The translations under genes and the position numbers were made by a program. A stretch of 64,000 nucleotides of DNA from Opitutus sp. (GTDB taxonomy: Bacteria > Verrucomicrobiota > Verrucomicrobiia > Opitutales > Opitutaceae). The DNA lies in assembly GCA_013821985.1 (NCBI GenBank), contig PNJQ01000002.1, positions 1-64,000 of the forward strand. Direction: 5' to 3'. This document shows positions 1 to 64,000 of the stretch, in pieces (position 1 is the stretch's first letter; each line of letters starts with the position of its first letter). Under the pieces are notes generated by a model. That model saw only the letters and a list, made by a program, of their open reading frames with translations. It was not told the DNA's origin and ran no database searches.

Positions 1-5
1 CGTTC

Positions 6-31
6 GTCGGGGCCTAAAGCCCCTCCCACCA
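6..31. repeat. Family A palindromic repeat, one arm at window edge
   Basis: The arm gtcggggcctaaagcccctc followed by ccacca matches the right arm of the paired repeats at 3733-3800, 25510-25578 and 28485-28544. The left arm would lie outside the window. It sits just downstream of the anmK stop codon. Confidence 0.6.
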
Positions 32-35
32 GAAA

Positions 36-1190
36 TCACTCCGGCCACCACAGCCCGCCCAGCACCGCCGCGCTTTTCGCGCCGGTCACTTCCACGCAAT
101 TGCCCGGCTGCGCGTTCATCCGTTGCCGCGCGAGCCACGCGAACGCCATCGCCTCCACCCAGCCCGGATCCACGCCGAGCGCCGCCGTCGTTTCCACCGC
201 ACACTCCGGCAACCGCTCCCGCAGTGCCTGCATCAGCACCGGATTCCGAGCGCCGCCGCCGCACACGTAAACCTCCAACGGAAGGGACGCGCCTTGCGCG
301 CGCCCGCATTCGAGCGCCGCCGCCGCCCCGCTCCCCCGCACCGCCTCCGCGATACTCCGCGCCGTCAGCGCGACCAATGTCGCCTGCACATCCGCCGGCG
401 CGAATCCCGCCGCCCGCTCCTGCAGCCACGCTAACGAAAAATACTCCGGCCCTGTGCTCTTCGGCGCCGGTCGTGCGAAAAATTCGTCCGCAAGCAACTC
501 GCGCAGCAATCGTTCCTGCACCGTCCCGCGCGCGGCGAATCGCCCGTCGCGGTCCATGGGCGCGCCGGTGTGGAGCCGGCACCACGCGTCGAGCAGCGTG
601 TTGCCCGGCCCGGTGTCATAGCCGCGCACCGGCGCGTCGGCCGCCGCCGGCAGGACGGTCGCGTTGGCGATACCGCCGATGTTCACCACGACGCGCTGCC
701 CATGCTCGCGGCGAAACATTGCCGCGTGGAACGCCGGCACGAGCGGTGCGCCTTGTCCGCCGAGCGCCAGGTCTTTCCGGCGGAAATCCGCGACGACCGG
801 CAGCCCGGTTTCCGTCGCGATCACGTTGGGATCGCCGACCTGCAGCGTGAACGGCACCACCTGCCGAGGGCGGTGCCGCACCGTTTGCCCGTGGCTGCCG
901 ATCGCGCGCACGCGCTCGCGCGACACCTTCGCGCTCGCGAGCAGCCCGTTCACCGCCTGCGCGAAATGCCGGCCGACACTGACATCCGCCGCGCCGAGCC
1001 GGTCGATCTCGTTCTCCCCCGGAATCGCGAGCGCGAGCAGCTCCGCGCGCAGCTCCGGCGGATAGGGCAGCGTGTGCGTCGCGATGAGCTCCGCGCGTTC
1101 GCCGAAGCCGACGAGCGCGGCATCGACCGCATCGACACTCGTGCCGGACAGCACACCGATGAAGAGCTCGTGGTTCGTCAGGGAAGGCAC
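36..1190 (-). CDS. anmK: Anhydro-N-acetylmuramic acid kinase
   Basis: AnmK phosphorylates and opens 1,6-anhydro-MurNAc to MurNAc-6-P during cell-wall recycling in the cytoplasm. The N-terminus shows the family signature FIGVLSGTSVDAVDAAL. Further on are IGSHGQTVRH, VVADFRRKDLALGGQGAPL and GYDTGPGN, all typical AnmK segments. I prefer the GTG start at 1190 (VPSLTNHELFIG), giving 384 residues, close to the usual 370. The open frame continues upstream to an ATG at 1274, but that would overlap murQ. The gene is divergent from murQ, which encodes the next enzyme of the same pathway; about 58 bp separate the two starts. The family assignment is firm and only the start is uncertain. Confidence 0.95.
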   Translation of the reverse strand: MPSLTNHELFIGVLSGTSVDAVDAALVGFGERAELIATHTLPYPPELRAELLALAIPGENEIDRLGAADVSVGRHFAQAVNGLLASAKVSRERVRAIGSHGQTVRHRPRQVVPFTLQVGDPNVIATETGLPVVADFRRKDLALGGQGAPLVPAFHAAMFRREHGQRVVVNIGGIANATVLPAAADAPVRGYDTGPGNTLLDAWCRLHTGAPMDRDGRFAARGTVQERLLRELLADEFFARPAPKSTGPEYFSLAWLQERAAGFAPADVQATLVALTARSIAEAVRGSGAAAALECGRAQGASLPLEVYVCGGGARNPVLMQALRERLPECAVETTAALGVDPGWVEAMAFAWLARQRMNAQPGNCVEVTGAKSAAVLGGLWWPE

Positions 1191-1248
1191 GCGACTGAAA
1201 TGAACGGTTGAACCCGCCGCAGCAACGAGGATTGTTTTTCCATCGCCC

Positions 1249-2130
1249 ATGTTGAACACCGAGACCCCCGACAACCGGCATCCCGAGCTCGACCTCTACA
1301 CCACCGAGCAACTCGTCGGCGCCCTCACGGATGACCAGGTGCGGGCGGCGCAAATCGTGCATGCCGTCCGCGCCGACCTCGCCCGCGCGGTCGATGCGGC
1401 GGCTCCGCGACTCGGGCGCGGCGGACGGCTGATTTACGTCGGTGCCGGCACGTCCGGTCGGCTCGGATTGCTCGACAGCGTGGAATTGTGGCCGACGTTT
1501 TCCTGGCCGAAGGACCGCGCCGTGGCACTGCTCGCCGGCGGACGCGATGCGCTCTTCGTCGCCGTCGAAGGCGCCGAGGACAACCGCGAACAGGGAGCCG
1601 CCGACCTCCGGGCGGTTGCGCCGACTCCGGACGATGTCGTAATCGGCCTCGCCGCATCCGGCGCCACGCCTTACGTCCTCGGTGCGCTCGAAGCCGCGCG
1701 CACCACCGGCGCTCTGACGATCGGTCTCGCGAATAATCCCAACTCGCTCGTCGTGGCCGCGGCCGAGATCGGCCTCACGCTCGACACGGGCAGCGAAGTG
1801 ATCTCGGGCAGCACGCGCCTCAAGGCCGGCACCGCCCAGAAAATCGCCCTCAACACGCTCTCAAGCGCGATCATGGTCCGGCTGCACAAAGTTTACGGCA
1901 ACCTGATGGTCGATGTGATGCCGACCAACGCGAAACTCTACCGTCGCGCCATTGCGCTCACCGCGCGGGCGACCGGCGCCGACGAGGCGGCGGCGAAATC
2001 CGCGCTCGAGTCCTGCCGCTATCGCGTGAAGGTCGCGATCGTGATGCTGAAACGCGGACTCGATCGGCCGGCCGCCGAAGCCGCGCTGTCCGCCGTGCAA
2101 GGAAACGTCCGTGCGGCATTGAAATCATGA
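1249..2130 (+). CDS. murQ: N-acetylmuramic acid 6-phosphate etherase
   Basis: MurQ cleaves the lactyl ether of MurNAc-6-P to GlcNAc-6-P and D-lactate, the step after AnmK. The 293-residue protein has the SIS sugar-phosphate fold, with YVGAGTSGRLGLLDS around residue 64, then ASGATPYVLGAL and the substrate-binding EVISGSTRLKAGTAQK. A C-terminal segment KLYRRAIALT and a UBA-like tail complete the family pattern. Length matches known MurQ (about 300). It begins divergently from anmK and its stop overlaps the start of the next gene by 4 bp (ATGA), which suggests translational coupling with the DigH-like hydrolase. Confidence 0.96.
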   Translation: MLNTETPDNRHPELDLYTTEQLVGALTDDQVRAAQIVHAVRADLARAVDAAAPRLGRGGRLIYVGAGTSGRLGLLDSVELWPTFSWPKDRAVALLAGGRDALFVAVEGAEDNREQGAADLRAVAPTPDDVVIGLAASGATPYVLGALEAARTTGALTIGLANNPNSLVVAAAEIGLTLDTGSEVISGSTRLKAGTAQKIALNTLSSAIMVRLHKVYGNLMVDVMPTNAKLYRRAIALTARATGADEAAAKSALESCRYRVKVAIVMLKRGLDRPAAEAALSAVQGNVRAALKS

Positions 2131-3719
2131 AAACTTTTTATCTTCCGAGGTGGGCGCCGGCGGCCCCGACGGCGCGGATTGCCGCGCTGCGCGCGATTGT
2201 CGCCGCCGGGACGGCGGCGACCACCTTGCTGCTCGCGAGCTGCACGACGCCTCCGAAAACAGAACCGGCCAAACCCGCCGAGCCCGTTGCCTCGCCCGCG
2301 CTCCTCGACGTTCCGCCGCCCGCCCCGCGCGAATTTCGCGGCGTGTGGGTGGCGACGGTCAACAACATCGATTGGCCGAGCAAACGCGGACTCACCGCCG
2401 CGCAACAGCGCGCGGAAATCATCGCCATCCTCGACCGCGCAAAAGCGGTAAACCTCAACGCCGTCATCTTCCAGGTTCGTCCCGCGGCGGATGCGCTCTA
2501 CGCCTCCGAGCTCGAACCGTGGTCGGAATACCTGAGCGGTGCCCAAGGCAAATCGCCCGGTTACGATCCGCTCGCCGTCTGGGTCGAGGAAGCGCATCGC
2601 CGCGGCCTCGAACTTCACGCGTGGTTCAATCCCTACCGCGCCCGCCATGCGGAGGCGAAATCGCCCCTCGCCGACACGCACGTCAACCTGACGAACCCGG
2701 AAGTCGTGAAACGCTACGGCGATCTGCTCTGGATGGATCCGGGGGAAGCGTTCGCGGCGGAGCGCACGCTCGCGGTCATCCGCGATGTGGTGAAGCGCTA
2801 CGACATCGATGGCGTGCACATCGACGATTATTTTTATCCTTATCCGATCCAGAAGCCGTTGCCCACCGGCGCGCCGAAGGATGCGCCGCGCGAAGAGCTC
2901 GACTTTCCGGACAATCCCTCCTGGCAGCGCTACCTCTCCAGCGGCGGCAAGCTTTCCCGCGCCGACTGGCGTCGCGACAACGTTAACCGGCTCGTGCAAC
3001 GCATGCACGAAACCGTGCAGGCCGAGAAGCCGTGGGTGAAGTTTGGCATCAGTCCGTTTGGCATCGCGCGGACCGACCGGCGGCCGCCGGGCATCACGGG
3101 CTTCAATCAGTTCGAAAAGCTTTTCGCCGACGCGGAACTCTGGTTCGAGCGCGGCTGGTGCGACTACTTCACGCCGCAACTCTACTGGCCCATCGACCAG
3201 AAGGCGCAGGCGTTCGCGCCGCTGCTCGATTATTGGGTGTCGCAAAACAAAGCCGGCCGTCACTTCTGGCCCGGCCTGTTCACCAGCCGCATCGACGACT
3301 CGCCGACTTCGTGGTCGTCTGCCGAAGTCCTCGCGCAGGTGGCGCTCACGCGCACGCGTCCGGGCGCCACCGGGCACATTCATTTCAGTGCCGTGGCGCT
3401 GATGCAGGACCGCAAGGCGATCGCGACGAACCTCGCCGCCCTCTACGCCACGCCCGCGCTCGTGCCGGCGTCGCCGTGGATGAAGGTCGCCGCGCCTGCC
3501 GCACCGGAGCTGACGCGCGAGGGCGACGTCGTGAAAATCGCAGGACTCGATGCGAATGCCGTGCGACTCGCGGTCTGGCGGCGCGCAAACGGCGCCTGGC
3601 GCTTTTCCATTCACCCGGCAATGCAGACGACGCAGCCCTTCGGGGTTGCGGAGGCGCTCGTGGTCAGCGCCGTGAATCGCGCCGGCGTGGAGAGCGCGCG
3701 TGTGGTCTCGGCTCCATGA
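2127..3719 (+). CDS. GHL10-family glycosyl hydrolase lipoprotein, DigH/YddW-like
   Basis: This 530-residue protein starts with a basic N-terminus and a hydrophobic stretch ending in the lipobox LLLASC near residue 39, so it is probably a lipoprotein. From about residue 70 it shows the GHL10 barrel: EFRGVWVATVNNIDWPSK, AVIFQVRPAADALY, LHAWFNPYRARH, DIDGVHIDDYFYPYP and DYFTPQLYWP. E. coli YddW (DigH), of this family, cleaves peptidoglycan glycan strands stripped of stem peptides. That fits the surrounding wall-recycling genes, although the substrate here is inferred. A short C-terminal beta domain follows from about residue 450. It is coupled to murQ by a 4-bp overlap. Confidence 0.88.
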   Translation: MKTFYLPRWAPAAPTARIAALRAIVAAGTAATTLLLASCTTPPKTEPAKPAEPVASPALLDVPPPAPREFRGVWVATVNNIDWPSKRGLTAAQQRAEIIAILDRAKAVNLNAVIFQVRPAADALYASELEPWSEYLSGAQGKSPGYDPLAVWVEEAHRRGLELHAWFNPYRARHAEAKSPLADTHVNLTNPEVVKRYGDLLWMDPGEAFAAERTLAVIRDVVKRYDIDGVHIDDYFYPYPIQKPLPTGAPKDAPREELDFPDNPSWQRYLSSGGKLSRADWRRDNVNRLVQRMHETVQAEKPWVKFGISPFGIARTDRRPPGITGFNQFEKLFADAELWFERGWCDYFTPQLYWPIDQKAQAFAPLLDYWVSQNKAGRHFWPGLFTSRIDDSPTSWSSAEVLAQVALTRTRPGATGHIHFSAVALMQDRKAIATNLAALYATPALVPASPWMKVAAPAAPELTREGDVVKIAGLDANAVRLAVWRRANGAWRFSIHPAMQTTQPFGVAEALVVSAVNRAGVESARVVSAP

Positions 3720-3732
3720 CTTTCGTTGCAAT

Positions 3733-3800
3733 GGTGGGAGGGGCTTTACGCCCCGACGAAGCGCGCGCGAAAGCTTCGGGGCGTAAAGCCCCTTTCACCA
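3733..3800. repeat. Family A paired palindromic repeat (REPIN-like)
   Basis: Two inverted arms, ggtgggaggggctttacgcc and its near-complement ggcgtaaagcccctttcacc, flank a short GC-rich spacer. Each arm is itself a small hairpin (ggggc-tttac-gcccc). It lies between the GHL10 gene and the AmpG-like gene, both on the plus strand. The same unit recurs at 25510 and 28485. Confidence 0.8.
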
Positions 3801-3864
3801 CAGCAGGCAACACACCTTGCCCTGCAGGTCGGCTCGCGCGCGCCTCGCGACGCTAGGAACAAAA

Positions 3865-5160
3865 ATGCCCCCTGATTCATCCAGCCAGCCTCCGACATCA
3901 CGCAGCCCCTGGGCGTGGATTCCCACGCTCTATTTTGCGCAGGGCATTCCCTACGTCGTGGTGATGACGCTGTCGGTGGTGCTCTACAAGAATCTCGGCG
4001 TCTCGAACACCGACATCGCGCTCTACACGAGCTGGCTTTACCTGCCGTGGGTCATCAAGCCGCTCTGGTCGCCGCTCGTGGACATGTTTCGCACGAAACG
4101 CTTTTGGATTGTCACGCTGCAGTTCGCGATCGGGTTGGCTTTTGCGCTCGTGGCCTTGACGCTGCCCGGGCCGAAATTTTTCCAGCTCTCGCTCGCGGTG
4201 TTTTGGTTGATGGCCTTTTCGTCGGCGACGCACGACATTGCGGCCGACGGTTTTTATCTGCTCGCGCTGCCGACGGGACAACAAGCCGCCTTCGTCGGCG
4301 TGCGCAGCACATTCTACCGGCTCGCGACCCTCTCGGCGCAGGGCGGACTGGTTTATCTCGCGGGCACGCTCCAGGAAAAAACCGGCAACGTGGCGCATGC
4401 TTGGTCGCTGGTCTTCGGCTTGCTCGCGGCGGTGTTCATTGCGGTCGCGGCGTATCACTGGTTCGCGCTGCCGAAACCGGCCGCCGATCGCGCGACGGTG
4501 CAGGGTGGCGCGTTCGTGCGGGAGTTTTTTGCGGTGTTCGTGGATTTCTTCCGCAAGCCCGGCATTGGCGCCACGCTCGCGTTTTTGTTGCTCTACCGTT
4601 TCGCCGAATCGCAGGCGCTGAAACTCGTGTCGCCCTTTCTGCTCGATGCGCGTGACGTCGGCGGACTCGGTCTCACCACGCAAAGCGTCGGCATTGTTTA
4701 CGGCACGGTGGGAATTGTCGCGCTGACGCTCGGCGGCATTCTCGGCGGGGTGATCATCGCGCAGCGCGGCCTCAAGCGAATGCTCTGGCCGATGATTTTC
4801 GCGATGAACACGCCCAACGTCGCGTTCCTCCTGCTGGCGCTTTTCCCGCCGACGAGTCTTTGGCTCGTGAGTGCGGCGCTTGCGGTTGAACAGTTCGGCT
4901 ACGGCTTTGGTTTCGCGGCGTATCTCGTCTATATGATGTTGGTGGCGGAGGGTCCGCACAAAACCGCTCACTACGCGATCTGCACGGGTTTCATGGCGCT
5001 CGGGATGATGCTACCCGGCATGGCTGCCGGCTGGATTCAGGACCAGATCGGCTACGTGAACTTCTTTTGGTGGGTGCTCGCGTGCACGATCCCGTCTTTC
5101 GCGTCGGCGGCACTGGTCGTTGGGAAGATTCCGGAGAGTTTCGGAAAGAAGAACGCGTGA
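3865..5160 (+). CDS. MFS permease, AmpG-like muropeptide transporter
   Basis: This 431-residue polytopic membrane protein has about twelve hydrophobic segments. AmpG-type features include an N-terminal WIPTLYFAQGIPYVVVMTLS, an early KPLWSPLVDMF loop after the second helix, and SSATHDIAADGFYL in the middle. AmpG carries GlcNAc-anhydroMurNAc-peptides into the cytoplasm, where NagZ, an amidase and AnmK act on them; genes for all three are adjacent. I chose the ATG at 3865, preceded by aggaac, because the upstream in-frame codons lie in the repeat-derived leader and are not membrane-protein-like. The transported substrate is inferred from family and context. Confidence 0.85.
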   Translation: MPPDSSSQPPTSRSPWAWIPTLYFAQGIPYVVVMTLSVVLYKNLGVSNTDIALYTSWLYLPWVIKPLWSPLVDMFRTKRFWIVTLQFAIGLAFALVALTLPGPKFFQLSLAVFWLMAFSSATHDIAADGFYLLALPTGQQAAFVGVRSTFYRLATLSAQGGLVYLAGTLQEKTGNVAHAWSLVFGLLAAVFIAVAAYHWFALPKPAADRATVQGGAFVREFFAVFVDFFRKPGIGATLAFLLLYRFAESQALKLVSPFLLDARDVGGLGLTTQSVGIVYGTVGIVALTLGGILGGVIIAQRGLKRMLWPMIFAMNTPNVAFLLLALFPPTSLWLVSAALAVEQFGYGFGFAAYLVYMMLVAEGPHKTAHYAICTGFMALGMMLPGMAAGWIQDQIGYVNFFWWVLACTIPSFASAALVVGKIPESFGKKNA

Positions 5161-5193
5161 GTGTTCGCAGTTTCGGGTGATCGCGGCGTTGGC

Positions 5194-5275
5194 TTTGTAG
5201 GAGCCTGCTTGCAGGCGATAAAAACGTTTCGCCGCGACACCCGCTTCGTATCGCCTGCAAGCAGGCTCCTACAAA
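5194..5275. repeat. Family B paired palindromic repeat between convergent genes
   Basis: The arm tttgtaggagcctgcttgca and its inverted copy tgcaagcaggctcctacaaa are separated by about 40 bases. Each arm contains the hairpin gcctgc-tt-gcaggc. It lies between the convergent ampG-like and amidase genes, where it could also act as a transcription end. Further copies lie at 21588 and 23281. Confidence 0.85.
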
Positions 5276-5280
5276 CGGTA

Positions 5281-5300
5281 GGGCCGACTTCAGCCGGCCC
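5281..5300. repeat. Short family C hairpin
   Basis: GGGCCG and CGGCCC flank acttcagc, directly after the family B repeat. Similar 'gacttcagtcggac'-type hairpins occur at 13554 and 40673. Confidence 0.5.
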
Positions 5301-5375
5301 GGATGGTTTCGCGGTCGCATGCTGCGCTGCGCGAAGCGCACGCGCTCTCCGCCGTTCGCGGAGCGCGCCGCCACG

Positions 5376-6371
5376 TCACCGCACGAGCTTGCGCGCACCG
5401 TCGAGCACCTTGTCCCAGTCGAACGCCGGGCCGGGGTCGGTCTTGTTGGTTTGAATGTGGTAGTGACCGAGGACGCCTTCGTAGGTCGTGAGCTGGTCGT
5501 CCGGCAATTTTTGGGGGAGGAGTTTGCCGTCCGCTCCGCGGGGGTAGTCGAGTTTGATCTTGGGGAAGATTTTGTGGAGCGCGGCCGTGAGCTTGATCAG
5601 CGCCGCGTATTGCTCGGGCGTGAGATCATATTGCACGAGATCCTGGCCTTGGATGACGCCGCGCACGGTGTCGGGCCGGGCGGGTTTCCCGACGAAGCCG
5701 ATCGTGCGGATGAGTGGGTCGCCGAGTTTTTCCGGCACGGTGATGATCGTCTCGCCCTTTGCGTTGCGCGCATACCATTGCTCGAGCGTCTTCGTGTCGT
5801 TCGGGCCATAGGCGCCCATGTTGGCGATCTCGATGCCGACGCTGCGGTGGTTCGACGTCGTGGCGTGATACGCGCGCTCCTTCAGGTCGAGCGTCTGATA
5901 GATCGTGCCGTCGAGATCCAACATGAAGTGCACGCTCAGCCCGCGGTGATCGTGCAGGATGTTGAAGCATTGTTTGGCGATCCCGCAGACGTCGTAGTGA
6001 ATGACGAATTGGTCCACGACGCGCTGCAGCGTCGGCAAATCCCAGCCGCCGCCGCGGAAGCGTTCGATCTCTTGCGGCGACAGGCGCGCGAACCGCAGAC
6101 CGTAACGCGCGGGGTCCTTGTAATCGACCTTCGCCTCCTGCGTTTTCGCCCAGCTGCTCTGTTCATACGGCGCGAAGCGGCGCTCGGTGCGATACGCGTC
6201 GTAGCCGCCGGGGTCCATCCAAGTCACGACCTTCGTGCCAGTGTGGAAGAGCTGGCCGGCCACGACGATTTCGTCGCCCGTGCGTTTAGCGAGCGTGCCG
6301 GGTCGATGCGCGCAGCCGGTTAGGACGAGGACGAGGACGAGAGCGGCAGCAGGGGAAAGGAAATTGTTCAC
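5376..6371 (-). CDS. N-acetylmuramoyl-L-alanine amidase, AmpD-like lipoprotein
   Basis: The 331-residue protein has a signal ending in LVLVLTGCAH, a lipobox near residue 20, so it is probably lipid-anchored and periplasmic. The central part is the amidase_2/PGRP fold: QFVIHYDVCGIAKQCFNIL, VHFMLDLDGTIYQTLDL, ERAYHATTSNHRSVGIEIAN, with histidines placed as zinc ligands. A long N-terminal segment (about 60-150) precedes the domain, and KIKLDYPRGADGK occurs near the C-terminus. It would cut the MurNAc-L-Ala bond of wall fragments. It stands first of three or four minus-strand recycling genes. Unlike cytoplasmic AmpD it appears exported, so it may be functionally closer to AmiD. Confidence 0.88.
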   Translation of the reverse strand: MNNFLSPAAALVLVLVLTGCAHRPGTLAKRTGDEIVVAGQLFHTGTKVVTWMDPGGYDAYRTERRFAPYEQSSWAKTQEAKVDYKDPARYGLRFARLSPQEIERFRGGGWDLPTLQRVVDQFVIHYDVCGIAKQCFNILHDHRGLSVHFMLDLDGTIYQTLDLKERAYHATTSNHRSVGIEIANMGAYGPNDTKTLEQWYARNAKGETIITVPEKLGDPLIRTIGFVGKPARPDTVRGVIQGQDLVQYDLTPEQYAALIKLTAALHKIFPKIKLDYPRGADGKLLPQKLPDDQLTTYEGVLGHYHIQTNKTDPGPAFDWDKVLDGARKLVR

Positions 6372-6443
6372 AGGAGGAATTGAACCACGGATTGCACGGA
6401 TAACACGAATCGTCGGAAGAAAAGCTGAATCGGCAATCCGTGG

Positions 6444-7529
6444 TTAAGAATTGTCGGGGATCAATCCCGCGCTGCGTTTCAACGCCAGCACGCGTGCGCA
6501 CGACTCATCGATGCGGCTCTCCGGCACGCGACCGTCGCGCACGGCGCGTTCGATGATCGCGACGGCCTTGGGCGCGATGTCGGGATCGTAGGCGAGGTTG
6601 TTGCCGAAACAGAGCACATCGACGCCGGCGTTGAGCGCGGCGGGGATGGATTGCTCGACGCCGAAGCGGGTCGAGATGGCTTTCATCTCGAGGTCGTCGC
6701 TCAACACCACGCCGCCGAAGCCGAGTTTTTCGCGGAGCAGGCCGGTGATGACGGCGCGCGACAGCGTGGATGGCAGCTCTGCGTCGAGGCCCGCGTGAAA
6801 CACATGCGCGCTCATCACGGAATCGCAGTGACCACTCGCGATCAGTCGTGCAAAGGGCGTGAGTTCGCGCTCATGCCACGTCGATGTGACATCGACGAAA
6901 CCGAGATGCGTGTCGCCGGCGGCGCTGCCGTGGCCGGGAAAATGTTTCAGGCACGTCAGCACGCCGTGTGCCCGATGTCCGTCAACAAACGCGGCGGCGT
7001 GACGCGCGACTTTCTCGGGGTCGGCCGCGAAACTGCGGCGCTTGCCCTTGATGATCGGGTTGGTGGGATTCGCGTCGAGGTCGGCGACGGGCGCGAGATT
7101 CCAGTTGATGCCGAGTGCGGCGAGCGTGCGCGCCGTCGCGGCGGCTTGCTCGCGCGTGAACGCCAGGTCGTCGCGCGCACCGAGTTCCTCGTGCGACACG
7201 CTCTCCGGAAAGCCGTAGGCGGGCTTGAGGCGGTTGACGCGTCCGCCTTCCTGATCGATCGCGACGAGCAACGGCACGCGCGCGCAGGATTGCAGGTGCG
7301 CGATCAGCGCCTGGAGTTGCGCGGGCGACTCGATGTTGCGTTTGCCCGGCGCGCCCGAATCGACGGTGCCGGTCATGTCCAGATCGAAGAGGATCACGCT
7401 GCCGACGCCGTGTTCGGTCAGATCGCGCGTGATCAGCGCGGTTTCGGCGGCGGTGCTGCCTTTGAAACCGAGCAGCAGAAGCTGGCCGATTTTTTCGCGC
7501 AGGGTGGAGGGAAGGGCCAGGGCGGACAT
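6444..7529 (-). CDS. nagZ: Beta-N-acetylhexosaminidase, GH3 family
   Basis: NagZ removes GlcNAc from GlcNAc-anhydroMurNAc-peptides. In this 361-residue protein the GH3 signature is complete: LLVAIDQEGGRVNRL near residue 90, TCLKHFPGHGSAAGDTHLGF near residue 195 with the catalytic His-Asp pair, and GVVLSDDLEMKAIS with the nucleophile aspartate near 270. No signal peptide is visible, consistent with a cytoplasmic NagZ. It lies 72 bp from the amidase gene on the same strand and belongs to the recycling group. GH3 also contains other glucosidases, but the KHFPGHG.xDTH pattern is diagnostic for the NagZ branch. Confidence 0.95.
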   Translation of the reverse strand: MSALALPSTLREKIGQLLLLGFKGSTAAETALITRDLTEHGVGSVILFDLDMTGTVDSGAPGKRNIESPAQLQALIAHLQSCARVPLLVAIDQEGGRVNRLKPAYGFPESVSHEELGARDDLAFTREQAAATARTLAALGINWNLAPVADLDANPTNPIIKGKRRSFAADPEKVARHAAAFVDGHRAHGVLTCLKHFPGHGSAAGDTHLGFVDVTSTWHERELTPFARLIASGHCDSVMSAHVFHAGLDAELPSTLSRAVITGLLREKLGFGGVVLSDDLEMKAISTRFGVEQSIPAALNAGVDVLCFGNNLAYDPDIAPKAVAIIERAVRDGRVPESRIDESCARVLALKRSAGLIPDNS

Positions 7530-7587
7530 GCAGACGAATCTCCGTGAACGTTGAGCCCGCGCCGCGTGCGATGCGAGCCCGCTTCAT

Positions 7588-9264
7588 TCAGGGCGGGGTG
7601 GTCGTCTGGCCCAGCCGGGCGCGCGCCTCGCGTAGCGCGGCATCGCCGGGGAAGAGCTGCACGCCTTCGTCGATGAGACCGAGGTGGTCGGGCGTGGGTG
7701 TGGCCGCCGTCCTCGACCACGCCTCGGCGAACAAGGTGTAGATTTCCGGCGCGCGGGGCGCCTGCGTGCGTGCCAACAGCAACGGCTCGAGCACGCCGAG
7801 CAGTTGCTCGTAACTGAGCTGGCCATTCTTCGCCTGGGGTTGCGCGAGGCGTTCTTCGAGCCGCAGCTGGGCGAGCGCGAGATAGGCGTGGGGGCGGGTC
7901 GTTTTTGCCCGGACGGCGAGCGCCAGATAATGCGCGGCGCGGTCCTGGCGGCCGAGCGCGCGTTCGACGTGACCCAGTTCGGCGACGAGGTCGGGCGAAC
8001 GCTCGCCGCGACGATAGGCGAGGATGAGTTCTTCGCGCGCGCGATCGAGCTGCCCGCCCGCCGCGTAAGCGTGGGCCTTCAGCCGGGCGATCTCGAGCAG
8101 CGTGGCGGGGCGGACTTCGACCGCGGGCGCCGACGGCAGTTTCTCGCCTTTGTTCGCCTTCACTCCCTGCACTTTCGCGCGAGTCATCTCCACGTGCACG
8201 CGCAAGGCTTGGGTGCCGGCGGCGTAGTTCATCCCGAAACACTCTTGGAATAGTTTTTCCGTCAGAGGTTCGTGGCGAAGTCGGCGCGTGAAGGTGAAGA
8301 ACGCGGCCGAATTCCGGCCGTAATCGCCAAAGAGGCCCCAGTGGACGAAGGCGTGGCACTGTTTTTTCCAGCGGAGGAGTTGCGCGGCGTTTTCGGTGCC
8401 CGAAAATTTGCGCAGCTCTCCGGCGAACAGCTCTTCGAGTGGGAACAAGGCGCTGTGCGCGAGTGCCGCGTTGAAATCGAGCCGATCAGACAGCGAATCT
8501 CTGAAGTGAGTGGGGATGTGGCGCACATCTCCTTTGATCACGCGTCCGGGTTCGCGGTCCTGGCCATCCTTCGAGCCCTTTTGGTTGGGATCTTCCACCT
8601 GACCCAGCGTGACCGACGTCTCGGTGACGCGCGCCCACGCGAGGACTTGGGCCACGCCCTCGGTCAGCCAGGGCGGAAGCGGCGGGCGCGGTTGCGCGAG
8701 CCAGGCGCGAAGATAACCGAGCTGGAGATTGCGGGTGGCATTTGCCCGGCGGACCGAGGGCATCGCCGCGTCTTCGGAATCGGGCTCCGCCGCGTCTTGT
8801 CCGTCCCGGTCGAAATCGAGTGCTTGCGCGGCTGCGTTGATGACCAACACCGGCTGCTCCGGACGGCCGAGGAGTGCGGTCTCGGGGTCTTCGGTGCCGG
8901 ACTCGAGCGCGCGAGGCGCAAGGGAGTTGAACTGCTCCGTGCCTCCCGTGATCACGATCCGCAGAGGTGCCGGATTGGCGGGGAGAAGACGCGTGCTGCT
9001 CAGCTCCAAGGCGTGTAGCAAATCGGTGAGGTCTTGGGCGAGTTGCTTGGTGCGCCGAGGTGAGGCGCTCGAGAGCACCTCCTGGCCCGCGACTCGGGCG
9101 TAATGCCACGTCTCCGGTGGCGGCAGTTCGCGTTCGGCGACGACGTTGAACTCAGGCAGGTCGATCGGCGTCGAATTGGCCGGCTTTTCCTGCCCCGAAA
9201 GGCGCATGGCTGCGCCGAGAATCAGCGCGGTGGCCCAGACCGCGCGGACGAGGGGCGTTGGCAT
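7588..9264 (-). CDS. Secreted TPR-containing protein of unknown function
   Basis: The 558-residue product begins with a plausible signal peptide (LVRAVWATALILGAAM, cleaved near residue 24). Residues 30-330 form an unrecognised domain with PLPPWLTEGVAQVLAWARVTE, resembling the WLxEGxAE segment seen near the active helix of some gluzincin-like peptidase relatives, but no HExxH motif is visible. From about residue 390 onward helical pairs typical of TPR repeats appear (LKAHAYAAGGQLDRAREELILAYRRGE cut into two helices, then HVERALGRQDRAAHYLAL). It sits between nagZ and the dipeptide epimerase on the same strand, so a cell-envelope role is likely but unproven. Confidence 0.75.
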   Translation of the reverse strand: MPTPLVRAVWATALILGAAMRLSGQEKPANSTPIDLPEFNVVAERELPPPETWHYARVAGQEVLSSASPRRTKQLAQDLTDLLHALELSSTRLLPANPAPLRIVITGGTEQFNSLAPRALESGTEDPETALLGRPEQPVLVINAAAQALDFDRDGQDAAEPDSEDAAMPSVRRANATRNLQLGYLRAWLAQPRPPLPPWLTEGVAQVLAWARVTETSVTLGQVEDPNQKGSKDGQDREPGRVIKGDVRHIPTHFRDSLSDRLDFNAALAHSALFPLEELFAGELRKFSGTENAAQLLRWKKQCHAFVHWGLFGDYGRNSAAFFTFTRRLRHEPLTEKLFQECFGMNYAAGTQALRVHVEMTRAKVQGVKANKGEKLPSAPAVEVRPATLLEIARLKAHAYAAGGQLDRAREELILAYRRGERSPDLVAELGHVERALGRQDRAAHYLALAVRAKTTRPHAYLALAQLRLEERLAQPQAKNGQLSYEQLLGVLEPLLLARTQAPRAPEIYTLFAEAWSRTAATPTPDHLGLIDEGVQLFPGDAALREARARLGQTTTPP

Positions 9265-9325
9265 GCCGACAGTGTGCCGCGCGCCTCACGCGAGACAAAT
9301 TGAATCAGGCGCGCCGTCGCGTCGG

Positions 9326-10351
9326 TCATCGTTTCACCGCGCCGATGCCGGGGCGGTCGGGCAAGGTGATTTTTCCGTCGACGATGCGCGCGCCGTCGAA
9401 CGGATCGTCTTTGATGAGCAACGCGCCGTCGAGGTCGGCCCAATCAACCAGCGGCGAGAGTTGCGCGGCGGCGGAGATGGCGCACGAGGTCTCGGTCATG
9501 CAACCGAGCATGAGTTTCATCCCGAGTGAGCGCGCGAGGATGATGGTTTTGTGCGCCTCGCGGAGGCCGGTGCTCTTCATCAGCTTGATGTTGATGCCGT
9601 CGAACACGCCGCGCAGACGTGGGACATCGCCGACGCGTTGCAGGCTCTCGTCGGCGATGAGCGGGAGCGGACTGCGCTCGCGCAACCACGCGGTGTCGTC
9701 GAGCGCGGTTTTTGGCATCGGCTGCTCGATGTAGAGGACGTTGCGCTCCGCGAGCCACTCGATCATCCGCAGGGCCTCGGTGCGGTCGGTCCAGCCCTGG
9801 TTGGCATCAACCGTGAGCGGCGTGGCGGTGACTTCGCGAATGGTCGTGATGAGCGCGCGGTCGGTCGCGGCGTCGCGGCCGAGTTTCACTTTGAGAATTT
9901 TGTATTCCGACGCTTCGCGTGTTTTTTCGCGCACGACTTCGGGCGTATCGATGCCGATCGTGAACGACGTGACGGGCGCCTTCGCCGGATTGAGTCCCCA
10001 CAAGCGGAACCAAGGCGCGCCGAGCTTTTTGCCGATCCAGTCGTGCAGCGCGATGTCGATGGCCGCCTTCGCGGCGGAGTTACCCGACGCGAGCGCGTCG
10101 AGGGCGGGCAGAATTTCCTCGAGTTGGAACGGATCGCGCACGTCGGCGAGCAGCGGCGTGGCGCGCGAGAAAAACGAGGCGGCGGTCTCCTGGGTTTCGC
10201 CGAGGTAGGGCGGCATCGCGGATTCGCCGTAGCCGACGACGCCGTCGTGCTCGATTTCGATGAGCATCGCCGGGGTGGACGTGCGGGTGTTGGACGCGAT
10301 GCCGAACGCGTGACGAAGAATCAAGGTGTGCGGGCGGAAGCGGAGCTGCAT
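9326..10351 (-). CDS. Dipeptide epimerase (L-Ala-D/L-Glu type), enolase superfamily
   Basis: The 341-residue protein has the muconate-lactonizing subgroup layout. The catalytic KxK is in ILKVKLG near residue 154; metal ligands are in LTVDANQGW, LYIEQP and LIADESL near residues 180, 209 and 231; the second catalytic lysine is in INIKLMKSTG near 258. L-Ala-D/L-Glu epimerases (YcjG/YkfB) convert the murein dipeptide so it can be degraded, which fits the neighbouring recycling genes. Other dipeptide specificities exist in this subgroup, so substrate identity rests on context. It is the most upstream gene of the minus-strand group. Confidence 0.88.
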   Translation of the reverse strand: MQLRFRPHTLILRHAFGIASNTRTSTPAMLIEIEHDGVVGYGESAMPPYLGETQETAASFFSRATPLLADVRDPFQLEEILPALDALASGNSAAKAAIDIALHDWIGKKLGAPWFRLWGLNPAKAPVTSFTIGIDTPEVVREKTREASEYKILKVKLGRDAATDRALITTIREVTATPLTVDANQGWTDRTEALRMIEWLAERNVLYIEQPMPKTALDDTAWLRERSPLPLIADESLQRVGDVPRLRGVFDGINIKLMKSTGLREAHKTIILARSLGMKLMLGCMTETSCAISAAAQLSPLVDWADLDGALLIKDDPFDGARIVDGKITLPDRPGIGAVKR

Positions 10352-10453
10352 GACGCGAGGGGTGTAGCGGACCGCGATTTCGCCTGGCGGGCAAAGGTGA
10401 AACAGCGCCGAGGCTGGGCCGGAGGCGGGAGCGGCTACGTTGTGCTCAAGGTG

Positions 10454-10477
10454 GTCGCCGCTGTCCCCAGCGGCGAC
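10454..10477. repeat. Perfect 10-bp hairpin
   Basis: gtcgccgctg, loop tccc, cagcggcgac. It lies about 100 bp upstream of the minus-strand epimerase gene. It resembles the other dispersed palindromes in being very GC-rich and perfectly paired, but has no T-run on either side. Confidence 0.55.
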
Positions 10478-10751
10478 GGACAGGCGACGCGCGGCGCGCG
10501 GCGCACGAAACTGAGGCGCGCGCCATGAATTGCGAAACGCGAGCCAGGTTGATTGGGTCGGTGGACGTCGCTCGTGAGATTTTCACGCTGCGTGCGGGCC
10601 ACCGCCGACCACAACACCGTGCATTCTTTGGTAAAGGATTCGCGCTTTTTGACGGGATAAGCCGTGATGACTTCGCTCACGTTGTTTATGTTCAACAGTT
10701 TGTTGTCTTTCATCCCTTTTGTCCCGCGACCAATGCCCGCCAATCCTTGGC

Positions 10752-10768
10752 TTGCAACTCAGTCTCAA
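10752..10768. promoter_or_regulatory. Putative Fur-box-like operator upstream of feoA
   Basis: TTGCAACTCAGTCTCAA is an imperfect 8-1-8 inverted repeat that resembles the TTGAGAATnATTCTCAA style of Fur site. It ends 22 bases before the feoA ATG. Iron-responsive control of feo by Fur is common. The match is partial, so this is a suggestion. Confidence 0.4.
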
Positions 10769-10790
10769 TCGCGTTTTCTCGGCGTTGCGA

Positions 10791-11045
10791 ATGTCCACGC
10801 CATTCCAAGATCTCTCCCCCCTCTGCCAGCTGTCTCCCGGCATGACGGGACGCGTTTGCCGGCTCAGCGGCGACGAAGGATTTTGCCAGCGGGTGCGCGA
10901 GATGGGGTTTGGGGAAGCGGCGTTGGTGACGAAAATTTCGGGCAGCGCCACGAGCCTCTGCCTCATCAACGGAACCCGCATCGCGCTCAATCACAGCGCG
11001 GCGATGAGCATCCTGGTCGAGCGGTTGCCGGCCGGGGCGCGGTAA
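10791..11045 (+). CDS. feoA: FeoA domain protein, ferrous iron transport
   Basis: This 84-residue SH3-like protein reads MSTPFQDLSPLCQL, then CRLSGDEGFCQRVREMGF and GTRIALNHSAAMSILVE, the standard FeoA pattern (LxxGxxGxV...LxxxGxxxG...ALRxxxAxxIxV). The ATG at 10791 is chosen because the family begins about ten residues before LSPG; in-frame codons upstream would run through the Fur-like site. FeoA is a small cytoplasmic partner of the FeoB transporter, encoded 75 bp downstream. Confidence 0.9.
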   Translation: MSTPFQDLSPLCQLSPGMTGRVCRLSGDEGFCQRVREMGFGEAALVTKISGSATSLCLINGTRIALNHSAAMSILVERLPAGAR

Positions 11046-11120
11046 TTCCGCCGCCATGTCCGGTTCGCGCGTCTCTCGCGCTCCGCACCCCGCGACGATC
11101 ATACGTCGCTCCTCGCGCCG

Positions 11121-13271
11121 ATGAAGAACACCGAGCCGCTCCCGTCGCACATCGCTTTGTCTGGCGCCAAGCGCCCCGCATCGGCCAGCGACCGCACGCC
11201 GGTCTATGCGATGGTGGGCAACCCGAATTGCGGCAAGACGACGCTCTTCAACGCGCTCACCGGCCTCCGCCAAAAAGTCGGCAACTATCCCGGCGTCACC
11301 GTGGAGAAAAAGGTCGGCACCGCCTACTCGCAACATGGGCGTCCGATCCAAGTCATCGATCTGCCGGGCGCCTACTCGCTGGCCGCGCGTTCGCCGGATG
11401 AAGCGGTGTTGCGCGACGTGTTGCTCGGCCGCCGCGAGGACACGCCGCAACCCGACCGCATCGTCTGCGTCGTCGATGCTTCAAACCTCGAGCGCAATCT
11501 CTACCTCGTTCATCAGATTCTCGATCTTGGCCGGCCCGTCATCGTCGCGCTGAACATGATGGACATTGCCGCCGACGCGGGCGTGAAGATCGATGCCCAA
11601 GCGCTCGAGCGCGAGCTCGGCGTCCCGGTCATCCCCTGCGAAGCCGTGCGCGGCAAGGGCCTGCTGGAGCTGCGCCTCGCCATGAGCCGCGTGGAACTTT
11701 CCCTTGCGAAACACCGGTGGGACGTCCCGGGCCCGATCGCGCCCGCCGTTGCGGACTTGCAGGCGTCGCTCGTGCAAAACGACGCGCGCTCGCCGCTCGT
11801 CGCGCGCGCCGAGGCGCTGTTGCTGTTGACGGATTTCGACACGGTGCGCGTCGCAGGCTCGAAGCAACTCTCGCCGCGCACGCACGAAATCCTCGGTCAG
11901 TGGCGCGACCGCTGGACGAAGGACGGGACGGATTGGTCCGCCGTGTTGATTCGCAGCCGCTACGATGCGATCGCGGTGTTGTGTGAGGACGTCGTGCTCC
12001 GCGCCCGCGACCAGCGGCCCTCCGTTTCCGATCGGATCGACGCCGTGCTGTGTCACTCGATCTGGGGCTGGTTCGTATTCGCGGGCATCATGGCCGTGAT
12101 GTTCTTCTCCATCTTCACGCTCGCCGAATACCCGATGAACTGGATCGACGAGAACGTCGCCGCGCTCGGCGATGGCGTGAAGAACGCGATGGCGCCCGGC
12201 CCGCTGCGCGACCTGTTCACCGACGGCATCATCGGTGGCGTAGGCGGCATCGTGATTTTCCTGCCGCAAATTTTGATTCTGTTTTTCTTCGTCGGACTGC
12301 TCGAAAGCACCGGCTACATGGCGCGCGCGGCGTTTATCATGGACCGGCCGATGAGCCGCGTCGGCCTGAACGGCCGGTCGTTCATCCCGCTGCTCGGCTC
12401 CTACGCGTGTGCGATTCCCGGCATCATGGCCACACGCACGATCGAGAACGCGCGCGACCGTCTGGTCACTATTCTCGTCGCGCCGTTGATGAGCTGCTCG
12501 GCCCGCCTGCCGGTTTATCTGCTCATGATCGCGATGCTGCTGCCCGGCGAGACCGTCCCGGCCCTGCAAAAGGCTGGGCTGATGCTGCTCATGTATGGCC
12601 TCGGCACCGTTGGCGCGTTTTTCTTCGCCTGGCTCTTCAAGCGCTACCTCGTGAAAGGCGGCACGCCGCACATGATCATGGAGCTGCCGCCGTATCAGCC
12701 GCCGCGGTTCAAGGAAATTTCCCGCCACATGCTGGAGCGCGGCTGGTTGTTCCTGAAAAACGCCGGCACGATCATCCTCGCGATCTCCATCGTGCTCTGG
12801 GTGCTGACGACTTACCCGAAACACCCGAATCCGGACGCGACTGCCACCGAGCAGATCGCGCACAGCTTCGCCGGTCAGGCCGGTCACGTGCTGGAACCGG
12901 TCATCCAGCCGCTCGGCTTCGATTGGCGCATCGGGATTGGACTCATCACGTCGTTCGCGGCACGCGAAGTGTTCGTCAGCTCGATGGGCGTGATCTTCGG
13001 GGTCGAGAGTGCCGACGACGACACGACGCCGTTGCGCGAAAAAATGGGCGAGGCGCAATGGCCGGACGGCGCGCCTCTCTTCACGCCGCTCGTCTGCCTT
13101 TCGCTGATGGTGTTCTACGTTTTCGCGATGCAGTGCATGGCCACGCTCGCGGTCGTGAAGCGCGAAACGAATTCCTGGCGCTGGCCGCTCTTCCAAATCG
13201 GCTACATGACCGGCACGGCGTGGCTCGCGTGCTTCGCAGTCTATCAAATCGGCCGCGCGTTGGGATTTTGA
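11121..13271 (+). CDS. feoB: Ferrous iron transporter B
   Basis: FeoB is the inner-membrane Fe(II) transporter with an N-terminal G domain. In this 716-residue protein the G1 loop GNPNCGKTTLFNALTG is near residue 32, G2 lies in NYPGVTVEKKVG, G3 is DLPGAYSL and G4 is NMMD. The membrane half has the two inverted gate motifs, with SFIPLLGSYACAIPGIMATR and LMSCSARLPVYLLMIAMLLP in the first, and a TSFAAREVFVSSMGVIFGV segment in the second. Full length matches single-chain FeoB. It follows feoA and precedes the small FeoB-associated gene in the same direction. Confidence 0.97.
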   Translation: MKNTEPLPSHIALSGAKRPASASDRTPVYAMVGNPNCGKTTLFNALTGLRQKVGNYPGVTVEKKVGTAYSQHGRPIQVIDLPGAYSLAARSPDEAVLRDVLLGRREDTPQPDRIVCVVDASNLERNLYLVHQILDLGRPVIVALNMMDIAADAGVKIDAQALERELGVPVIPCEAVRGKGLLELRLAMSRVELSLAKHRWDVPGPIAPAVADLQASLVQNDARSPLVARAEALLLLTDFDTVRVAGSKQLSPRTHEILGQWRDRWTKDGTDWSAVLIRSRYDAIAVLCEDVVLRARDQRPSVSDRIDAVLCHSIWGWFVFAGIMAVMFFSIFTLAEYPMNWIDENVAALGDGVKNAMAPGPLRDLFTDGIIGGVGGIVIFLPQILILFFFVGLLESTGYMARAAFIMDRPMSRVGLNGRSFIPLLGSYACAIPGIMATRTIENARDRLVTILVAPLMSCSARLPVYLLMIAMLLPGETVPALQKAGLMLLMYGLGTVGAFFFAWLFKRYLVKGGTPHMIMELPPYQPPRFKEISRHMLERGWLFLKNAGTIILAISIVLWVLTTYPKHPNPDATATEQIAHSFAGQAGHVLEPVIQPLGFDWRIGIGLITSFAAREVFVSSMGVIFGVESADDDTTPLREKMGEAQWPDGAPLFTPLVCLSLMVFYVFAMQCMATLAVVKRETNSWRWPLFQIGYMTGTAWLACFAVYQIGRALGF

Positions 13272-13385
13272 TGATGGTCACCACGAAAGACACGAAACAC
13301 GCGAAATGGTCCGAACCACCCTCGGCCGCTTGACCGTCTGATTGGCTTTCGTGTCGTTCGTGTGTTTCTTGGTCCTCCTCTGCAC

Positions 13386-13553
13386 ATGTCTTCCGAACTT
13401 CAATCCATCCTCGCTCTCGGAATCGTCGCCCTCGCGGCCGCCTACCTGATGCGCGCGTGGTTCGGGAAGAAGAAATCCACCGGCTGCGGCAGTGATTGCG
13501 GTGCGGTCAGCCCGGAAATCAAACAGCTCCACGCCCGCCTGAAGAAAAAGTAG
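13386..13553 (+). CDS. FeoB-associated Cys-rich membrane protein
   Basis: This 55-residue protein starts with a single transmembrane helix (QSILALGIVALAAAYLMRAW), followed by KKKSTGCGSDCGAVS and a basic tail. A one-helix protein with a CGxxC motif after feoB is the usual form of the FeoB-associated Cys-rich family. It may help present iron or tune FeoB. It is 114 bp after feoB. Its precise role is unknown even in studied relatives. Confidence 0.8.
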   Translation: MSSELQSILALGIVALAAAYLMRAWFGKKKSTGCGSDCGAVSPEIKQLHARLKKK

Positions 13554-13571
13554 GTCCGGCTTCAGTCGGAC
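13554..13571. repeat. Short family C hairpin after the FeoB-associated gene
   Basis: GTCCG and CGGAC flank gcttcagt, starting immediately after the stop codon. It resembles the 'cttcag' hairpin at 5281. Confidence 0.45.
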
Positions 13572-13751
13572 CCACGTTCGGACCATGCCTCGCGTCGCGC
13601 GTGCTGAAATGAAGCTTGGCGAAGGCTGATCCCCTCTGCCCGCCATCGGGCGCGCCCGCCCCCCCTAAGTTTTCTCCACGCATTGCCAGCTCTGTCCGGC
13701 AAAACAGAATGGGTCCAGCATCGCGGCCGGTTAGATTTTTTGCGCTTTCCC

Positions 13752-15140
13752 ATGATCTCGCTGAAGTCCCTTCGTTGCCTCGCCACCGCGATATTGATCG
13801 CGCCGCTATTCACGCTCGCCGCCATTCCCGAGCGGGAAAAATCGATTCCGAGCGCCCACGAGCGCGCCATCGGCCAACCCGACTGGGTCCGCCGCGGCAC
13901 CATCTACGAAATCAACGTCCGCCAATACTCCGCGGCGGGAAAACTCACCGCCGTCACCGCCGATCTCCCGCGCCTCGAAGCCCTCGGCGTCGATATTCTT
14001 TGGCTGATGCCGATCCATCCGATCGGCGAACTCCACCGCAAGGGTCCGCTCGGCAGCTACTACGCGGCCAAGGACTATTTCGCCGTCAACCCCGAGTTCG
14101 GCACCGATGCCGATCTCCGCGCGCTCATCGACGCCGCGCACGCGCGCGGCATGCGCGTGATCCTTGACTGGGTCGGCAACCACGTCTCGCCCGACAACCC
14201 GCTCGTGCAAACGCATCCGGAATTTTTCGCGCGTGACCACGCAGGGAAACTCATGCCGCCGCTCGGCACGGATTGGACCGACGTCGTGCAATTCGACTTC
14301 TCCGCGCCGGGTCTGCTCGACTACCAAGCCTCCGCGCTTTTGCACTGGGTGCAGAAGTTCGGCATCGACGGTTTCCGCTGTGACGTCGCGTGGGGATTGC
14401 CGACGCCTTTCTGGGACGAACTCACCGCGCGCGTGCGCGCCGTGAAGCCCGACGCTTTTTTCCTCGCTGAGGCCGAGTTGCCGCAGGAACAAATCCGCGG
14501 CTTCAACACCTCCTACGGCTTCGACCTGCACCACGCGATGAACTCGATCGCGCAGGGCAAAAAATCCGCGTCCGCGATCGACGAAGCGCTCGCGAAGATC
14601 CGCGCCACGTTTCCCGCCGGGAGTTCGCTGATGATCTTCACGAGCAGTCACGACGAGAACAGCTGGGCCGGCACCGAGTTCGAGCGGATGGGCATGGGCT
14701 ACGCGCCGTTCGCCGTGCTGACGTTTCTCCTCGATGGCGTGCCGATGATCTACAACGGCCAGGAAATCGGCCTCGACCGTCGCCTCGAGTTCTTCACCCG
14801 CGACCCGATCGTCTGGCCGAAGGAAACGCATCCGACCTCGCAGCTCTACCACCTCCTCACGCGCCTTCGCCGCACGAATCCCGCGTTGCACACCGGCGCA
14901 TCGATGCGCCGCCTCGACACGACCGACAACGCGACCTTTTACGCCGTGCTCCGCGAAGCCGCCGGGAAGAAGATCGTCGGCTTCCTCAATCTCACCGCGA
15001 AAGACGCCAAAGCCGACGTTTTCGATCCGACGTTCGCAGGCAAGTGGCGCGACGCGTTCACCGGCGAGATCGTCACCTTCGACGCGCGCGTCCCGCTCGA
15101 CCTGAAAGCCTGGCGCTTCCGCGTGCTTTTGTCGGAGTGA
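13752..15140 (+). CDS. Secreted alpha-amylase-family glycoside hydrolase (GH13)
   Basis: The 462-residue protein has a signal peptide (LRCLATAILIAPLFTLAA) and all four GH13 conserved regions: DWVGNHVSPDN near residue 139, GFRCDVAWG with the nucleophile Asp near 206, FFLAEAEL with the acid Glu near 237, and FTSSHDENSW with His-Asp near 297. YEINVRQYSAAGKLTAV at the start of the barrel resembles maltodextrin-acting and trehalose-synthase-like branches. The substrate is an alpha-glucan or oligosaccharide, but I cannot assign a subfamily. I chose the ATG at 13752 because it starts directly at the signal peptide. Its 3' end overlaps the convergent Vsr gene. Confidence 0.9.
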   Translation: MISLKSLRCLATAILIAPLFTLAAIPEREKSIPSAHERAIGQPDWVRRGTIYEINVRQYSAAGKLTAVTADLPRLEALGVDILWLMPIHPIGELHRKGPLGSYYAAKDYFAVNPEFGTDADLRALIDAAHARGMRVILDWVGNHVSPDNPLVQTHPEFFARDHAGKLMPPLGTDWTDVVQFDFSAPGLLDYQASALLHWVQKFGIDGFRCDVAWGLPTPFWDELTARVRAVKPDAFFLAEAELPQEQIRGFNTSYGFDLHHAMNSIAQGKKSASAIDEALAKIRATFPAGSSLMIFTSSHDENSWAGTEFERMGMGYAPFAVLTFLLDGVPMIYNGQEIGLDRRLEFFTRDPIVWPKETHPTSQLYHLLTRLRRTNPALHTGASMRRLDTTDNATFYAVLREAAGKKIVGFLNLTAKDAKADVFDPTFAGKWRDAFTGEIVTFDARVPLDLKAWRFRVLLSE

Positions 15141-15585
15141 GTTGCCGGTAGGGCGCGGACTCCGTCCGCGCCGTGTCGTCGATTTGCAAAAGCCGCGCAA
15201 GTCGCCGCTTCAATCGTTCGGGCCTTTTCGTCTCGCACTCCCAGACGACGAGAGGGCGCCACCCAAGTTTTCGCAGCTTCTTTTTCTGGAGCGCATCTCT
15301 TGAAACGTTCGCGGCAAACTTCGACAACCAGAAATCGCGATTTGCCGTCGGCGTGGTGGTGCGAATGCACCCGACATGCCGGTGCCAAAAGCAGCCGTGA
15401 ACGAAAACCACAAGCTTGCGCGCCGGCAGCACGATGTCGGGACGTCCAGGCAGCGTCCTGTTTTTTGGTCCGTTTACAGTGAACCGAACGCCCATTGCGT
15501 GGAGTTCGCATCGGACGGCGATTTCTGGCGCGGTGTGCTTTTGGCGCACGCGAGCCATCAGCGCGCTACGTTCGACGCGGCTCAT
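15073..15585 (-). CDS. vsr: Very short patch repair (Vsr) endonuclease
   Basis: Vsr nicks next to T:G mismatches created by deamination of 5-methylcytosine, and its genes usually accompany C5 methyltransferases. The protein (about 170 residues) carries VERSALMARVRQKHTAPE, LPGRPDIVLPARKLVVFVHG, CFWHRHVGC and WRPLVVWECE, the complete Vsr pattern with its catalytic Asp and zinc-binding Cys/His. I chose the ATG at 15585, matching the MSxVxRSxxMxRI start of the family; the frame stays open upstream to 15645. The C-terminal tail beyond residue 135 overlaps the end of the convergent GH13 gene by 68 bp and may be non-native. Confidence 0.92.
   Translation of the reverse strand: MSRVERSALMARVRQKHTAPEIAVRCELHAMGVRFTVNGPKNRTLPGRPDIVLPARKLVVFVHGCFWHRHVGCIRTTTPTANRDFWLSKFAANVSRDALQKKKLRKLGWRPLVVWECETKRPERLKRRLARLLQIDDTARTESAPYRQLTPTKARGSARLSGRAGRARRR
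15152..15172. repeat. Short perfect hairpin between GH13 gene and RM module
   Basis: GGCGCGGAC, loop tcc, GTCCGCGCC. It lies just past the GH13 stop and inside the C-terminal tail of vsr. It may mark the left boundary of the inserted restriction-modification module or act as a transcription end. Confidence 0.5.
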
Positions 15586-15604
15586 GCGGCTGGTGGACGA
15601 ACGC

Positions 15605-16453
15605 TTAGAGCCCCCGGAACTTCGTCGAGTAGAGGTGCGAGACACGCTGAATCAATGAAGGATAGGTTACGATTTTATCGACCAATCCATTCATCCCAGT
15701 CGCAACAGAAACGCTCGTCCCGTCGTTGGGGCAATTGACCATGGTGACACCAAGCGCGTCGAATCCATGTTCTCGCTCATCGCTGCGGCGGGGCAACTGC
15801 ATCACTTTTTCCAGCGTGCCGTTTGCCGCGGCCGGCTGCTTGTGCGGATTGAGGACGTATTTCCCTGCGCGAACTTTCTTCCTGTTCCGGTCGGGACTAA
15901 CGAACGAATCAGCGCAGTTGATCATCACGAACGCCGCAGCGATCGCGCTGTTGGTGTCGCCGTGAATGGTTTGGAACGACGAAGCCAGCTCATCGAATAG
16001 GCGGGGACGCGCTTTCTGATGCTCCGTCATGCACGCCTTGGCTTCGAGTGCGACCAAGACGTTCGAGACTGCGGCCGCGCGAAGCACAGGCAGGTTGGCG
16101 AGTTCAGCAGCTTCCGCATCGCTCAAACAAACCTGCATTTGCTTGCCGTATTCCGCGAACGTGAGCGACTTTGCCGGGTCGGTCGAAGGCTTCGCCACCA
16201 CCAGGTCGAGGTTCTTCTTCCGGTTCTGCTTAAAGTCGTGAAGTTCGTGGTTGATGCCGAAGCCGACCTTTCCAGCGGTGACGTGTTCGCGCAGGAGTTC
16301 GCAGGAACGCATTACATCGAAGAGCACCGCCCAGCACGCGATCTTGCTGTGTCGATCACTGCGAGAGTGATATTGCCAGCGATTGCCGTGCTGATCCTCG
16401 ATGCGCATCGCATCGATTGAACGCGCAATGATCGCTTCGCCGAGGGCACTCAC
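15605..16453 (-). CDS. Putative type II restriction endonuclease
   Basis: The 282-residue protein is encoded between a C5 methyltransferase and vsr and starts with a GTG that overlaps the methyltransferase stop by 4 bp (GTGA). NRKKNLDLVVAK followed by VLVALEAKACMTEHQKARP fits a D...ExK nuclease core, with Asp near residue 80 and Glu-Ala-Lys near 135. A further conserved-looking stretch is TIHGDTNSAIAAAFVMINC. I do not recognise a named restriction enzyme. Function is inferred from the operon position and the PD-(D/E)xK-like residues; the recognition site is unknown. Confidence 0.7.
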   Translation of the reverse strand: MSALGEAIIARSIDAMRIEDQHGNRWQYHSRSDRHSKIACWAVLFDVMRSCELLREHVTAGKVGFGINHELHDFKQNRKKNLDLVVAKPSTDPAKSLTFAEYGKQMQVCLSDAEAAELANLPVLRAAAVSNVLVALEAKACMTEHQKARPRLFDELASSFQTIHGDTNSAIAAAFVMINCADSFVSPDRNRKKVRAGKYVLNPHKQPAAANGTLEKVMQLPRRSDEREHGFDALGVTMVNCPNDGTSVSVATGMNGLVDKIVTYPSLIQRVSHLYSTKFRGL

Positions 16454-17679
16454 GCCACCAACTCCATTTGCCCCCGCATGCGGTCTGCGTGTCGGCGCAG
16501 CGCGGCCAAGAACTCTTGCGGAAAATGGAGGCTACCGGAGCTCAACCGAGAAATAAATCCAGCAGTCGCCTTGTAGGAGAGGGGCTTCGGAGCGAACTGT
16601 AGAAATTGCGTTAGTTCGGGGCGAGCCTTGGCAACCGGCCACATTGAAACGGAAACCGCCAATGCCTTTTGGCGCGGACCACCGAATGCTGCGATCGGCC
16701 ATTTTTTCATCTGATCGAACGACGCGACGCGCAAATCCACTGCGCTCGGCCCGTCGGCCAGTTTTTCGCCGACCCATGCGGCAGCGGGAACGGAGACCGC
16801 GTTGCCGACCAATTTCCAGCGGGCGTTCTTTTTGGCGACGCTTTCGGCCGGCTGTGTCCAATCAGCCGAAAAACCCTGCATGCGTTCGGCGTCTCGGAGA
16901 TCCGGCGTCACAATATTTCCATCCGGCAACCAGATCGCTGGTGACGATGGGATTCCGATGGTTGAACCGCCTTTCAGCGTCGGCAAAGCATCGACGGCCC
17001 ATCCGAGCCCTCGAACCCCCTCGGTCCAATAAAAACCACACGCGCGTCCGCGCCATTCCTCTGTTTCGCGATGCTCGGCATTGTCCGCCATCAAGAGTTC
17101 GAATGGTTCGTAAGCTTTCGAAGCGATTAGAAAGAGCCGCTGACGCCGCTGAGGAAGGCCGAATGCGCGACTGTCCAAAACGCGATAAGCCCACCGATAG
17201 CTCAAGCGCTCCAACTCGCCGGTGACAAACCGCATTGCGTGGCCGCGATCCAAAGCCAGCATAAACGAGACATTTTCCAACAGGACGTGCGGAACGTCTC
17301 GCGAACGAAGCAGCCGAAATACTTCGGAAACCAAGCCCGAATTTTTTCCTGAAATGCCCCGCGTCTTTCCCGCTTGGGATAGGTCTTGGCAGGGGAATCC
17401 ACCGGCAAGCAGTTCCGTCTCAGCGGGAAGCTTTTTGAGCGTCCGAATGTCGCCATGGATCGGAACGCCCGGAAAGCGCGCCTTCAAAACCGCGGTTGCC
17501 GCGGCATCGATTTCGCAATTCAGCAGTGTCCGATGCCCGGCCTGAGAGAGTCCGAGTTCGATGCCACCGATACCCGCGAAAAGTCCGACAACGTTCACAG
17601 CCGTCTGATTAGTCGGAGAATTTCCGATGGCAAGCCAGCCGGTGTCCGTTGCGTCCGAAATCTTTCCCGTTGATGGCAA
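16450..17679 (-). CDS. DNA (cytosine-5-)-methyltransferase of a type II RM system
   Basis: The 409-residue protein has the ordered C5-MTase motifs: I at VVGLFAGIGGIELGL (residue about 30), IV at GGFPCQDLSQAG with the catalytic Cys (about 97), VI at VLLENV (about 136), VIII at LPQRRQRLFLIAS and X at GNAVSVPAAAWVGEKL (about 290). After motif X there is an extra C-terminal part of about 110 residues. It methylates cytosine in the site its partner nuclease would cut. The start at 17679 is provisional, because a GTG at 17598 lies closer to motif I. It is divergent from the amidohydrolase gene at 17707. Confidence 0.93.
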   Translation of the reverse strand: MPSTGKISDATDTGWLAIGNSPTNQTAVNVVGLFAGIGGIELGLSQAGHRTLLNCEIDAAATAVLKARFPGVPIHGDIRTLKKLPAETELLAGGFPCQDLSQAGKTRGISGKNSGLVSEVFRLLRSRDVPHVLLENVSFMLALDRGHAMRFVTGELERLSYRWAYRVLDSRAFGLPQRRQRLFLIASKAYEPFELLMADNAEHRETEEWRGRACGFYWTEGVRGLGWAVDALPTLKGGSTIGIPSSPAIWLPDGNIVTPDLRDAERMQGFSADWTQPAESVAKKNARWKLVGNAVSVPAAAWVGEKLADGPSAVDLRVASFDQMKKWPIAAFGGPRQKALAVSVSMWPVAKARPELTQFLQFAPKPLSYKATAGFISRLSSGSLHFPQEFLAALRRHADRMRGQMELVA

Positions 17680-17706
17680 TTCATGCGGCGCTAGCTTCCC
17701 CGGCCT

Positions 17707-19053
17707 ATGCTTCGACCCCTGTTACCCCTGGCGGTCCTGTTGGCCGTCGGCGTTTGCGCGCAGGAGAAGACGATCGTCTTCCAAGGCGCCCAACTCATCC
17801 CCATCGTCGGCGAGCCCATCGCCAATGGCGTGCTCGTTGTCCAAGGCGGCAAAATCCTCGCCGTCGGCGCGGCCGATAAAATCACCGTGCCTGCGGGCGC
17901 CGAAATCCACGACGCGCGCGGCAAAGTCATCATGCCCGGCCTCGTCGATTCGCACAGCCATGTCGGCGGCCCCGCCGGTGCGGATGCGTCGAGCGCGATC
18001 CAGCCCGACGTCCGCGCGCTCGACTCGATCGACGCGCAAAGTCCCTCAATCCAGAAGGCGCAGGCGGGCGGCATCACGACCGTCAACATCATGCCCGGCT
18101 CTGGCCACCTCATCAGCGGACAGACGGTCTATGCCAAACTCCGCGACGGCCGCACGATCGACGACATTCTGATCAAGTTCGACGACGGCTCGTTCGCCGG
18201 CGGCTTGAAGATGGCCAACGGCACCAACTCCCTTCGCGCTGCCGGCGGCAATTTCCCCGGCACCCGCGGCAGGTCCGCCGCCCTCGTGCGCGAACAGTTC
18301 ATCAAGGCGCAGGAATACAAGGCGAAGCTCGCGCGCGCCAACGGCGACCCGGAGAAAATGCCCGCGCGCGACCTCGCGCTGGAAGAACTCGTCGCGGTGA
18401 TGGACGGCAAGAAAGTCGTGCAGCACCACTCGCACCGGCACGACGACATCCTCACCGTGCTGCGCCTCGCGAAGGAATTTGGCTTCAAGGTCGTCCTTCA
18501 TCACGTGAGCGAAGGTTGGAAGGTTGCCGCCGAGATCGCGCAGGCCGGCGCCGCGTGCTCCGTCATCATCGTCGATTCGCCCGGCGGCAAACTCGAGACG
18601 AAGGAAGCCTCGTTCGAAACTCCCGCCGTGCTCGAGAAAGCCGGCGTGCTCGTCGGATTGCACACGGACGACGGCGTCACCGACTCGCGGCATTTTCTCC
18701 GCATCGCCGGCCTGGCGGTGCGCGGCGGCATGACGCGCGACGGCGCCCTGCGGGCCGTAACGATCGCGAACGCGAAGATCCTCGGTCTCGAAAACCGCGT
18801 TGGCTCGCTCGAAGTGGGCAAGGACGCCGACTTCATCCTCCTCTCCGGCGACCCGCTGAGCGTCTATACGCGCGTCGAAGAAACGTGGATCGAGGGCCGC
18901 AAGGTCTTCGATCTCACCGATCCGCAGGATCGCATTTATGCTCTCGGTGGCGCCGGCGCCGGCGACCCGCGCCGCGGGCAGCTTTGCTGTTTCGGCAACG
19001 CCTGGGAAATGATCGCCGCCGTCAACGCCCAACTCTACGGGAGCGCCCAATGA
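17707..19053 (+). CDS. Secreted amidohydrolase, imidazolonepropionase-like
   Basis: The 448-residue product has a signal peptide (LLPLAVLLAVGVCAQ) and the composite-domain amidohydrolase fold. The metal site begins at VIMPGLVDSHSHVGG, a further metal histidine lies in VVQHHSHRHDDILTV, and LHTDDGVTDSRHFLR carries the late catalytic Asp. The C-terminal KDADFILLSGDPLSVYTRV is the usual closing beta segment. These secreted enzymes commonly act on peptides or cyclic amides; the substrate here is unknown. Its stop overlaps the next gene, a paralogue, by 4 bp, so the two are probably made together and may pair. Confidence 0.85.
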   Translation: MLRPLLPLAVLLAVGVCAQEKTIVFQGAQLIPIVGEPIANGVLVVQGGKILAVGAADKITVPAGAEIHDARGKVIMPGLVDSHSHVGGPAGADASSAIQPDVRALDSIDAQSPSIQKAQAGGITTVNIMPGSGHLISGQTVYAKLRDGRTIDDILIKFDDGSFAGGLKMANGTNSLRAAGGNFPGTRGRSAALVREQFIKAQEYKAKLARANGDPEKMPARDLALEELVAVMDGKKVVQHHSHRHDDILTVLRLAKEFGFKVVLHHVSEGWKVAAEIAQAGAACSVIIVDSPGGKLETKEASFETPAVLEKAGVLVGLHTDDGVTDSRHFLRIAGLAVRGGMTRDGALRAVTIANAKILGLENRVGSLEVGKDADFILLSGDPLSVYTRVEETWIEGRKVFDLTDPQDRIYALGGAGAGDPRRGQLCCFGNAWEMIAAVNAQLYGSAQ

Positions 19054-20333
19054 ACCTGCGCAATTTCATCAACGCCATCGGCGTCCTCCTGGTGCTCTTT
19101 GCCGTCATCGCGTTCGCGCGCGCCGACGAGACCGCCGACATGCCGCTCGCGATTCACGCCGCGACGATTCACACCTCCGCGGGCGCTCCGATCCAAGACG
19201 GGCTCATTCTCGTCGGCCGCGACGGCAAGATCGGCTACGTCGGCCCCGCGAAGGATATGATGTATACCGCCGACCACCGCGTTGTGCGCGCGAAGGTCGT
19301 CACGCCCGGCTTAATCGACGCACGCGCCACCGTCGGCCTCTCCGGCCTGCTCAACCAGCCGCACGATCAGGACATGCTCGAGCGCTCCACCGCGGTGCAA
19401 CCGGAGTTGCGCGCACTCGACGCCTACAACGCGCAGGATCCACTCGTCGCCTGGGTGCGGAGCTTTGGCGTCACCACCGTCAACACCGGCCACGCGCCCG
19501 GCACGCTCGTCTCCGGCCAGACGATGATCGTGAAAACGCTCGGTCGGGAGAGCGACCACGACGTCGTCAACCCTGCGGCAATGACGACCGCTTCGCTGGG
19601 CACCAACGCGCTCAACCTTGCGGGCGGCCCCGGTGGCGGCGCGGCCGCGAGCGGTCCGCCGAAATCTCCCGGCACACGTTCGAAGGCCGTCGCGATGCTC
19701 CGCGCCGAATTGATCAAGGCGCAGGAATACGCGAAGAAGCGCGATGCCAAGGACGAATCGAAGCGTCCCGGCCGCGATCTGAAGCTCGAAACACTCGGCC
19801 GCGCCCTCGATGGTTCGCAGCCGTTGCTGATTACCGCGCAGAAGCATCTCGATATCCTCGCCGCGCTGCGCATCGCGCAGGAGTTCAACCTCAAGATCGT
19901 CCTCGACGGCTGCGCTGACGCCCACCTCGTCCTCGATGCGATCAAGGCGAGCGGTTTCCCGGTGATCCTGCATCCGACGCTGGCGCGCGCCAACGAGGAC
20001 ACGGAAAATCTCGCGATGGACACCGCGAAGAAACTCCACGACGCCGGCATCCCGTTCGCGCTGCAAAGCGGCTACGAGTCCTACGTGCCAAAGACGCGCG
20101 TCGTTCTCTTCGAAGCCGCCGTCGCCGCCGGCAAGGGCCTCGGGTTCGACGCTGCGCTCGCGAGTGTGACGATCAACGCCGCAAAGATCCTCGGCATCGC
20201 CGACCGCGCGGGCTCGCTGGAGAAAGGCAAGGATGCCGACCTCGCGCTCTTCGACGGTGATCCTTTTGAATACACCAGCCACTGCATCGGCACCGTGATC
20301 AACGGGAAGTTGTTCGACGGCGAGAAGCACTGA
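19050..20333 (+). CDS. Second secreted amidohydrolase-like protein
   Basis: This paralogue of the preceding gene is 427 residues from the ATG at 19050 (ATGA overlap). It begins with a signal peptide (FINAIGVLLVLFAVIAFARA). It keeps VTPGLIDARATVGL where the first gene has GLVDSHSHVG, so both metal-binding histidines of the HxH motif are replaced. LLITAQKHLDILAAL retains a single histidine in the second region. The closing KDADLALFDGDPFEYTSHC is conserved. Loss of the HxH pair suggests it is a non-catalytic partner or has changed activity; this is inference from sequence. Confidence 0.82.
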   Translation: MNLRNFINAIGVLLVLFAVIAFARADETADMPLAIHAATIHTSAGAPIQDGLILVGRDGKIGYVGPAKDMMYTADHRVVRAKVVTPGLIDARATVGLSGLLNQPHDQDMLERSTAVQPELRALDAYNAQDPLVAWVRSFGVTTVNTGHAPGTLVSGQTMIVKTLGRESDHDVVNPAAMTTASLGTNALNLAGGPGGGAAASGPPKSPGTRSKAVAMLRAELIKAQEYAKKRDAKDESKRPGRDLKLETLGRALDGSQPLLITAQKHLDILAALRIAQEFNLKIVLDGCADAHLVLDAIKASGFPVILHPTLARANEDTENLAMDTAKKLHDAGIPFALQSGYESYVPKTRVVLFEAAVAAGKGLGFDAALASVTINAAKILGIADRAGSLEKGKDADLALFDGDPFEYTSHCIGTVINGKLFDGEKH

Positions 20334-20370
20334 CCGGATTCCGAAATATCGTCGCCGCTTCGAGTTGGTG

Positions 20371-20436
20371 CGGGAGGGGTCGTTGCCCTCAACGGCCCGC
20401 GAACGTGTCGGGCGCTTGAGGGCAAGCGCCCCTCCC
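20371..20436. repeat. Variant family A-like inverted repeat
   Basis: cgggaggggtcgttgccctc and gagggcaagcgcccctccc form an inverted pair around a short GC-rich spacer, between the second amidohydrolase gene and the MDR gene. It resembles family A in the gggagggg arm but has a different core. Confidence 0.65.
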
Positions 20437-20561
20437 TTCGCGGCGACGATGCGCGCTGGAAGGCGTGGCAATACCCGCGCCGCCAGTCATCGCGCAAAAT
20501 TCAGTCGCGCTGCACCGGCTCCGCATTTGCGCCCGCTCCCGGTGCCGCTAGGCTCCCGTCC

Positions 20562-21557
20562 ATGAAAGCCGCCCAACTCGTCGGTCTGAAACAACCGGTT
20601 GCGCTCAGCGACGTGCCCGCCCCCGTCGCCGGCCCCGGCCAAGCGGTCGTGCAACTGAAGGCGGCGGCGCTCAATCACCGCGACGTGTGGATTCAGCAGG
20701 GGCTTTATCCCGGCATCGCTTTGCCCATCACGCCCGGTTCGGACGGCGCGGGCGTCGTTACCGCGGTGGGCAGCGCAGCCGATGCCGCGTGGGTCGGGCG
20801 CGAAGTGATCATCAATCCCTCGCTCGACTGGGGCGCGGATCCGCGCGCGCAAGGACCGAAGTTTCGCATCCTCGGCATGCCGGACGCCGGCACGTTCGCG
20901 GAGCAGATCGGGGTTCCCGCCGCCAATCTCGCACCGAAGCCGGCGCATCTCAGCTGGGAGGAGGCCGCCGCGCTGCCGCTCGCGGGCCTCACCGCCTGGC
21001 GCGCGCTCTTCACGCGCGCGCAGCTCAAGGCCGGCGAGCGCGTGCTCGTCACCGGCACGGGCGGCGGTGCGGCGCTGTTCGCGTTGCAGTTCGCGGTGGC
21101 CGCCGGCGCGCAGGTGTGGGTCACGTCGAGTTCGCCGGACAAAATACTTCGCGCCAAGGCGCTGGGCGCGCTCGGCGGCGCGAATTACCGCGAGGCCGAC
21201 TGGAGCGAGCAACTTGCGAAGGCGGCAGGTGCGTTCGACGTGATTGTCGATAGCGCCGGCGGCGAGGGATTTCTCAAACTCATCGATCTCACCGCGCCCG
21301 GCGGGCGGATCGTGTTTTTCGGCGCGACCGCGGGAAACCCGAAGCTGTTCGAAATGCGGAAGTGCTTTTTCCGCCAGATCAACGTGCTCGGCACCACGAT
21401 GGGTTCGCCGGTGGATTTCGCGGGCATGACTCAGCTCGTGGCGGCGAGAAAGCTTCGGCCGGTCGTGGACACGGCGTTCCCGCTCACGGATGCCGAGCAG
21501 GCGTTCCGCCACATGGAAGCAGCCGCACAATTTGGGAAGATTGTGCTGACGATGTGA
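20562..21557 (+). CDS. Zinc-independent MDR oxidoreductase, quinone-oxidoreductase-like
   Basis: This 331-residue medium-chain dehydrogenase/reductase has the GroES-like N-terminal half (ALNHRDVWIQQGLYPGIALP, ITPGSDGAGVVTAVGS) and a Rossmann half with VLVTGTGGGAALFALQFA. Zinc-ligand cysteines of classical alcohol dehydrogenases are not seen, which favours the NADPH-quinone reductase or enoyl-reductase branch. The substrate cannot be deduced. It stands alone on the plus strand with a family B repeat after its stop. Confidence 0.85.
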   Translation: MKAAQLVGLKQPVALSDVPAPVAGPGQAVVQLKAAALNHRDVWIQQGLYPGIALPITPGSDGAGVVTAVGSAADAAWVGREVIINPSLDWGADPRAQGPKFRILGMPDAGTFAEQIGVPAANLAPKPAHLSWEEAAALPLAGLTAWRALFTRAQLKAGERVLVTGTGGGAALFALQFAVAAGAQVWVTSSSPDKILRAKALGALGGANYREADWSEQLAKAAGAFDVIVDSAGGEGFLKLIDLTAPGGRIVFFGATAGNPKLFEMRKCFFRQINVLGTTMGSPVDFAGMTQLVAARKLRPVVDTAFPLTDAEQAFRHMEAAAQFGKIVLTM

Positions 21558-21587
21558 GCGGGACGCGGCGCGCCAATTGTCTGTGAC

Positions 21588-21677
21588 TTTGTAGGAGCCT
21601 GCTTGCAGGCGATAATGACGTCCGCAGCCGCTGCCTTTTCCGCCGATTTTTTTCGCCTGCAAGCAGGCTCCTACAAA
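21588..21677. repeat. Family B paired palindromic repeat between convergent genes
   Basis: tttgtaggagcctgcttgca and its inverted copy tgcaagcaggctcctacaaa are separated by about 50 bases, between the convergent MDR and DUF1772-like genes. Confidence 0.85.
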
Positions 21678-21697
21678 AATTTCCGCCACGCGGCCGC

Positions 21698-22138
21698 TCA
21701 AATCGCGGACAGGCTGAACAGCCACACGCCGATCATCACGGCGCGCGCGGTCCAAGCGAGAGTGCGCGACCAGTTGGCAAAAACGAGCTGGCGGTGCGCC
21801 TCGGCATTGTAGCCGGTCGCGAGCCGTCGGTGCAGCGGCATCTCGACGGCGAATGTCACCGCCCAGTTCATGGCGATCAGCACGAGCGAACCGAGGAACA
21901 GCGGCCCGCGCACGCCCAGCCAGAAAAGGAGCCCGGCCGTGACCAACTCAGCGCCGATCAACGGCGCAACGACGAACGTCACGGCGCGCACGTAGCGGCG
22001 GTGGTAGGCGGCGAACCGGTCCGCCCCGATCGCGTCGAACAGCGGATAGACCGCGAGTTGCACGACCCACACCAGTCCGGCGAGCGCCGCGGTGGCGGCG
22101 GCATGGATGAGGGCGAGGTGCGCAAGATTGAGTGACAT
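21698..22138 (-). CDS. Small four-helix membrane protein, DUF1772-like
   Basis: From the ATG at 22138 (MSLNLAHLALIHAAAT) the product is 146 residues with four hydrophobic helices: about 8-30, 55-75, 80-100 and 122-142. WVVQLAVYPLFDAIG early and MNWAVTFAVEMPLHRRLATG later resemble the DUF1772 / anthrone-oxygenase-like membrane family. No biochemical function can be assigned. The frame continues 44 codons upstream, but that part is not membrane-like and would cross into the terC leader. It is divergent from terC by 118 bp. Confidence 0.7.
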   Translation of the reverse strand: MSLNLAHLALIHAAATAALAGLVWVVQLAVYPLFDAIGADRFAAYHRRYVRAVTFVVAPLIGAELVTAGLLFWLGVRGPLFLGSLVLIAMNWAVTFAVEMPLHRRLATGYNAEAHRQLVFANWSRTLAWTARAVMIGVWLFSLSAI

Positions 22139-22256
22139 GCCGCTGAGCGAAGCGCAGCCGGCCGCACGGTCAAGGCGTGGCTGGAATCTTCCCGCGGCTT
22201 TCCAACCAGCGTTCGCTTGCAGCGGGAGGCGGCGCGCCGATTCTCCGGCGCGTCCC

Positions 22257-23273
22257 ATGACGTCCGTCACTCTCTTCCCTTTTGCCGATTACTGGTGGTT
22301 CTACGGCCTGTTCACGCTGTTCGTGCTCGGCATGCTCGCGCTCGACCTCGGGGTGTTCCACCGCGACGCACACGAGGTGAAATTCAAGGAGGCGCTCGCG
22401 TGGAGCACGGTGTGGATCACGCTCGCGCTGGCGTTCGGCTACGGCCTCTACACCTACGCGCTGCACCAATTCCCGCTCGACCCGCGGCTCGTCGGACTCG
22501 ATCACGCCGCACTCGCGAAACAGACCGGTCTCGAATACCTGACCGGCTTCGTCGTCGAGAAATCGCTCTCGGTGGACAACATTTTCGTGTTCGTCGTCGT
22601 GTTCAGCTATTTCGCGATTCCGGCGAAATACCAGCACCGCGTCCTGTTCTACGGCATTCTCGGCGCGCTCATCTTCCGCGTCATCTTCATCACGCTCGGT
22701 GCGGTGCTGATGCAGTTCCACTGGGTCATCTGGCTCTTCGGGGCGTTCCTCATCCTCACCGGGTTCAAACTGCTCTTCGTGCCGGAGAAGCCGATCGAGC
22801 CGGAAAAGAATCCGGTCATCCGCCTGCTGCGGAAAGTGCTGCCAGTGACCCCGCAGCTCGAGGGACAGAAATTTTTGCTGCGCAAGAACGGCGTGCTGCA
22901 CGCAACGCCGCTGCTGGTGTGTTTGGTCTTTGTCGAGCTGACGGACATCGTCTTCGCGGTCGATAGCGTGCCGGCGATCTTCGCGCTGACCAAGGAGCCG
23001 TTGATTGTCTTTACGTCGAACGTCTTCGCGATTCTGGGCCTGCGCGCGATGTTCTTCATGCTGGCCGGAGTGATGCACAAGTTCCGGCTGCTGAAATACG
23101 GCCTCGGCCTCGTGTTGGTGTTCGTCGGCCTGAAGATGGTGTGGTTGAACGAGGCGTTTGGCGGAAAGTTCCCGATTACCTGGTCGCTCGGCATCATCGG
23201 CGGCATCATCGCCGCATCGGTTGTGCTCTCGCTCGCGATCCCGGCCAGGCCATCGACGCCGCGCGGCGCGTAG
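22257..23273 (+). CDS. TerC/Alx-family integral membrane protein
   Basis: TerC-family proteins have been linked to tellurite resistance and, for Alx and TerC, to manganese export. The 338-residue protein has about eight to nine helices. It carries the acidic membrane motifs of the family: LALDLGVFHRD near residue 26, VEKSLSVDNIFVFVVVFSYF near 100, and LVFVELTDIVFAVDSVPAIF near 223, followed by VFTSNVFAILGLRAMFFML. The ATG at 22257 is chosen as the codon just before the first helix (ADYWWFYGLFTLFVLGM). No manganese riboswitch was recognisable upstream. Confidence 0.92.
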   Translation: MTSVTLFPFADYWWFYGLFTLFVLGMLALDLGVFHRDAHEVKFKEALAWSTVWITLALAFGYGLYTYALHQFPLDPRLVGLDHAALAKQTGLEYLTGFVVEKSLSVDNIFVFVVVFSYFAIPAKYQHRVLFYGILGALIFRVIFITLGAVLMQFHWVIWLFGAFLILTGFKLLFVPEKPIEPEKNPVIRLLRKVLPVTPQLEGQKFLLRKNGVLHATPLLVCLVFVELTDIVFAVDSVPAIFALTKEPLIVFTSNVFAILGLRAMFFMLAGVMHKFRLLKYGLGLVLVFVGLKMVWLNEAFGGKFPITWSLGIIGGIIAASVVLSLAIPARPSTPRGA

Positions 23274-23280
23274 ATTGGCG

Positions 23281-23366
23281 GTAGGAGCCTGCTTGCAGGC
23301 GATGAAGGGCGATCGAACGCGGGCTTGAGGTGCGAATGTCCTGATCGCCTGCAAGCAGGCTCCTAC
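23281..23366. repeat. Family B paired palindromic repeat between convergent genes
   Basis: gtaggagcctgcttgcaggc and its inverted copy gcctgcaagcaggctcctac lie between the convergent terC and exoD-like genes. Confidence 0.85.
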
Positions 23367-23381
23367 ACGGGCTGGTCCCCC

Positions 23382-24026
23382 CTAGCTTCGCAGCCACTGC
23401 ACTAACGCCTGCACCAGCTCCGTCGCCGCCTCGCCGAGAAATACGAAATACAACACGCCGGCGGCGAACACCACGTAGCCGAGCACGATCGCCACGCCGT
23501 CGCGTTCGAGCAGGCCGCCCGCGAGCAGCAGGATCGACCATGCGGGAAAACTGTTTGTGAACGGAATCGGCAGCGGCAACAGCAGCGCGAGCGCCGCGAC
23601 GAGCATGAGCAGCGCATGCAATTGGTTGAGCAGCGCCGTGTCGGTGACCGCGGCCAAGCGCGGACGCAGCAGCTTTTCCAGCCAGCCGAGAATCCTTTTC
23701 GCCACGGCGAAAAGCCGGCCGAAGAACCCGGCCGGCAGTTCGCGGCGCTGCAAATTTTTCGGCAGCCAGGGCCGCTGACCGAGCGTGAGGCGGAACGCGA
23801 TGGCCGCGATCGCGAGGCCGAACGGCGTGGAGAGACCGGGCAGCGGCAGCGGCGTCAGAAACGGCAGCGCGAGCAGGATGACGAGCAGCAGATACGCCCG
23901 TCCGCGCAGCACGTAAATCACCTCGCGCAGCGTGAGCGGGCCTTCCGTCGATCGCGCCTGCAGGTCCGCCAGTTCCTCGGAGAGCTTGCGGGGCAACGCC
24001 ACGTTACGTGCCGCGTTTGTTGCCAT
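23382..24026 (-). CDS. ExoD-family membrane protein
   Basis: This 214-residue protein has the ExoD pattern: an N-terminal helix with KLSEELADLQARSTEGPLT, then LREVIYVLRGRAYLLLVILL, the loop FLTPLPLPGLSTPFGLAIA, the QRPWLPKNLQRRELP motif, and three or four C-terminal helices. ExoD was named for an exopolysaccharide phenotype in rhizobia, but its molecular function is not known. Its start overlaps the end of queE by 23 bp, so it may be co-transcribed with the queuosine genes. Confidence 0.85.
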   Translation of the reverse strand: MATNAARNVALPRKLSEELADLQARSTEGPLTLREVIYVLRGRAYLLLVILLALPFLTPLPLPGLSTPFGLAIAAIAFRLTLGQRPWLPKNLQRRELPAGFFGRLFAVAKRILGWLEKLLRPRLAAVTDTALLNQLHALLMLVAALALLLPLPIPFTNSFPAWSILLLAGGLLERDGVAIVLGYVVFAAGVLYFVFLGEAATELVQALVQWLRS

Positions 24027-24702
24027 AGAGCTCGACGTGCAAGCGATGAGCGTAGCGGAAGCCGCGCGCCTTGCACAATTCGCTCAGCCACGCTGCGCGC
24101 GCCCGCAGCGTTTCGAGGGTCGTCCCTTCCGGCATGAGCAGAATTTTGTGGGGCGGCACGGCGCATTCGGTCTCGCGAAGCAACGTCTCGATTTCGGCCA
24201 CGTCCGCTTCGGAGCTGACGACGAACTTCAACTGGTAGTCCGCGCACCACGCGATCCACTCCGCAATCACGGCCGGCTGCCGGCGGAGGGCCTCGTGTTT
24301 CGCGCGCCAGATGTCGTCGAGCCGCGCATCCGGCGCGGAGTGCGCGAGCTTCGGGCTGAGCGAGGCGAGATCGCACGCGATGCCGCGCGGGGGCACGGTG
24401 GCGGCGGTTTCGATCGTGAGGTGGTAGCCGCCTTCCTTGAGCTGGAACGCCAACTCGTGAATCTGCGGCGCGATCATCGGCTCGCCGCCGGTGAGGACAA
24501 CGTGCTTCGCCGCCCCGTGCGTCTGCACGCGCGCGACGATTTCCGGAACCTCGAATTGCTCGCCCTCGGGATTCCACGACGCGTAGGGCGTGTCGCACCA
24601 GTTGCAGCGCAGGTTGCAGCCGCTGGTGCGGACGAAGACCGACGGCACGCCGGTGAGTTCGCCTTCGCCTTGGAGCGAGTAGAAGATTTCGGAGATCAGC
24701 AT
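24004..24702 (-). CDS. queE: 7-carboxy-7-deazaguanine synthase (radical SAM)
   Basis: QueE makes the 7-deazaguanine core on the queuosine route. The 232-residue protein begins MLISEIFYSLQGEGELTGVP, the typical QueE start, and has the radical-SAM cluster CNLRCNWCDTPYASW near residue 31 with the CxxxCxxC spacing, then HVVLTGGEPMI. I chose the ATG at 24702 because it begins exactly at the family start; in-frame upstream codons translate a repeated segment. It lies 49 bp downstream of queC on the same strand. Confidence 0.95.
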   Translation of the reverse strand: MLISEIFYSLQGEGELTGVPSVFVRTSGCNLRCNWCDTPYASWNPEGEQFEVPEIVARVQTHGAAKHVVLTGGEPMIAPQIHELAFQLKEGGYHLTIETAATVPPRGIACDLASLSPKLAHSAPDARLDDIWRAKHEALRRQPAVIAEWIAWCADYQLKFVVSSEADVAEIETLLRETECAVPPHKILLMPEGTTLETLRARAAWLSELCKARGFRYAHRLHVELYGNKRGT

Positions 24703-24751
24703 TCTGGAAGGGGAATTATGGGACCTATAGGACCCATGAGACCCATAGGAT
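24703..24751. repeat. Degenerate short-period repeat between queC and queE
   Basis: The spacer reads gggacctataggacccatga then gacccataggatctataag, i.e. several imperfect copies of a roughly 9-10 base unit ggacc(t/c)ata. It separates two genes of one pathway. It translates in frame upstream of queE as a Tyr-Arg-Ser-His-Gly series, which is why the longer queE start is rejected. Confidence 0.55.
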
Positions 24752-25441
24752 CTATAAGCGAGCGGGCCGCGCAGGCAAAGGCGGTGTGGCCTCGTAGCGG
24801 GTGGGATCGACGAGCGCTGCCTGCTGAAACGCCTCGCGGCGCTCGACACACGTGCCGCATTTGCCGCAGTGGATTTCGCCGCCTTTGTAGCACGACCAGG
24901 TTTGCGCGAAATCGACGCCGAGCCGCCCGCCCTCGGCGGCGATCTGACCTTTGCTCAAAGCGATGAACGGACGCAGCAACTGGATGCCCGCATAGGTGCC
25001 GAGTCGCAGCGCATCGCCCATCGCGCGCATGAAGTCCTCGCGGCAGTCCGGGTAGATCGCGTGGTCGCCGCCATGCGCGGCGATGACCAACCCGTCGGCG
25101 CCGACGCTCTCCGCAAATCCGCCCGCGACCGCCAGCATGATGCCGTTGCGAAACGGCACGACGGTGCGCTTCATGTTTTCGTCCGCGTAATGACCTTCGG
25201 GAATGTCGCCGCCCGATTTCAGCAAGTCCGACGTGAAGTGCTCGCCGATGAACGGCAGCGGCACCACGTGATGGGGCGCGCCGACCTGCCGGGCATGCGC
25301 GGCGGCGAACGGGATCTCACAGTGGTTGTGCTTGGCGCCGTAATCGAAGCTCAACACCGCTCGCACGACGTGCTCCCGCCGCGCCCAGTGGAGCGCGGTC
25401 ACGGAATCCATCCCGCCGGAGCAGAGCACGACGACGTTCAT
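24752..25441 (-). CDS. queC: 7-cyano-7-deazaguanine synthase
   Basis: QueC converts the QueE product to preQ0 with ATP and ammonia. The 229-residue protein has the PP-loop VVLCSGGMDSVTALHW at residues 4-19. A C-terminal zinc site of cysteines follows in SCYKGGEIHCGKCGTCVERR near 195. VPFRNGIMLAVAGGFAESVG in the middle is also typical. It precedes queE on the same strand. Other queuosine genes (queD, queF, tgt) are not in the window, and no preQ1-type riboswitch was recognised upstream. Confidence 0.96.
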   Translation of the reverse strand: MNVVVLCSGGMDSVTALHWARREHVVRAVLSFDYGAKHNHCEIPFAAAHARQVGAPHHVVPLPFIGEHFTSDLLKSGGDIPEGHYADENMKRTVVPFRNGIMLAVAGGFAESVGADGLVIAAHGGDHAIYPDCREDFMRAMGDALRLGTYAGIQLLRPFIALSKGQIAAEGGRLGVDFAQTWSCYKGGEIHCGKCGTCVERREAFQQAALVDPTRYEATPPLPARPARL

Positions 25442-25509
25442 CGGCAGGCATTGGCCACAAAAAGCGCAGAAAGCACAAAGAGAAACTGCGGGCGCTGGGA
25501 GTCGAGGGT

Positions 25510-25578
25510 GGTGGGAGGGGCTTTACGCCCCGACTAAGCGCCGACGCCGGAATGTCGGGGCATAAAGCCCCTCCCACC
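25510..25578. repeat. Family A paired palindromic repeat
   Basis: ggtgggaggggctttacgcc and its inverted copy ggcataaagcccctcccacc are separated by about 28 bases, in the divergent interval between queC and the GDPD gene. It differs from the copy at 3733 by a single base or so per arm. Confidence 0.8.
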
Positions 25579-25701
25579 GCCTGCCTCTGCAGGAATGAAA
25601 TCGCGCTAAATCGTTATCCCGCGACTGCCTCGCTCATCGCAAAACCGCCTTCTCCTATCACCCAGTTGCCTCCGTGAGCATTTTGTCTTCCTCTGTTTTC
25701 T

Positions 25702-26403
25702 GTGGCCCAATCGCCCCGTCCTTTGATCTTCGCCCATCGCGGCGCCTCCGTGGAGGCGTCCGAGAATTCCCTCGCGGCGTTCCGTCGCGCCATCGCGGTG
25801 CGGGCCGATGGCATCGAGCTCGATGCGCGGGTGACGCGCGATGGCGTCGCGGTGGTCTTCCACGACGCCAACCTGCGGCGCCTCACGGGCAAGACCGGGC
25901 GAATCGACCGCCTGACTTGGCGTGAGCTGACCCAGTTTCGGCTGCCCAACGGCGAGGGTATCCCGCGGCTCGCGGACGTCCTGCGCCTCACGCGCGGCAA
26001 ACTCATCGTGCAAATCGAGATCAAGGCTGGCACGCCCGTCGCGCCCGTGGTCCGGGCCGTCCAGGCGGCCCGCGCCACTGCGTCCGTTGTCCTCGCCTCG
26101 TTCGACGCGGCGCTCGTGCGCGCGGCCGCGCGGCTGGCACCGGCGGTGCCCCGCATGCTGATTTCCGAGGGTCGGGCCTCGCCCACCGCGCTCGTCCGCC
26201 AACTTGCCGCCTGTTCTGCGGGCGGTTTGAGTGTCGATTTCCGCGCCGTAAAAGGGGCGGATTGGGTGCGATTTCTTCATTCTCGCGGGGTCGCCGTGTG
26301 GTGCTGGACGGTCAACGATGCCGCGGTCGCCCGACGGCTGGCCGGGTGGGAAATTCAGGCGGTTTTGGGAGATAATCCGGCCTTGCTGCGCCGCGCGCTT
26401 TAG
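25702..26403 (+). CDS. Glycerophosphodiester phosphodiesterase family protein
   Basis: This 233-residue GDPD-fold enzyme starts with GTG. It shows LIFAHRGASVEASENSLAAF near residue 9, ELDARVTRDGVAVVFHDANL near 38 with the metal and catalytic residues, and VQIEIKAGT near 109. VWCWTVNDAAVARRLAGW near the end is the usual closing motif. It hydrolyses glycerophosphodiesters to glycerol-3-P and alcohol. No signal peptide is seen, so it is probably cytoplasmic and UgpQ-like. It lies 43 bp before the HDAC-like gene. Confidence 0.92.
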   Translation: MAQSPRPLIFAHRGASVEASENSLAAFRRAIAVRADGIELDARVTRDGVAVVFHDANLRRLTGKTGRIDRLTWRELTQFRLPNGEGIPRLADVLRLTRGKLIVQIEIKAGTPVAPVVRAVQAARATASVVLASFDAALVRAAARLAPAVPRMLISEGRASPTALVRQLAACSAGGLSVDFRAVKGADWVRFLHSRGVAVWCWTVNDAAVARRLAGWEIQAVLGDNPALLRRAL

Positions 26404-26446
26404 GCTTTTTGTTCGCCTTCCCTCCGTCCGTAGGCGGACACAGTTC

Positions 26447-27301
26447 ATGATTCTCTTTCACGATCCAACTTGCGCGGAATACGGCTCGCACATGCGGCCG
26501 GAGCAGCCCGCCCGCATTCTGCGCAGTGTCCCGCACCTGACGGCGGCGCATCCCGATTGGGAATGGCGCGTGCCGCAGGATGTCGAGGAGGCGGTTTTGC
26601 TCACGGCCCATACGCCGGCCCTCGTCAAACGCATCCAGCACGGGCCAGATATCGACGACGACACGCCGTTCTATCCCGACATTTACCGCCATGCGCGGCT
26701 CGCGGTTGGCGCGGCACTCGATGCCGCGCACGAGGCGCTCGCCGGCCGGCGAGCGTTTGCGCTGATGCGACCGCCCGGCCATCACTGCACGCGCAACCAG
26801 CCGATGGGGTTTTGTTATCTGAACCAAATCGCGGTCGCCGCGCTCAATGCCCAGGGCGGCGGCAGCGTGCGCGTGGCGGTGTGGGATTTCGACGCGCACC
26901 ACGGCAACGGCACCGAGGACATCCTCGAGGGGAAACCCGGTGTGTTCTTCGCCTCGGTGCACCAGTATCCCGGCTACCCCGGCACCGGCACGCGTTCCAC
27001 GGTGAACTGCCGGAATTTTCCCGTAAAGCCGCACACGCCGCGCGAGCTGCATCTCGGCGAACTCGCGCGTTCGTGGGAGGCGGTGCAAAATTTCAAACCC
27101 GACCTCGTGCTCGTTTCCGCCGGCTTCGATGCCTACGTCAGCGATCCGATCACCGAAATGTCGCTCGAGCGCGACGACTTCGCCGAACTCGGCCGCTGGA
27201 TCCGCCAAAGCGGGCTTCCGGCCGCCGGCGTCCTCGAAGGCGGTTACAGCGACGATTTGCCGCTGCTGCTCGACGCGTTTCTCTCCTCCTGGAACAATTA
27301 G
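26447..27301 (+). CDS. Histone deacetylase-family (acetoin/polyamine deacetylase-like) hydrolase
   Basis: The 284-residue protein carries the zinc deacetylase core: ALMRPPGHHCTRNQPMGFC near residue 105 with the His-His pair, VAVWDFDAHHGNGTED near 144 with the metal Asp and His, VSAGFDAYVSDPI near 224 and GVLEGGYSDD near 263. Bacterial members act on acetylated polyamines, acetoin or lysine residues, and the substrate here is unknown. The ATG at 26447 begins at MILFHDPTCAEYG, the family start. It is followed 12 bp later by rnd. Confidence 0.92.
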   Translation: MILFHDPTCAEYGSHMRPEQPARILRSVPHLTAAHPDWEWRVPQDVEEAVLLTAHTPALVKRIQHGPDIDDDTPFYPDIYRHARLAVGAALDAAHEALAGRRAFALMRPPGHHCTRNQPMGFCYLNQIAVAALNAQGGGSVRVAVWDFDAHHGNGTEDILEGKPGVFFASVHQYPGYPGTGTRSTVNCRNFPVKPHTPRELHLGELARSWEAVQNFKPDLVLVSAGFDAYVSDPITEMSLERDDFAELGRWIRQSGLPAAGVLEGGYSDDLPLLLDAFLSSWNN

Positions 27302-27313
27302 AAAGCTCCGCCG

Positions 27314-28426
27314 GTGAATTCCGCTCCGCACTACCAACTCATTGCCACCACCGCGCAACTCGCGCCGCTCTACGCCGCCCTCGACCGCGTCGATGAGATC
27401 GCCCTCGATACCGAGGCCGACAACCTTTACCGCTACCGCACCGCGGTCTGCCTCCTGCAAATCCAGGCCGATCGGGAAATCTACCTCGTCGATCTCCTCG
27501 CGGAACTCCCGCTCGGCGAACTCTGGCCGCGCCTCGCGCAGAAACACCTCGTGATGCACGGCAGCGATTACGACCTGCGTCTGCTGCGCGGACTTTGCGA
27601 TTTCAAGCCGCGCAGTTTGTTCGACACGATGTTCGCCGCGCAGCTGCTCAACATTCCGCGCTTCGGCCTTGCCGCGCTGCTCGAGCAGTTCTTCAGCGTG
27701 CAACTCGACAAGGATCACCAGAAGGCCAACTGGTCGCAGCGCCCGCTTGAGCGCGACATGCTCGATTACGCCGCGCTCGACGTCTTTCACCTGCCCGCAC
27801 TGCGCGACAAGCTCACCGCCGAACTCGAACGTCTCGGCCGGCTCGATTGGTTGAAGCAGCGCTGCCAGTGGCAGATCGAGGTCGCCGGCGACGGGTTCGC
27901 CGGTCCGGACGAAAATTCCTGGCGCGTCGGCGGCTCCGAAAAGCTCGGTGGGCGCGGGCTCGCCGTGCTGTTTCACCTTTGGCAATGGCGCGAGCGCTGG
28001 GCCGAGAAGCTCGACACGCCGCCATTCAAGGTGACCGGCAACGAAATGCTCATGCGCATTGCCCGCGCGGCCGACGACGGCCTGCCCGTTCAGGAAGTGT
28101 TGCACGTGCACCTCGGCCGGCGGCATGACCGGCTGTTCCCGACGCTCGCCGAGGCCGTGCGTCAAGGCTTCGCGATGGACCCGCGTTCGTTGCCGCGCCG
28201 CGAACGCCGCCGCGACTTCGCGCCGCTGACGCCGGAGGAACTGGCGCGCCAGGACCGCATCAAAGCCGACCGCGACCGTCTCGCGCAGGGCCTCAATCTC
28301 GATCCGACGCTCCTCGCCACGCGCTCGCAACTCGTGCAAGTCGCCCGCAGTCCGGAGACGATCGATCAGGTTTTGCTTCCGTGGCAGGCGCAACTGCTCA
28401 AAGCCGAGCCGGCATGGAAAAGCTGA
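27314..28426 (+). CDS. rnd: Ribonuclease D
   Basis: RNase D is a 3'-to-5' exoribonuclease that trims tRNA precursors. In this 370-residue protein the DEDD exonuclease motifs are visible: IALDTEADNLYRYR (Asp/Glu near residue 31), HGSDYDLRLLRG near 82 and MLDYAALDVFHLPAL (Tyr-Asp near 153). An HRDC-like helical region follows (MLMRIARAADDGLPVQEVL). It starts with GTG at 27314, and the ribosome-binding site is weak (aaagctccgccg). Length agrees with the family. Confidence 0.92.
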   Translation: MNSAPHYQLIATTAQLAPLYAALDRVDEIALDTEADNLYRYRTAVCLLQIQADREIYLVDLLAELPLGELWPRLAQKHLVMHGSDYDLRLLRGLCDFKPRSLFDTMFAAQLLNIPRFGLAALLEQFFSVQLDKDHQKANWSQRPLERDMLDYAALDVFHLPALRDKLTAELERLGRLDWLKQRCQWQIEVAGDGFAGPDENSWRVGGSEKLGGRGLAVLFHLWQWRERWAEKLDTPPFKVTGNEMLMRIARAADDGLPVQEVLHVHLGRRHDRLFPTLAEAVRQGFAMDPRSLPRRERRRDFAPLTPEELARQDRIKADRDRLAQGLNLDPTLLATRSQLVQVARSPETIDQVLLPWQAQLLKAEPAWKS

Positions 28427-28484
28427 GCGCGGTGCTTCGTCGGGAGATCTCACCGCGCGGCTGCGGCGTCGTAGCCTCGCTTTG

Positions 28485-28544
28485 GGTGGGAGGGGCTTTA
28501 TGCCCCGACGAAAGTGCTGAGTCGGGGCATAAAGCCCCTCCCAC
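28485..28544. repeat. Family A paired palindromic repeat
   Basis: ggtgggaggggctttatgcc and its inverted copy ggcataaagcccctcccac lie between rnd and the oleC-like gene, ending 12 bases before the latter's ATG. The ttatgcc/ggcataa change on both arms is compensatory and keeps the pairing. Confidence 0.8.
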
Positions 28545-28556
28545 AAGGAAACTCGC

Positions 28557-30233
28557 ATGAGCGACTCCGCCAACATCGCGCGCCACCTGCCGCTCATGGC
28601 GGTGCATCAGCCGGATCATCCGGCGGTGAAAGTGCCGCGCGGCCGCACGCGAGACGGACAGATCGATTATCTCACGCTGTCGTTCCGCGAACTCGACGAA
28701 GAAGTGAACGCCTGGGTTGCCCGCCTTGAGGGGAAGGGCGTGCACCGCGGCGACCGCGTGCTCGTGATGGTGCGGCAAGGCTTGCCGCTCATCGCGGCGG
28801 CGTTCGCGTTGTTCAAGCTCGGCGCGGTGCCCGTGATCATCGATCCCGGCATGGGCCGCGAAAGTTTCCTCGCGTGCGTGGCGCGCTCGCGGCCGCGGGT
28901 GCTGCTGGGCATTCCGCTCGCGCAGATTTTCAGCCGCGTTTTCCGGCGCGCCTTCGCGACGATCGAAGTGCGCGTGTGGGTCGGCGGCTCCGCGACGGCG
29001 CGCTGCCGTGGCGTGGGTTCGACGAAGTTGGCCGCCACGAACCCCGGCGACCTCGCGGCGATCCTGTTTACGAGCGGATCGACCGGCGCCCCGAAAGGCG
29101 TGTGCTACGAGCACGGGATGTTCGACGCGCAGGTGCGGCTGGTCCGTGCGACCTACGACATCCAACCCGGCGAAGTCGATTTGCCGATGCTGCCGATCTT
29201 CGCGCTGTTTAATCCGGCACTGGGCATGACCACGGTCGTGCCGGAGATCGATCCATCGAAACCCGCCGCGGTCGATCCCGCGAAGATCGTGCAGGCGATT
29301 CAGCAGGAAAACGTCACGTCTTCCTTCGGTTCGCCGACATTGTGGCGGAAGATCGCCGCGCACTGTGCGGCGCAAAACATCAAACTGCCGACGATGCGCC
29401 GCGTGCTCATGGCGGGCGCACCGGTTTCTCCGGCCTTGTTTGCCGACGTGCAGGCGCTGTTGCCCGGAGGCCTGGCACAGAGCCCCTACGGCGCCACTGA
29501 GTCGCTGCCGCTGTGTTCGATCGCCGCCGAGGAAGTCACGCGCGAGACGGGACTCGATTCCCTGCGCGGTCGCGGCACCTGCGTCGGTCGGCCGGTGAAC
29601 GAAATCGAGGTGAAGATCATCGCGCTGACCGATGCGCCGCTCGCCACCCTCGCTGACGCGCGTGAACTCCCAGTCGGCGAAATCGGCGAAATCATCGTGT
29701 GCGGGCCGGTGGTGACGAAATCCTACGACGCGCTGCCGGAAGCGACGACCGCGGCGAAAATCCGCGAGGGCGCGCAGCTGTGGCATCGGATGGGTGATGC
29801 CGGCTTTATCGATGAGCGCGGGCGACTTTGGTTTTGCGGCCGCAAGGCCGAACGCGTCGAGATGCGCGACGGCGTCCTTTATCCGGATCAGGTCGAACCG
29901 ATTTTCAATCTGCATCCCGATATCCGCCGCTCGGCGCTGGTCGGCCTCGGCGACCGCGGAAATCAGCGCCCCGCAATCATCGTCGAGCCGCGTTCGCGCG
30001 AGGTGGTCGAGACGCCGGCGCTGCGGCGCAAGCTCGTGCGCGAACTCCGCGCGCTGGCCGTGCAGCACGCGCATACCGACCGCATTCGCCTCGCGTTTCT
30101 CCACCCGGCGTTCCCGGTCGATGTCCGGCATAACGCGAAGATTCACCGCCTCCAGCTGGCCAAGTGGGCCGCGCACCACGCCGGCTACGAACTCGACAAA
30201 CGCGACGTTCCCGCCGAGTCGCTCAAGCGATGA
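28557..30233 (+). CDS. oleC: AMP-dependent ligase, OleC-like beta-lactone synthetase
   Basis: This 558-residue acyl-adenylate-forming enzyme has the P-loop LFTSGSTGAPKGVCYEH near residue 170, SPYGATESLPL near 304 and the hinge-region RLWFCGRKAERVEMRDG near 424, then the C-terminal KIHRLQLAKWA lysine region. VPVIIDPGMGRESFLACVA and FYxIQPGE-like segments resemble OleC rather than acetyl-CoA synthetases. OleC turns a beta-hydroxy acid into a beta-lactone in long-chain olefin biosynthesis. A gene resembling its partner OleD follows; oleA and oleB are not present. A generic fatty-acyl ligase remains possible. Confidence 0.8.
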   Translation: MSDSANIARHLPLMAVHQPDHPAVKVPRGRTRDGQIDYLTLSFRELDEEVNAWVARLEGKGVHRGDRVLVMVRQGLPLIAAAFALFKLGAVPVIIDPGMGRESFLACVARSRPRVLLGIPLAQIFSRVFRRAFATIEVRVWVGGSATARCRGVGSTKLAATNPGDLAAILFTSGSTGAPKGVCYEHGMFDAQVRLVRATYDIQPGEVDLPMLPIFALFNPALGMTTVVPEIDPSKPAAVDPAKIVQAIQQENVTSSFGSPTLWRKIAAHCAAQNIKLPTMRRVLMAGAPVSPALFADVQALLPGGLAQSPYGATESLPLCSIAAEEVTRETGLDSLRGRGTCVGRPVNEIEVKIIALTDAPLATLADARELPVGEIGEIIVCGPVVTKSYDALPEATTAAKIREGAQLWHRMGDAGFIDERGRLWFCGRKAERVEMRDGVLYPDQVEPIFNLHPDIRRSALVGLGDRGNQRPAIIVEPRSREVVETPALRRKLVRELRALAVQHAHTDRIRLAFLHPAFPVDVRHNAKIHRLQLAKWAAHHAGYELDKRDVPAESLKR

Positions 30234-30367
30234 AATCGTTCGAAGACGTTTGCGGGAATACCTTCGCTGCCGATGGTGGGCGCGCAGGCCTCTTTGCCCG
30301 TCGCGTGCGTGACGCGCAGATGAACCTGCGCGTGCACCTTGTGCGGGCCCGGAGGGCGGAGCGGTGA
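30230..30367 (+). CDS. Possible 45-residue protein between oleC and oleD
   Basis: This open frame starts with an ATG overlapping the oleC stop (ATGA) and ends with a TGA overlapping the oleD GTG start (GTGA). That double 4-bp coupling is the usual sign of a real operon member. The product is rich in Arg and Ala (NTFAADGGRAGLFARRVRDA) with no recognised domain or membrane segment. It could equally be a chance frame in a GC-rich spacer. No homologue is known to me. Confidence 0.35.
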   Translation: MKSFEDVCGNTFAADGGRAGLFARRVRDAQMNLRVHLVRARRAER

Positions 30368-31395
30368 GCGGCGTGGCCTTCATCACCGGCGCGAGCGGCT
30401 TCATCGGCGGCAAACTCGCCGAGCGCCTGCTCGCCGCGGGGCGTTCCGTTCGCGTGCTCGTGCGTCGGCCGATGCCGGATCTGGAAAAGCTCGGCGCGCA
30501 AGTCGTGCGCGGGGACTTGCATGACATCGCGGCGCTGGCGGCGGGTTGCGAGGGCGCGGCGACGGTGTTTCACGTCGCCGGTCGCGTCGGCGTCTGGGGT
30601 CCCAGAGAGGAGTTTTTCCGCGTCAACGTCGAGGGCACGCGCAACGTCATTGCGGCGTGTCGCGCAGCGGGGGTGGCGCAACTGGTTTATACGAGTTCGC
30701 CAAGCGTGGTGTTCAACGGCGGCGATCTGGCGGGCGTGGACGAATCCGCGCCGCTCTGCACCGCCGCGCCATGCGCGTATCCGACGAGCAAAGCCGCGGC
30801 GGAGCGGCTGGTGACGGAAGCGGACGGACGCGAACTCGCGACGGTCGCGCTGCGCCCTCACCTTGTCTGGGGACCCGGCGACCGGAACGTCGTGCCGCGC
30901 GTGATGGCGTTGGCGCGGCAAGGCCGGCTGAAGATTGTCGGGACCGGCCGCAATCTCGTCGATTGCACGCACATCGCCAACGTCGTGGATGCACACGTGC
31001 AGGCCGAGGTCGCGTTGGCCACTTGTCACCGGTCAGGTGACGAATCCGGCGGGAGGGATCCGCGCGGGAAGGCGTATTTCATCACGAACGGCGAGCCGGT
31101 GGTGCTGTGGGAGTGGATCAATGAGTTGTTGCGCGGCGTGGGCCTGCCGGAAGTCACGCGGCAGGTTTCGCTCGGCACGGCGTATCGGGCGGGCGCGCTC
31201 CTGGAGACGCTGTGGCGCGTGTTGCCGCTGAAGGGAGAGCCCCCCATGACGCGCTTTGTGGCCAAGGAACTCGCGACCGATCACTGGTTCCGCATCGACG
31301 CAGTGCGCCGCGACGTCGGTTATGCGCCGCGCGTCTCGATGCGCGAAGGCACGGCGCAACTGATCGCGCACTATCGGGCGGGCAACGAATTTTGA
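30364..31395 (+). CDS. oleD: NAD(P)-dependent SDR, OleD-like beta-ketoacid reductase
   Basis: The 343-residue extended SDR starts with GTG and has the Rossmann motif VAFITGASGFIGGKLAERLL at the N-terminus, LVYTSSPSVVFNG with the catalytic Ser near residue 114, and CAYPTSKAAAERLV with Tyr-Lys near 139-143. It resembles the 3-beta-hydroxysteroid dehydrogenase-like OleD, which reduces the OleA product before OleC. The neighbouring ligase supports this. A general sterol or sugar dehydrogenase role cannot be excluded. It ends 6 bp from a convergent response-regulator gene. Confidence 0.8.
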   Translation: MSGVAFITGASGFIGGKLAERLLAAGRSVRVLVRRPMPDLEKLGAQVVRGDLHDIAALAAGCEGAATVFHVAGRVGVWGPREEFFRVNVEGTRNVIAACRAAGVAQLVYTSSPSVVFNGGDLAGVDESAPLCTAAPCAYPTSKAAAERLVTEADGRELATVALRPHLVWGPGDRNVVPRVMALARQGRLKIVGTGRNLVDCTHIANVVDAHVQAEVALATCHRSGDESGGRDPRGKAYFITNGEPVVLWEWINELLRGVGLPEVTRQVSLGTAYRAGALLETLWRVLPLKGEPPMTRFVAKELATDHWFRIDAVRRDVGYAPRVSMREGTAQLIAHYRAGNEF

Positions 31396-31401
31396 GCGCG
31401 G

Positions 31402-31770
31402 CTACTTCGCCAGCGCGGCGTTCACCGTCTGGTTGAGCTCGGCGAGATTGAAGGGCTTCGCGAGAACGGCGGCGGCGCCGAACTTTTCGGCCATGTGCAG
31501 GTAGAGGCGAGGATCGTGAGCCAGGCCTCCGGACATCGCGATGATGCGCGCGGTGGGGAACTCGCGGCGCAGATCGCGGATCGTGTCGAGACCCTCCTTT
31601 TCGGGCATCACAATGTCCGTGATGACGAGTTCGGCCGGCTGCTCGTGAAACATGCGGAGGCCTTCGACGCCGTTCGTGGCCTGGCGAACGGAATGCCCGG
31701 CGTGGACCAGCGCGCTAACCAGCACGTCGCGGAAGATGTCGTCGTCGTCGATGACCAGAATGTTCGCCAT
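31402..31770 (-). CDS. Single-domain response regulator
   Basis: This is a 122-residue receiver domain (ILVIDDDDIFRDVLVSAL at the start, phosphoacceptor Asp in LVITDIVMPEKEG near residue 54, Ser in RIIAMSGGL, Lys in VLAKPF). It has no output domain, so it probably passes phosphate on or acts by binding a partner. It begins 4 bp after the stop of the hybrid kinase gene and is surely co-translated with it. Confidence 0.92.
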   Translation of the reverse strand: MANILVIDDDDIFRDVLVSALVHAGHSVRQATNGVEGLRMFHEQPAELVITDIVMPEKEGLDTIRDLRREFPTARIIAMSGGLAHDPRLYLHMAEKFGAAAVLAKPFNLAELNQTVNAALAK

Positions 31771-31774
31771 GTTA

Positions 31775-34066
31775 TCAGCGCTCGTCCGGTGGCGGAGTGG
31801 GCCGCAGCAGCCGGTGGACCGCTTCGAGCAATGCATCCGGTTTGAACGGTTTTAGCAAGAAAGCGTCGCCGGGATCCCGCGGTGCGCTATCGGTCGCGCC
31901 GTCGCCGAGACCGCTCATCACGATGATTTTCGCCTGTGGCAATTGCATCCGCAGCAAAGGCAGGAGGGCTTCGCCGCCCAGGCGCGGCATGACGAGGTCG
32001 GTGACGACGATCGGCGGTTTTTCCGCGGGTCTCAGACGCAACAAATTCATCGCTTCGACGCCGTCGCGCGCGAGGACGACTTGGTAGCCGTGGCGGAGGA
32101 GGACGGTGTGCACCAATTCGCGCACGCCCGGTTCGTCGTCGATCACGAGGACAAGTTCGCCGTTGCCGCGGGGCAGTTCGAGCGTGCCGCCGCCGGATGC
32201 CTCGGCCGGGTCGGCGGTGCGGTCGGCGGGGAAGAACAGCCGGAAGATCGTGCCTTCACCCAGCGTGCTGTGCACTTCGGCGAACGCGTCATGATTGCGC
32301 AGGATGCCGCGCACGGTCGAAAGGCCGAGGCCGGTGCCCTTGCCGGATTCCTTGGTGGTGAAAAACGGCTCCCAGATGTGCGGCAGGACGGCGGGCGGAA
32401 TGCCGCCGCCCGTATCGCCGACTTCAACGACCGTGAACGCACCGGGACGCCCGCCCGCCACCTGCGCAGCGGCGGAGTCGTCGAGCTGGCGATTTTCCAG
32501 CGTGAGACGGAGTTCGCCGCCCTGCGGCATGGCGTCGCGCGCATTGACGCAGAGATTGAGCAACACCTGGTGGAGGTGCGTGGGATTGCCACGGATCATC
32601 CACAGCTCCGAAGGCACGTGGTGCGTGAAGCGGATGTTTTTGGGAAACGTCTCCTCGACCATCGCCACCACGTCGCGCGCGATGTGTCTGAGTTGCACGT
32701 AGCGGAGGCCTTCCGCACCGCCGTGGGCGAAGCTGAGGATCTGCTTGACGAGGGCGGCGCCGCGTTCGGCGCTTTGCTCGAGCGTGCCGAGCAGCCGGCG
32801 GCGGGAGTCGGCCGAATCGTCCGTGCGCAGCAGTTGGGCGACCATGAGAATGGGAGCGAGGATGTTGTTGAAATCATGGGCGATCCCCGCGGCGAGGAGA
32901 CCGAGGTTCTCCATGCGCTGGGCGCGGAGAAACTGTTCCTGGAGGCGTTTCTTTTCCGTGACGTCGATCGCGATCGAGAGTCGTCCGGCCGGCTCGCCGC
33001 GGTGGTCGCGGATGAGGTTCATCGAATATTCGGTGTCGAGCCGACGGCCGTCCTTCGTGACGACCGGCACCTCGCCGCGCCACTCGCCGTCGCGCAGCGT
33101 GACAGCCCGGCCGACCTGCAGCACGCTTCGCGTCGGCTCGTGCATCATGTCGTCCACGGAACGTCCCAGCATCTCCTCCTCGGTCCAGCCGAAAAGCAGC
33201 GTCGCACCGCGGTTCCAGTATTTCACGCGATGCTGGAGATCGAGAATGACGATCGCGACGGGCGCTTTGTCGATCACCTCGGCCTGTTCGCGGATGAGTG
33301 CCTCGGCGCTGAGGCGCGCGCTGATGTCGCGGCCGACGCCGAGCAATTCACCGCGGCCGTCGGCGGAGACGCTGTAGCTGACGGTGAATTCCACCGCGAT
33401 GCCCTCGCCGCCGGCGGTGCTCAGGTGCAGCTCGAACGGAGCGGGGCGCATGCCGGAGCGCACGCGTTGAAACAATTCGAGCGCGCGGGCGCGGTCGGTT
33501 TCGTGGATGAGATCGGCGAAATTGCGCCCGATCCAGCGGTGGCGAGGCCAGCCGGTGATGGTTTCGAAGGCCGGATTGAGCGAGGTGATGGCGCCCTCGG
33601 CCGAGAGCGAGAAGATGGCATCGCGGGCCTCGTTGATCAGCCGCTCGTAGCGGGCCTGGCTGGCCACGAGTGAGGCCTCCGCTTGTTGCCGCAGCATCCG
33701 CTCGCGATGATCTCCGACGACGCGGCGCAAGGCCGAGCCGAGGCGCTTCATGCGATCCTTCAACACGTAGTCGGCCGCGCCGGCCTGGAGCGCGCCGATG
33801 GCCTGGTCTTCGCCGATGCTGCCGGAGAAAAACACGAACGGGGTGGCGGGCGCGAGTTGGCGGGCCAGTGCGAGCGCCTCGAGTCCGCCGAAACCGGGCA
33901 CGTTGAAGTCGGCCACGATGACTTCAAAGCGCCCTTCGCTCAGCGCCGCGACGAATTCGCGCCGCGAGCCGACGAGGATGAGCTGCCATGACGGATCGTC
34001 CGCATGCAGCATCTGCCGCACGAGGGCGGCGTCATTGGGATCGTCTTCGAGGTGGAGGATGCGCAT
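31775..34066 (-). CDS. Hybrid sensor histidine kinase (REC-PAS-PAS-HisKA-HATPase-REC)
   Basis: The 763-residue protein has no membrane segment. Domains in order are: a receiver at 1-120 (RILHLEDDPNDAALVRQML, VIVADFNVPGFGG), two PAS domains at about 135-255 and 265-380, the dimerisation helix with the phospho-His in GIAHDFNNILAPI near 402, an HATPase domain (NLCVNARDAMP, DTGGGIPP, GTGLGLSTVRG), and a C-terminal receiver (VLVIDDEPGVRELV, VVTDLVMPRLGG). Receivers at both ends and the adjacent single receiver suggest a phosphorelay. The ATG at 34066 is used because the receiver begins there. The signal is unknown and presumably sensed in the cytoplasm. Confidence 0.92.
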   Translation of the reverse strand: MRILHLEDDPNDAALVRQMLHADDPSWQLILVGSRREFVAALSEGRFEVIVADFNVPGFGGLEALALARQLAPATPFVFFSGSIGEDQAIGALQAGAADYVLKDRMKRLGSALRRVVGDHRERMLRQQAEASLVASQARYERLINEARDAIFSLSAEGAITSLNPAFETITGWPRHRWIGRNFADLIHETDRARALELFQRVRSGMRPAPFELHLSTAGGEGIAVEFTVSYSVSADGRGELLGVGRDISARLSAEALIREQAEVIDKAPVAIVILDLQHRVKYWNRGATLLFGWTEEEMLGRSVDDMMHEPTRSVLQVGRAVTLRDGEWRGEVPVVTKDGRRLDTEYSMNLIRDHRGEPAGRLSIAIDVTEKKRLQEQFLRAQRMENLGLLAAGIAHDFNNILAPILMVAQLLRTDDSADSRRRLLGTLEQSAERGAALVKQILSFAHGGAEGLRYVQLRHIARDVVAMVEETFPKNIRFTHHVPSELWMIRGNPTHLHQVLLNLCVNARDAMPQGGELRLTLENRQLDDSAAAQVAGGRPGAFTVVEVGDTGGGIPPAVLPHIWEPFFTTKESGKGTGLGLSTVRGILRNHDAFAEVHSTLGEGTIFRLFFPADRTADPAEASGGGTLELPRGNGELVLVIDDEPGVRELVHTVLLRHGYQVVLARDGVEAMNLLRLRPAEKPPIVVTDLVMPRLGGEALLPLLRMQLPQAKIIVMSGLGDGATDSAPRDPGDAFLLKPFKPDALLEAVHRLLRPTPPPDER

Positions 34067-34070
34067 GGGG

Positions 34071-34517
34071 TCAACGCGAGTCGGGCACCGGCTCATTGAG
34101 CAGCGCCCAGAAAATACCGAGGCCGCCTATGGCGGTGATGAATTCCTGGAAATCCACGGGCTTCACCATGTAGGCATTGGTGCCGAGTTCATAGCTACGC
34201 ACGATGTCGCGCTCCTCGCGGGACGACGTGAAGATCACGGCGGGCACGTGGCGGAGTTCCGGGGTGGAGCGGATCTGACGCAACACTTCGAGGCCATCGA
34301 CGCGCGGCATTTTCAAGTCGAGCAGCACGACGGCCGGTTGCGGGGTGATGCGACCGCCGAACGCGCCGCGGCGATGCAAAAAATCAAGCGCCTCCGCGCC
34401 GTCGCCGACGACAACGATTTCGTTCGCGATGCGGATGGCGCGGAGCGCACTGAGGGTGAGCTCGACATCGGCCGGGTTGTCTTCAGCGAGCAGGATCGGG
34501 CGGAGGGCGGTTTGCAT
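34071..34517 (-). CDS. Single-domain response regulator, Rcp1-like
   Basis: The 148-residue receiver begins PILLAEDNPADVELTLSAL and has the Asp in VVLLDLKMPRVDG, with TSS and VKPV in later positions. The long LHRRGAFGG insert between strand 2 and strand 3 is characteristic of the Rcp1 type that pairs with phytochrome-like kinases. Its start overlaps the end of the upstream kinase gene by 35 bp, and its stop lies 4 bp before the hybrid kinase start. It probably connects the two kinases. Confidence 0.92.
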   Translation of the reverse strand: MQTALRPILLAEDNPADVELTLSALRAIRIANEIVVVGDGAEALDFLHRRGAFGGRITPQPAVVLLDLKMPRVDGLEVLRQIRSTPELRHVPAVIFTSSREERDIVRSYELGTNAYMVKPVDFQEFITAIGGLGIFWALLNEPVPDSR

Positions 34518-36678
34518 GGATGGGGGTCGTTGGCGCCGGGGGAAAACGGGGCAGGGTGAACGAGAATGTGGCGCCGCGGCCGGGTTCGCCGGCGGCCGAG
34601 ACGCGGCCGCCGTGGCGGGTCACGACGCGCTCCACCAGGGCGAGGCCGACGCCGGTGCCGGGAAATTCCGTCTCGGCATGCAGGCGGGAGAACACGCGAA
34701 AAAGTTTCTCCGCATACTTCGGATCAAAACCCACGCCATTGTCCCGCACGCTGAACGTCACCTCGCGCTCGGTTGTCGTGCCGGTGACGGTGATTTCCGG
34801 CGGCGCAGAGTTGCGGGAGTATTTCGCCGCGTTGCCGAGGAGGTTGAGCCAAACCTGCGTGAGGAGTGCGAGATCGGCCACGACCGGAGGGAGCGGCTGG
34901 ATGTGCCAGCGCGTTTCGGGACGGGCCTCGAACAGGTTTTCGCGCACGAGACCGCGGACGAGGGTGTCGCTTTCGAGGTGGATCGGATTCAGCGGCGCGC
35001 GGCCCAGGCGCGAGAAGGCCAGAAGGTCGTCGATGAGCTGCCCCATCTTCTGGGCCGCGCCCGTGATCACGCTGATGTAGCGTCGTGCCACCGCATCGAG
35101 GTTCAGCCCCGGGTGTTGCTCCAGCAGCGCGGCGAAACCGGACATGTGGCGCAGCGGCGCCCGCAGATCGTGCGAGACCGAGTAGGAAAATGCCTCCAGC
35201 TCCCGGTTGGCGGCTTCGAGTTCGGAGCTGTGGCGTTTCAGCTCGGCGTTGAGTTCGGCGAGGCGACGCTCCGCGGTGCGGCGGGCCGTGATGTCGTGCA
35301 CGGTGCTGCGGCTGGAAACATAGTTGCCCTGCGCGTCGAAGATGGCGGTCGCGCTGAGCGAGACGAAAAACGTGCTGCCGTCCTTCCGACGGAGTTCAAA
35401 CTCCAGATTTTCGACGCGGCCCGTGGTCTTGAAGCGGAGGAAATTTTCCGTGAAGACCTGGCTCGTCGCCGGGCTGAGCAGATCGGGGAAGCGTCGCTGA
35501 CCCACCACTTCCTCGCGCGTGTAGCCGAGCCACTCGAGTTCGGTGGCGTTGATTTCGATAATCGTGCCGGCCGGGTCGAGGGAGTGATAGCCGCACGGCG
35601 CGCGGTCGTAGAGATCGCGCACCTCGTCGGCCGCGCGCTGCAGGGCCGCGGCGGCGGCCTTGCGCTCGGTGATGTCGCGCACGGCGGCGAGCACGGCGGG
35701 ACCCTCTTCGAGCTCGAGCGGGCTGAGCATGATATCGACGGGAAACTCGGCGCCGTCGCGCTTCAGGCCGAAAAGTTCAAGGCCGGCGCCCATTGCGCGG
35801 ACTTTCGGCGCCGCCGCGTAGCCGTCGCGATGACCGACGTGGCGTCCGCGGAAGCGTTCGGGCATCAGGTTCTCGAGCGGACGTCCGACGAGCTGCGCGC
35901 GTTCGTAGCCGAAAAGTTCCTCCGTGCGCCGACTGACGCGGCGAATGAAGCCGGCGCGGTCGGTGAGAATGAGGGCGTCGGTCGCCTGTTCGAAGAGGGT
36001 TTCGAACAGCGCGCGGCTGCGTTCCAAGGCGCGGTCGGCCCGCTGGCGGGCGGCGAACTCGCGTTGGACGCGCGTGCCGGCGGAGGCGGCGATGACGAGG
36101 ATGCCGGCCACGGCCAGCAGAAGCGCGGCGCGGGTGAGAGCCGCATGCCGCTGGGTGGTGCGGCTGCGCTGGGCGAGCAGTTCGCGCTCGTGTCCCGCCA
36201 TCGCTTCGATCAAAGCGCGGATGTCCTCCATCGTGCGCTTGCCGGCGGAGAGAAAATCAGCCGCCGCCTCGTCGGAGAGTTGCTCGGTGCGCCGAAGGTC
36301 GTTGCGGCGCTGCATCAGGTCCACGAGTTCGGCCAGCCTGGTTTCCAGGATCGCGAGCTGAGCGGTCTGCGGTGGGCTGTCTGCCAGCAGCCGGCGGGCC
36401 GCGGCTAAGTCGCCGCGGATGCTGGTGACCCCGGTGTTGAACGGCTGGAGATATTGCGGATCGCCGCTGAGCGCAAAGCCGCGCGAGCCGGTCTGGACGT
36501 TGAGCGCCTGCACTTGGATTTGCTCGAGGATGTTGAGGACCTGATGGGCATGATCGACCGAGCTGAATGCCCGCTCGAAGCGGACAATGCTCCACCAAGC
36601 CGCTGCACCGATGAGGAGCAGGACGAGCACGGCGGCCGCAAAACCAGCGGCGACCTGACGTTCGAGCGACAGTTGCAT
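34483..36678 (-). CDS. Membrane sensor histidine kinase (CHASE3-PAS-PAS-HisKA-HATPase)
   Basis: The 731-residue protein begins with a transmembrane helix (AAGFAAAVLVLLLIGAAAWW). A periplasmic CHASE3-like helical domain follows at about 35-185 (LNVQTGSRGFALSGDPQYL), then a second helix (AALLLAVAGILVIAASAG). Two PAS domains follow at about 225-345 and 350-470. The HisKA helix carries AFSYSVSHDLRAPLRHMSGF near 500, and the HATPase region has NLLGNAAKYS and GTGVGLALVER. The C-terminus is Pro-rich. It heads the four-gene signalling operon. A strong terminator lies upstream at 36771. Confidence 0.92.
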   Translation of the reverse strand: MQLSLERQVAAGFAAAVLVLLLIGAAAWWSIVRFERAFSSVDHAHQVLNILEQIQVQALNVQTGSRGFALSGDPQYLQPFNTGVTSIRGDLAAARRLLADSPPQTAQLAILETRLAELVDLMQRRNDLRRTEQLSDEAAADFLSAGKRTMEDIRALIEAMAGHERELLAQRSRTTQRHAALTRAALLLAVAGILVIAASAGTRVQREFAARQRADRALERSRALFETLFEQATDALILTDRAGFIRRVSRRTEELFGYERAQLVGRPLENLMPERFRGRHVGHRDGYAAAPKVRAMGAGLELFGLKRDGAEFPVDIMLSPLELEEGPAVLAAVRDITERKAAAAALQRAADEVRDLYDRAPCGYHSLDPAGTIIEINATELEWLGYTREEVVGQRRFPDLLSPATSQVFTENFLRFKTTGRVENLEFELRRKDGSTFFVSLSATAIFDAQGNYVSSRSTVHDITARRTAERRLAELNAELKRHSSELEAANRELEAFSYSVSHDLRAPLRHMSGFAALLEQHPGLNLDAVARRYISVITGAAQKMGQLIDDLLAFSRLGRAPLNPIHLESDTLVRGLVRENLFEARPETRWHIQPLPPVVADLALLTQVWLNLLGNAAKYSRNSAPPEITVTGTTTEREVTFSVRDNGVGFDPKYAEKLFRVFSRLHAETEFPGTGVGLALVERVVTRHGGRVSAAGEPGRGATFSFTLPRFPPAPTTPIHANRPPPDPAR

Positions 36679-36770
36679 GCGGAGCTCCCTGCGCCGACTG
36701 GCTCAGGGGTGTTCGTGGTAGGCCCGTGGGGAAAGACACTGGGGCCGAATGGCTTCCCCTCAAACCCAAA

Positions 36771-36800
36771 CAAAAAACCGGGGACACGAAGTCCCCGGTT
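36771..36800 (-). terminator. Rho-independent terminator of the sigma/anti-sigma/DUF4097 operon
   Basis: On the minus strand the sequence reads aaccggggac, loop ttcgt, gtccccggtt, followed by a T-run (complement of the six A at 36772-36777). It is 31 bases past the DUF4097 stop. It separates that operon from the sensor kinase operon downstream. Confidence 0.9.
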
Positions 36801-36831
36801 CGGGTGTAAGAGAATTACCGATGAGTGCGCT

Positions 36832-37986
36832 TTACTTGGCTTGGCGCAGCGTGATGGTGCCGTTCATCGAGGAGAGCGAGATGTCGATGCCGCCGCCGTT
36901 CAGCGTGCCGGTGATCGACTTCCCGCCGCCGAAACCAGGGACGGGCGGAACCGGAGCAACCGGGGCGAACGCGTAGTGGGCGTGCTCGTCTTCGTCGTCG
37001 TCTTCATCGGCGTCGGCCGAAGGCGACGGGCTCGGAGAAGGAGAGGGAGACGCGGACGGTGACGGCGAGGGGCTCGGGGAAGGCGAGGCGCTCGGCGACG
37101 GGCTGGGGGAGGGCGAGCGATCACGGTTCCGGGACGTGGAAACTTCGCGTGCGCCGACCGCGACGGCGACTTCCCGGGCGGCGTTGCGGACGGCGTCCCG
37201 GGCCGCACGAGTGGCGTTGCGAGTTTCGGTGCGGATGCGACGCTTGTATTCGGAGTCTTCGTGGCTGCCGTCGAAGCGCGCGCCGACGACTTTTTCGGTC
37301 TTCGAGACGAGCACGCCTTCCGGGAAGTTCGTGCGGATGCTGCCGTTGTGGGTGCGCATGCGCAGGTTGGCCTTGGTGTCGGCCGGGAGGCGGAGATCGA
37401 TCTCTCCGTTCATCGAGGTGATCGAGACGGGCTTGGTCGGCGCTTGGCGGAAGTTGGCTTTGACCTCGCCGTTCATCGTGCTGACGACGGCGGAGCTGCC
37501 GATGTCGTTGAGCGTGACTTCGCCGTTCATGCTGTTGACGTCGATGTCGCCATCGACGTTCGACACGCCGATCTCGCCGCCGAGTTGGGTGCGGATGACG
37601 AGGTTGGTGTTGCGCGGCACCTGGACGGCGAACTCCGTGCCATGCGAGAACCAGTGCTGGTCGCTTGAGACGGAGAGAGTCACGACGTTGTTCTTTTCCT
37701 TCAGTTCAAAGGTCACGTCGTCGTCGAGCCGGCGGAAGCCGTCTTTATCCACCTGCTCCTTTTCTTTTTTGACCTGAAGCGAGGAGGTGACGACGACCTC
37801 ATCGCCGTCGGTGCCGGTGATCTTCACGTCGGCCCAGGCGAGCGAGAGCTTGAAGGTGCCGGGTTTGGAGGCGTCGCTGAACTTGACGCGGGTGGTTTCG
37901 CCTTCCGCGGCGAAGAGGGCCGTCGAGACGGCGAGCGCACCGAGTGCGAGCGCGAGACGGCGGAGTTGTGGGAGGGAGTTTTTCAT
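36832..37986 (-). CDS. Secreted DUF4097-type beta-repeat protein with Ser-Pro tract
   Basis: The 384-residue protein has a signal peptide (RLALALGALAVSTALFAAE), then repeated short beta strands typical of DUF4097/adhesin-like beta helices: NSMNGEVTLNDIG, STMNGEVKANFRQ, TSMNGEIDLRLP, RTHNGSIRTNFP, and at the C-terminus SSMNGTITLRQAK. Between about residue 280 and 335 lies an Ser-Pro/Ala tract, followed by an acidic run DADEDDDEDEHAH. The helix is therefore interrupted by a flexible insert. It is the last gene of the sigma/anti-sigma operon and is followed by a terminator. Role in the envelope is likely; its partner is unknown. Confidence 0.85.
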   Translation of the reverse strand: MKNSLPQLRRLALALGALAVSTALFAAEGETTRVKFSDASKPGTFKLSLAWADVKITGTDGDEVVVTSSLQVKKEKEQVDKDGFRRLDDDVTFELKEKNNVVTLSVSSDQHWFSHGTEFAVQVPRNTNLVIRTQLGGEIGVSNVDGDIDVNSMNGEVTLNDIGSSAVVSTMNGEVKANFRQAPTKPVSITSMNGEIDLRLPADTKANLRMRTHNGSIRTNFPEGVLVSKTEKVVGARFDGSHEDSEYKRRIRTETRNATRAARDAVRNAAREVAVAVGAREVSTSRNRDRSPSPSPSPSASPSPSPSPSPSASPSPSPSPSPSADADEDDDEDEHAHYAFAPVAPVPPVPGFGGGKSITGTLNGGGIDISLSSMNGTITLRQAK

Positions 37987-38016
37987 TTGTGAGGGTTGGG
38001 CTGTGGGCGGAGGCGC

Positions 38017-38916
38017 TCAGGCTTTGCTGGTGGCGGGCTCCTTGGGTTGGGCGTTCGGTTGACTGTCAGCGGGAGAGGGGACGCGGAGGGTGGCGAGGGC
38101 GCGCTTGGCGGCGTCACGGACGTTCTCGTCGGCCTGTGGGTTGCGACTGAGTTGTTCGAAGATGAACTCGGCGCCCGTTTCGCGGACGCTGGCGAGGAGC
38201 TCGATCATCGCCATCTGCACGAGTGGGGCGGACTCACGCGGCAGGGCGGCGAGCAGGCCGGCGCGGACGAGTTCTTCGTTAGCATGGGCGGCGAGTGCTT
38301 CGACGGCGGAGAGGCGCACGTTGACGGACGGATCGAAGGCGAGCGCGCCCACGAGGTCGGTGAGGACCTTTCGGTCGGGCGACTTCAGATCCATCGTCGC
38401 GAGCACGCTCGAGAGCCGGTCGCTGGTGGATTTCTGCTGGAGCAGCGAATACGTGACGAGCTTGCCCATGTTGTCCACCTGGGAGCGGAGCGAGGCGAGT
38501 TCCTGCTTGGAGGAATCGTCGGCCACGACGACAGCGGGCTTCTGGAGGAAGCGCGCGCCGGCGAAGATGCCCGCGGCGAGCAGCGTCAGCGCGAAGGCGA
38601 ATTGCAGCGCCGGTTGCGCGGGCAGGATGGCCTCGAAAAAGCGGTCGAGACGGCTCTTCGCGAGGGCGAAGGGGCTCGGCGCGTCCGCGTCGCGCTGGTG
38701 CGTCTCGAGCATCGCGTAGAATTGCTCCCGGAGACGCGGGCTCGGCTCCTCGGCCGGGAGCAGGTCGAGCTTGCGGGTGATTTCCTGCAAGGCGGACCAC
38801 TCGCGCTGGCACGTCGGGCACGAAGTGAGGTGGGTGCGCATCTGCGCAGCTTCATCCGGAGGCAAGGTGCCTTCCTGGTAGTCGATGAAGAGGTCTTGGA
38901 CGCGTTGGCAGTTCAT
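38017..38916 (-). CDS. Anti-sigma factor with zinc-finger and HEAT-like repeats
   Basis: The N-terminus of this 299-residue protein is a zf-HC2 anti-sigma domain: NCQRVQDLFIDYQEGTLP and the HxxxCxxC zinc site HLTSCPTC near residue 30. A transmembrane helix follows (LQFAFALTLLAAGIFAGARF, about 105-125). The presumably periplasmic part has coiled sequence, then helical pairs resembling HEAT repeats (VNVRLSAVEALAAHANEELV, ENVRDAAKRALATLR). It sits between its likely sigma factor and the DUF4097 gene on the same strand. The HEAT part is an unusual sensor module. Confidence 0.85.
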   Translation of the reverse strand: MNCQRVQDLFIDYQEGTLPPDEAAQMRTHLTSCPTCQREWSALQEITRKLDLLPAEEPSPRLREQFYAMLETHQRDADAPSPFALAKSRLDRFFEAILPAQPALQFAFALTLLAAGIFAGARFLQKPAVVVADDSSKQELASLRSQVDNMGKLVTYSLLQQKSTSDRLSSVLATMDLKSPDRKVLTDLVGALAFDPSVNVRLSAVEALAAHANEELVRAGLLAALPRESAPLVQMAMIELLASVRETGAEFIFEQLSRNPQADENVRDAAKRALATLRVPSPADSQPNAQPKEPATSKA

Positions 38917-38971
38917 GGCGGAAAGAGAGTAAGTGGTGAGTGGTGAGCGGGGAGCAGTGCGGAGCGGCGGT

Positions 38972-39607
38972 TCAGGCCGCTTGTTCGCGACGGATCTTGA
39001 AATAGACTTCGCGGAGTTCCTTCAGCGCGCGATGGACGCGGACTTTGACGGCGCCGACGGAGCAGTCGCACAGTTTGGCGATCTCCTTGTGTTCGATGTT
39101 CTGCAGGCGCGAGAGCACGAGAACTTCGCGGTGCTCGAGCGACATGCGGGCGAGGGCGACACGGAGGATTTCAAGGTCGTCGGTTGTCGCGGCGCGCGAG
39201 TCGGGGGAGGCGCCTTCGTCGGGATGGTCGTGCAGATCGGTCGGGTCCGTGGGCGCGGCGGCTTTGGCGTGTTTGCGGAAGTGATCGGCGGCGACCTTGC
39301 GCGCGAGGTGGTAGATCCACGCGGTGAATTTGCCCTCGTCGCGGTAGGTGTGCCGGTATTTGAGGATCCGGTAGAACACGACCTGCACCAGATCCTCGCT
39401 GACGGCGGGCTGGTTGGTCATGCGGAGAAAGAACGCATAGAGGCGCGTTTGATAGCGCTCGAATATCTCGCCGAGTTTCGCGACGTCTCCGGCGCGGACG
39501 GCTATCATCAGTTCGTGATCGGTGGCTTCCACGGGTGCGGGGAAGTTAACGACCGCGTCGTCCGAGTGAACCCGGATTTCGACGATGGACTGTGCGGCGG
39601 GAGGCAT
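38972..39607 (-). CDS. ECF-type RNA polymerase sigma factor
   Basis: The sigma factor is 211 residues from the ATG at 39607 (MPPAAQSIVEIRV). Region 2 is in RYQTRLYAFFLRM, EDLVQVVFYRIL and FTAWIYHLARKVAADHF at about 55-115. Region 4 is in LEHREVLVLSRLQNIEHKEI and the helix-turn-helix CDCSVGAVKVRVHRALKEL near the end. The open frame extends further upstream, but those codons are not sigma-like. The gene is co-directional with the anti-sigma and DUF4097 genes and presumably autoregulates the operon. It is divergent from the metallo-hydrolase gene. Confidence 0.92.
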   Translation of the reverse strand: MPPAAQSIVEIRVHSDDAVVNFPAPVEATDHELMIAVRAGDVAKLGEIFERYQTRLYAFFLRMTNQPAVSEDLVQVVFYRILKYRHTYRDEGKFTAWIYHLARKVAADHFRKHAKAAAPTDPTDLHDHPDEGASPDSRAATTDDLEILRVALARMSLEHREVLVLSRLQNIEHKEIAKLCDCSVGAVKVRVHRALKELREVYFKIRREQAA

Positions 39608-39719
39608 GAAGCGGAAGCATGGCGGTGTGCGTTGGGGAATACCGTGCGCCGCGGGTGGGGTTACAGGGATTCTGGGAAAACAACTGGCGCCGCCGCGCCG
39701 AACGCGTAAGTTGCTGCCC

Positions 39720-40667
39720 ATGAATCGCCGCGACTTTCTCATCTCGTCCTCCGCGGCCATCTCGCTCGGTTTGCTCGCGAGAGGCTCGCTCTTCGGCCAA
39801 ACGACCCCCGGCAACGCGGCGACTCCCGCGGCCGCTCCGGCCGGTCCGCCGCTTGTCACCGAATTCAAGAAACTGCGCCGCGGTGTCGGCTACTTCACCG
39901 GTCGCGGCGGCACGATTGGCTGGCTGAGCGGCGAGCACGCGGTCGTGGCGATCGACACCCAATTCGCGGAGCCCGCCCAGCGATTCATCGCGGAAATGCC
40001 GGGCCGCGGCGACCGGCCGTTCGATGTCGTGATCAACACGCACCATCACGGCGACCACACGAGCGGCAACGCCACGTTTCGACCCGTCACGAAAAAACTC
40101 GTCGCCCACGAAGCCGTGCCGGAGCTGCAGCGCGCCGCCGCCCGTCGCAGCCCGCAATCCGGCGAGCCGACCGTGGCGGACACGACGTTTGCCACGACCT
40201 GGCGCATGGAAGCGGGCGACGAAATCATCTCCGCGCAGTTTTTCGGGCCCGCGCACACCGGCGGCGACATCGCCGTCTATTTCGAGCGCGCCAACATCGT
40301 CCACGTGGGCGATCTCGTCTTCAACCGGCTTTATCCCGTCACTGACAAAGCCGGTGGCTGTCAGGTGCGCGCATGGATCGCGGCGCTCGAACGCCTGCAA
40401 AATACGTATCCGGCGGACGCACTTTACATTTTCGGTCACGGCAGCGCGAAGTTCGGCGTCACCGGCAGCAAGGCCGACGTGGAACAGATGGCGACCTACC
40501 TCAACGCGCTGGTGGCGCACGTGGAAACGGCAATTAAAGCCGGCAAGTCGAAGGCCGAGATCGTCACGCAGCAAAACCTCGACGGCTTCGAGGATTATCA
40601 CGCGCCCCGAAACAGCCGGTTGCCAACCAACCTCGGCGTCGTGTTCGACGAGCTGACCGGAGCCTGA
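39720..40667 (+). CDS. Tat-exported metallo-beta-lactamase-fold hydrolase
   Basis: The 315-residue protein begins with a Tat signal (MNRRDFLISSSAAISLGLLA). The metal-binding motif VINTHHHGDHTSGN is near residue 106, a further histidine is in GPAHTGGDIAVYF near 180, and YIFGHGSAKFGV supplies a late histidine near 240. The fold is shared by lactamases, glyoxalases and quinoprotein-linked hydrolases; the substrate is unknown. The ATG at 39720 is chosen because the Tat motif begins there. Confidence 0.9.
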   Translation: MNRRDFLISSSAAISLGLLARGSLFGQTTPGNAATPAAAPAGPPLVTEFKKLRRGVGYFTGRGGTIGWLSGEHAVVAIDTQFAEPAQRFIAEMPGRGDRPFDVVINTHHHGDHTSGNATFRPVTKKLVAHEAVPELQRAAARRSPQSGEPTVADTTFATTWRMEAGDEIISAQFFGPAHTGGDIAVYFERANIVHVGDLVFNRLYPVTDKAGGCQVRAWIAALERLQNTYPADALYIFGHGSAKFGVTGSKADVEQMATYLNALVAHVETAIKAGKSKAEIVTQQNLDGFEDYHAPRNSRLPTNLGVVFDELTGA

Positions 40668-40672
40668 AGTCG

Positions 40673-40690
40673 GGCCGGCTTGAGCCGGCC
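40673..40690. repeat. Short perfect family C hairpin
   Basis: GGCCGGCT, loop tg, AGCCGGCC, six bases after the metallo-hydrolase stop codon. It is preceded by 'gaagtcgg', echoing the family C units at 5281 and 13554. It may help end transcription, although no T-run follows. Confidence 0.55.
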
Positions 40691-40734
40691 AAAAATTCCC
40701 GCGGCCGGCCAGATTGCCGCAGCGCCCGAGAACA

Positions 40735-40800
40735 GAGCCTGCTTGCCGGCGATGAGGAACGTTGGCGGGCGACGATCGCATCGCCTGTCGGCACGCTCCT
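40735..40800. repeat. Degenerate family B repeat
   Basis: gagcctgcttgccggcgatg on the left and catcgcctgtcggcacgctc on the right are recognisable but mutated versions of the family B arms. It lies between the metallo-hydrolase and FG-GAP genes. Confidence 0.6.
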
Positions 40801-40885
40801 CCCCAAAGGCGGAGCGTTGACGTTTGCGGCGGCGAGAATTTTTCATCGCGCGGCCGGCGGGGCGGTGGCAAGGTCCGCGCTTTCC

Positions 40886-42802
40886 ATGCGCCCCCTCGCA
40901 ATTGCACTGTTGTTGTGCGTTCCGCCCGTGTTGTTGGCGGCGGAGTGGCCGATCGGTGCGCGCGTGATCGTGGAAAAAGCTGGCGCTGGACAACGGGCGA
41001 TCGTGCTGCGCTCCGAGGCATCGCGCAGCTTCGTGGCTTACGAGGGTGTCGATGAAATCCACGACGAGTGGGTCGAGTCCGATCGCATCCGCAGCGTCCG
41101 CCCGCCGCCCTCGACGGTGGAGGATAAACCTGAAGCCACTGTCGCCGAAATCGCGGCGCTGCCGGTGCCCGAGCCTCTGCCGCACGCGCTTGAGCTGCCG
41201 CGCGTCCCTCGCGCCAGCACACTCGCGGAAATCTGGCTCGAGCAACTCGCGCGCAAGGACGCGAGCGACCCCGTCCGCTTCAATGTCGGCGCGCTGCCAG
41301 TCCCGCAGTTTCGATTCGGTGAGGTCGCGGGCATCGCAACCACGAAGGCACCGTTGCGCACGGCCCTCGTGCAATCGCAGGGCAGCGTGCGCGGCTTCGC
41401 GGCGATCGAGGACGGCATCGTCGTCTATCAGCGCGACGCGCAGGCGGGCTTTGTCCGCGTGGCGCAGCTCGACTTGTCCTCTTTGCAGGGATTTGCGCCG
41501 GAGCAGCTCGTCGAGGCGGATTTCAATCGCGACCACGAGACTGATCTCGTCGTGACCGCCGGCCCGATCGTGCAGGTGTATTTTGGCGCGGCCAGCGGCC
41601 TGTTCACGCCAAGCGCGCAGGCCTATCGCGCCAAGCAGCCGGTGCGCGGCGCGGCGCCCGGTCGATTTTTCACCGGGCCGCTCTCCGCCGGCGTGGCGGT
41701 GATCGAAGGCTTCAACAGTTTCTCTGTGCTGCGCGTGGCGCAGAGCGGCGTCACGACCGTCGAGCCACCTTACGAGCTGCGTTTCGATCGCCTCACGCGG
41801 CTCGCCACGGGCGATTTCGACGGCGACGGTTTCACGGACGTGGCCGTCACGACGCAGAATCGCGGGCGCAGCACGGGCGCATGGATGTTCTTCAACCAAC
41901 GCGGACCGCACCGCTCGTTCCTCTGGCCGGTGGGCGGACGCGACGATTTTGCCCGCGACATCGCGGTCGCCGATCTCGATCGCGACGGACGCGACGACCT
42001 CATCCTCACCGACAGCGACGTCGAGCAGGGCGAACACGTGCGCGTTGTCTTCCGCTCAGCGGGTCGGGCGGGTTGGGAGGATCCTTGGGAACTCATCAGT
42101 TCCGAATACGGCATCGGCCTCGGCACGGCCTCGATCACTGTGGCAGACTTCAATCGCGACGGGCGGCCCGACATCGGCATCGGCGGACGCAACGGCCTGC
42201 GGGTTTATCTCGGGGCGGATTACCGGCGCTTCAGCCGCAATCCAGTCTGGCCGCGCCTTGCGGCGGGCAACGATTTCCCGGAGCAGCGCGTTTTTCTCGC
42301 CGGGGATTTCGACGGCGACGGCTCGGCGGACCTGCTCGGCTACACTCCGGCGTTCGCGACCGGCTACAATCTCGTCTATAACGCCACACCCGCGACGCTC
42401 GACGGGCTGCATGTTCCCGCGCCCGTGCGTCGGCGCGCACCGATGCAGGCGAGTTCCACCGTGGCGAAGGTTGAGACGGGGGGCGCCGAGGAAGCGCAGG
42501 GCGTGCCGCGCCTGCGTTTTCTCGCGAGTCGCGCGGAACCCTACGGCCAGTGGCGCTACCGCATCGTGGTGGAAATCGCGGCGCTGGCGGACGGCGTGAT
42601 TGAGGCAGTCGAAGCCACGTGCAAGCTCGAGGGAGTCGATGCACCGGTGCAGGAAGTTCCCGCGACGGCGCGCCGCACGAGCGATCAGCAGTGGTCCGTC
42701 GAGGTCATTTTGCCGCGCGGTCGCAGCTACGAATTCCACATCCGCGCGCGCGACGATCAAGGCCGGCAGGCCGACGCGATTCGCGTGACGGTGAATCCGT
42801 AA
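40886..42802 (+). CDS. Secreted FG-GAP/VCBS repeat protein
   Basis: The 638-residue product has a signal peptide (LAIALLLCVPPVLLAA). A linker of about 170 residues follows. Five calcium-binding FG-GAP-like loops are at about 211 (DFNRDHETDLVV), 308 (DFDGDGFTDVAV), 361 (DLDRDGRDDLIL), 419 (DFNRDGRPDIGI) and 471 (DFDGDGSADLLG), giving a likely beta-propeller. The C-terminal 100 residues form a separate beta-rich domain. The ATG at 40886 coincides with the signal peptide. The ligand is unknown; such proteins are often extracellular binding or scaffold proteins. Confidence 0.85.
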   Translation: MRPLAIALLLCVPPVLLAAEWPIGARVIVEKAGAGQRAIVLRSEASRSFVAYEGVDEIHDEWVESDRIRSVRPPPSTVEDKPEATVAEIAALPVPEPLPHALELPRVPRASTLAEIWLEQLARKDASDPVRFNVGALPVPQFRFGEVAGIATTKAPLRTALVQSQGSVRGFAAIEDGIVVYQRDAQAGFVRVAQLDLSSLQGFAPEQLVEADFNRDHETDLVVTAGPIVQVYFGAASGLFTPSAQAYRAKQPVRGAAPGRFFTGPLSAGVAVIEGFNSFSVLRVAQSGVTTVEPPYELRFDRLTRLATGDFDGDGFTDVAVTTQNRGRSTGAWMFFNQRGPHRSFLWPVGGRDDFARDIAVADLDRDGRDDLILTDSDVEQGEHVRVVFRSAGRAGWEDPWELISSEYGIGLGTASITVADFNRDGRPDIGIGGRNGLRVYLGADYRRFSRNPVWPRLAAGNDFPEQRVFLAGDFDGDGSADLLGYTPAFATGYNLVYNATPATLDGLHVPAPVRRRAPMQASSTVAKVETGGAEEAQGVPRLRFLASRAEPYGQWRYRIVVEIAALADGVIEAVEATCKLEGVDAPVQEVPATARRTSDQQWSVEVILPRGRSYEFHIRARDDQGRQADAIRVTVNP

Positions 42803-43044
42803 GCCGCGTTGGCCTGGCCGGAATGCGGCGGGGCGCTGGCCGAAGACCGCGAATGTTTTACCCTGGGTTGGGCGCGCGCGGTCTCAGCTCGCGTGCGTTT
42901 CGCTGCAACGTCGCGCACGCTCGCTGCGGCGAGCCGCGCTTCGGTCGCAGTGCGGTTTTCAGCCGTGAGGGAACGCGAAAGTCTGCGGGACCTAAGCGTC
43001 GCGGTGTGAACCGCGGCGCACCCCAGCAAACCCTAGATCGAAAC

Positions 43045-43467
43045 ATGATCCCACACACCTCATGCACTCCGCGTGCGGCCTACTCGCGTCTCCTCGGCGC
43101 GAGCCTGGCGGCATTGCTCGCGTTCCCGGCCGGCCTCTTCGCGCAGACGGCAGACGCCACGACAAAAAAAGATGACACGCTTCAGCTCCAAGCGTTTGAA
43201 GTGACCGGTTCGCGCGTGAAGCGCATGGACACCGAAGGCCCCGCGCCGGTCGTCACCTTGTCCCGCGGCGATCTCGACCTCTCCGGCTACATGAGGGCCG
43301 GTCTCGCGCGGCTGATCGCCTCGCAACTTTTCGGGACGAGCGTCTTCGACCCGCTCGCTTACGGTGTCGTGACGTTCACGCTGCTCACCTCCGCGTTGCT
43401 CGCCTGTTGGATACCGGCCCGACGCGCGACGCGCGTGGATCCGCTGGTGGCGCTGCGGGCGGAGTGA
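43045..43467 (+). pseudogene. Chimeric remnant: TonB-receptor N-terminus fused to ABC-permease C-terminus
   Basis: The 140-codon open frame begins with a signal peptide (LLGASLAALLAFPAGLFAQ) and LQLQAFEVTGSRVKRMDTEG then PAPVVTLSRGDLDLSGY, the start of a TonB-dependent receptor plug. After about residue 83 it switches to GLARLIASQLFGTSVFDPLA, a transmembrane helix and CWIPARRATRVDPLVALRAE, the C-terminus of a MacB/FtsX-like permease. The two families do not naturally occur as one protein. An in-frame deletion scar between two neighbouring genes is the simplest reading. The fusion is probably non-functional. Confidence 0.75.
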
Positions 43468-43496
43468 GGGCGCGGGCGTCCCGAATCGAGAAAACG

Positions 43497-43527
43497 AAAA
43501 CGCCCGCAAGTCAGTGGCGGGCGTTTT
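43497..43527. terminator. Bidirectional hairpin terminator
   Basis: AAAA-CGCCCGC, loop of nine bases, GCGGGCG-TTTT. It lies 30 bases after the chimeric remnant's stop. It has U-runs on both strands. Confidence 0.85.
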
Positions 43528-43609
43528 GTGACGGTGGCCAAACTTGCGGCGCACCGGCGAGAGTTGGGTTCTGCGGTGAAGGCGCGTTGGCTCGCAGGCG
43601 CACGCGCGA

Positions 43610-43645
43610 GCCCTCCTTCGCCGAGGCTTCGGAGGGCATTTTTTC
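43610..43645 (+). terminator. Putative plus-strand terminator
   Basis: GCCCTCC and GGAGGGC pair around a 14-base loop and are followed by attttttc. A second small hairpin follows at once. Confidence 0.65.
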
Positions 43646-43666
43646 TTTCGGCCTCCGAAAGATAAA

Positions 43667-43714
43667 TGGTGGACGTGAGGGGAGTTGAACCCCTGTGCCT
43701 ACCTGCAAATCAAC
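43667..43714 (-). other. 3' end of a tRNA or tmRNA gene (attachment-site remnant)
   Basis: Read on the minus strand, the sequence ends with a T-arm (AGGGG, loop TTCAACT, CCCCT), the 3' acceptor strand CACGTCC, a discriminator A and CCA. No matching 5' acceptor strand GGACGTG or D/anticodon arms are found within the following 100 bases, so only the 3' portion is present. The T-loop and CCA fit tmRNA or tRNA. Such 3' fragments are left when an element integrates into the end of the gene. The element would then lie to the right. Confidence 0.65.
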
Positions 43715-43748
43715 GAGTTAAGTAATCTTTGTGCTGAAAAACGGTCAA

Positions 43749-43770
43749 TTTAGCGGGTATTTTAGCGGGT
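43749..43770. repeat. Two direct repeats TTTAGCGGGT, 12-base period
   Basis: TTTAGCGGGT occurs at 43749-43758 and 43761-43770, about 35 bases from the tRNA-like end. Short direct repeats beside an attachment site are typical arm-type binding sites of tyrosine recombinases. The role is inferred from position. Confidence 0.55.
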
Positions 43771-43798
43771 GCATGTGTGGTGGTGACAAGCCCGCGGG

Positions 43799-44044
43799 CT
43801 AGCGGCGGAAAAGAGCGCCAGGTTCCACGCGCAGCGCTTTCGCGAGCGCCCAGAGCTCATAATCGAGCACGTAGCGATTCCCGTTTTCGATCCGGCCGAC
43901 GGCCGATCGGTCAAGTCGGACACCTTGAGCGGCCAGTTTTCCAGCTAGATCCTCGAGGGTCACGGCAGGCGTTTGAGCGAGTCGCAGAACACGAAGCCGG
44001 TCGCCGATCATATTGCGCGTCGAAAGATCAGCAGTCTTTTTCAT
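43799..44044 (-). CDS. XRE-family helix-turn-helix repressor
   Basis: This is an 81-residue DNA-binding protein with the XRE layout: RNMIGDRLRVLRLAQ, then VTLEDLAGKLAAQGV as the first helices and VGRIENGNRYVLDYELWALA as the recognition and packing helices. It ends ALRVEPGALFRR. It is divergent from the first recombinase gene. A palindrome abuts its start codon exactly, and a copy abuts the start of the recombinase gene, so it most likely represses both. Small lone XRE repressors of this kind are common in mobile elements. Confidence 0.88.
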   Translation of the reverse strand: MKKTADLSTRNMIGDRLRVLRLAQTPAVTLEDLAGKLAAQGVRLDRSAVGRIENGNRYVLDYELWALAKALRVEPGALFRR

Positions 44045-44059
44045 GGGTGGAATTCACCC
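44045..44059. promoter_or_regulatory. Palindromic operator 1 next to the repressor gene start
   Basis: GGGTGGAATTCACCC, immediately adjacent to the CAT of the minus-strand XRE gene. The half-sites GGGTG and CACCC are inverted, and the motif recurs at 44091. TTGACT at 44061-44066 could be a -35 element of the opposing promoter. Confidence 0.7.
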
Positions 44060-44090
44060 GTTGACTTTACCCGATGCGCAGGTTCGATGT

Positions 44091-44105
44091 GGGTGGACTT
44101 CACCC
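44091..44105. promoter_or_regulatory. Palindromic operator 2 next to the recombinase gene start
   Basis: GGGTGGACTTCACCC, 14 of 15 bases identical to operator 1, immediately adjacent to the ATG at 44106. The two sites are centred 46 bases apart. The GGTGG part may double as the ribosome-binding site, so repressor binding to DNA would cover the initiation region. Confidence 0.7.
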
Positions 44106-45413
44106 ATGAAACAGAATCCTCAGGCGACTGACTCTTCCACCAAGGAGGAGGGTGCGGTGCCGGCAAGAGGGGGCACGGTGCCGTGCTTCGTCGAGCAGTC
44201 CCTTGTGGAAGATGCGTTCAGGTCGCGATTGCGCGACGCCCATTTCCATCGCTTCGGTTTCCAGCCCACCGCAGCGGAACTTGATGTGATGGTCCGCAAG
44301 GAGTTCGCCCTAGCTGCCAAACGCCTCCGTCCAGAATTTTCGAATCGAGCGGAACGGGACGCCGCACCGCAGGCATCTGTGGCCTTATCTGCACCGACAA
44401 TTTTTCCCGACGATCGGCAATGGCAGGATGCAAAGGCGGCGACCGAATACGCGCAGTCGCAAGGCATCGACTCTGTCATGGAAGCGGTTCGTTGGTATCA
44501 ACTCCACCGCGAGTCATTCGAGTCCGCTCCGGACACGGTCCATTGCGTTGACGAGTTCCTTTGTGTGAAGCGGGCGGAAGGCTGCAGTTCAATGACCCTT
44601 GCCGGCTATCAATCGAAACTGAGGCGTTTCGGGGCTGCTTTCGCTCAGCGAAGGCCCGCGGAGATTACCCCGCGAGAGATCGGGTCATGGATTGTCGCCC
44701 AGAGTGCGCATCCCCGCACCCGACTGGATTGGTGGCAGACGCTCCGCACATTTTTTGAGTGGGGAAAACGGATGCGTTTCGTCCACGAGAATCCGGTGCC
44801 GCTCGGCTTGAGCCGGCCCAAGCCTCCCCGCGGCTCGCAACTGGTTTTCACGCCCTTGGAGGTGCGGCGCATTCTGCGACTGGTGCGAGACACCGACCAA
44901 TTGGGATTTTGGGTGCTCGCTGTCTTTGCGGGGCTTCGGACCGAGGAAATCCGGCGGCTGCAGCGCTTCAATCATCGTTGGAATCTCGTCCGATTGCGCT
45001 CGGCGGTGATCGACCTGCCTCACGAGATTGCGAAAACGTATGCTCGTCGCGTCCCAATCTTGCCGGTCCTGCGTCCTTGGCTCGAAATCGTGGCCGCGAG
45101 GCGGCTCCCGTTTTTCCCGCCGAGTCATTACGTGAATTGCCGGCGCCTGCGCAACCGAGTGCTCGCGCCGCGGACGGCTGCATTTGATGAGAAACATCGC
45201 GGCGACCAGTCGAAGATCCCTCCTTCCCGGTGGGCATTCAACATCGCTCGCCGAACTTACATCTCTTACCGGCTGGCCTCGGGCGACGCGAACTATGCCG
45301 AGCTGTCGCACGAGGTCGGCAATTCAGAGGCGATGCTTCGCGAGTATTATGTGCGACACGTCACGAGGGAAGACGCCAAGATTTTCTTCGCGCTAACGCC
45401 CGACCGGATATGA
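44106..45413 (+). CDS. Tyrosine recombinase-like protein A of a recombinase trio
   Basis: This is 435 residues from the ATG at 44106. An N-terminal part (about 1-130) precedes a core-binding-like domain (HCVDEFLCVKRAEGCSSMTL) and the catalytic domain. The first Arg is in VFAGLRTEEIRRLQ near 278 and a Lys in HEIAKTYARRVPI. Box II reads NIARRTYISYRL near 382, with Asn where HxLRH has the first His and Arg where it has the second. Then comes VGNSEAMLREYY, with Asn replacing the His of the usual LGH and the nucleophile Tyr near 413. Its stop overlaps gene B by 4 bp (ATGA). Confidence 0.85.
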   Translation: MKQNPQATDSSTKEEGAVPARGGTVPCFVEQSLVEDAFRSRLRDAHFHRFGFQPTAAELDVMVRKEFALAAKRLRPEFSNRAERDAAPQASVALSAPTIFPDDRQWQDAKAATEYAQSQGIDSVMEAVRWYQLHRESFESAPDTVHCVDEFLCVKRAEGCSSMTLAGYQSKLRRFGAAFAQRRPAEITPREIGSWIVAQSAHPRTRLDWWQTLRTFFEWGKRMRFVHENPVPLGLSRPKPPRGSQLVFTPLEVRRILRLVRDTDQLGFWVLAVFAGLRTEEIRRLQRFNHRWNLVRLRSAVIDLPHEIAKTYARRVPILPVLRPWLEIVAARRLPFFPPSHYVNCRRLRNRVLAPRTAAFDEKHRGDQSKIPPSRWAFNIARRTYISYRLASGDANYAELSHEVGNSEAMLREYYVRHVTREDAKIFFALTPDRI

Positions 45414-46420
45414 GCCGCGCATTGGGTATTCCGCGGAGCGGGAGCCAAACTCTTTCCGCCGCCGATCAGAGGCTGGCGAAGGAAGCGAGGGCAGGGGTGT
45501 GCTGCGCGGCGAGCGACAACGAATCCTTGGTCTCGGTGTTGCGCTGGTATGTCCGCACCGGACGGCCGCTGCTCCACGCTCCGACGCTCCAAGTTTGTGT
45601 GGAAGAGTTTCTCTGGTCGAAACAGGAAGCTAATTTGCGGCAGTGCACGATCGAATGTTATCGCTCGCGATTGGTCCGGTTCGCCGAGCGCTACGCCGAC
45701 TGGTTGCCGGTTTCGCTGACGAGCGACGAGGTGGTGACGTTTCTCGGGCAGCACATCCATCCCACCACGCGCCTCGGCTGGATCCACACTCTTTCTGCGT
45801 TCTTCGAATGGTGCGTCCGGCAGCATTACGCGCTCGCCAACCCGCTCGCCGGAATTGCCCGGCCGCGCAGCGTGGGCCATCGCGCAGGGATCTTTGAGCC
45901 CGATGAGGCGCGCGAGATCCTCCGGCAGGTGCGCTCGACCCGGCAGCTCGGATTCTGGGTGATGTCGCTGTTCGGTGGAATGCGCACGGTGGAGATTCAG
46001 CGGCTGGCCGGGAATCCGGCGCCGTGGCAGCAGGTCCGGCTCAGCGACGGCGTCATTGAGATCCCGGAGGACCAGAGCAAGACCGCGCGGCGTACGATGG
46101 AAATCCGCCCGCAATTGCGGGCCTGGCTGGAAGTGATGCGCGACGAAGGCGTCCCGTTCTATCCCACTGGGGCTCGAACCGCCGAAATCGGACGCGTGCG
46201 TCGCCACGTTTTGCGCCGGTCGCGGGGCGACAATCCGCCTGCTGCAGAATTCAACATGGGGCGACGGTCCTTCATTTCGTATTCCCTCCGTCTGTCCGGG
46301 GCGAGCTACGCCGCGGTCGCCGCCATCGCCGGCAACAGCGAGAAGATGATTCGCAAGTTCTACCGCCGGCCGGTGTCCGCGAAAGCGGCCAGCGACTATT
46401 TTCAAATCTGGCCCGAATGA
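45410..46420 (+). CDS. Tyrosine recombinase-like protein B of the trio
   Basis: The 336-residue product lacks the longer N-terminal part of A and C. The core-binding region is in CVEEFLWSKQEANLRQCTIE and the catalytic domain follows. The Arg is in FGGMRTVEIQRLA near 192, the Lys in DQSKTARRTMEI, and box II reads NMGRRSFISYSL near 284. Then comes AGNSEKMIRKFYRRP with the Tyr near 317. Asn and Arg again replace the two histidines of the HxLRHT box, and Asn replaces the LGH histidine. It overlaps A at its start and C at its stop by 4 bp each. Confidence 0.85.
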   Translation: MSRALGIPRSGSQTLSAADQRLAKEARAGVCCAASDNESLVSVLRWYVRTGRPLLHAPTLQVCVEEFLWSKQEANLRQCTIECYRSRLVRFAERYADWLPVSLTSDEVVTFLGQHIHPTTRLGWIHTLSAFFEWCVRQHYALANPLAGIARPRSVGHRAGIFEPDEAREILRQVRSTRQLGFWVMSLFGGMRTVEIQRLAGNPAPWQQVRLSDGVIEIPEDQSKTARRTMEIRPQLRAWLEVMRDEGVPFYPTGARTAEIGRVRRHVLRRSRGDNPPAAEFNMGRRSFISYSLRLSGASYAAVAAIAGNSEKMIRKFYRRPVSAKAASDYFQIWPE

Positions 46421-47754
46421 CTCGACCCCCAAAACTCGTGCCGAGCTTTCTCGACCAAGCTCGCCTCGAACGGCTCCTTCGGGAAGTCTACCGACGGACG
46501 CACCGCGAGGTGCATGGCGCGGAACCCGAGCCCGAGCAACTCGCGGCGACCGTTCAGCGGGAAATCCCACTCCTGCAGGAGACTCTGGGCGAAGACTTCC
46601 TGCTGCGGCTGACCGAGCCGCAGTTGCCGCGTCCGGAGCGGCCGCCGGACCTGCCCGAGGACGGTTCATTCACCTTCGCTTGGCTCACCCCGGCGCAGCG
46701 TCAGGAGGCCGAAAGCGCCTTGTGGTACGCAAAGCTCCACGGGATCGACTCCATCGTGGCCGTCCTCGAATGGCACCGAGTCTGCAATCGCGCCGCCCTT
46801 GAGGCTCCGCCGCTCCGGGCCTGCATCGATCGCTTCCTAGTCGCCAAGCGCAGCGAGCGTCTGGCGCCGCTCACGGTGCGCAACTATGCGCTGCGCCTGG
46901 AGCGATTCGCGGCGCGCTTTGGCGATCGGTTGCCCGGCTCGGTCACGGCGCAAGAACTCAACGGTTATCTGGAGGCGTGGCCGCAACCGACGACCCGCGC
47001 GAGTCATTGGCTCACCGTGGCGGCCCTCTTCACCTGGTTGTTGCGCCAGCGCTACATCCTCCGCCATCCCTTCGGTGAGGGCGCGCGTCCGCCGCCGCGC
47101 AAGCCGTCCGCGCGGGTAATCTTTACGCCGGAAGAGACAGCCACGATCCTGCGCTCGAGCCTCGAACGCGACACGGCCGGCTATTGGGCCCTGTCGCTTT
47201 TCGCAGGGTTGAGGGCCTGTGAGCTGCAACGCCTGCAGGAGCTCGCGGACCCGTGGGCGGCCGTGGACTGGAAGCAGGGCACGCTCGATCTGAGTTCCCC
47301 GCGAGTGGCTGCCCGCCCTAACCGCCGGAAATTGAAGTTGGTTCCGTGTGCCCTCGCGTGGCTCAGGTGGATGAAGGAACGAAATGTGCCCTTCTTTCCC
47401 GCCAATTCCTGGGAAAAGGTCGGGCGCATGCGCGCCCGCATTCTCGCGGTCCGCACCGCATCCTCCGCGGCCGGATCCGTCGGGACGGGCCTCCAAAAAA
47501 AAGCGCACGGACTCGAACTCAACGGACAACTGGTCTACGGGATGGCGCGGCGTTCCTACCTGTCTTACCGGCTGGCCTTGGAGGAAGGAGGCCCGACGGG
47601 CTCGGCCTTGGTGGCCGATGAGGTGGGACTCACGGAGCGGTTGCTGCGCGCCGACTACGCTGGCAAGGCCGCGCGGGCGGAAGCGCTGCGCTACTTTGCT
47701 TTGGCGCCGAAAGCCTTGGGAGAGCCGGTCGTGGCCTCGGGGAGTGGGGACTAA
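46417..47754 (+). CDS. Tyrosine recombinase-like protein C of the trio
   Basis: The 445-residue paralogue has the same long N-terminal part as A (RREVHGAEPEPEQLAAT matches HRFGFQPTAAELD in A by position). The core-binding region is in CIDRFLVAKRSERLAPLTVR and the catalytic Arg in FAGLRACELQRLQ near 265. Box II reads GMARRSYLSYRL near 377, and the following segment is EVGLTERLLRADYAGK, with Leu at the LGH position. It is the most diverged of the three and may be a structural partner rather than active. It ends about 15 bp before the regulator gene. Confidence 0.82.
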   Translation: MTRPPKLVPSFLDQARLERLLREVYRRTHREVHGAEPEPEQLAATVQREIPLLQETLGEDFLLRLTEPQLPRPERPPDLPEDGSFTFAWLTPAQRQEAESALWYAKLHGIDSIVAVLEWHRVCNRAALEAPPLRACIDRFLVAKRSERLAPLTVRNYALRLERFAARFGDRLPGSVTAQELNGYLEAWPQPTTRASHWLTVAALFTWLLRQRYILRHPFGEGARPPPRKPSARVIFTPEETATILRSSLERDTAGYWALSLFAGLRACELQRLQELADPWAAVDWKQGTLDLSSPRVAARPNRRKLKLVPCALAWLRWMKERNVPFFPANSWEKVGRMRARILAVRTASSAAGSVGTGLQKKAHGLELNGQLVYGMARRSYLSYRLALEEGGPTGSALVADEVGLTERLLRADYAGKAARAEALRYFALAPKALGEPVVASGSGD

Positions 47755-47768
47755 TCTAGGGTTACGCC

Positions 47769-48458
47769 ATGCTGGAAATGCAGCAGGGGGAGGGCCAAAA
47801 GATTCCGATGGGTTTAATTCATTTTGAATTGAACATCGGGGAAACGCCTGATGGGGTCACCGGACTGCAATTCGGGCTCCGGGCGGCAGAGTTACACACA
47901 CCCTTGGCATCAACGCTTCATCCTCCTCCGAGTTCCGCACCGTCGCTAGCCGACGCATTGGTGCGCGCGTCTGGCCGCGGGGCAGAGGTGGTCATCTTCG
48001 AGCGGCGAGTGGTGGATTTTTTTGTGAGTGCCGCCGACCTCCTCGGGGTCCCAAAGTCGGTCGCGGCTATCTACGGCATCGTCTTCGCGTCTCCCCGGCC
48101 GCTCAGCTTTGCCGACATCGAAGGTCGGCTCGACATCAGCAAGGGCTCCATCAGCCAAGGGCTGCGCGTGCTGCGCGAGATGGGCGCTTTGAAGGAAGTT
48201 TCCTCTGCCGCAGATCGCGCGGAGTTGTTCACGCCGGATTTAGAGCTGCGCAAGCTGGCCAGCCAATTTCTTGAACGTCGTCTGGGAAAGCAGCTGACCG
48301 CTGGCAGCACGAAGCTAGCGGCGCTTAATAAGGTCGTTCCCGGTTCGAATACTGAAGCCGCCGAATTGAAGAAGCGGCTGAAGGCGCTCTCGGATTGGCA
48401 CAGCAAAGCAAAGTCACTCCTGCCCGTGGTTCGCACGATCCTGAAGATCACGGGTTAG
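47769..48458 (+). CDS. GbsR/MarR-like winged-helix transcriptional regulator
   Basis: The 229-residue protein has a poorly ordered N-terminal 60 residues and then a winged helix: VPKSVAAIYGIVFASPRP, FADIEGRLDISKGSISQGLR and VLREMGALKEVSSAADRAEL. A charged helical C-terminus follows (AAELKKRLKALSDWHSKAKS). The HTH and wing are of GbsR/MarR type. It heads the polysaccharide locus, where such regulators are commonly placed, and may control it. A decayed second copy of its C-terminal half lies at 50098, with closely similar sequence. The start at 47769 is provisional. Confidence 0.8.
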   Translation: MLEMQQGEGQKIPMGLIHFELNIGETPDGVTGLQFGLRAAELHTPLASTLHPPPSSAPSLADALVRASGRGAEVVIFERRVVDFFVSAADLLGVPKSVAAIYGIVFASPRPLSFADIEGRLDISKGSISQGLRVLREMGALKEVSSAADRAELFTPDLELRKLASQFLERRLGKQLTAGSTKLAALNKVVPGSNTEAAELKKRLKALSDWHSKAKSLLPVVRTILKITG

Positions 48459-48547
48459 GTTTCACCCGCCCAATGGCGGATACGCACAGTTCAGCCCAGT
48501 CGGTTGCATTCTACGGAAGCGACGGGGCGAAGCTTAATTTCGATAAA

Positions 48548-48861
48548 ATGAAAAAGACCCTGATCACCGGCCAAGATGGCTCGTATTTGGCCGAGTTGCT
48601 CCTGTCCAAGACTACGAGGTCCACGGCATCATCCGCCGCTTCTAGACCTTCATCACCAGCCGCATCGATCATCTGAATTTTCGCCACGCCACGAGCGCCC
48701 CGCCGGAGTCGAGTTGCTCATTGGCAACCCCGCCAAGGCGAAGAAACAATTCGGCTGGCAGCACGAAGGTGCTCTTCAAAGACCTTGTGAGAATCATGGT
48801 TGAGCGCTACCTCGAACTCGCAAAACGCGACGCGCAAATCGCCAGCTTGCCTCCGCTGTGA
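48548..48861 (+). pseudogene. Decayed gmd (GDP-mannose 4,6-dehydratase) remnant
   Basis: MKKTLITGQDGSYLAELLL at 48548 matches the GMD N-terminus but lacks two residues of the usual GITGQDG. Reading on with frame changes gives YEVHGIIRRF and SRIDHLNF. From about 48706 the sequence jumps to the GMD C-terminus: VELLIGNPAKAKKQFGWQHE, then in another frame LFKDLVRIMVERYLELAK. The middle, roughly 250 codons, is gone. The final TGA overlaps the GTG start of the intact gmd by 4 bp. It is clearly a frameshifted and internally deleted copy. Confidence 0.8.
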
Positions 48862-49892
48862 AAAAAGCGTTCATTCTCGGTATCACGGGCCAGGACGGCT
48901 CCTACCTAGCGGAGCTGCTCCTCGGGCGCGGCTACCACGTCCATGGGCTTGTGCGCAGGGCGAGCATGTTCAACCGCGCGCGGATCGAGCATCTCCGTAG
49001 TTCCGACCCGGAGCGACTCACGCTGCATTACGGAGAACTCTCCGATCTCACTTCTTTTCGGCGGCTGCTGTCGAGGGTCCAGCCGGACGAGTTATACCAT
49101 CTGGCGGGACAGAGTCACGTCGGCCTAAGTTTTGAAATTCCCGAGGCGACGTGCCAGGAAAACGGTCTGGCGGCTCTGCATCTGCTCGAGATCGTGCGCG
49201 ACCTTCAGCACCCGATGCGGGTCTACTTTGCGTCCAGCTCGGAGATTTTCGGCGCGACGTCGTCTTTCCCACAGTGCGAAACGACGCCGCTCGATCCGAT
49301 CAATCCCTACGGCTGCGCCAAGGCGTTCGCGACGCAGATCGCACGCGTCTACCGGAAAGCGCACGGGGTGTTCGTGGTGAACGGGATTACTTACAACCAC
49401 GAGAGTCCCCGGCGCGGGGAAAACTTTGTGACGCGGAAAATCACCCTCGCCGCGGCCCGGCTGCGTGCGGGTGCCAAGGAGCCACTGCGGCTCGGTAATC
49501 TCGATGCCGTGCGCGACTGGGGCTATGCGCCAGAATACGTCGAAGGCATCTGGCAGTCCCTGCAGGCGGAAGCGGCGGGTGACTACGTTTTCGCGACGGG
49601 GCAGCTGTGTTCGGTTCGCGAGTTCGCGCAGGCGGCGTTCGCCGCGCTCGATCTCGACATCGGATTTGCCGGCTCCGGCGTGGACGAGGTGGGCCGGCGT
49701 CTCGACAACGGTGAGACGGTCTTGCGCATCGACCCCGTGTATTATCGGCCGGTGGAGGCAACGCTGCTCGTAGGCGACGCGAGCCGCGCACGGACAATTT
49801 TACGCTGGGCGCCCCGCACGGTCGGCCCCGAAGTCGCGCGCGTGATGGCCCTCGCCGATTGGGAAAAAGTCCGCGGCGAGACCGGCAGCTGA
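48858..49892 (+). CDS. gmd: GDP-mannose 4,6-dehydratase
   Basis: The 344-residue extended SDR starts with GTG and reads AFILGITGQDGSYLAELLLG, VHGLVRRASMFNRARIEHL, LYHLAGQSHVGLSFEIPEAT, YFASSSEIFG, NPYGCAKAFATQI and GITYNHESPRRGENFVTRKI, the GMD pattern with catalytic Thr/Ser, Tyr-Lys and the NHESPRRG motif. GMD forms GDP-4-keto-6-deoxymannose, precursor of GDP-fucose or GDP-rhamnose. The reductase partner (for example Fcl or RmD) is not obvious nearby. A decayed copy precedes it. Its start overlaps that copy's stop codon. Confidence 0.92.
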   Translation: MKKAFILGITGQDGSYLAELLLGRGYHVHGLVRRASMFNRARIEHLRSSDPERLTLHYGELSDLTSFRRLLSRVQPDELYHLAGQSHVGLSFEIPEATCQENGLAALHLLEIVRDLQHPMRVYFASSSEIFGATSSFPQCETTPLDPINPYGCAKAFATQIARVYRKAHGVFVVNGITYNHESPRRGENFVTRKITLAAARLRAGAKEPLRLGNLDAVRDWGYAPEYVEGIWQSLQAEAAGDYVFATGQLCSVREFAQAAFAALDLDIGFAGSGVDEVGRRLDNGETVLRIDPVYYRPVEATLLVGDASRARTILRWAPRTVGPEVARVMALADWEKVRGETGS

Positions 49893-49932
49893 AATTTTCC
49901 ACCCGACCGGCCACCAACTACTCCTCGACTCC

Positions 49933-50097
49933 ATGATCATCGAAATCAGACACCAAGGTGAAACTCTCGCACTAATCGTGCCGGCGAATTTGGCCGAGCC
50001 GGGCTACATTTCTTCACGCTGAAGGAATTTTCTCAGCAGCTCGCCGCCGTGCGCCATCCGGCGGGCAATGTGATCGGTCCGTATGTGCACAATCCGG
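49933..50097 (+). pseudogene. Decayed cupin-like sugar-cluster protein (N-terminal part)
   Basis: MIIEIRHQGETLALIVPANL stops at a TGA near 50020. A one-base shift restores LHFFTLKEFSQQLAAVRHPA and GNVIGPYVHNPVREV, a cupin-type stretch resembling proteins found in nucleotide-sugar loci. The remaining part of the cupin is missing; the sequence passes directly into a regulator remnant at the REV residues. A single-base frameshift plus fusion marks it as dead. Confidence 0.65.
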
Positions 50098-50377
50098 TGC
50101 GCGAGGTGGGAGCCTTGAAGGAAGTTTCGACGGCCGCGGACCGTGCCGAGTTGTTCATGCCCGACTTGGAAATGCGCAAGCTCGTTGGACGCTTCATCGA
50201 GAGTCGATTGGAGAAGCAGCTCACTGCTGGTAGGACGCGTTTGACGCCCTCGGCAAAGCCGTGCCCGGCAACAACGGCGAAGCCGCCGAGCTGAAGATGC
50301 GGCTCAATGCTCTCTCGGATTGGCACAGGAAAGCAAAACCCCTGCTGCCGATTTCTACGCCCATCGAAGGTCGATAG
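50098..50377 (+). pseudogene. Decayed C-terminal half of the GbsR/MarR-like regulator
   Basis: REVGALKEVSTAADRAELFM, then LEMRKLVGRFIESRLEKQLT match the intact regulator at 47769 (REMGALKEVSSAADRAEL, LELRKLASQFLERRLGKQLT). A frameshift follows, and the other frame gives GKAVPGNNGEAAELKMRLNA and LSDWHRKAKPLLP before a stop at 50375. The N-terminal half and the HTH are absent. The fusion with the cupin fragment is in frame at REV. It suggests an old copy of the regulator once headed the pse genes. Confidence 0.75.
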
Positions 50378-50398
50378 CGGTCCGCTACTTTTATCTCT

Positions 50399-51415
50399 AT
50401 GGACAAAATACCAGCCAAATCTATACTCGTCACCGGTGGCACCGGTTCCTTTGGCAAAGCCTTCGTCAGGTCAATCCTAACCGACCACCGAGAAGTGGAG
50501 CGTATTGTCGTGTATTCTCGCGACGAACTTAAGCAGTTCGAAATGGCGCAGGATTTCCCGCAGTCGAAATATCCGCAGATGAGGTATTTTATCGGCGACG
50601 TGCGCGACGGTTCCCGTTTGCGCCGGGCCTGCGAAGGCGTGGATACCATCATTCACGCCGCTGCCCTGAAGCAGGTGCCTGCCGCGGAGTATAACCCCAT
50701 GGAGTGCATTCTTACCAACATCCATGGCGCGGAAAATGTCATCAACGCCGCCCTCGACTCGAATATCCATAATGTAGTGGCGCTATCCACGGACAAGGCG
50801 GCTGCGCCGATCAATCTATACGGTGCAACCAAGCTTTGTTCAGACAAACTTTTCGTAGCGGCAAATAACATCAAGGGCGCGCGGTCACTACGTTTGTCGG
50901 TGGTCCGCTACGGAAACGTCATGGGTTCGCGCGGCTCCGTGATTCCCTTCTTCCTGAAGAAGCGCAGGGAGGGCGTGCTGCCCATCACGGATGCAAAGAT
51001 GACCCGCTTCAACATTTCCCTGCATGAAGGCGTGGGCATGGTCCTGCACGCCCTGCGAGTCTCCATGGGCGGCGAGATTTTCGTGCCGAAGATCCCTTCC
51101 TACCGGATCACGGATGTAGCGACGGCCATCGCGCCAGAATGTCGGCAGGAAATTGTCGGAGTTCGGCCAGGTGAAAAGATTCATGAGGAAATGATCACGT
51201 CCTCGGACTCCTTCACGACGGTGGACCTAGGTGCCTATTACGCCATTCTCCCGCAGACTCACCGCTACACGACGGAAGATTACTGCAAGATGACCGGAGC
51301 CAAGCCGGTCCCGCAGGGATTCACCTATAATTCGGGCACCAATACCGACTGGCTCACAGCGGAGCAGATCCGAGAGTTGATCCGCGTGCACGTCGATTCC
51401 TCCTTCAAGGCCTGA
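50399..51415 (+). CDS. pseB: UDP-N-acetylglucosamine 4,6-dehydratase (inverting), PseB-like
   Basis: PseB makes UDP-2-acetamido-2,6-dideoxy-L-arabino-hexos-4-ulose, the first intermediate of pseudaminic-acid-type sugars. The 338-residue SDR has KSILVTGGTGSFGKAFVRSI, the polar RDELKQFEMAQDF, VVALSTDKAAAPINLYGATK with the Tyr-Lys pair near 141-145, KLFVAANNIKG and VRYGNVMGSRGSVIPFF. These are typical of the inverting PseB/FlaA1 group; WbjB/CapE enzymes of L-FucNAc routes are close relatives. It is the first of six genes that run closely in one direction and resemble a nonulosonic acid operon. No PseC follows. Confidence 0.92.
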   Translation: MDKIPAKSILVTGGTGSFGKAFVRSILTDHREVERIVVYSRDELKQFEMAQDFPQSKYPQMRYFIGDVRDGSRLRRACEGVDTIIHAAALKQVPAAEYNPMECILTNIHGAENVINAALDSNIHNVVALSTDKAAAPINLYGATKLCSDKLFVAANNIKGARSLRLSVVRYGNVMGSRGSVIPFFLKKRREGVLPITDAKMTRFNISLHEGVGMVLHALRVSMGGEIFVPKIPSYRITDVATAIAPECRQEIVGVRPGEKIHEEMITSSDSFTTVDLGAYYAILPQTHRYTTEDYCKMTGAKPVPQGFTYNSGTNTDWLTAEQIRELIRVHVDSSFKA

Positions 51416-51420
51416 GTGCG

Positions 51421-52302
51421 ATGTCCGAAGTAGTAATACTCGGCGCTCGCTCGTGGATTGGCTTCCGCCTGACGGAAGCATTTGCCCGGGCGCGGCCGGA
51501 ATGGCGCGTGCTGGGCACGTCGGCCGTGGCGCCAGCCGTATTCCCCTCAGGGGTTCCGGCTTTGCCGACTCTGGTTGCGGCCAGAACCACCGCTGAAATC
51601 TCCGCGCTGGTGCGTGCGCAGAGACCGCGGGTAGTGATTAACTTGCTGCGGGGAGAGGATGAGAATGACCGGTCCATCCATCTCGCGGTGGCCCGAGCCT
51701 GTTCCGAGGCTGGCTGCCGCTATCTCTATGCCTCCTCCGTGCTGGCGCTGGACGGCTACACGTTGGGCGGTCCGCTTGCCGAGGATCTCCCGGCTCGGAG
51801 CGTAACACCTTACGGGCAGTTCAAAGGTAGCTGCGAAGCGGTCTTGTTGGAGGAGTTCACTCGCGGCGATTGGCAGATTCTGCGCTTCGCCTCAATCCAA
51901 GGGTGGTCGCCATGGAAGCCATCGCGCAACGAGGCGTTTCTCCGTAAAATCGTGGCGGGAACGCCAGTGGTGGTTGATGTCGGCGTCAGGCAAAATCGCC
52001 TGCAGGACACGGTGTTCGCGGCTGCCGTCGTCGACGTGGCGTTGTGCGCCGAGTGCCAAGGAGTGTTTCACTTTGGCGCCGACGATTTTAGCGACGAGGT
52101 TGATTTTCTTCGAGCGGTGGCCTGGGCTTTCGGATTGGACGGAGCGCTGGTTCGGCCCGGGGTGCGCCGCGAAGTGAATTTATCCGTCTCGTGCGAACGC
52201 CTCCACGCTGTCACGGGCAACCGCTGGCGCCGCCTGGAGGCCGAAACGCTGACGGGCCTGCGAACGGAGCCGGGTTTGATCGCCTGCCTAGCGAGCCGTT
52301 GA
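51421..52302 (+). CDS. RmlD-like short-chain reductase, candidate 4-keto-sugar reductase
   Basis: The 293-residue extended SDR is 6 bp after pseB. It has EVVILGARSWIGFRLTEAF, with Ser replacing the middle Gly of the GxxGxxG nucleotide motif, VVINLLRGEDENDRSIHLAV, LYASSVLALDG with the Ser and VTPYGQFKGSCEAVL with the catalytic Tyr-Lys. RmlD-like reductases reduce 4-keto nucleotide sugars, as WbjC/CapF do after WbjB/CapE. PseB makes just such a 4-keto sugar. The usual partner PseC, an aminotransferase, is not seen. Substrate assignment is inference. Confidence 0.75.
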   Translation: MSEVVILGARSWIGFRLTEAFARARPEWRVLGTSAVAPAVFPSGVPALPTLVAARTTAEISALVRAQRPRVVINLLRGEDENDRSIHLAVARACSEAGCRYLYASSVLALDGYTLGGPLAEDLPARSVTPYGQFKGSCEAVLLEEFTRGDWQILRFASIQGWSPWKPSRNEAFLRKIVAGTPVVVDVGVRQNRLQDTVFAAAVVDVALCAECQGVFHFGADDFSDEVDFLRAVAWAFGLDGALVRPGVRREVNLSVSCERLHAVTGNRWRRLEAETLTGLRTEPGLIACLASR

Positions 52303-52338
52303 AACTCTCGTTTCTCCCTGAAACGTGCCATCCCTGTC

Positions 52339-53520
52339 ATGAGCGACATCACCATCCAAGGACGTAAAGTTGGACCGGATAGCCCGGTCTATTTCATCGC
52401 GGACGTGGCCTCGAACCACTGCGGCTCCCTCACCAAGGCCAAGGAACTTGTGCACGCCTGCGCGGAGTCGCGGGTGGACGCGGTGAAGATGCAAAACTTC
52501 GAGGCTGAAACCATAGTGTCCGACTACGGTTTCAAGAATCTGGCCGGACTTAAGACGCACCAGTCAGGCTGGAAGCAATCTGTTTTCGATTCCTACAAGG
52601 CTGCGTCGATTCCCCTAGAATGGACGATGGAGCTCAAGGAGCTCTGCGATCGGCTTGGGCTGCATTACATGACGTCACCATATTCGGTGGAGTTGGTCAG
52701 GGCCGTGGCGCCGCACGTATGTGCCTTGAAGCTTGGTTCGGGCGACCTGACCTGGCACGAGGAAATCGAGGCGATGTGCGCTTCCGGCAAGCCGGTGCTG
52801 ATCGCGACGGGCGCCTCAACCATGGCGGAAGTAGAGGGCGCCATGGCGGCCGCGTTACGCCACACGGCTCAAGTGCTCCTCATGCAGTGCAATACCGAAT
52901 ACACTGCCCGGGTTGGTGAAACCCGCGAGCAGCGGTTGGATCGATTCCGCCACATCAACCTCCGGGTGATCGAAACATATGCCAGCCGCTGGCCGGGCGT
53001 GCCCATTGGCCTGTCCGACCACACGCACGGAGAGATGACTGTGCTGGGCGCGGTCGGCCTGTTCGGCTGTTGCGCCGTGGAAAAACATTTCACCTTCGAC
53101 AACACCATCGAGGGTCAGGACCACGGTTTCTCCATGACGCCGGCTTCCTGGAAGCGAATGGTCGAACGCACTGAGAAATTACAAGAAACGCTCGCGGCCA
53201 GCAAGGCGGTGACATTTGCCGATCGCCTTAAGGTTACCCGCACCCAGGTGGATGATCCTGAAGGACTTGAGCTGGCGGTGGGCGATGGGGTTAAGCGCAT
53301 CGAGGACAACGAGGCTGGGACGGTCATTGTGCAGCGCCGCGCGGTTCGCGCTCGCCAAGAACTGCCGGCCGGTCATCGGGTCGCTCTGGAAGACCTCATC
53401 GTTTTGCGCCCTTGCCCGCTGGGGGCACTGCCGCCTTATCGCGCCAGCGAGCTTTTGGGTCGGACGCTGGCGCGACAGGTTCGCTCTGGCGACTGCGTGC
53501 GACTGGATGATTGTGTCTGA
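52339..53520 (+). CDS. pseI: Nonulosonic acid synthase, NeuB/PseI family
   Basis: The 393-residue protein has the NeuB barrel: VYFIADVASNHCGSLTKAKE near residue 16, SRVDAVKMQNFEAETIV, LEWTMELKELCDRLGLHYMT split, LKLGSGDLTWHEEIEAM near 130, IATGASTMAEVEGAM, GLSDHTHGEMTVLGAVGLFG near 225 and CAVEKHFTFDN with the metal-binding His. The C-terminal SAF/antifreeze-like domain (ARQELPAGHRVALEDLIVLR) is present. It condenses a 6-carbon sugar with PEP to make a nonulosonic acid. The exact sugar is not readable. It is in the pse-like operon. Confidence 0.9.
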   Translation: MSDITIQGRKVGPDSPVYFIADVASNHCGSLTKAKELVHACAESRVDAVKMQNFEAETIVSDYGFKNLAGLKTHQSGWKQSVFDSYKAASIPLEWTMELKELCDRLGLHYMTSPYSVELVRAVAPHVCALKLGSGDLTWHEEIEAMCASGKPVLIATGASTMAEVEGAMAAALRHTAQVLLMQCNTEYTARVGETREQRLDRFRHINLRVIETYASRWPGVPIGLSDHTHGEMTVLGAVGLFGCCAVEKHFTFDNTIEGQDHGFSMTPASWKRMVERTEKLQETLAASKAVTFADRLKVTRTQVDDPEGLELAVGDGVKRIEDNEAGTVIVQRRAVRARQELPAGHRVALEDLIVLRPCPLGALPPYRASELLGRTLARQVRSGDCVRLDDCV

Positions 53521-53529
53521 AACGCCCGC

Positions 53530-54009
53530 ATGCACACCGCCTATGACAACCCCTATGCCTCCGATCCATTGCGCGGGGCTATTTGGGAAATGTGCGTGCG
53601 GAGGGACCTAGAGGCCTTCCTGACGGCCGATTGGAATATCTGCGCGGGAGACTTTGTGGACGAGGGCTTCGTCGGCTGGAATGCGCATTTCGTATCGGAT
53701 TCAATGAAATGGACCGTCGGATTCCCGACATTAACGGCTTACCGCGAAACGTGGCTGAGTGACGCACGGGCGTTTGCCGCCAAAGTTTGGGCAGCTGACA
53801 CGAGGGAGCGCCTTTATCGTGCGCTTACCCTAGCGCGCATCGATTTCGCTTCGGATTCGATCCTAGTGCACAAACGCTTCGATGGCGCACTGTACCTGAC
53901 TGACGGAAGTGAGCAGACGCTTCGGTGGCAGAGCCTCTTTGTTTTGCGCCGCATTGGTGGTCGCTGGAAGCAGGCGGGATTTATAGGCTACTTGCCGTTT
54001 TCCAAATGA
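53530..54009 (+). CDS. SnoaL-like / NTF2-fold protein
   Basis: The 159-residue protein has no signal peptide and shows the cone-shaped NTF2-type layout: an N-terminal helix (IWEMCVRRDLEAFLTADWN), a middle with FVDEGFVGWNAHFVSDSMKW, and a C-terminal beta sheet with TLRWQSLFVLRRIGGRWKQA. Members of the fold include isomerases, hydratases and structural subunits, so function is open. It lies between the synthase gene and the pseG-like gene, its stop overlapping the latter's start (ATGA). A role in the sugar pathway is likely. Confidence 0.7.
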   Translation: MHTAYDNPYASDPLRGAIWEMCVRRDLEAFLTADWNICAGDFVDEGFVGWNAHFVSDSMKWTVGFPTLTAYRETWLSDARAFAAKVWAADTRERLYRALTLARIDFASDSILVHKRFDGALYLTDGSEQTLRWQSLFVLRRIGGRWKQAGFIGYLPFSK

Positions 54010-55085
54010 GTAGCGCTCAGACCACTTCCACCGCTGGCCTGCCCACGCTTTTATTCCGGGCGGACGCGGGGATGACGATCGGCACGGGTCACGTGATGAG
54101 GGGAATTGGCCTAGCGCAGCAATGGCAGGATTTGGGTGGTCGAGCTGTGATGCTGATGGCAACGCCGAACGAGGCTATCGCGTCCCGGTTGCAACGCGAA
54201 AAAATCTTGGTGGAAGTCATCGATGCTGCTCCAGGCACGCCGGCCGATGCCGTGGCCACGGTGCGTGCAGCACGGCGTTTTTGCGCCGATTGGATCGTTG
54301 TTGATGGTTATGCGTTCGACACGCCATGGCTCGCCCGGGTTGGGGAGGGCGGTATTCCGCTGGCTCTGTGGACGGACTATGTGCAGGCGGCGCGCTTGCC
54401 GGTTTCCCTGTTGCTCAATCAAAACCCTCATGCCAGCGAGAGCGAATTCCGCGCTGTGGCGCCCGATGCGAAGTTGTTGATCGGACTGAACTATGCCGTG
54501 CTGCGGCGGGAGTTTCGGGTCCGCGCGGATCGGCGGCGGGAGCGCAGCGCGGGAGTGCGGCAGTTGCTGGTGACGCTGGGCGGATCCGACGCGGTGAACG
54601 CCACGCGGACCGTGTTGGAGGCGCTAGCCTTGCTTGGGCCCGCCGTGCCCGCGACCACGGTTGTGGTCGGCGCGAACAATCCACGGATGGAGGAGCTGGG
54701 CTCGCTGGCCCGCAATATCCCCGGGGCTGACCTGCGGCACGACGTCAAGGACATGGGTGAATTGATCGACCGCTGCGACCTTGCGCTATCGGCGGCGGGC
54801 GCCACGTTGTGGGAATTGGCCTACCTAGGGGTGCCCGCGCTGGCCACGGTTCTCGCTGACAATCAAGTCCCCCTTGCCGCGGCGGTAGGTACCGCCGGTG
54901 CCGGGATCGACCTTGGTTGGAACCATGCGTTGAATCCGGAGCGTCTCGCGAGCTTGTTGTCCAGCGTCCTGGCGGATCGCCAGCGGGTGGCGGTCATGAG
55001 CCGAGCCGCCCTAGGGTTGGTGGACGGACGGGGAGCGGAAAGGGTTTGTGCCGCACTCGCGGCGCAAGGCGCCCGCAAAAGCTAA
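54006..55085 (+). CDS. pseG: PseG-like UDP-sugar hydrolase
   Basis: PseG releases UDP from UDP-2,4-diacetamido-2,4,6-trideoxy-L-altrose before condensation by PseI. The 359-residue product starts at the ATG at 54006 and reads PTLLFRADAGMTIGTGHVMR near residue 13 with the catalytic region GxGHVMR, LLNQNPHASESEFRAVAPDA, LVTLGGSDAVNATRTVLEAL near 180 and LALSAAGATLWELAYLGVPA near 259. These match the PseG/MurG-like GT-B fold. It may accept a modified substrate if PseC is truly absent. It overlaps the SnoaL-like gene by 4 bp. Confidence 0.9.
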   Translation: MSSAQTTSTAGLPTLLFRADAGMTIGTGHVMRGIGLAQQWQDLGGRAVMLMATPNEAIASRLQREKILVEVIDAAPGTPADAVATVRAARRFCADWIVVDGYAFDTPWLARVGEGGIPLALWTDYVQAARLPVSLLLNQNPHASESEFRAVAPDAKLLIGLNYAVLRREFRVRADRRRERSAGVRQLLVTLGGSDAVNATRTVLEALALLGPAVPATTVVVGANNPRMEELGSLARNIPGADLRHDVKDMGELIDRCDLALSAAGATLWELAYLGVPALATVLADNQVPLAAAVGTAGAGIDLGWNHALNPERLASLLSSVLADRQRVAVMSRAALGLVDGRGAERVCAALAAQGARKS

Positions 55086-55099
55086 ATCACGCCTAGTTC

Positions 55100-55759
55100 A
55101 TGCTCATTATCCTTCAAGGACGCGTCCGTTCAACCCGATTGCCCGCTAAGGGGTTCCTGCCCTTCTTTAATCAGGTGGTTTGGGAGCGAATGTGCGACAT
55201 CGCGCTGGCGGTGCGCGGCGCTGAGCAGATTGTTTTTGCGACCGGCGATGCGCCGGAAAACCAAATCGCCAAGCCCCTGGTCGAGGCGAAAGGCATCCGT
55301 TTTTTTTCAGGCAGCGAGGAAAACGCGCTCGATCGCTTTTGCCGGGTGGCCGAGACCAGCACGTCGGAATACATCGTGCGCATCACCTGCGACAACTACT
55401 TGGTTCAGCCTGAAGTCATCGAAGGGCTGTTTGCCGCCGCCCGCGAGGCGAGGGCCGACTATGGCTATGTGGCTCCGCTCTCGCATTACGCGGGTGAGGT
55501 CATCCGCCGCGAGACCCTGCTCGCGGGCTGGCGGGCGGGAAGTTATTCGGCCCTCGCGCGCGAGCATATCACGTGGGACATCCGCGAGAATGCGGCGATT
55601 TCGCGGGTGGTGCTGCCCGAGGATTACTTGGCCCTGGATCACGAGCACAGCGTCACTCTCGATACGGTCGACGATTTCGTCCGCATGAAAAAGCTGGAGC
55701 AAACCATGCCTGGTCTCCGGCCGGTGCGCTGCCTCGAGGCCGTGCGCGGCATTCGTTGA
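55100..55759 (+). CDS. pseF: Cytidylyltransferase, SpsF/PseF-like
   Basis: The 219-residue enzyme has the nucleotidyltransferase loop ILQGRVRSTRLPAKG near residue 4 (usually QARxxSTRLPGK), CDIALAVRGAEQIVFATGDA near 33, FFSGSEENALDRFCRVAE and VRITCDNYLVQPEVIEGLF near 96. EDYLALDHEHSVTLDTVDDF near 175 is the usual ending. PseF attaches CMP to the nonulosonic acid. The SpsF family includes transferases of similar sugars, so the exact nucleotide is inferred from the neighbours. It follows the pseG-like gene by 14 bp. Confidence 0.88.
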   Translation: MLIILQGRVRSTRLPAKGFLPFFNQVVWERMCDIALAVRGAEQIVFATGDAPENQIAKPLVEAKGIRFFSGSEENALDRFCRVAETSTSEYIVRITCDNYLVQPEVIEGLFAAAREARADYGYVAPLSHYAGEVIRRETLLAGWRAGSYSALAREHITWDIRENAAISRVVLPEDYLALDHEHSVTLDTVDDFVRMKKLEQTMPGLRPVRCLEAVRGIR

Positions 55760-55779
55760 GGCGTAGCCCGACCCGTTCC

Positions 55780-57414
55780 ATGTCATCGTCCGTTTCCAAC
55801 CTGGCCTTGCGACTCAAGCAGGACCTTCCTGCGACCGTCGCCCGTGTTTGCCTAGCCTTAGGGGCGAAGCCGCAATCCCTCCTGCGGGGCAAGCGGTTTG
55901 CCGAGGCGTGCCTCATCGGCTCCTTCGCCGCGTTGAAACGCTCGCCGGTGGCCGTGCCCGCCGAACCGCCGCTACGGGTCGTTTTTTTCACGATGCTCGG
56001 CAGCCATTCTTTCATGACTGGCACGGAGCTGGCCCTTGCGCGGGCCATGCGCAACCGTGGGCATGAAGTGCATGTGGTGCTTTGTGATGGGATCCTGCCT
56101 GCGTGCGAGAACCGCAACACTGGCAATGCGGACAATTGGGACCTGGTCTGCCGCAAGTGCGCCTTGCGCGGGCGCGGCATGGCAGGGGCGGCCGGCATCA
56201 CTACACACTTCTTTTCCGACTTGGTCGCGGCAGCCAGCGATGCCGAGGCCGACCGCCTGATCGAGGCGGAGGACTTCAGCTATATCGTGGAGAGCTCCCT
56301 TTATAAGTTCTTCCGGGTGGGCCGACTGGCAGGCACTGCGGAGGAGAAGGAGCAGGGGCGCCGCATCGAAGATGCCTGCCGGCTGACGGCGCGCGCCGCC
56401 ATCGCCCTCTCCCGCCTCGCGCCTGATCGCGTGCTGATGAGCCACGGCGTCTACTCTTCCTGGGCTCCGGCGCTGCAAATATTCAACCACCTGGGGATTT
56501 CCACGGCCGTTTATAACAAGGGCAAGCGCCGCAACTCCGGCGTCATCAACTGGGTCAAGGGCGCCATGGACTGGGATGTCTCCCGTGAATGGGAACGCGT
56601 GAAGGATAGGGAGCTTTCCACTGCCGAACTCGCCGCCATCCAGGATTACCTCGCGAGCCGCGTTACGCACAAGGGCGACGCCCTAAAATACAATTTCGGC
56701 GAGAAAGAGGAGCGGGAGCAAACGCTCAAGCGCTTTGACCTCGACGCTGCCAAGCCCATATTCGTGCTCTTCACGAACGTGCTCTGGGACGCGGCCAGCG
56801 CGCAGAAAGAGATCGCATTCCCGAACGCGGTGGAATGGGTCATGGAAACCATCCGCTGGTTTGCCGCCCACCCGGACAAGCAGCTGGTGGTGAAGATCCA
56901 TCCCGCCGAGGTGGTGATCGGCACGAACCAGCCGTTTGTGCGGGAAATCGAGCGGATCTTCCCGCAGTTGCCCGAAAACGTCCGAGTCATCGCGCCACAG
57001 GAAAAGGTCAACTCGTGGTCGATAACCCAGATCACCACCGCCGGCCTGGTGCACACAAGCACGCCCGGCATGGAGTTGCCGCTGGAAGGCGTGCCGTGCA
57101 TCGTGGTTTCGGGGGTGCACTATCGTGGCAAGGGCTTCACCCTGGATATCGGCTCGCGAGAAGAATACTTCCGCATGCTTGACCGGTGGGAGGACGTGGT
57201 AGTGGATCGCGAACGCTGCAAGCGTTCCGCCCTGCGTTACGCGCACCTGCTTTTTGAGCGTTACCATCTCGATTGGTCCTTCTTGATCGAGCGAGGATAC
57301 GGCCGCTACGTCGCGATCAATGCTCGCAGCGACGCGGAGCTGGCCGCTCATCCCACGGTGAAACTGGTATGCGATTCCCTAGAAAGACAAAATGATTTCC
57401 TGCGGGCGAATTAA
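55780..57414 (+). CDS. Capsule-polysaccharide-type glycosyltransferase
   Basis: This is 544 residues from the ATG at 55780. From about residue 65 it shows LRVVFFTMLGSHSFMTGTEL, and in the C-terminal half PIFVLFTNVLWDAASAQKEI, VVKIHPAEVVIGTNQPFVRE and ITTAGLVHTSTPGMELPLEG, which is the signature of KpsS/LipB- and surface-carbohydrate-synthesis GT-B transferases. Such enzymes add a Kdo or sugar to a polysaccharide chain. Its position after the pseF-like gene makes a nonulosonic acid transferase attractive, but this is not shown. It starts 20 bp after the previous stop. An extended upstream frame was rejected. Confidence 0.8.
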   Translation: MSSSVSNLALRLKQDLPATVARVCLALGAKPQSLLRGKRFAEACLIGSFAALKRSPVAVPAEPPLRVVFFTMLGSHSFMTGTELALARAMRNRGHEVHVVLCDGILPACENRNTGNADNWDLVCRKCALRGRGMAGAAGITTHFFSDLVAAASDAEADRLIEAEDFSYIVESSLYKFFRVGRLAGTAEEKEQGRRIEDACRLTARAAIALSRLAPDRVLMSHGVYSSWAPALQIFNHLGISTAVYNKGKRRNSGVINWVKGAMDWDVSREWERVKDRELSTAELAAIQDYLASRVTHKGDALKYNFGEKEEREQTLKRFDLDAAKPIFVLFTNVLWDAASAQKEIAFPNAVEWVMETIRWFAAHPDKQLVVKIHPAEVVIGTNQPFVREIERIFPQLPENVRVIAPQEKVNSWSITQITTAGLVHTSTPGMELPLEGVPCIVVSGVHYRGKGFTLDIGSREEYFRMLDRWEDVVVDRERCKRSALRYAHLLFERYHLDWSFLIERGYGRYVAINARSDAELAAHPTVKLVCDSLERQNDFLRAN

Positions 57415-57655
57415 CTGAAATGGACCAAATGGCACTGGCTGCACGACGCGGCAATACCCTGCGGAGGGGATTTTCGAAAAGCTGACGACGAAAAAACTCC
57501 ATGATCCAACTACTGAAGAAAGCCGTGCACCGGATATTCGGGAAGCAACTTCATCGGCTTTCCCTGCGAAAAATCCGGTGCAATCCATAGCCGACAGCGC
57601 TCTGGTTGCCGCTCCCGCAATCAATAACAACTTCAACTGACCGGGCTCCGTCCTG
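57415..57655. other. Gap between capsule transferase and acyltransferase genes
   Basis: No gene is supported here. Two short open frames (MDQMALAARRGNTLRRGFSK at 57420 and MIQLLKKAVHRIFGKQLHRL at 57500) resemble the start of enzymes such as FkbM-type methyltransferases, but both stop within 30 codons. They may be decayed remnants or spacer. Confidence 0.45.
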
Positions 57656-58261
57656 ATGCCCCCCATGTCCGCTTTGCCACAAAAAAAACACCAGGGCCTC
57701 CCGGTCATCGGTTCACCCTCGGGGGCTTGGGGTGCACGCGCTGCCATTTTAGGACTCTATCTTTTTAATCGGTGGTTTTCCTTCTTCCCGTTTCATGCCC
57801 CGCGACTGTGGATTATCCGGCGCATGCTGGGCAGCATAGGGAAGTTTCCGAGCATCCTCATTGGCTTGGAGGTTCGCTCGCCAAGGAATATTCATCTGGG
57901 TGACTACGTGGTACTCAATCGCGGCGTGCTGCTGGATGGCCGCGGAGGGCGGCTGAGCATTGGTAACAACGTGGACATTGCCCAGGACGTGGCGATTTGG
58001 ACCTTGGAGCACGATGTCCACGACGACTTACACCAGACCCGCGGAGCAGAGGTGCACATCGAGGACTACGCGTGGATCGGTTTCCGGGCGGTGATCATGC
58101 CAGGGGTCAAGGTCGGACGAGGCGCGGTGGTCGCTGCGGGGGCGGTGGTGACGCGTGACGTGCCCGCAAAGGCGATTGTGGGCGGGGTGCCCGCCAAGCG
58201 AATCGGCGAGCGCCGGAGCGAACTGAAATACCAGAATAACCATCGCCCTTGGTTCCAATAG
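57656..58261 (+). CDS. Hexapeptide-repeat acyltransferase
   Basis: The 201-residue protein starts with a hydrophobic segment ([19 protein letters not shown]) and then a left-handed beta helix: [89 protein letters not shown] contains the likely catalytic His. It resembles the O-acetyltransferases of polysaccharide clusters (WbbJ/NodL type), likely acting on a sugar hydroxyl. It follows a gene-poor gap and precedes the flippase. Confidence 0.88.
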
Positions 58262-58321
58262 GGTATCGGGACTTTGGCCTCTGGTGAGGCGCTGTAGTTC
58301 GTCCCGCTAAAAATTCCCGTT

Positions 58322-59896
58322 TTGTCCGCAGTCAGCTCGATTTCCAAATTGACGGCTGTCAATGCCTGCATCGCCGTGGTGGGTCTCGCCACCAGCGTGG
58401 CGATGGCCTGGATGTTTGGCATCTCGTCTGAAATTCAGATATTTTTCGCGGGATCCAGCATGATGACGATTCTGCTGAAATTTTTTCAAGTTGGGCAGAT
58501 TTCCGAGCTGTTTGTTCCTGAATATGTCCGTCGGCAGGAGTTGGATGGCGATGCGGCCGCCAACCGTTTTATTTCGGTGCTCCTGAATCACATCATGGCG
58601 GGACTGGCCGTCATCGGGGCCATCTTATTCTTGCTGGCCCCAGTGTTCGGGCGCTGGATTGCCCCGGGATTTGCGGGCGCACAACAGCAGCAAGTGGGAA
58701 TGGTCTTTCAGGCGTTGCTCCCGGTGCTGGGATTGGTAGTGGTCAGCAGTTTTCTCCAGGCCGTCGCCAATGCCCGGGGATGGTATGGGCGCTTCGAAAG
58801 CTTTACTTTGGTAGGCGCCGTGCTGGGATTGCTCTGCCTGATGGTGACGGCGCGCTGGCTTGGACTGTGGGCTTTGGTTTTATCCCAGGTGGTGACCCAA
58901 GGACTTTCCTTTTTGCAAGGCTGGGCTTTTTTGCGGGACAAAGGTTATCGTCACGCTTGGATTTGGCAGGAGAAGGGTTTTAACCCCCGGCGGTTTGCCG
59001 GTCAGCTCAAAGCGACCACCATTTACGTTTTCGCCACGCAGTGGTATACTTTCGCATTCACAGCCGCGCTCACATTACTGCCCGGCGGGGCGCTCGCGGT
59101 GTACAAATATGCCGAGAATCTTTATACTCGCACGAGTTCACTCTTCCTGCGCCCGGTGAGCGTGGTGTTTTTTACCGATGCCTCCGTGCTGACGCACCGC
59201 CAGCCGACGAAACTGCGGGAGCGACTGCACGCGGCCCTCTATCAATACGCGATGATCTATGCGGTCCTGATTGCCGGCCTGTTTCCGGCCATGCCCAATT
59301 TGCTGGGGGCGCTGTGGGGCGGCGCGCGTTATACCCCCGCGGAGATCGCCCAGACCGTTCTTTTTGCTTGGTGTCTGTTTGGCCTGCTGCTCGTCGATGG
59401 CACAGCGTTGGTGTATCGAAAGCTCAACATCGTATGCGACGGCATCATGGTGCAGTATTTCGCGATGACTCTGGTGCAGGTGGGCTCGGCCTTGGTGGCG
59501 TTGCCCTTGATCCGGTCTTTCGGCGTGTGGGGAGCGGCGGGCATGGTTGCGCTTAACATGCTGGGTTTTTGGGTTTCCAGCGCCGGCGTGCTCTGGTGGC
59601 GGCGGAAGGAACTCTGGGCCTTTTTCCCTGCCCGCACTTGGAAACTCGTGCCCGCCGTCGTCGGCTCACTGGCGGTGACCGTGCTCGTGGCGAAATGGCT
59701 TCCTGTGCTGGCTTACGCCGGCTCGGTTTCGTTGCCGGGCAAAATAGTTGAGTTTGGCAAGGCCAGCTTCCTCGGCTTGGTGGGATTGCTGGTCGCGGTC
59801 GGCCTCGCCGGGCTGCTCGGCGTGCCGGGGCTTGGCCGCGCCGAAATCTATCAACGCTGGCACCGGCTGAGGAACCGGGTGTTCAAGCCTTCCTGA
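58322..59896 (+). CDS. Polysaccharide or lipid-linked oligosaccharide flippase, MurJ/Wzx-like
   Basis: The 524-residue membrane protein has about fourteen helices. Starting with VSSISKLTAVNACIAVVGLA and TSVAMAWMFGISSEIQIFFA it resembles the MurJ/MviN branch of MOP exporters; LPGGALAVYKYAENLYTRTS and FLRPVSVVFFTDASVLTHRQ are central features. The reading frame begins with TTG at 58322; an ATG further in would remove a helix. It would flip the lipid-linked repeat unit made by the adjacent transferases. A housekeeping MurJ is possible but is usually not in such a locus. Confidence 0.82.
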   Translation: MSAVSSISKLTAVNACIAVVGLATSVAMAWMFGISSEIQIFFAGSSMMTILLKFFQVGQISELFVPEYVRRQELDGDAAANRFISVLLNHIMAGLAVIGAILFLLAPVFGRWIAPGFAGAQQQQVGMVFQALLPVLGLVVVSSFLQAVANARGWYGRFESFTLVGAVLGLLCLMVTARWLGLWALVLSQVVTQGLSFLQGWAFLRDKGYRHAWIWQEKGFNPRRFAGQLKATTIYVFATQWYTFAFTAALTLLPGGALAVYKYAENLYTRTSSLFLRPVSVVFFTDASVLTHRQPTKLRERLHAALYQYAMIYAVLIAGLFPAMPNLLGALWGGARYTPAEIAQTVLFAWCLFGLLLVDGTALVYRKLNIVCDGIMVQYFAMTLVQVGSALVALPLIRSFGVWGAAGMVALNMLGFWVSSAGVLWWRRKELWAFFPARTWKLVPAVVGSLAVTVLVAKWLPVLAYAGSVSLPGKIVEFGKASFLGLVGLLVAVGLAGLLGVPGLGRAEIYQRWHRLRNRVFKPS

Positions 59897-59903
59897 ACTA
59901 CGG

Positions 59904-60956
59904 ATGAAAATCGGCCTTATTCCTTTCGGTGGCGACACCAACCCTTACCAAGAACTGACGCGGCGCGCATTGGTTGCGCAGGGACTCGATGTCCGCACCT
60001 TTCCCAAGAGCAACTGGCTGCCTCTATGGCGGGCGGCACAAACGGGAGTGGAGGTTCTCCACCTCGACTGGCCGCATTCTTTTTATATGGGGGCGGGGCC
60101 CGTCCAGAGTGCGATTAAACGCACCCAATTTCTCTGGCAACTGTCTCATCTGGACGGTGTGAAGCTAGTCTGGACGGTACATAATCTCCAGTCCCATGAC
60201 TCGGCGGGAAGAGCTGAGCCCGAACTCGAATGGCTCGCCCGGCGCGTGGATGCGCTGGTTTCATTATCGCAGAAGGGCGTGGATCTCATTCATCGCCGCT
60301 GGCCGGTGACGGCAACCAAGCCAATCACTGTGATCCCGCTCGGTCATTTTGCCGACTGGTATAATACTGGCCTGCAAAAAGACGAAGCCCGCCAAGTCTT
60401 GGGCGTGCCTGTGGGGGCCAAACTGGCGGTCTTCGCCGGCCGCTTGCAGCCTTACAAGGGCTTGGAATTGTTAATTCCCGCTTTTCAAAAAGTAGCCCGG
60501 CAAAATGAGTGGCTGTTACTCGCCGGGGAACCATCCAGCGCCGAATATACCGAAAGATTGCGGACCTTGATCAAGGGACATCCGCGCGTGATATTCCAAC
60601 CGCGCCTGCTGGACCGGGCGGAATTGGGGCAGGCCATCGCGACCTCGGACTTCGCGGTGTTTCCCTTCAAGGAAATCTTCAATTCCGCTTCCGTGGTTCT
60701 GGCCCTGAGTTTTGGCAAGCCGGTGGTCGCGCCTGCGCGCGGATCCCTGGACGAGGTAATTCCCCAGGAGGCGTGGTTTTCAATGGGCCAGGGTTCGCCC
60801 GGGGAGCTTGAAGCGGCGTTGTGGGCCGCGTTTAGGGCCGACGACCTGCCCGCTCGCGGCCTAATTGCAGCTCGCAAGATGCGGATTGAGCATTCTTGGT
60901 CGATTGTCGGCGAGCGTTTGGCGAGCATGTATTTTTCGTTGGGAGTCAAATCGTGA
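59904..60956 (+). CDS. GT4-family glycosyltransferase
   Basis: The 350-residue protein is of GT-B fold. The N-terminal half reads KIGLIPFGGDTNPYQELTRR and VEVLHLDWPHSFYMGAGPVQ, with VWTVHNLQSHDS near 91; the C-terminal half has LAVFAGRLQPYKGLELLIPA near 178, then DFAVFPFKEIFNSASVVLAL with the conserved Glu region near 255. Donor and acceptor sugars are unknown. It begins 8 bp after the flippase stop and ends in a 4-bp overlap (GTGA) with the next transferase gene. Confidence 0.85.
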   Translation: MKIGLIPFGGDTNPYQELTRRALVAQGLDVRTFPKSNWLPLWRAAQTGVEVLHLDWPHSFYMGAGPVQSAIKRTQFLWQLSHLDGVKLVWTVHNLQSHDSAGRAEPELEWLARRVDALVSLSQKGVDLIHRRWPVTATKPITVIPLGHFADWYNTGLQKDEARQVLGVPVGAKLAVFAGRLQPYKGLELLIPAFQKVARQNEWLLLAGEPSSAEYTERLRTLIKGHPRVIFQPRLLDRAELGQAIATSDFAVFPFKEIFNSASVVLALSFGKPVVAPARGSLDEVIPQEAWFSMGQGSPGELEAALWAAFRADDLPARGLIAARKMRIEHSWSIVGERLASMYFSLGVKS

Positions 60957-62095
60957 GCGCTGAAAAAACCGTCATCGTCTTTGTGACCACAAGCTTCGGA
61001 CGTGGCGAAAACGGCCCGGAAACCTACGCGCGCTACCTGTGGGAAGGTTTTTGCGCCGATGTTGGCGTGGAATTTCACGTGGTGGCGCCGAGCTTTCCCG
61101 GGACGCATCCGCGGTGGCATGCCGCCGGCACGTCGAACAATTCATGGACATTCTACCGGGGGCTCAGCCGCATGGCGCTGGCGGTCGCCCGGAGCTGTAG
61201 TCCGGGTCGCGTCATTATCCACTGCAACCACTGTCACCTCGATCCCTTGGTGTTGAAGGGCGGCTTCCAAGTGTTTGGCCAAATCAATGATTACGAGAAC
61301 GCTGAGTTACCGGGACGCTGGCGGGACGTAATCAGGCACCAGGGATTCCGGCGAGGGATTTCGCTTTGGCTGAGGCGCAGGCGGGAAAAGAGCTTTGTAG
61401 AAAACCAGGACGTCACGGTGTGCAATTCGGAGTATACACGGCGCGCGGTACTGGATGCCTATCATCCGGCTCGCGCGCGGAATGTCGTCACGATTCACAA
61501 GGCGGTTGATCTCGAAATCTACCGTCCGCCCACGCCGCTGCCGGATGATCCACTGGCGCGTGATAGGCGTCGATTGCAGCTGCTTTTCGTGGGGACGGAT
61601 TTTGTGCGCAAGGGCCTCGACTTGCTGCTGGCTGCAATGCCGCAATTGTGCGGGGTGTGCGAGTTGACCGTGGTAGGTCCAACCGAAAAGCAGGTGGAGC
61701 AGGCGTTTCCGCGTTTGGTTCAGGCGAGCCGCGAGGCCGGCACGGTCCGTTATGCAGGGCGGGTTGAAAAAGAGACGCTGCGTAAGATACTCTGGCGTTC
61801 GACCGCTTTGGTGCTGCCTTCGCGCGCGGAGGCCTTGGGTGTGGCACTTCTCGAAGCCGCGGCCGCTGGACTGCACGTTATCGGCTCGCGGGTGGGAGGA
61901 ATTCCGGAGATCATCGAGCGTCTGCCGGGAGGGGTGATAATAGAGCCCGACTCGTCCGCGGCGATCGTCCGGGCAGTTCAGGCGATCTCCGAAAACTCGA
62001 TGCGTCCAGTCTTCGCGAACTCAGCCGTTGAGTTGTTTTCCAAACAACGGATGCTGGCGCGCCTCAGAAAACTATATTTATCTTTTCCGTATTAA
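60953..62095 (+). CDS. GT4-family glycosyltransferase
   Basis: The 380-residue GT-B protein starts with GTG inside the previous gene's stop. Features are VIVFVTTSFGRGENGPETYA, VIIHCNHCHLDPLVLKGGFQ, DVTVCNSEYTRRAVLDAYHP, QLLFVGTDFVRKGLDLLLAA near 215, and ALVLPSRAEALGVALLEAAA near 285 with the EX7E-like region. The N-terminal His cluster is unusual. It sits between another transferase and the polymerase, so it probably builds the repeat unit. Confidence 0.87.
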   Translation: MSAEKTVIVFVTTSFGRGENGPETYARYLWEGFCADVGVEFHVVAPSFPGTHPRWHAAGTSNNSWTFYRGLSRMALAVARSCSPGRVIIHCNHCHLDPLVLKGGFQVFGQINDYENAELPGRWRDVIRHQGFRRGISLWLRRRREKSFVENQDVTVCNSEYTRRAVLDAYHPARARNVVTIHKAVDLEIYRPPTPLPDDPLARDRRRLQLLFVGTDFVRKGLDLLLAAMPQLCGVCELTVVGPTEKQVEQAFPRLVQASREAGTVRYAGRVEKETLRKILWRSTALVLPSRAEALGVALLEAAAAGLHVIGSRVGGIPEIIERLPGGVIIEPDSSAAIVRAVQAISENSMRPVFANSAVELFSKQRMLARLRKLYLSFPY

Positions 62096-63339
62096 TGAAT
62101 GTATCCCGATCCAGATACGAGCTAGCGCCACCGCGACTCTTGCGCAACGCCGAAACTTCACCACTGGCGCTAGGATCCCCTCAAGCGGGCCAGAGTTTCG
62201 GAAGACGGGCGCTCTCAGTGTATTTCACGTGTCTATTGCTGGTCTACTATTTTGGCGTCCTAGTCCCATCGGTAGAAGGCGGCGAGAATACTTTCCTGCG
62301 CTACGCCTTAGCGGGGATCTACGTCATCGGCGCCGTCGTCGCTCTGTTCGCTCGTCGAGGGCTTCGCCAAAGCGTTATCGTTTGGCTTGGAGTTTTTATG
62401 TTTTGCGGCCTATTGAACTTAGCGGGCACTCACGAAAAGCTGGAAGCTTTCGGTCAATGGGTGCTCGTGCTTGGGCAGATATTTATCTATTACCGACTTG
62501 CAACCGGACTTAACATCCAAGAATTCAAATCCTTGCTGCGTTACTTGGGCGTTTTGTGTGCAGGTTACGTGGTGTTTGCAGTCTGGCTTTGCCGTGATGA
62601 AATTGGACAGAATAGTTACCGTTGGCAGACTATCGCGTTTTATGCGGGAATCACGCTCTTCCTGTCATTCTTGCATAAGGTGGGACCTCGGATCGTGCTG
62701 ATGGCGATTTCGATTGTTGCACTTTATTTCTCTGCGGCCCGCGGAACGGTTTTGGCTGCGGGCGTGGCGAGCGTCGCCATCCTTTTTTCACGATCCTATT
62801 TGAAGAGCAGCAGATGGGCCATTTTCGCAGGAATTCTGGTGGTATTTGCGACAGTGCTATCCGGTCGGTTGACAGGCCTGATCGATCAGTTTGCCTCGTT
62901 CAAATCCGCGAACGATCTAAGCATATTTGAGTCTATAAAGCGGACTGCTGAAGGGCGAATTATTTTATGGCAACGTGCGCAGGATATGGTACTGGAGAAT
63001 CCACTAGGTCTCGGCTTGGGGCAGAAATACGTGCTTTTCAACGAGGGTATATATTTCACCGTTCACAACGGCTACATAGGCACAACGCTTGAAACCGGAT
63101 TTGCTGGACTGGTCGTTGTCTTGGGGTTGTTGGGTTCCTTTTGGCGCAAGCTAACCGCGTTGAAGGCCGTCGATACGAAATTCGCAGTCTTGCTGAGGTC
63201 TATTACAATCTTCTACCTTGTCCGCGGATTCTACGAAAATTACCTCTTATTCAATTTCGCGAACTTGGTGACCAATATATTTTGGCTGATTATCATTTTC
63301 GTTATGTTTCGGGAAATTCGTCAAAGGAGGCCGGCTTGA
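62095..63339 (+). CDS. O-antigen ligase/polymerase-like membrane protein
   Basis: The 414-residue protein has about eleven helices. A large loop near 265-330 contains LGLGQKYVLFNEGIYFTVHN and ends in GYIGTTLETGFAGLVVVLGL, the Wzy/WaaL H-loop pattern (HNxxL). RGTVLAAGVASVAILFSRSY near 215 is also typical. It polymerises or ligates the repeat unit at the periplasmic face. Its ATG overlaps the preceding stop codon by one base, and base composition is visibly AT-richer than in the window's first half. Confidence 0.85.
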   Translation: MNVSRSRYELAPPRLLRNAETSPLALGSPQAGQSFGRRALSVYFTCLLLVYYFGVLVPSVEGGENTFLRYALAGIYVIGAVVALFARRGLRQSVIVWLGVFMFCGLLNLAGTHEKLEAFGQWVLVLGQIFIYYRLATGLNIQEFKSLLRYLGVLCAGYVVFAVWLCRDEIGQNSYRWQTIAFYAGITLFLSFLHKVGPRIVLMAISIVALYFSAARGTVLAAGVASVAILFSRSYLKSSRWAIFAGILVVFATVLSGRLTGLIDQFASFKSANDLSIFESIKRTAEGRIILWQRAQDMVLENPLGLGLGQKYVLFNEGIYFTVHNGYIGTTLETGFAGLVVVLGLLGSFWRKLTALKAVDTKFAVLLRSITIFYLVRGFYENYLLFNFANLVTNIFWLIIIFVMFREIRQRRPA

Positions 63340-64000
63340 TGCTTGCTGCCGCGCTTCCCTACTACAATCGACACGTCTGCGATATTCTCGAGCAAACCTA
63401 TGCTTTGCGGAAGCAAACCGGCCGTTATCTCGTGTGGCAGAACATGCCGGAATTCCGCAGTGGCAATGACTGGACGGAACCTTCTTCGGTGGAGAAAATT
63501 GGCAATTGGACGGCTGCATTTTCAAAACCTGCGGCCCGCTGGATTGCGATGGGAGAAGCCTATTTTTTTCTGGGATTCTTCGATCCATTTCCAGCGATGC
63601 CTTTGCTGATAAAGCGGGCGCTCCGGACAGGGAAAAAAGTATACGTTGCGACTGAGGGATTGAAGCACAATAATCGCGCCGCTTTGAGGCGCTCGATCCT
63701 GCGGCCGCTGCGCGGGTATGCGAACGGCACGCTTTTGGCAATGGGGAGTGGGTGTGTGGACGATTTTCGTGCACTGGGCTTTGATTGGTCAGCGCTCAAT
63801 TTCGGATACGCCGAGAAAGCCTTGAAGAGTGTGCCTCATTCATTGGGCGAGGAGGCCTCGGAGGCAGGCAACCGTCCCCTGCGGCTTTTGGCCGTTGGCC
63901 AGTTGATCTCGAGGAAACGTTATGAATGGTTGGTCGAATTTATCGCGAAATTATCGCACACCCTCCCGATCGAATTGCGCATTTGTGGCACGGGTGTTGA
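63339..64000 (+). CDS. GT4-like glycosyltransferase, truncated by window end
   Basis: 220 codons are visible after an ATG that overlaps the previous stop by one base. A strong ribosome-binding site (aaaggagg, 63323-63330) lies 8 bases before it. Visible features are LPYYNRHVCDILEQTYALR, VYVATEGLKHNNRAALRRSI and the start of the donor-binding half, RPLRLLAVGQLISRKRYEWL then IELRICGTGV. The catalytic C-terminus is outside the window. It is presumably part of the same polysaccharide operon. Confidence 0.8.
   Translation, partial: MLAAALPYYNRHVCDILEQTYALRKQTGRYLVWQNMPEFRSGNDWTEPSSVEKIGNWTAAFSKPAARWIAMGEAYFFLGFFDPFPAMPLLIKRALRTGKKVYVATEGLKHNNRAALRRSILRPLRGYANGTLLAMGSGCVDDFRALGFDWSALNFGYAEKALKSVPHSLGEEASEAGNRPLRLLAVGQLISRKRYEWLVEFIAKLSHTLPIELRICGTGV

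Follow-up and report, generated by a model that had tools for sequence, protein, structure and literature searches.

At positions 50399-55759 of the window (the whole stretch of 64,000 nucleotides analysed, from Opitutus sp.), six ORFs, all on the plus strand, follow one another in the order pseB, SDR, neuB, NTF2-like gene, pseG and spsF-type gene (Table 1). The order and compactness of this run, which the first-pass annotation had read as pseB to pseF, are borne out: the spacing is 5-36 bp (PseB-SDR 5, SDR-NeuB 36, NeuB-NTF2 9 and PseG-SpsF 14 bp), with one 4-bp overlap between the NTF2-like gene and pseG. A seventh gene, encoding a capsule-type glycosyltransferase, starts 20 bp past SpsF. 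Two of the earlier gene labels have changed. The product of "pseF" is a cytidylyltransferase, but it is SpsF-like (PF02348), and PseF is not among the listed NCBIfam matches. The "SnoaL-like" protein matches nothing in Pfam or NCBIfam at E <= 0.001; its model (pLDDT 92.4) has an NTF2-like fold (Z 12.7 to 3rob, rmsd 3.1, 125 aligned).

Table 1. Genes of the cassette and its downstream flank
Feature	Coordinates	Strand	Evidence
pseB, UDP-GlcNAc 4,6-dehydratase, inverting type, 338 aa	50399..51415	+	TIGR03589 521 bits, cut-off 408
RmlD-like SDR, proposed UDP-4-keto sugar reductase, 293 aa	51421..52302	+	fold model, triad, conservation
NeuB-family nonulosonic acid synthase, separate clade, 393 aa	52339..53520	+	PF03102 190 bits
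NTF2-like protein, 159 aa	53530..54009	+	modelled fold, conservation
PseG-like UDP-sugar hydrolase, 359 aa	54006..55085	+	TIGR03590 194 bits, cut-off 154
SpsF-type CMP-sugar cytidylyltransferase, 219 aa	55100..55759	+	PF02348 64 bits
Capsule-type glycosyltransferase, 544 aa	55780..57414	+	PF05159 Capsule_synth 22.7 bits, cut-off 20
Hexapeptide-repeat acetyltransferase, 201 aa	57656..58261	+	PF00132 41.6 bits

Recurrence and gene content of the cassette

The SDR-NeuB-NTF2-PseG core recurs in the same order in at least six further genomes of the Verrucomicrobiota, Pseudomonadota and Bacteroidota, found among the best 80 matches of a genome scan. The order is thus not a product of chance, and restriction of the cassette to a single assembly was rejected. 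All six other cassettes have the SDR in the matching position, and five have PseB; the contig of the sixth (L034) begins inside the SDR. In a PseG search covering 40 of the best 80 genomes, each of the six has one match at E <= 1e-10, at a position fitting the cassette, so PseG does not serve a second pathway there. The window's own genome, which is 79% complete, has a single PseG match and a single NeuB match, both situated in the cassette. Frequent occurrence of the SDR in the phylum to which the window belongs was also rejected: 1 of 387 genomes there has a match, the window's own. In the phylum of G388 there is 1 match in 398 genomes, the seed itself, and in that of G389 the SDR profile matches 14 of 395. 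Two of these 14 are the two Mucilaginibacter cassettes; the other 12 matches are weaker, with PseB and NeuB absent within 1.5 kb on each side. A tblastn search with the SDR against plasmids and phages gave no match.

The window PseB belongs to the TIGR03589 family of the pseudaminic acid pathway, carries the motif STDKAAAPINLYGATK and is 72.6% identical to a Synechococcus NIES-970 PseB that adjoins a PseC (562 bits). It does not belong to the FnlA equivalog (CapE/FnlA dehydratase-epimerase; TIGR04130 239 bits, cut-off 730). Similarity can be a poor guide in this family: Pdeg of Bacillus cereus, 46% identical to PseB, is described in excerpts of PMC4514872 as having no 5-epimerase activity. If PseB were likewise non-inverting at C5, the SDR would yield a sugar of the QuiNAc/FucNAc type, and the pathway would end in a 9-deoxy sialic-acid-like sugar of the D series. 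We consider this distinctly unlikely, as the score of 521 bits lies far above the cut-off of the inverting family (408) and the close relative of this PseB adjoins a PseC.

The window PseG is likewise a member of its family (TIGR03590), whose cut-off is exceeded in two of the six other cassettes; the remaining four score 136-151 bits. Aligned to C. jejuni PseG (3hbm), it retains the GH motif (H29 in the window protein), and at 34% identity to the PseG of one PseC cluster it shows no hint of an altered substrate. The NTF2-like gene is kept in all six other cassettes (34-53% identity) and encodes a conserved accessory protein, perhaps an isomerase. Homologues of the window SpsF lie downstream in L029 (65%) and L030 (47%), weaker ones lie upstream of pseB in L031-L033, and none is found within the short L034 contig. 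The glycosyltransferase, a possible user of the CMP-sugar, has homologues in five of the six other cassettes (26-60% identity). Two genes downstream of the cassette lies a hexapeptide acetyltransferase, with 56-57% identical homologues downstream in three of the six (L031, L033, L034); it could possibly modify the same sugar.

Absence of PseC and PseH

Neither PseC nor PseH lies within the cassette run. The genome-wide search for both genes proposed in the first-pass annotation found none over the curated cut-offs, either in the window's 79% complete genome (PseC, TIGR03588, best 247 bits, cut-off 423.5; PseH, TIGR03585, best 33 bits, cut-off 93) or in the six other cassette genomes (0 of 6 for each). 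Three PseCs from pse clusters score 468, 562 and 568 bits. The completeness of the window's genome would allow for an ordinary pseudaminic acid pathway whose PseC and PseH are missing solely through incomplete assembly. This is highly improbable: both are absent likewise from all six other cassette genomes, in three phyla, and the SDR occupies PseC's place.

An aminotransferase and an acetyltransferase of other kinds (a divergent DegT elsewhere, and a GNAT or the hexapeptide acetyltransferase) could instead sustain a 5,7-diamino pathway in which the SDR has a side role. The window's genome encodes five full-length DegT genes, the best scoring 247 bits to PseC, and the contig of the cassette carries a LegC-like DegT some 20 kb downstream. 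The L029 genome has DegT genes of 303 and 337 bits about 10 and 42 kb from PseG, also on the same contig, and the hexapeptide acetyltransferase gene is kept in three of the six others. However, no shared aminotransferase partner is seen: seven DegT/PseC queries, which include the five full-length DegTs of the window's genome, match none of the six cassette loci at E <= 1e-3, and neither cassette-bearing Mucilaginibacter genome has a DegT matching PseC at E <= 1e-60. We give such a pathway little chance.

The DegT near 75.3 kb (C2) was considered as a PseC and rejected. The LegC family scores best (340 bits, below its cut-off of 420), and the genes around it encode a phosphoglycosyltransferase and a CapD-like dehydratase, which makes a role in an initiating-sugar module more likely. 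Among DegT proteins more generally, a haloarchaeal member adjoining a NeuB scores 382 bits to PseC, so the curated cut-off may miss divergent members.

Plasmid loci with PseB and PseG served as a control. PseC is present in 11 of 11, three of which are themselves the source of the PseC references, and two of the 13 PseG-bearing plasmid loci were excluded (L025, a lone PseG with no PseB, and L125, whose cluster crosses the record start). None of the 11 matches the three SDR references at E <= 1e-5 over 30% of the reference length, although L127 and L155 have other annotated SDR genes. In the loci examined, PseC and the cassette-type SDR do not occur together.

The SDR and the NeuB synthase

The first-pass annotation described an RmlD-like SDR with an intact Ser/Tyr-Lys triad directly after pseB. 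Position, triad and fold hold up. The protein is 36-49% identical to the SDRs at the matching position in the six other cassettes, and S105, S106, Y131 and K135, which supply the Ser/Thr and Tyr-x3-Lys triad, are invariant in all seven. This triad is common to other SDRs too. The model (pLDDT 88.6) has an RmlD fold (Z 27.9 to 8ctr, rmsd 2.2, 266 aligned), and RmlD reductases make up seven of the ten top structural matches. Other SDR types tie with RmlD or fall within about 2 Z: the dehydratase 6bi4 (Z 27.6) is level with it and epimerases are within about 2 Z, while the top Foldseek match is human MAT2B. The sequence matches fit the RmlD label less well. Profile matches to RmlD are weak (24 bits; Pfam RmlD_sub_bind 23.6, cut-off 27), whereas the Pfam Epimerase cut-off is passed (23.4 bits against 20.9). 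The best matches in a PDB sequence search are UDP-GlcNAc 4-epimerases (6wjb, E 0.003); a PDB profile search ranks another of these, 3m2p, first (E 8e-8) and an RmlD second (3e-6). The usual GxxGxxG motif is without its middle Gly and reads GARSWIG.

The SDR could thus be an epimerase or a tailoring enzyme that works on a different carbon or at a step later than NeuB, leaving C4 (C7 of the product) as keto, amino or something else, so that the cassette would be free of PseC without making a simple 7-hydroxy nonulosonic acid. In line with this are the epimerase matches in sequence and Pfam, the near-equal structural scores of dehydratases and epimerases, and the NTF2-like gene, which suggests an additional step. 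The SDR nevertheless lies directly after pseB and ahead of neuB in all six loci that show both (the window and five others), and reductases dominate its structural matches. We regard this alternative as unlikely but worth keeping in view, and propose that the SDR is a UDP-4-keto sugar reductase.

The window NeuB falls under both equivalog cut-offs (NeuB_NnaB, 192 of 400; PseI, TIGR03586, 171 of 340). The seven cassette NeuBs form their own clade apart from PseI with a support of 100/100, in a tree that took in 19 of 74 second-tier NeuBs and for which the program warned that long branches meet between PseI and the other rows. The comparison of substrate pockets with the Campylobacter and Helicobacter enzymes, suggested earlier by way of structure prediction, was run by sequence only: besides the GH motif kept in PseG, it shows Asp in place of Glu at NeuB position 22 in all seven cassettes.

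Related to the cassette is a wider second tier of PseB-RmlD-NeuB clusters that lack PseC. Its 74 NeuBs were selected with patterns drawn from the NeuBs of the window and of Maritalea; the counts are therefore not a random sample, and 16 of the 74 loci have under 3.5 kb ahead of NeuB. The loci of SAR11, SAR86 and Cyanobium do not show PseB together with an SDR upstream.

A proposed reductive pathway and its relation to known systems

Taken together, the absence of PseC and PseH over the curated cut-offs, the position of the SDR in all cassettes, its mutual exclusion with PseC in the loci examined and the occurrence in another bacterium of a natural product of the class predicted here support the earlier suggestion that a reductase stands in for the aminotransferase. 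PseB, judging from its family, would convert UDP-GlcNAc to UDP-2-acetamido-2,6-dideoxy-L-arabino-hexos-4-ulose, and the SDR with NAD(P)H would reduce the 4-keto group to give a UDP-2-acetamido-2,6-dideoxy-L-hexose, most likely L-altro. PseG would take UDP off the reduced sugar, NeuB would join phosphoenolpyruvate to the released sugar and SpsF would convert the nonulosonic acid to its CMP form, which the glycosyltransferase encoded next may transfer. The predicted end product is of the fusaminic acid type, a 5-acetamido-3,5,9-trideoxynonulosonic acid with a hydroxyl at C7. The epimerase matches of the SDR and the hexapeptide acetyltransferase make this reading less certain, and we hold it to be moderately probable that the cassette is a PseC/PseH-independent pathway in which the PseB product is reduced instead of aminated, with reactions and stereochemistry as we infer them here.

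Nonulosonic acids are components of bacterial surfaces and ligands of host Siglecs, and predictions from gene content usually class them as neuraminic, legionaminic or pseudaminic acid (introduction of PMC7371886). If the proposal is true, ketone reduction in place of aminotransfer adds one more predictable product class, and the cassette offers candidate genes for fusaminic-acid-type sugars that could explain the origin of rare hydroxyl-bearing sugars. Such clusters would tend to be annotated as pseudaminic acid clusters because pseB and pseG carry that name. More tentatively, and with rather less confidence, a reductive branch combining PseB, an RmlD-like SDR and a NeuB of its own clade may be widespread in bacteria, perhaps also in an archaeon, and make 7-hydroxy 3,5,9-trideoxy sugars, a large family of which fusaminic acid would be the earliest known representative and not an exception. 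The window cassette would be the PseG-keeping form, beside a commoner form mostly without PseG. The records of Fulvivirga kasyanovii JCM 16186 and of Mucilaginibacter sp. MD40, both carriers of the cassette, are not labelled as MAGs, so a direct test is probably possible.

WbjB-WbjC and CapE-CapF are pairs of a dehydratase and an SDR reductase that act on UDP-4-keto-HexNAc, and SpsC is an aminotransferase. With the pseudaminic acid pathway (PseB-PseC-PseH-PseG-PseI-PseF) the cassette shares PseB and PseG family members, a NeuB-family synthase and a CMP-sugar synthetase. It differs in having no PseC or PseH, an SpsF-type enzyme for PseF, an extra RmlD-like SDR and NTF2-like gene, and a NeuB that scores below the cut-off for PseI and belongs to a different clade. 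The legionaminic acid pathway of Bacillus subtilis (SpsM-C-D-G-E-F), as outlined in PMC7439481, also has UDP-linked precursors, SpsG, SpsE and the putative cytidylyltransferase SpsF, but requires SpsC and the putative acetyltransferase SpsD. A dehydratase gene followed by an SDR reductase gene, as in the cassette, is found in Pdeg-Preq of B. cereus, where a UDP-GlcNAc 4,6-dehydratase is followed by an NADPH 4-reductase (PMC4514872, in excerpt). The reductase pairs feed UDP-6-deoxyHexNAc sugars, whereas the cassette sugar would continue to PseG and NeuB. A 274 Da flagellin sugar of Shewanella was dropped as a precedent, having two nitrogens according to excerpts of PMC3765264. Literature searches, judged mostly on titles and abstract openings, yielded no paper recognised as describing the cassette arrangement or fusaminic acid genes, and an excerpt of PMC7371886 states that the fusaminic acid gene cluster had not been investigated as of 2020. 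Compared by chemistry, a close counterpart is Fusobacterium nucleatum 25586, whose O-chain contains 2-acetamido-2,6-dideoxy-L-altrose (6-deoxy-L-AltNAc) and fusaminic acid together (PMC13014188, in excerpt). The hexose predicted for the cassette is thus present in that O-chain, and fusaminic acid belongs to the predicted class, a 5-acylamino-3,5,9-trideoxynonulosonic acid with a hydroxyl at C7; as it was tentatively assigned gluco, not manno, a match to the product also requires a difference at C4.

Gene content and surroundings of the cassette

The draft assembly of this Opitutus sp. amounts to 3.74 Mb in 117 contigs, is 79% complete, and carries the cassette on a contig of 112 kb (C2), the first 64,000 bases of which make up the window. 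Its genes, which the first-pass annotation had described as a compact nonulosonic acid run without PseC and PseH, were confirmed in content and order (see table), and are separated by 5, 36, 9, -4 and 14 bp. PseB scores 521 bits against the PseB equivalog model (cut-off 408) and the PseG-like hydrolase 194 bits against the PseG model (cut-off 154), both over the cut-off. The NeuB-family synthase stays under both models, with 192 of 400 bits for NeuB and 171 of 340 for PseI. The genome has a single NeuB match and a single PseG match, each within the cassette. A capsule-type glycosyltransferase gene begins 20 bp past the SpsF-like gene, and because a flippase, glycosyltransferases, a Wzy-type protein and a hexapeptide acetyltransferase follow, the cassette is considered part of a surface polysaccharide locus.

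Features of contig C2 in and around the cassette
Feature	Position	Strand
Three successive integrase-like ORFs, upstream of the locus	44013-47754	
MarR-like regulator (weak Pfam matches), just upstream of pseB	47769-48458	
Degenerate partial copy of the MarR-like regulator (243 bp at 73%), shortly before pseB	~50098-50337	
Six ORFs: PseB, RmlD-like SDR, NeuB-family synthase, 159-aa protein, PseG-like hydrolase, SpsF-like cytidylyltransferase	50399-55759	+
Hexapeptide acetyltransferase, MurJ-like flippase, two glycosyltransferases, Wzy-type protein	downstream of the cassette	
LegC-like aminotransferase, phosphoglycosyltransferase, CapD-like dehydratase, consecutive	75.3-79.2 kb of C2, downstream of the window (L021:15315-19174)	

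By motifs judged by eye, the integrase-like ORFs resemble tyrosine recombinases and may form a recombinase trio; none of the three has a Pfam match at E <= 0.001. The LegC-like gene and its two neighbors probably account for a diamino initiating sugar of the same polysaccharide.

PseC and PseH in this genome and in control loci

The first-pass annotation had proposed that the 4-keto product of PseB is reduced by the SDR rather than aminated by PseC, and had named a genome-wide search for PseC and PseH as one check. In the 79% complete assembly neither gene was found over its cut-off: the top match is 247 bits for PseC (cut-off 423.5) and 33 bits for PseH (cut-off 93). On the same scale, three PseC genes of pse clusters on plasmids, of which two are annotated as pseC and one as DegT, score 468, 568 and 562 bits. 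A haloarchaeal DegT adjoining a NeuB scores 382 bits, so divergent PseCs may fall below the cut-off. The DegT near 75.3 kb of C2, which adjoins the phosphoglycosyltransferase and the CapD-like dehydratase, is fitted best by the LegC-family model at 340 bits, below the cut-off of 420.

Plasmid loci served as a control. PseB and PseG occur together in 11 of 13 PseG-bearing plasmid loci, and PseC is also present in all 11, three of which themselves gave the PseC references. None of the 11 matches any of three references for the cassette-type SDR (E <= 1e-5, over 30% of reference length). In this set of loci PseC and the cassette SDR are therefore mutually exclusive, a pattern that would follow if the two enzymes share the PseB product as substrate. 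Read at the level of genes, the proposed reductive pathway is well supported.

Recurrence of the cassette and the wider family

Genomes of 84,980 species, one apiece, were scanned with an alignment of the window and Maritalea plasmid NeuBs, and the best 80 loci were retained. At least six loci are set apart at 58-74% NeuB identity, the next among the matches listed being 48%. They belong to a Verrucomicrobiota MAG (L029), an Arenicellaceae MAG (L030), two near-identical Mucilaginibacter (L031, L033), a Flavobacteriaceae MAG (L032) and Fulvivirga kasyanovii (L034). All six have the order SDR, NeuB, 159-aa protein, PseG, with the SDR immediately before NeuB; PseB immediately precedes the SDR in five, and the L034 contig begins within the SDR. 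A cytidylyltransferase is found in five loci (ahead of pseB in three of these), a homologue of the capsule-type glycosyltransferase in five, and one of the hexapeptide acetyltransferase in three (56-57% identity). Each genome has one PseG match (E <= 1e-10) at a position consistent with the cassette; two of these matches exceed the PseG cut-off.

Neither PseC nor PseH exceeds its cut-off in any of these six genomes. Seven DegT/PseC queries (five full-length DegTs from the Opitutus genome and two PseC-like) found nothing at E <= 1e-3 in the stretches fetched for the six loci, and in the Mucilaginibacter pair no DegT matches PseC at E <= 1e-60. In the L029 genome, two DegT genes (303 and 337 bits) share a contig with PseG and lie about 10 and 42 kb from it.

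The cassette is rare. Among 387 genomes from the phylum of the window, one has its SDR. The cassette form of the SDR occurs in two of 395 genomes from the phylum of G389, both of them the Mucilaginibacter cassettes, and in one of 398 from the phylum of another seed genome (G388), seeds included throughout. This rarity, together with the scatter over phyla, suggests horizontal spread.

In a tree of 33 NeuBs, the seven cassette NeuBs form one clade (100/100). Together with 19 NeuBs drawn from the 74 second-tier loci (L035-L108, the remainder of the best 80) they split from six PseI/NeuB sequences of other clusters, also at 100/100, with a long-branch warning at that split. Position 22 of the window NeuB is Asp in 7/7 cassette NeuBs and 74/74 second-tier sequences; it is Glu in six of seven other NeuBs, the exception being Maritalea, and in SpsE and a PseI of known structure. 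The 159-aa protein, which neither Pfam nor NCBIfam matches at E <= 0.001, is kept in all six other cassettes at 34-53% identity with many aromatic residues invariant. Its model (pLDDT 92.4) has an NTF2-like fold (Z 12.7 to 3rob, with many ties); a role in binding a sugar, or as an isomerase, is our guess.

The second tier is a non-random sample chosen by NeuB similarity. In 60 of its 74 loci an RmlD-like SDR is found no more than 1.3 kb upstream of NeuB, and in 54 the distance is within 150 bp; these SDRs show profile kinship to the cassette SDR (hhalign probability 99.7, 16% identity). The fetched stretches contain a PseB-like gene (>= 200 bits) in 52 loci, PseB-like gene and SDR in 46, and a PseC-like gene (>= 250 bits) in one. 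The loci with PseB-like gene, SDR and NeuB together include ones from Psychrobacter, Pseudobdellovibrio, Acidimicrobiia, Chloroflexota, Lachnospiraceae, Gemmatimonadetes, Omnitrophota and a Methanolobus MAG. PseC exceeds its cut-off in 4 of all 80 genomes, and PseG in 3 of 34 second-tier genomes searched. By these counts, PseB-SDR-NeuB loci that lack PseC, and in most cases PseG too, are common in this NeuB-picked sample. Their product may differ from that of the cassette. An aldo/keto reductase, or its fusion to SpsF, occurs in 25 of the 74 loci.

On a Maritalea myrionectae plasmid (L026, L027), PseB, an epimerase-type SDR and NeuB are dispersed over one locus, in whose annotation PseC and PseG are both absent; a cytidylyltransferase/aldo-keto reductase fusion and an alpha-2,3-sialyltransferase lie across the record start. 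Contigs L128-L147 of a viral collection encode NeuBs with 38-43% identity to those of the cassettes.

The SDR and the predicted product

The six other cassette SDRs are 36-49% identical to that of the window. S105, S106, Y131 and K135 are invariant and a SSxLALDGY stretch is present; the glycine motif is unusual (GARSWIG, with Ser replacing the middle Gly). By sequence, the SDR resembles known families weakly (rmlD, 24 bits). Searches of the PDB gave UDP-GlcNAc 4-epimerases first, both with the single sequence (6wjb, E 0.003) and with a profile (3m2p, E 8e-8), an RmlD coming second with the profile (3e-6). The structure closest to the SDR model (pLDDT 88.6) is Klebsiella RmlD 8ctr (Z 27.9, rmsd 2.2, 266 aligned); RmlDs make up seven of the first ten structural matches, but a dehydratase ties at 27.6 and epimerases come within about 2 Z. 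Ranked by Foldseek E-value, human MAT2B is first and an RmlD sixth. The modeled fold thus fits a 4-ketoreductase, as compatibility rather than proof.

In pseudaminic acid biosynthesis the hexose C4 ends up as C7 of the finished nonulosonic acid, so a reduced PseB product would give a hydroxyl at C7. The predicted product would be a 5-acetamido-3,5,9-trideoxynonulosonic acid with a calculated mass of 293.111 Da, versus a computed 334.138 for Pse5Ac7Ac. We lean modestly toward the cassette encoding a novel variant of nonulosonic acid biosynthesis, for which a plausible chemical counterpart is already known; our confidence is lowered by the SDR's epimerase matches and by the conserved acetyltransferase, which count against it.

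For the first steps there is a precedent in Bacillus cereus, where Pdeg, a UDP-GlcNAc 4,6-dehydratase, is followed by Preq, an NADPH-dependent 4-reductase; Pdeg also cautions that a PseB-like enzyme may fail to invert C5 (PMC4514872). For the product, the O-antigen of F. nucleatum 25586 contains QuiNAc, 2-acetamido-2,6-dideoxy-L-altrose and fusaminic acid (Fus). Fus is a 5-acetimidoylamino-3,5,9-trideoxy-gluco-nonulosonic acid, for which L-glycero-L-gluco is the tentative configuration (PMC13014188). PseB plus a 4-ketoreductase would be expected to yield the dideoxy-altrose. According to a 2020 paper, one trideoxy compound had been reported so far and the Fus gene cluster was uninvestigated at that date (PMC7371886). 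The gluco assignment of Fus differs from the manno series of pseudaminic acid at C4, which the synthase sets, and the cassette product could therefore be Fus or its C4 epimer.
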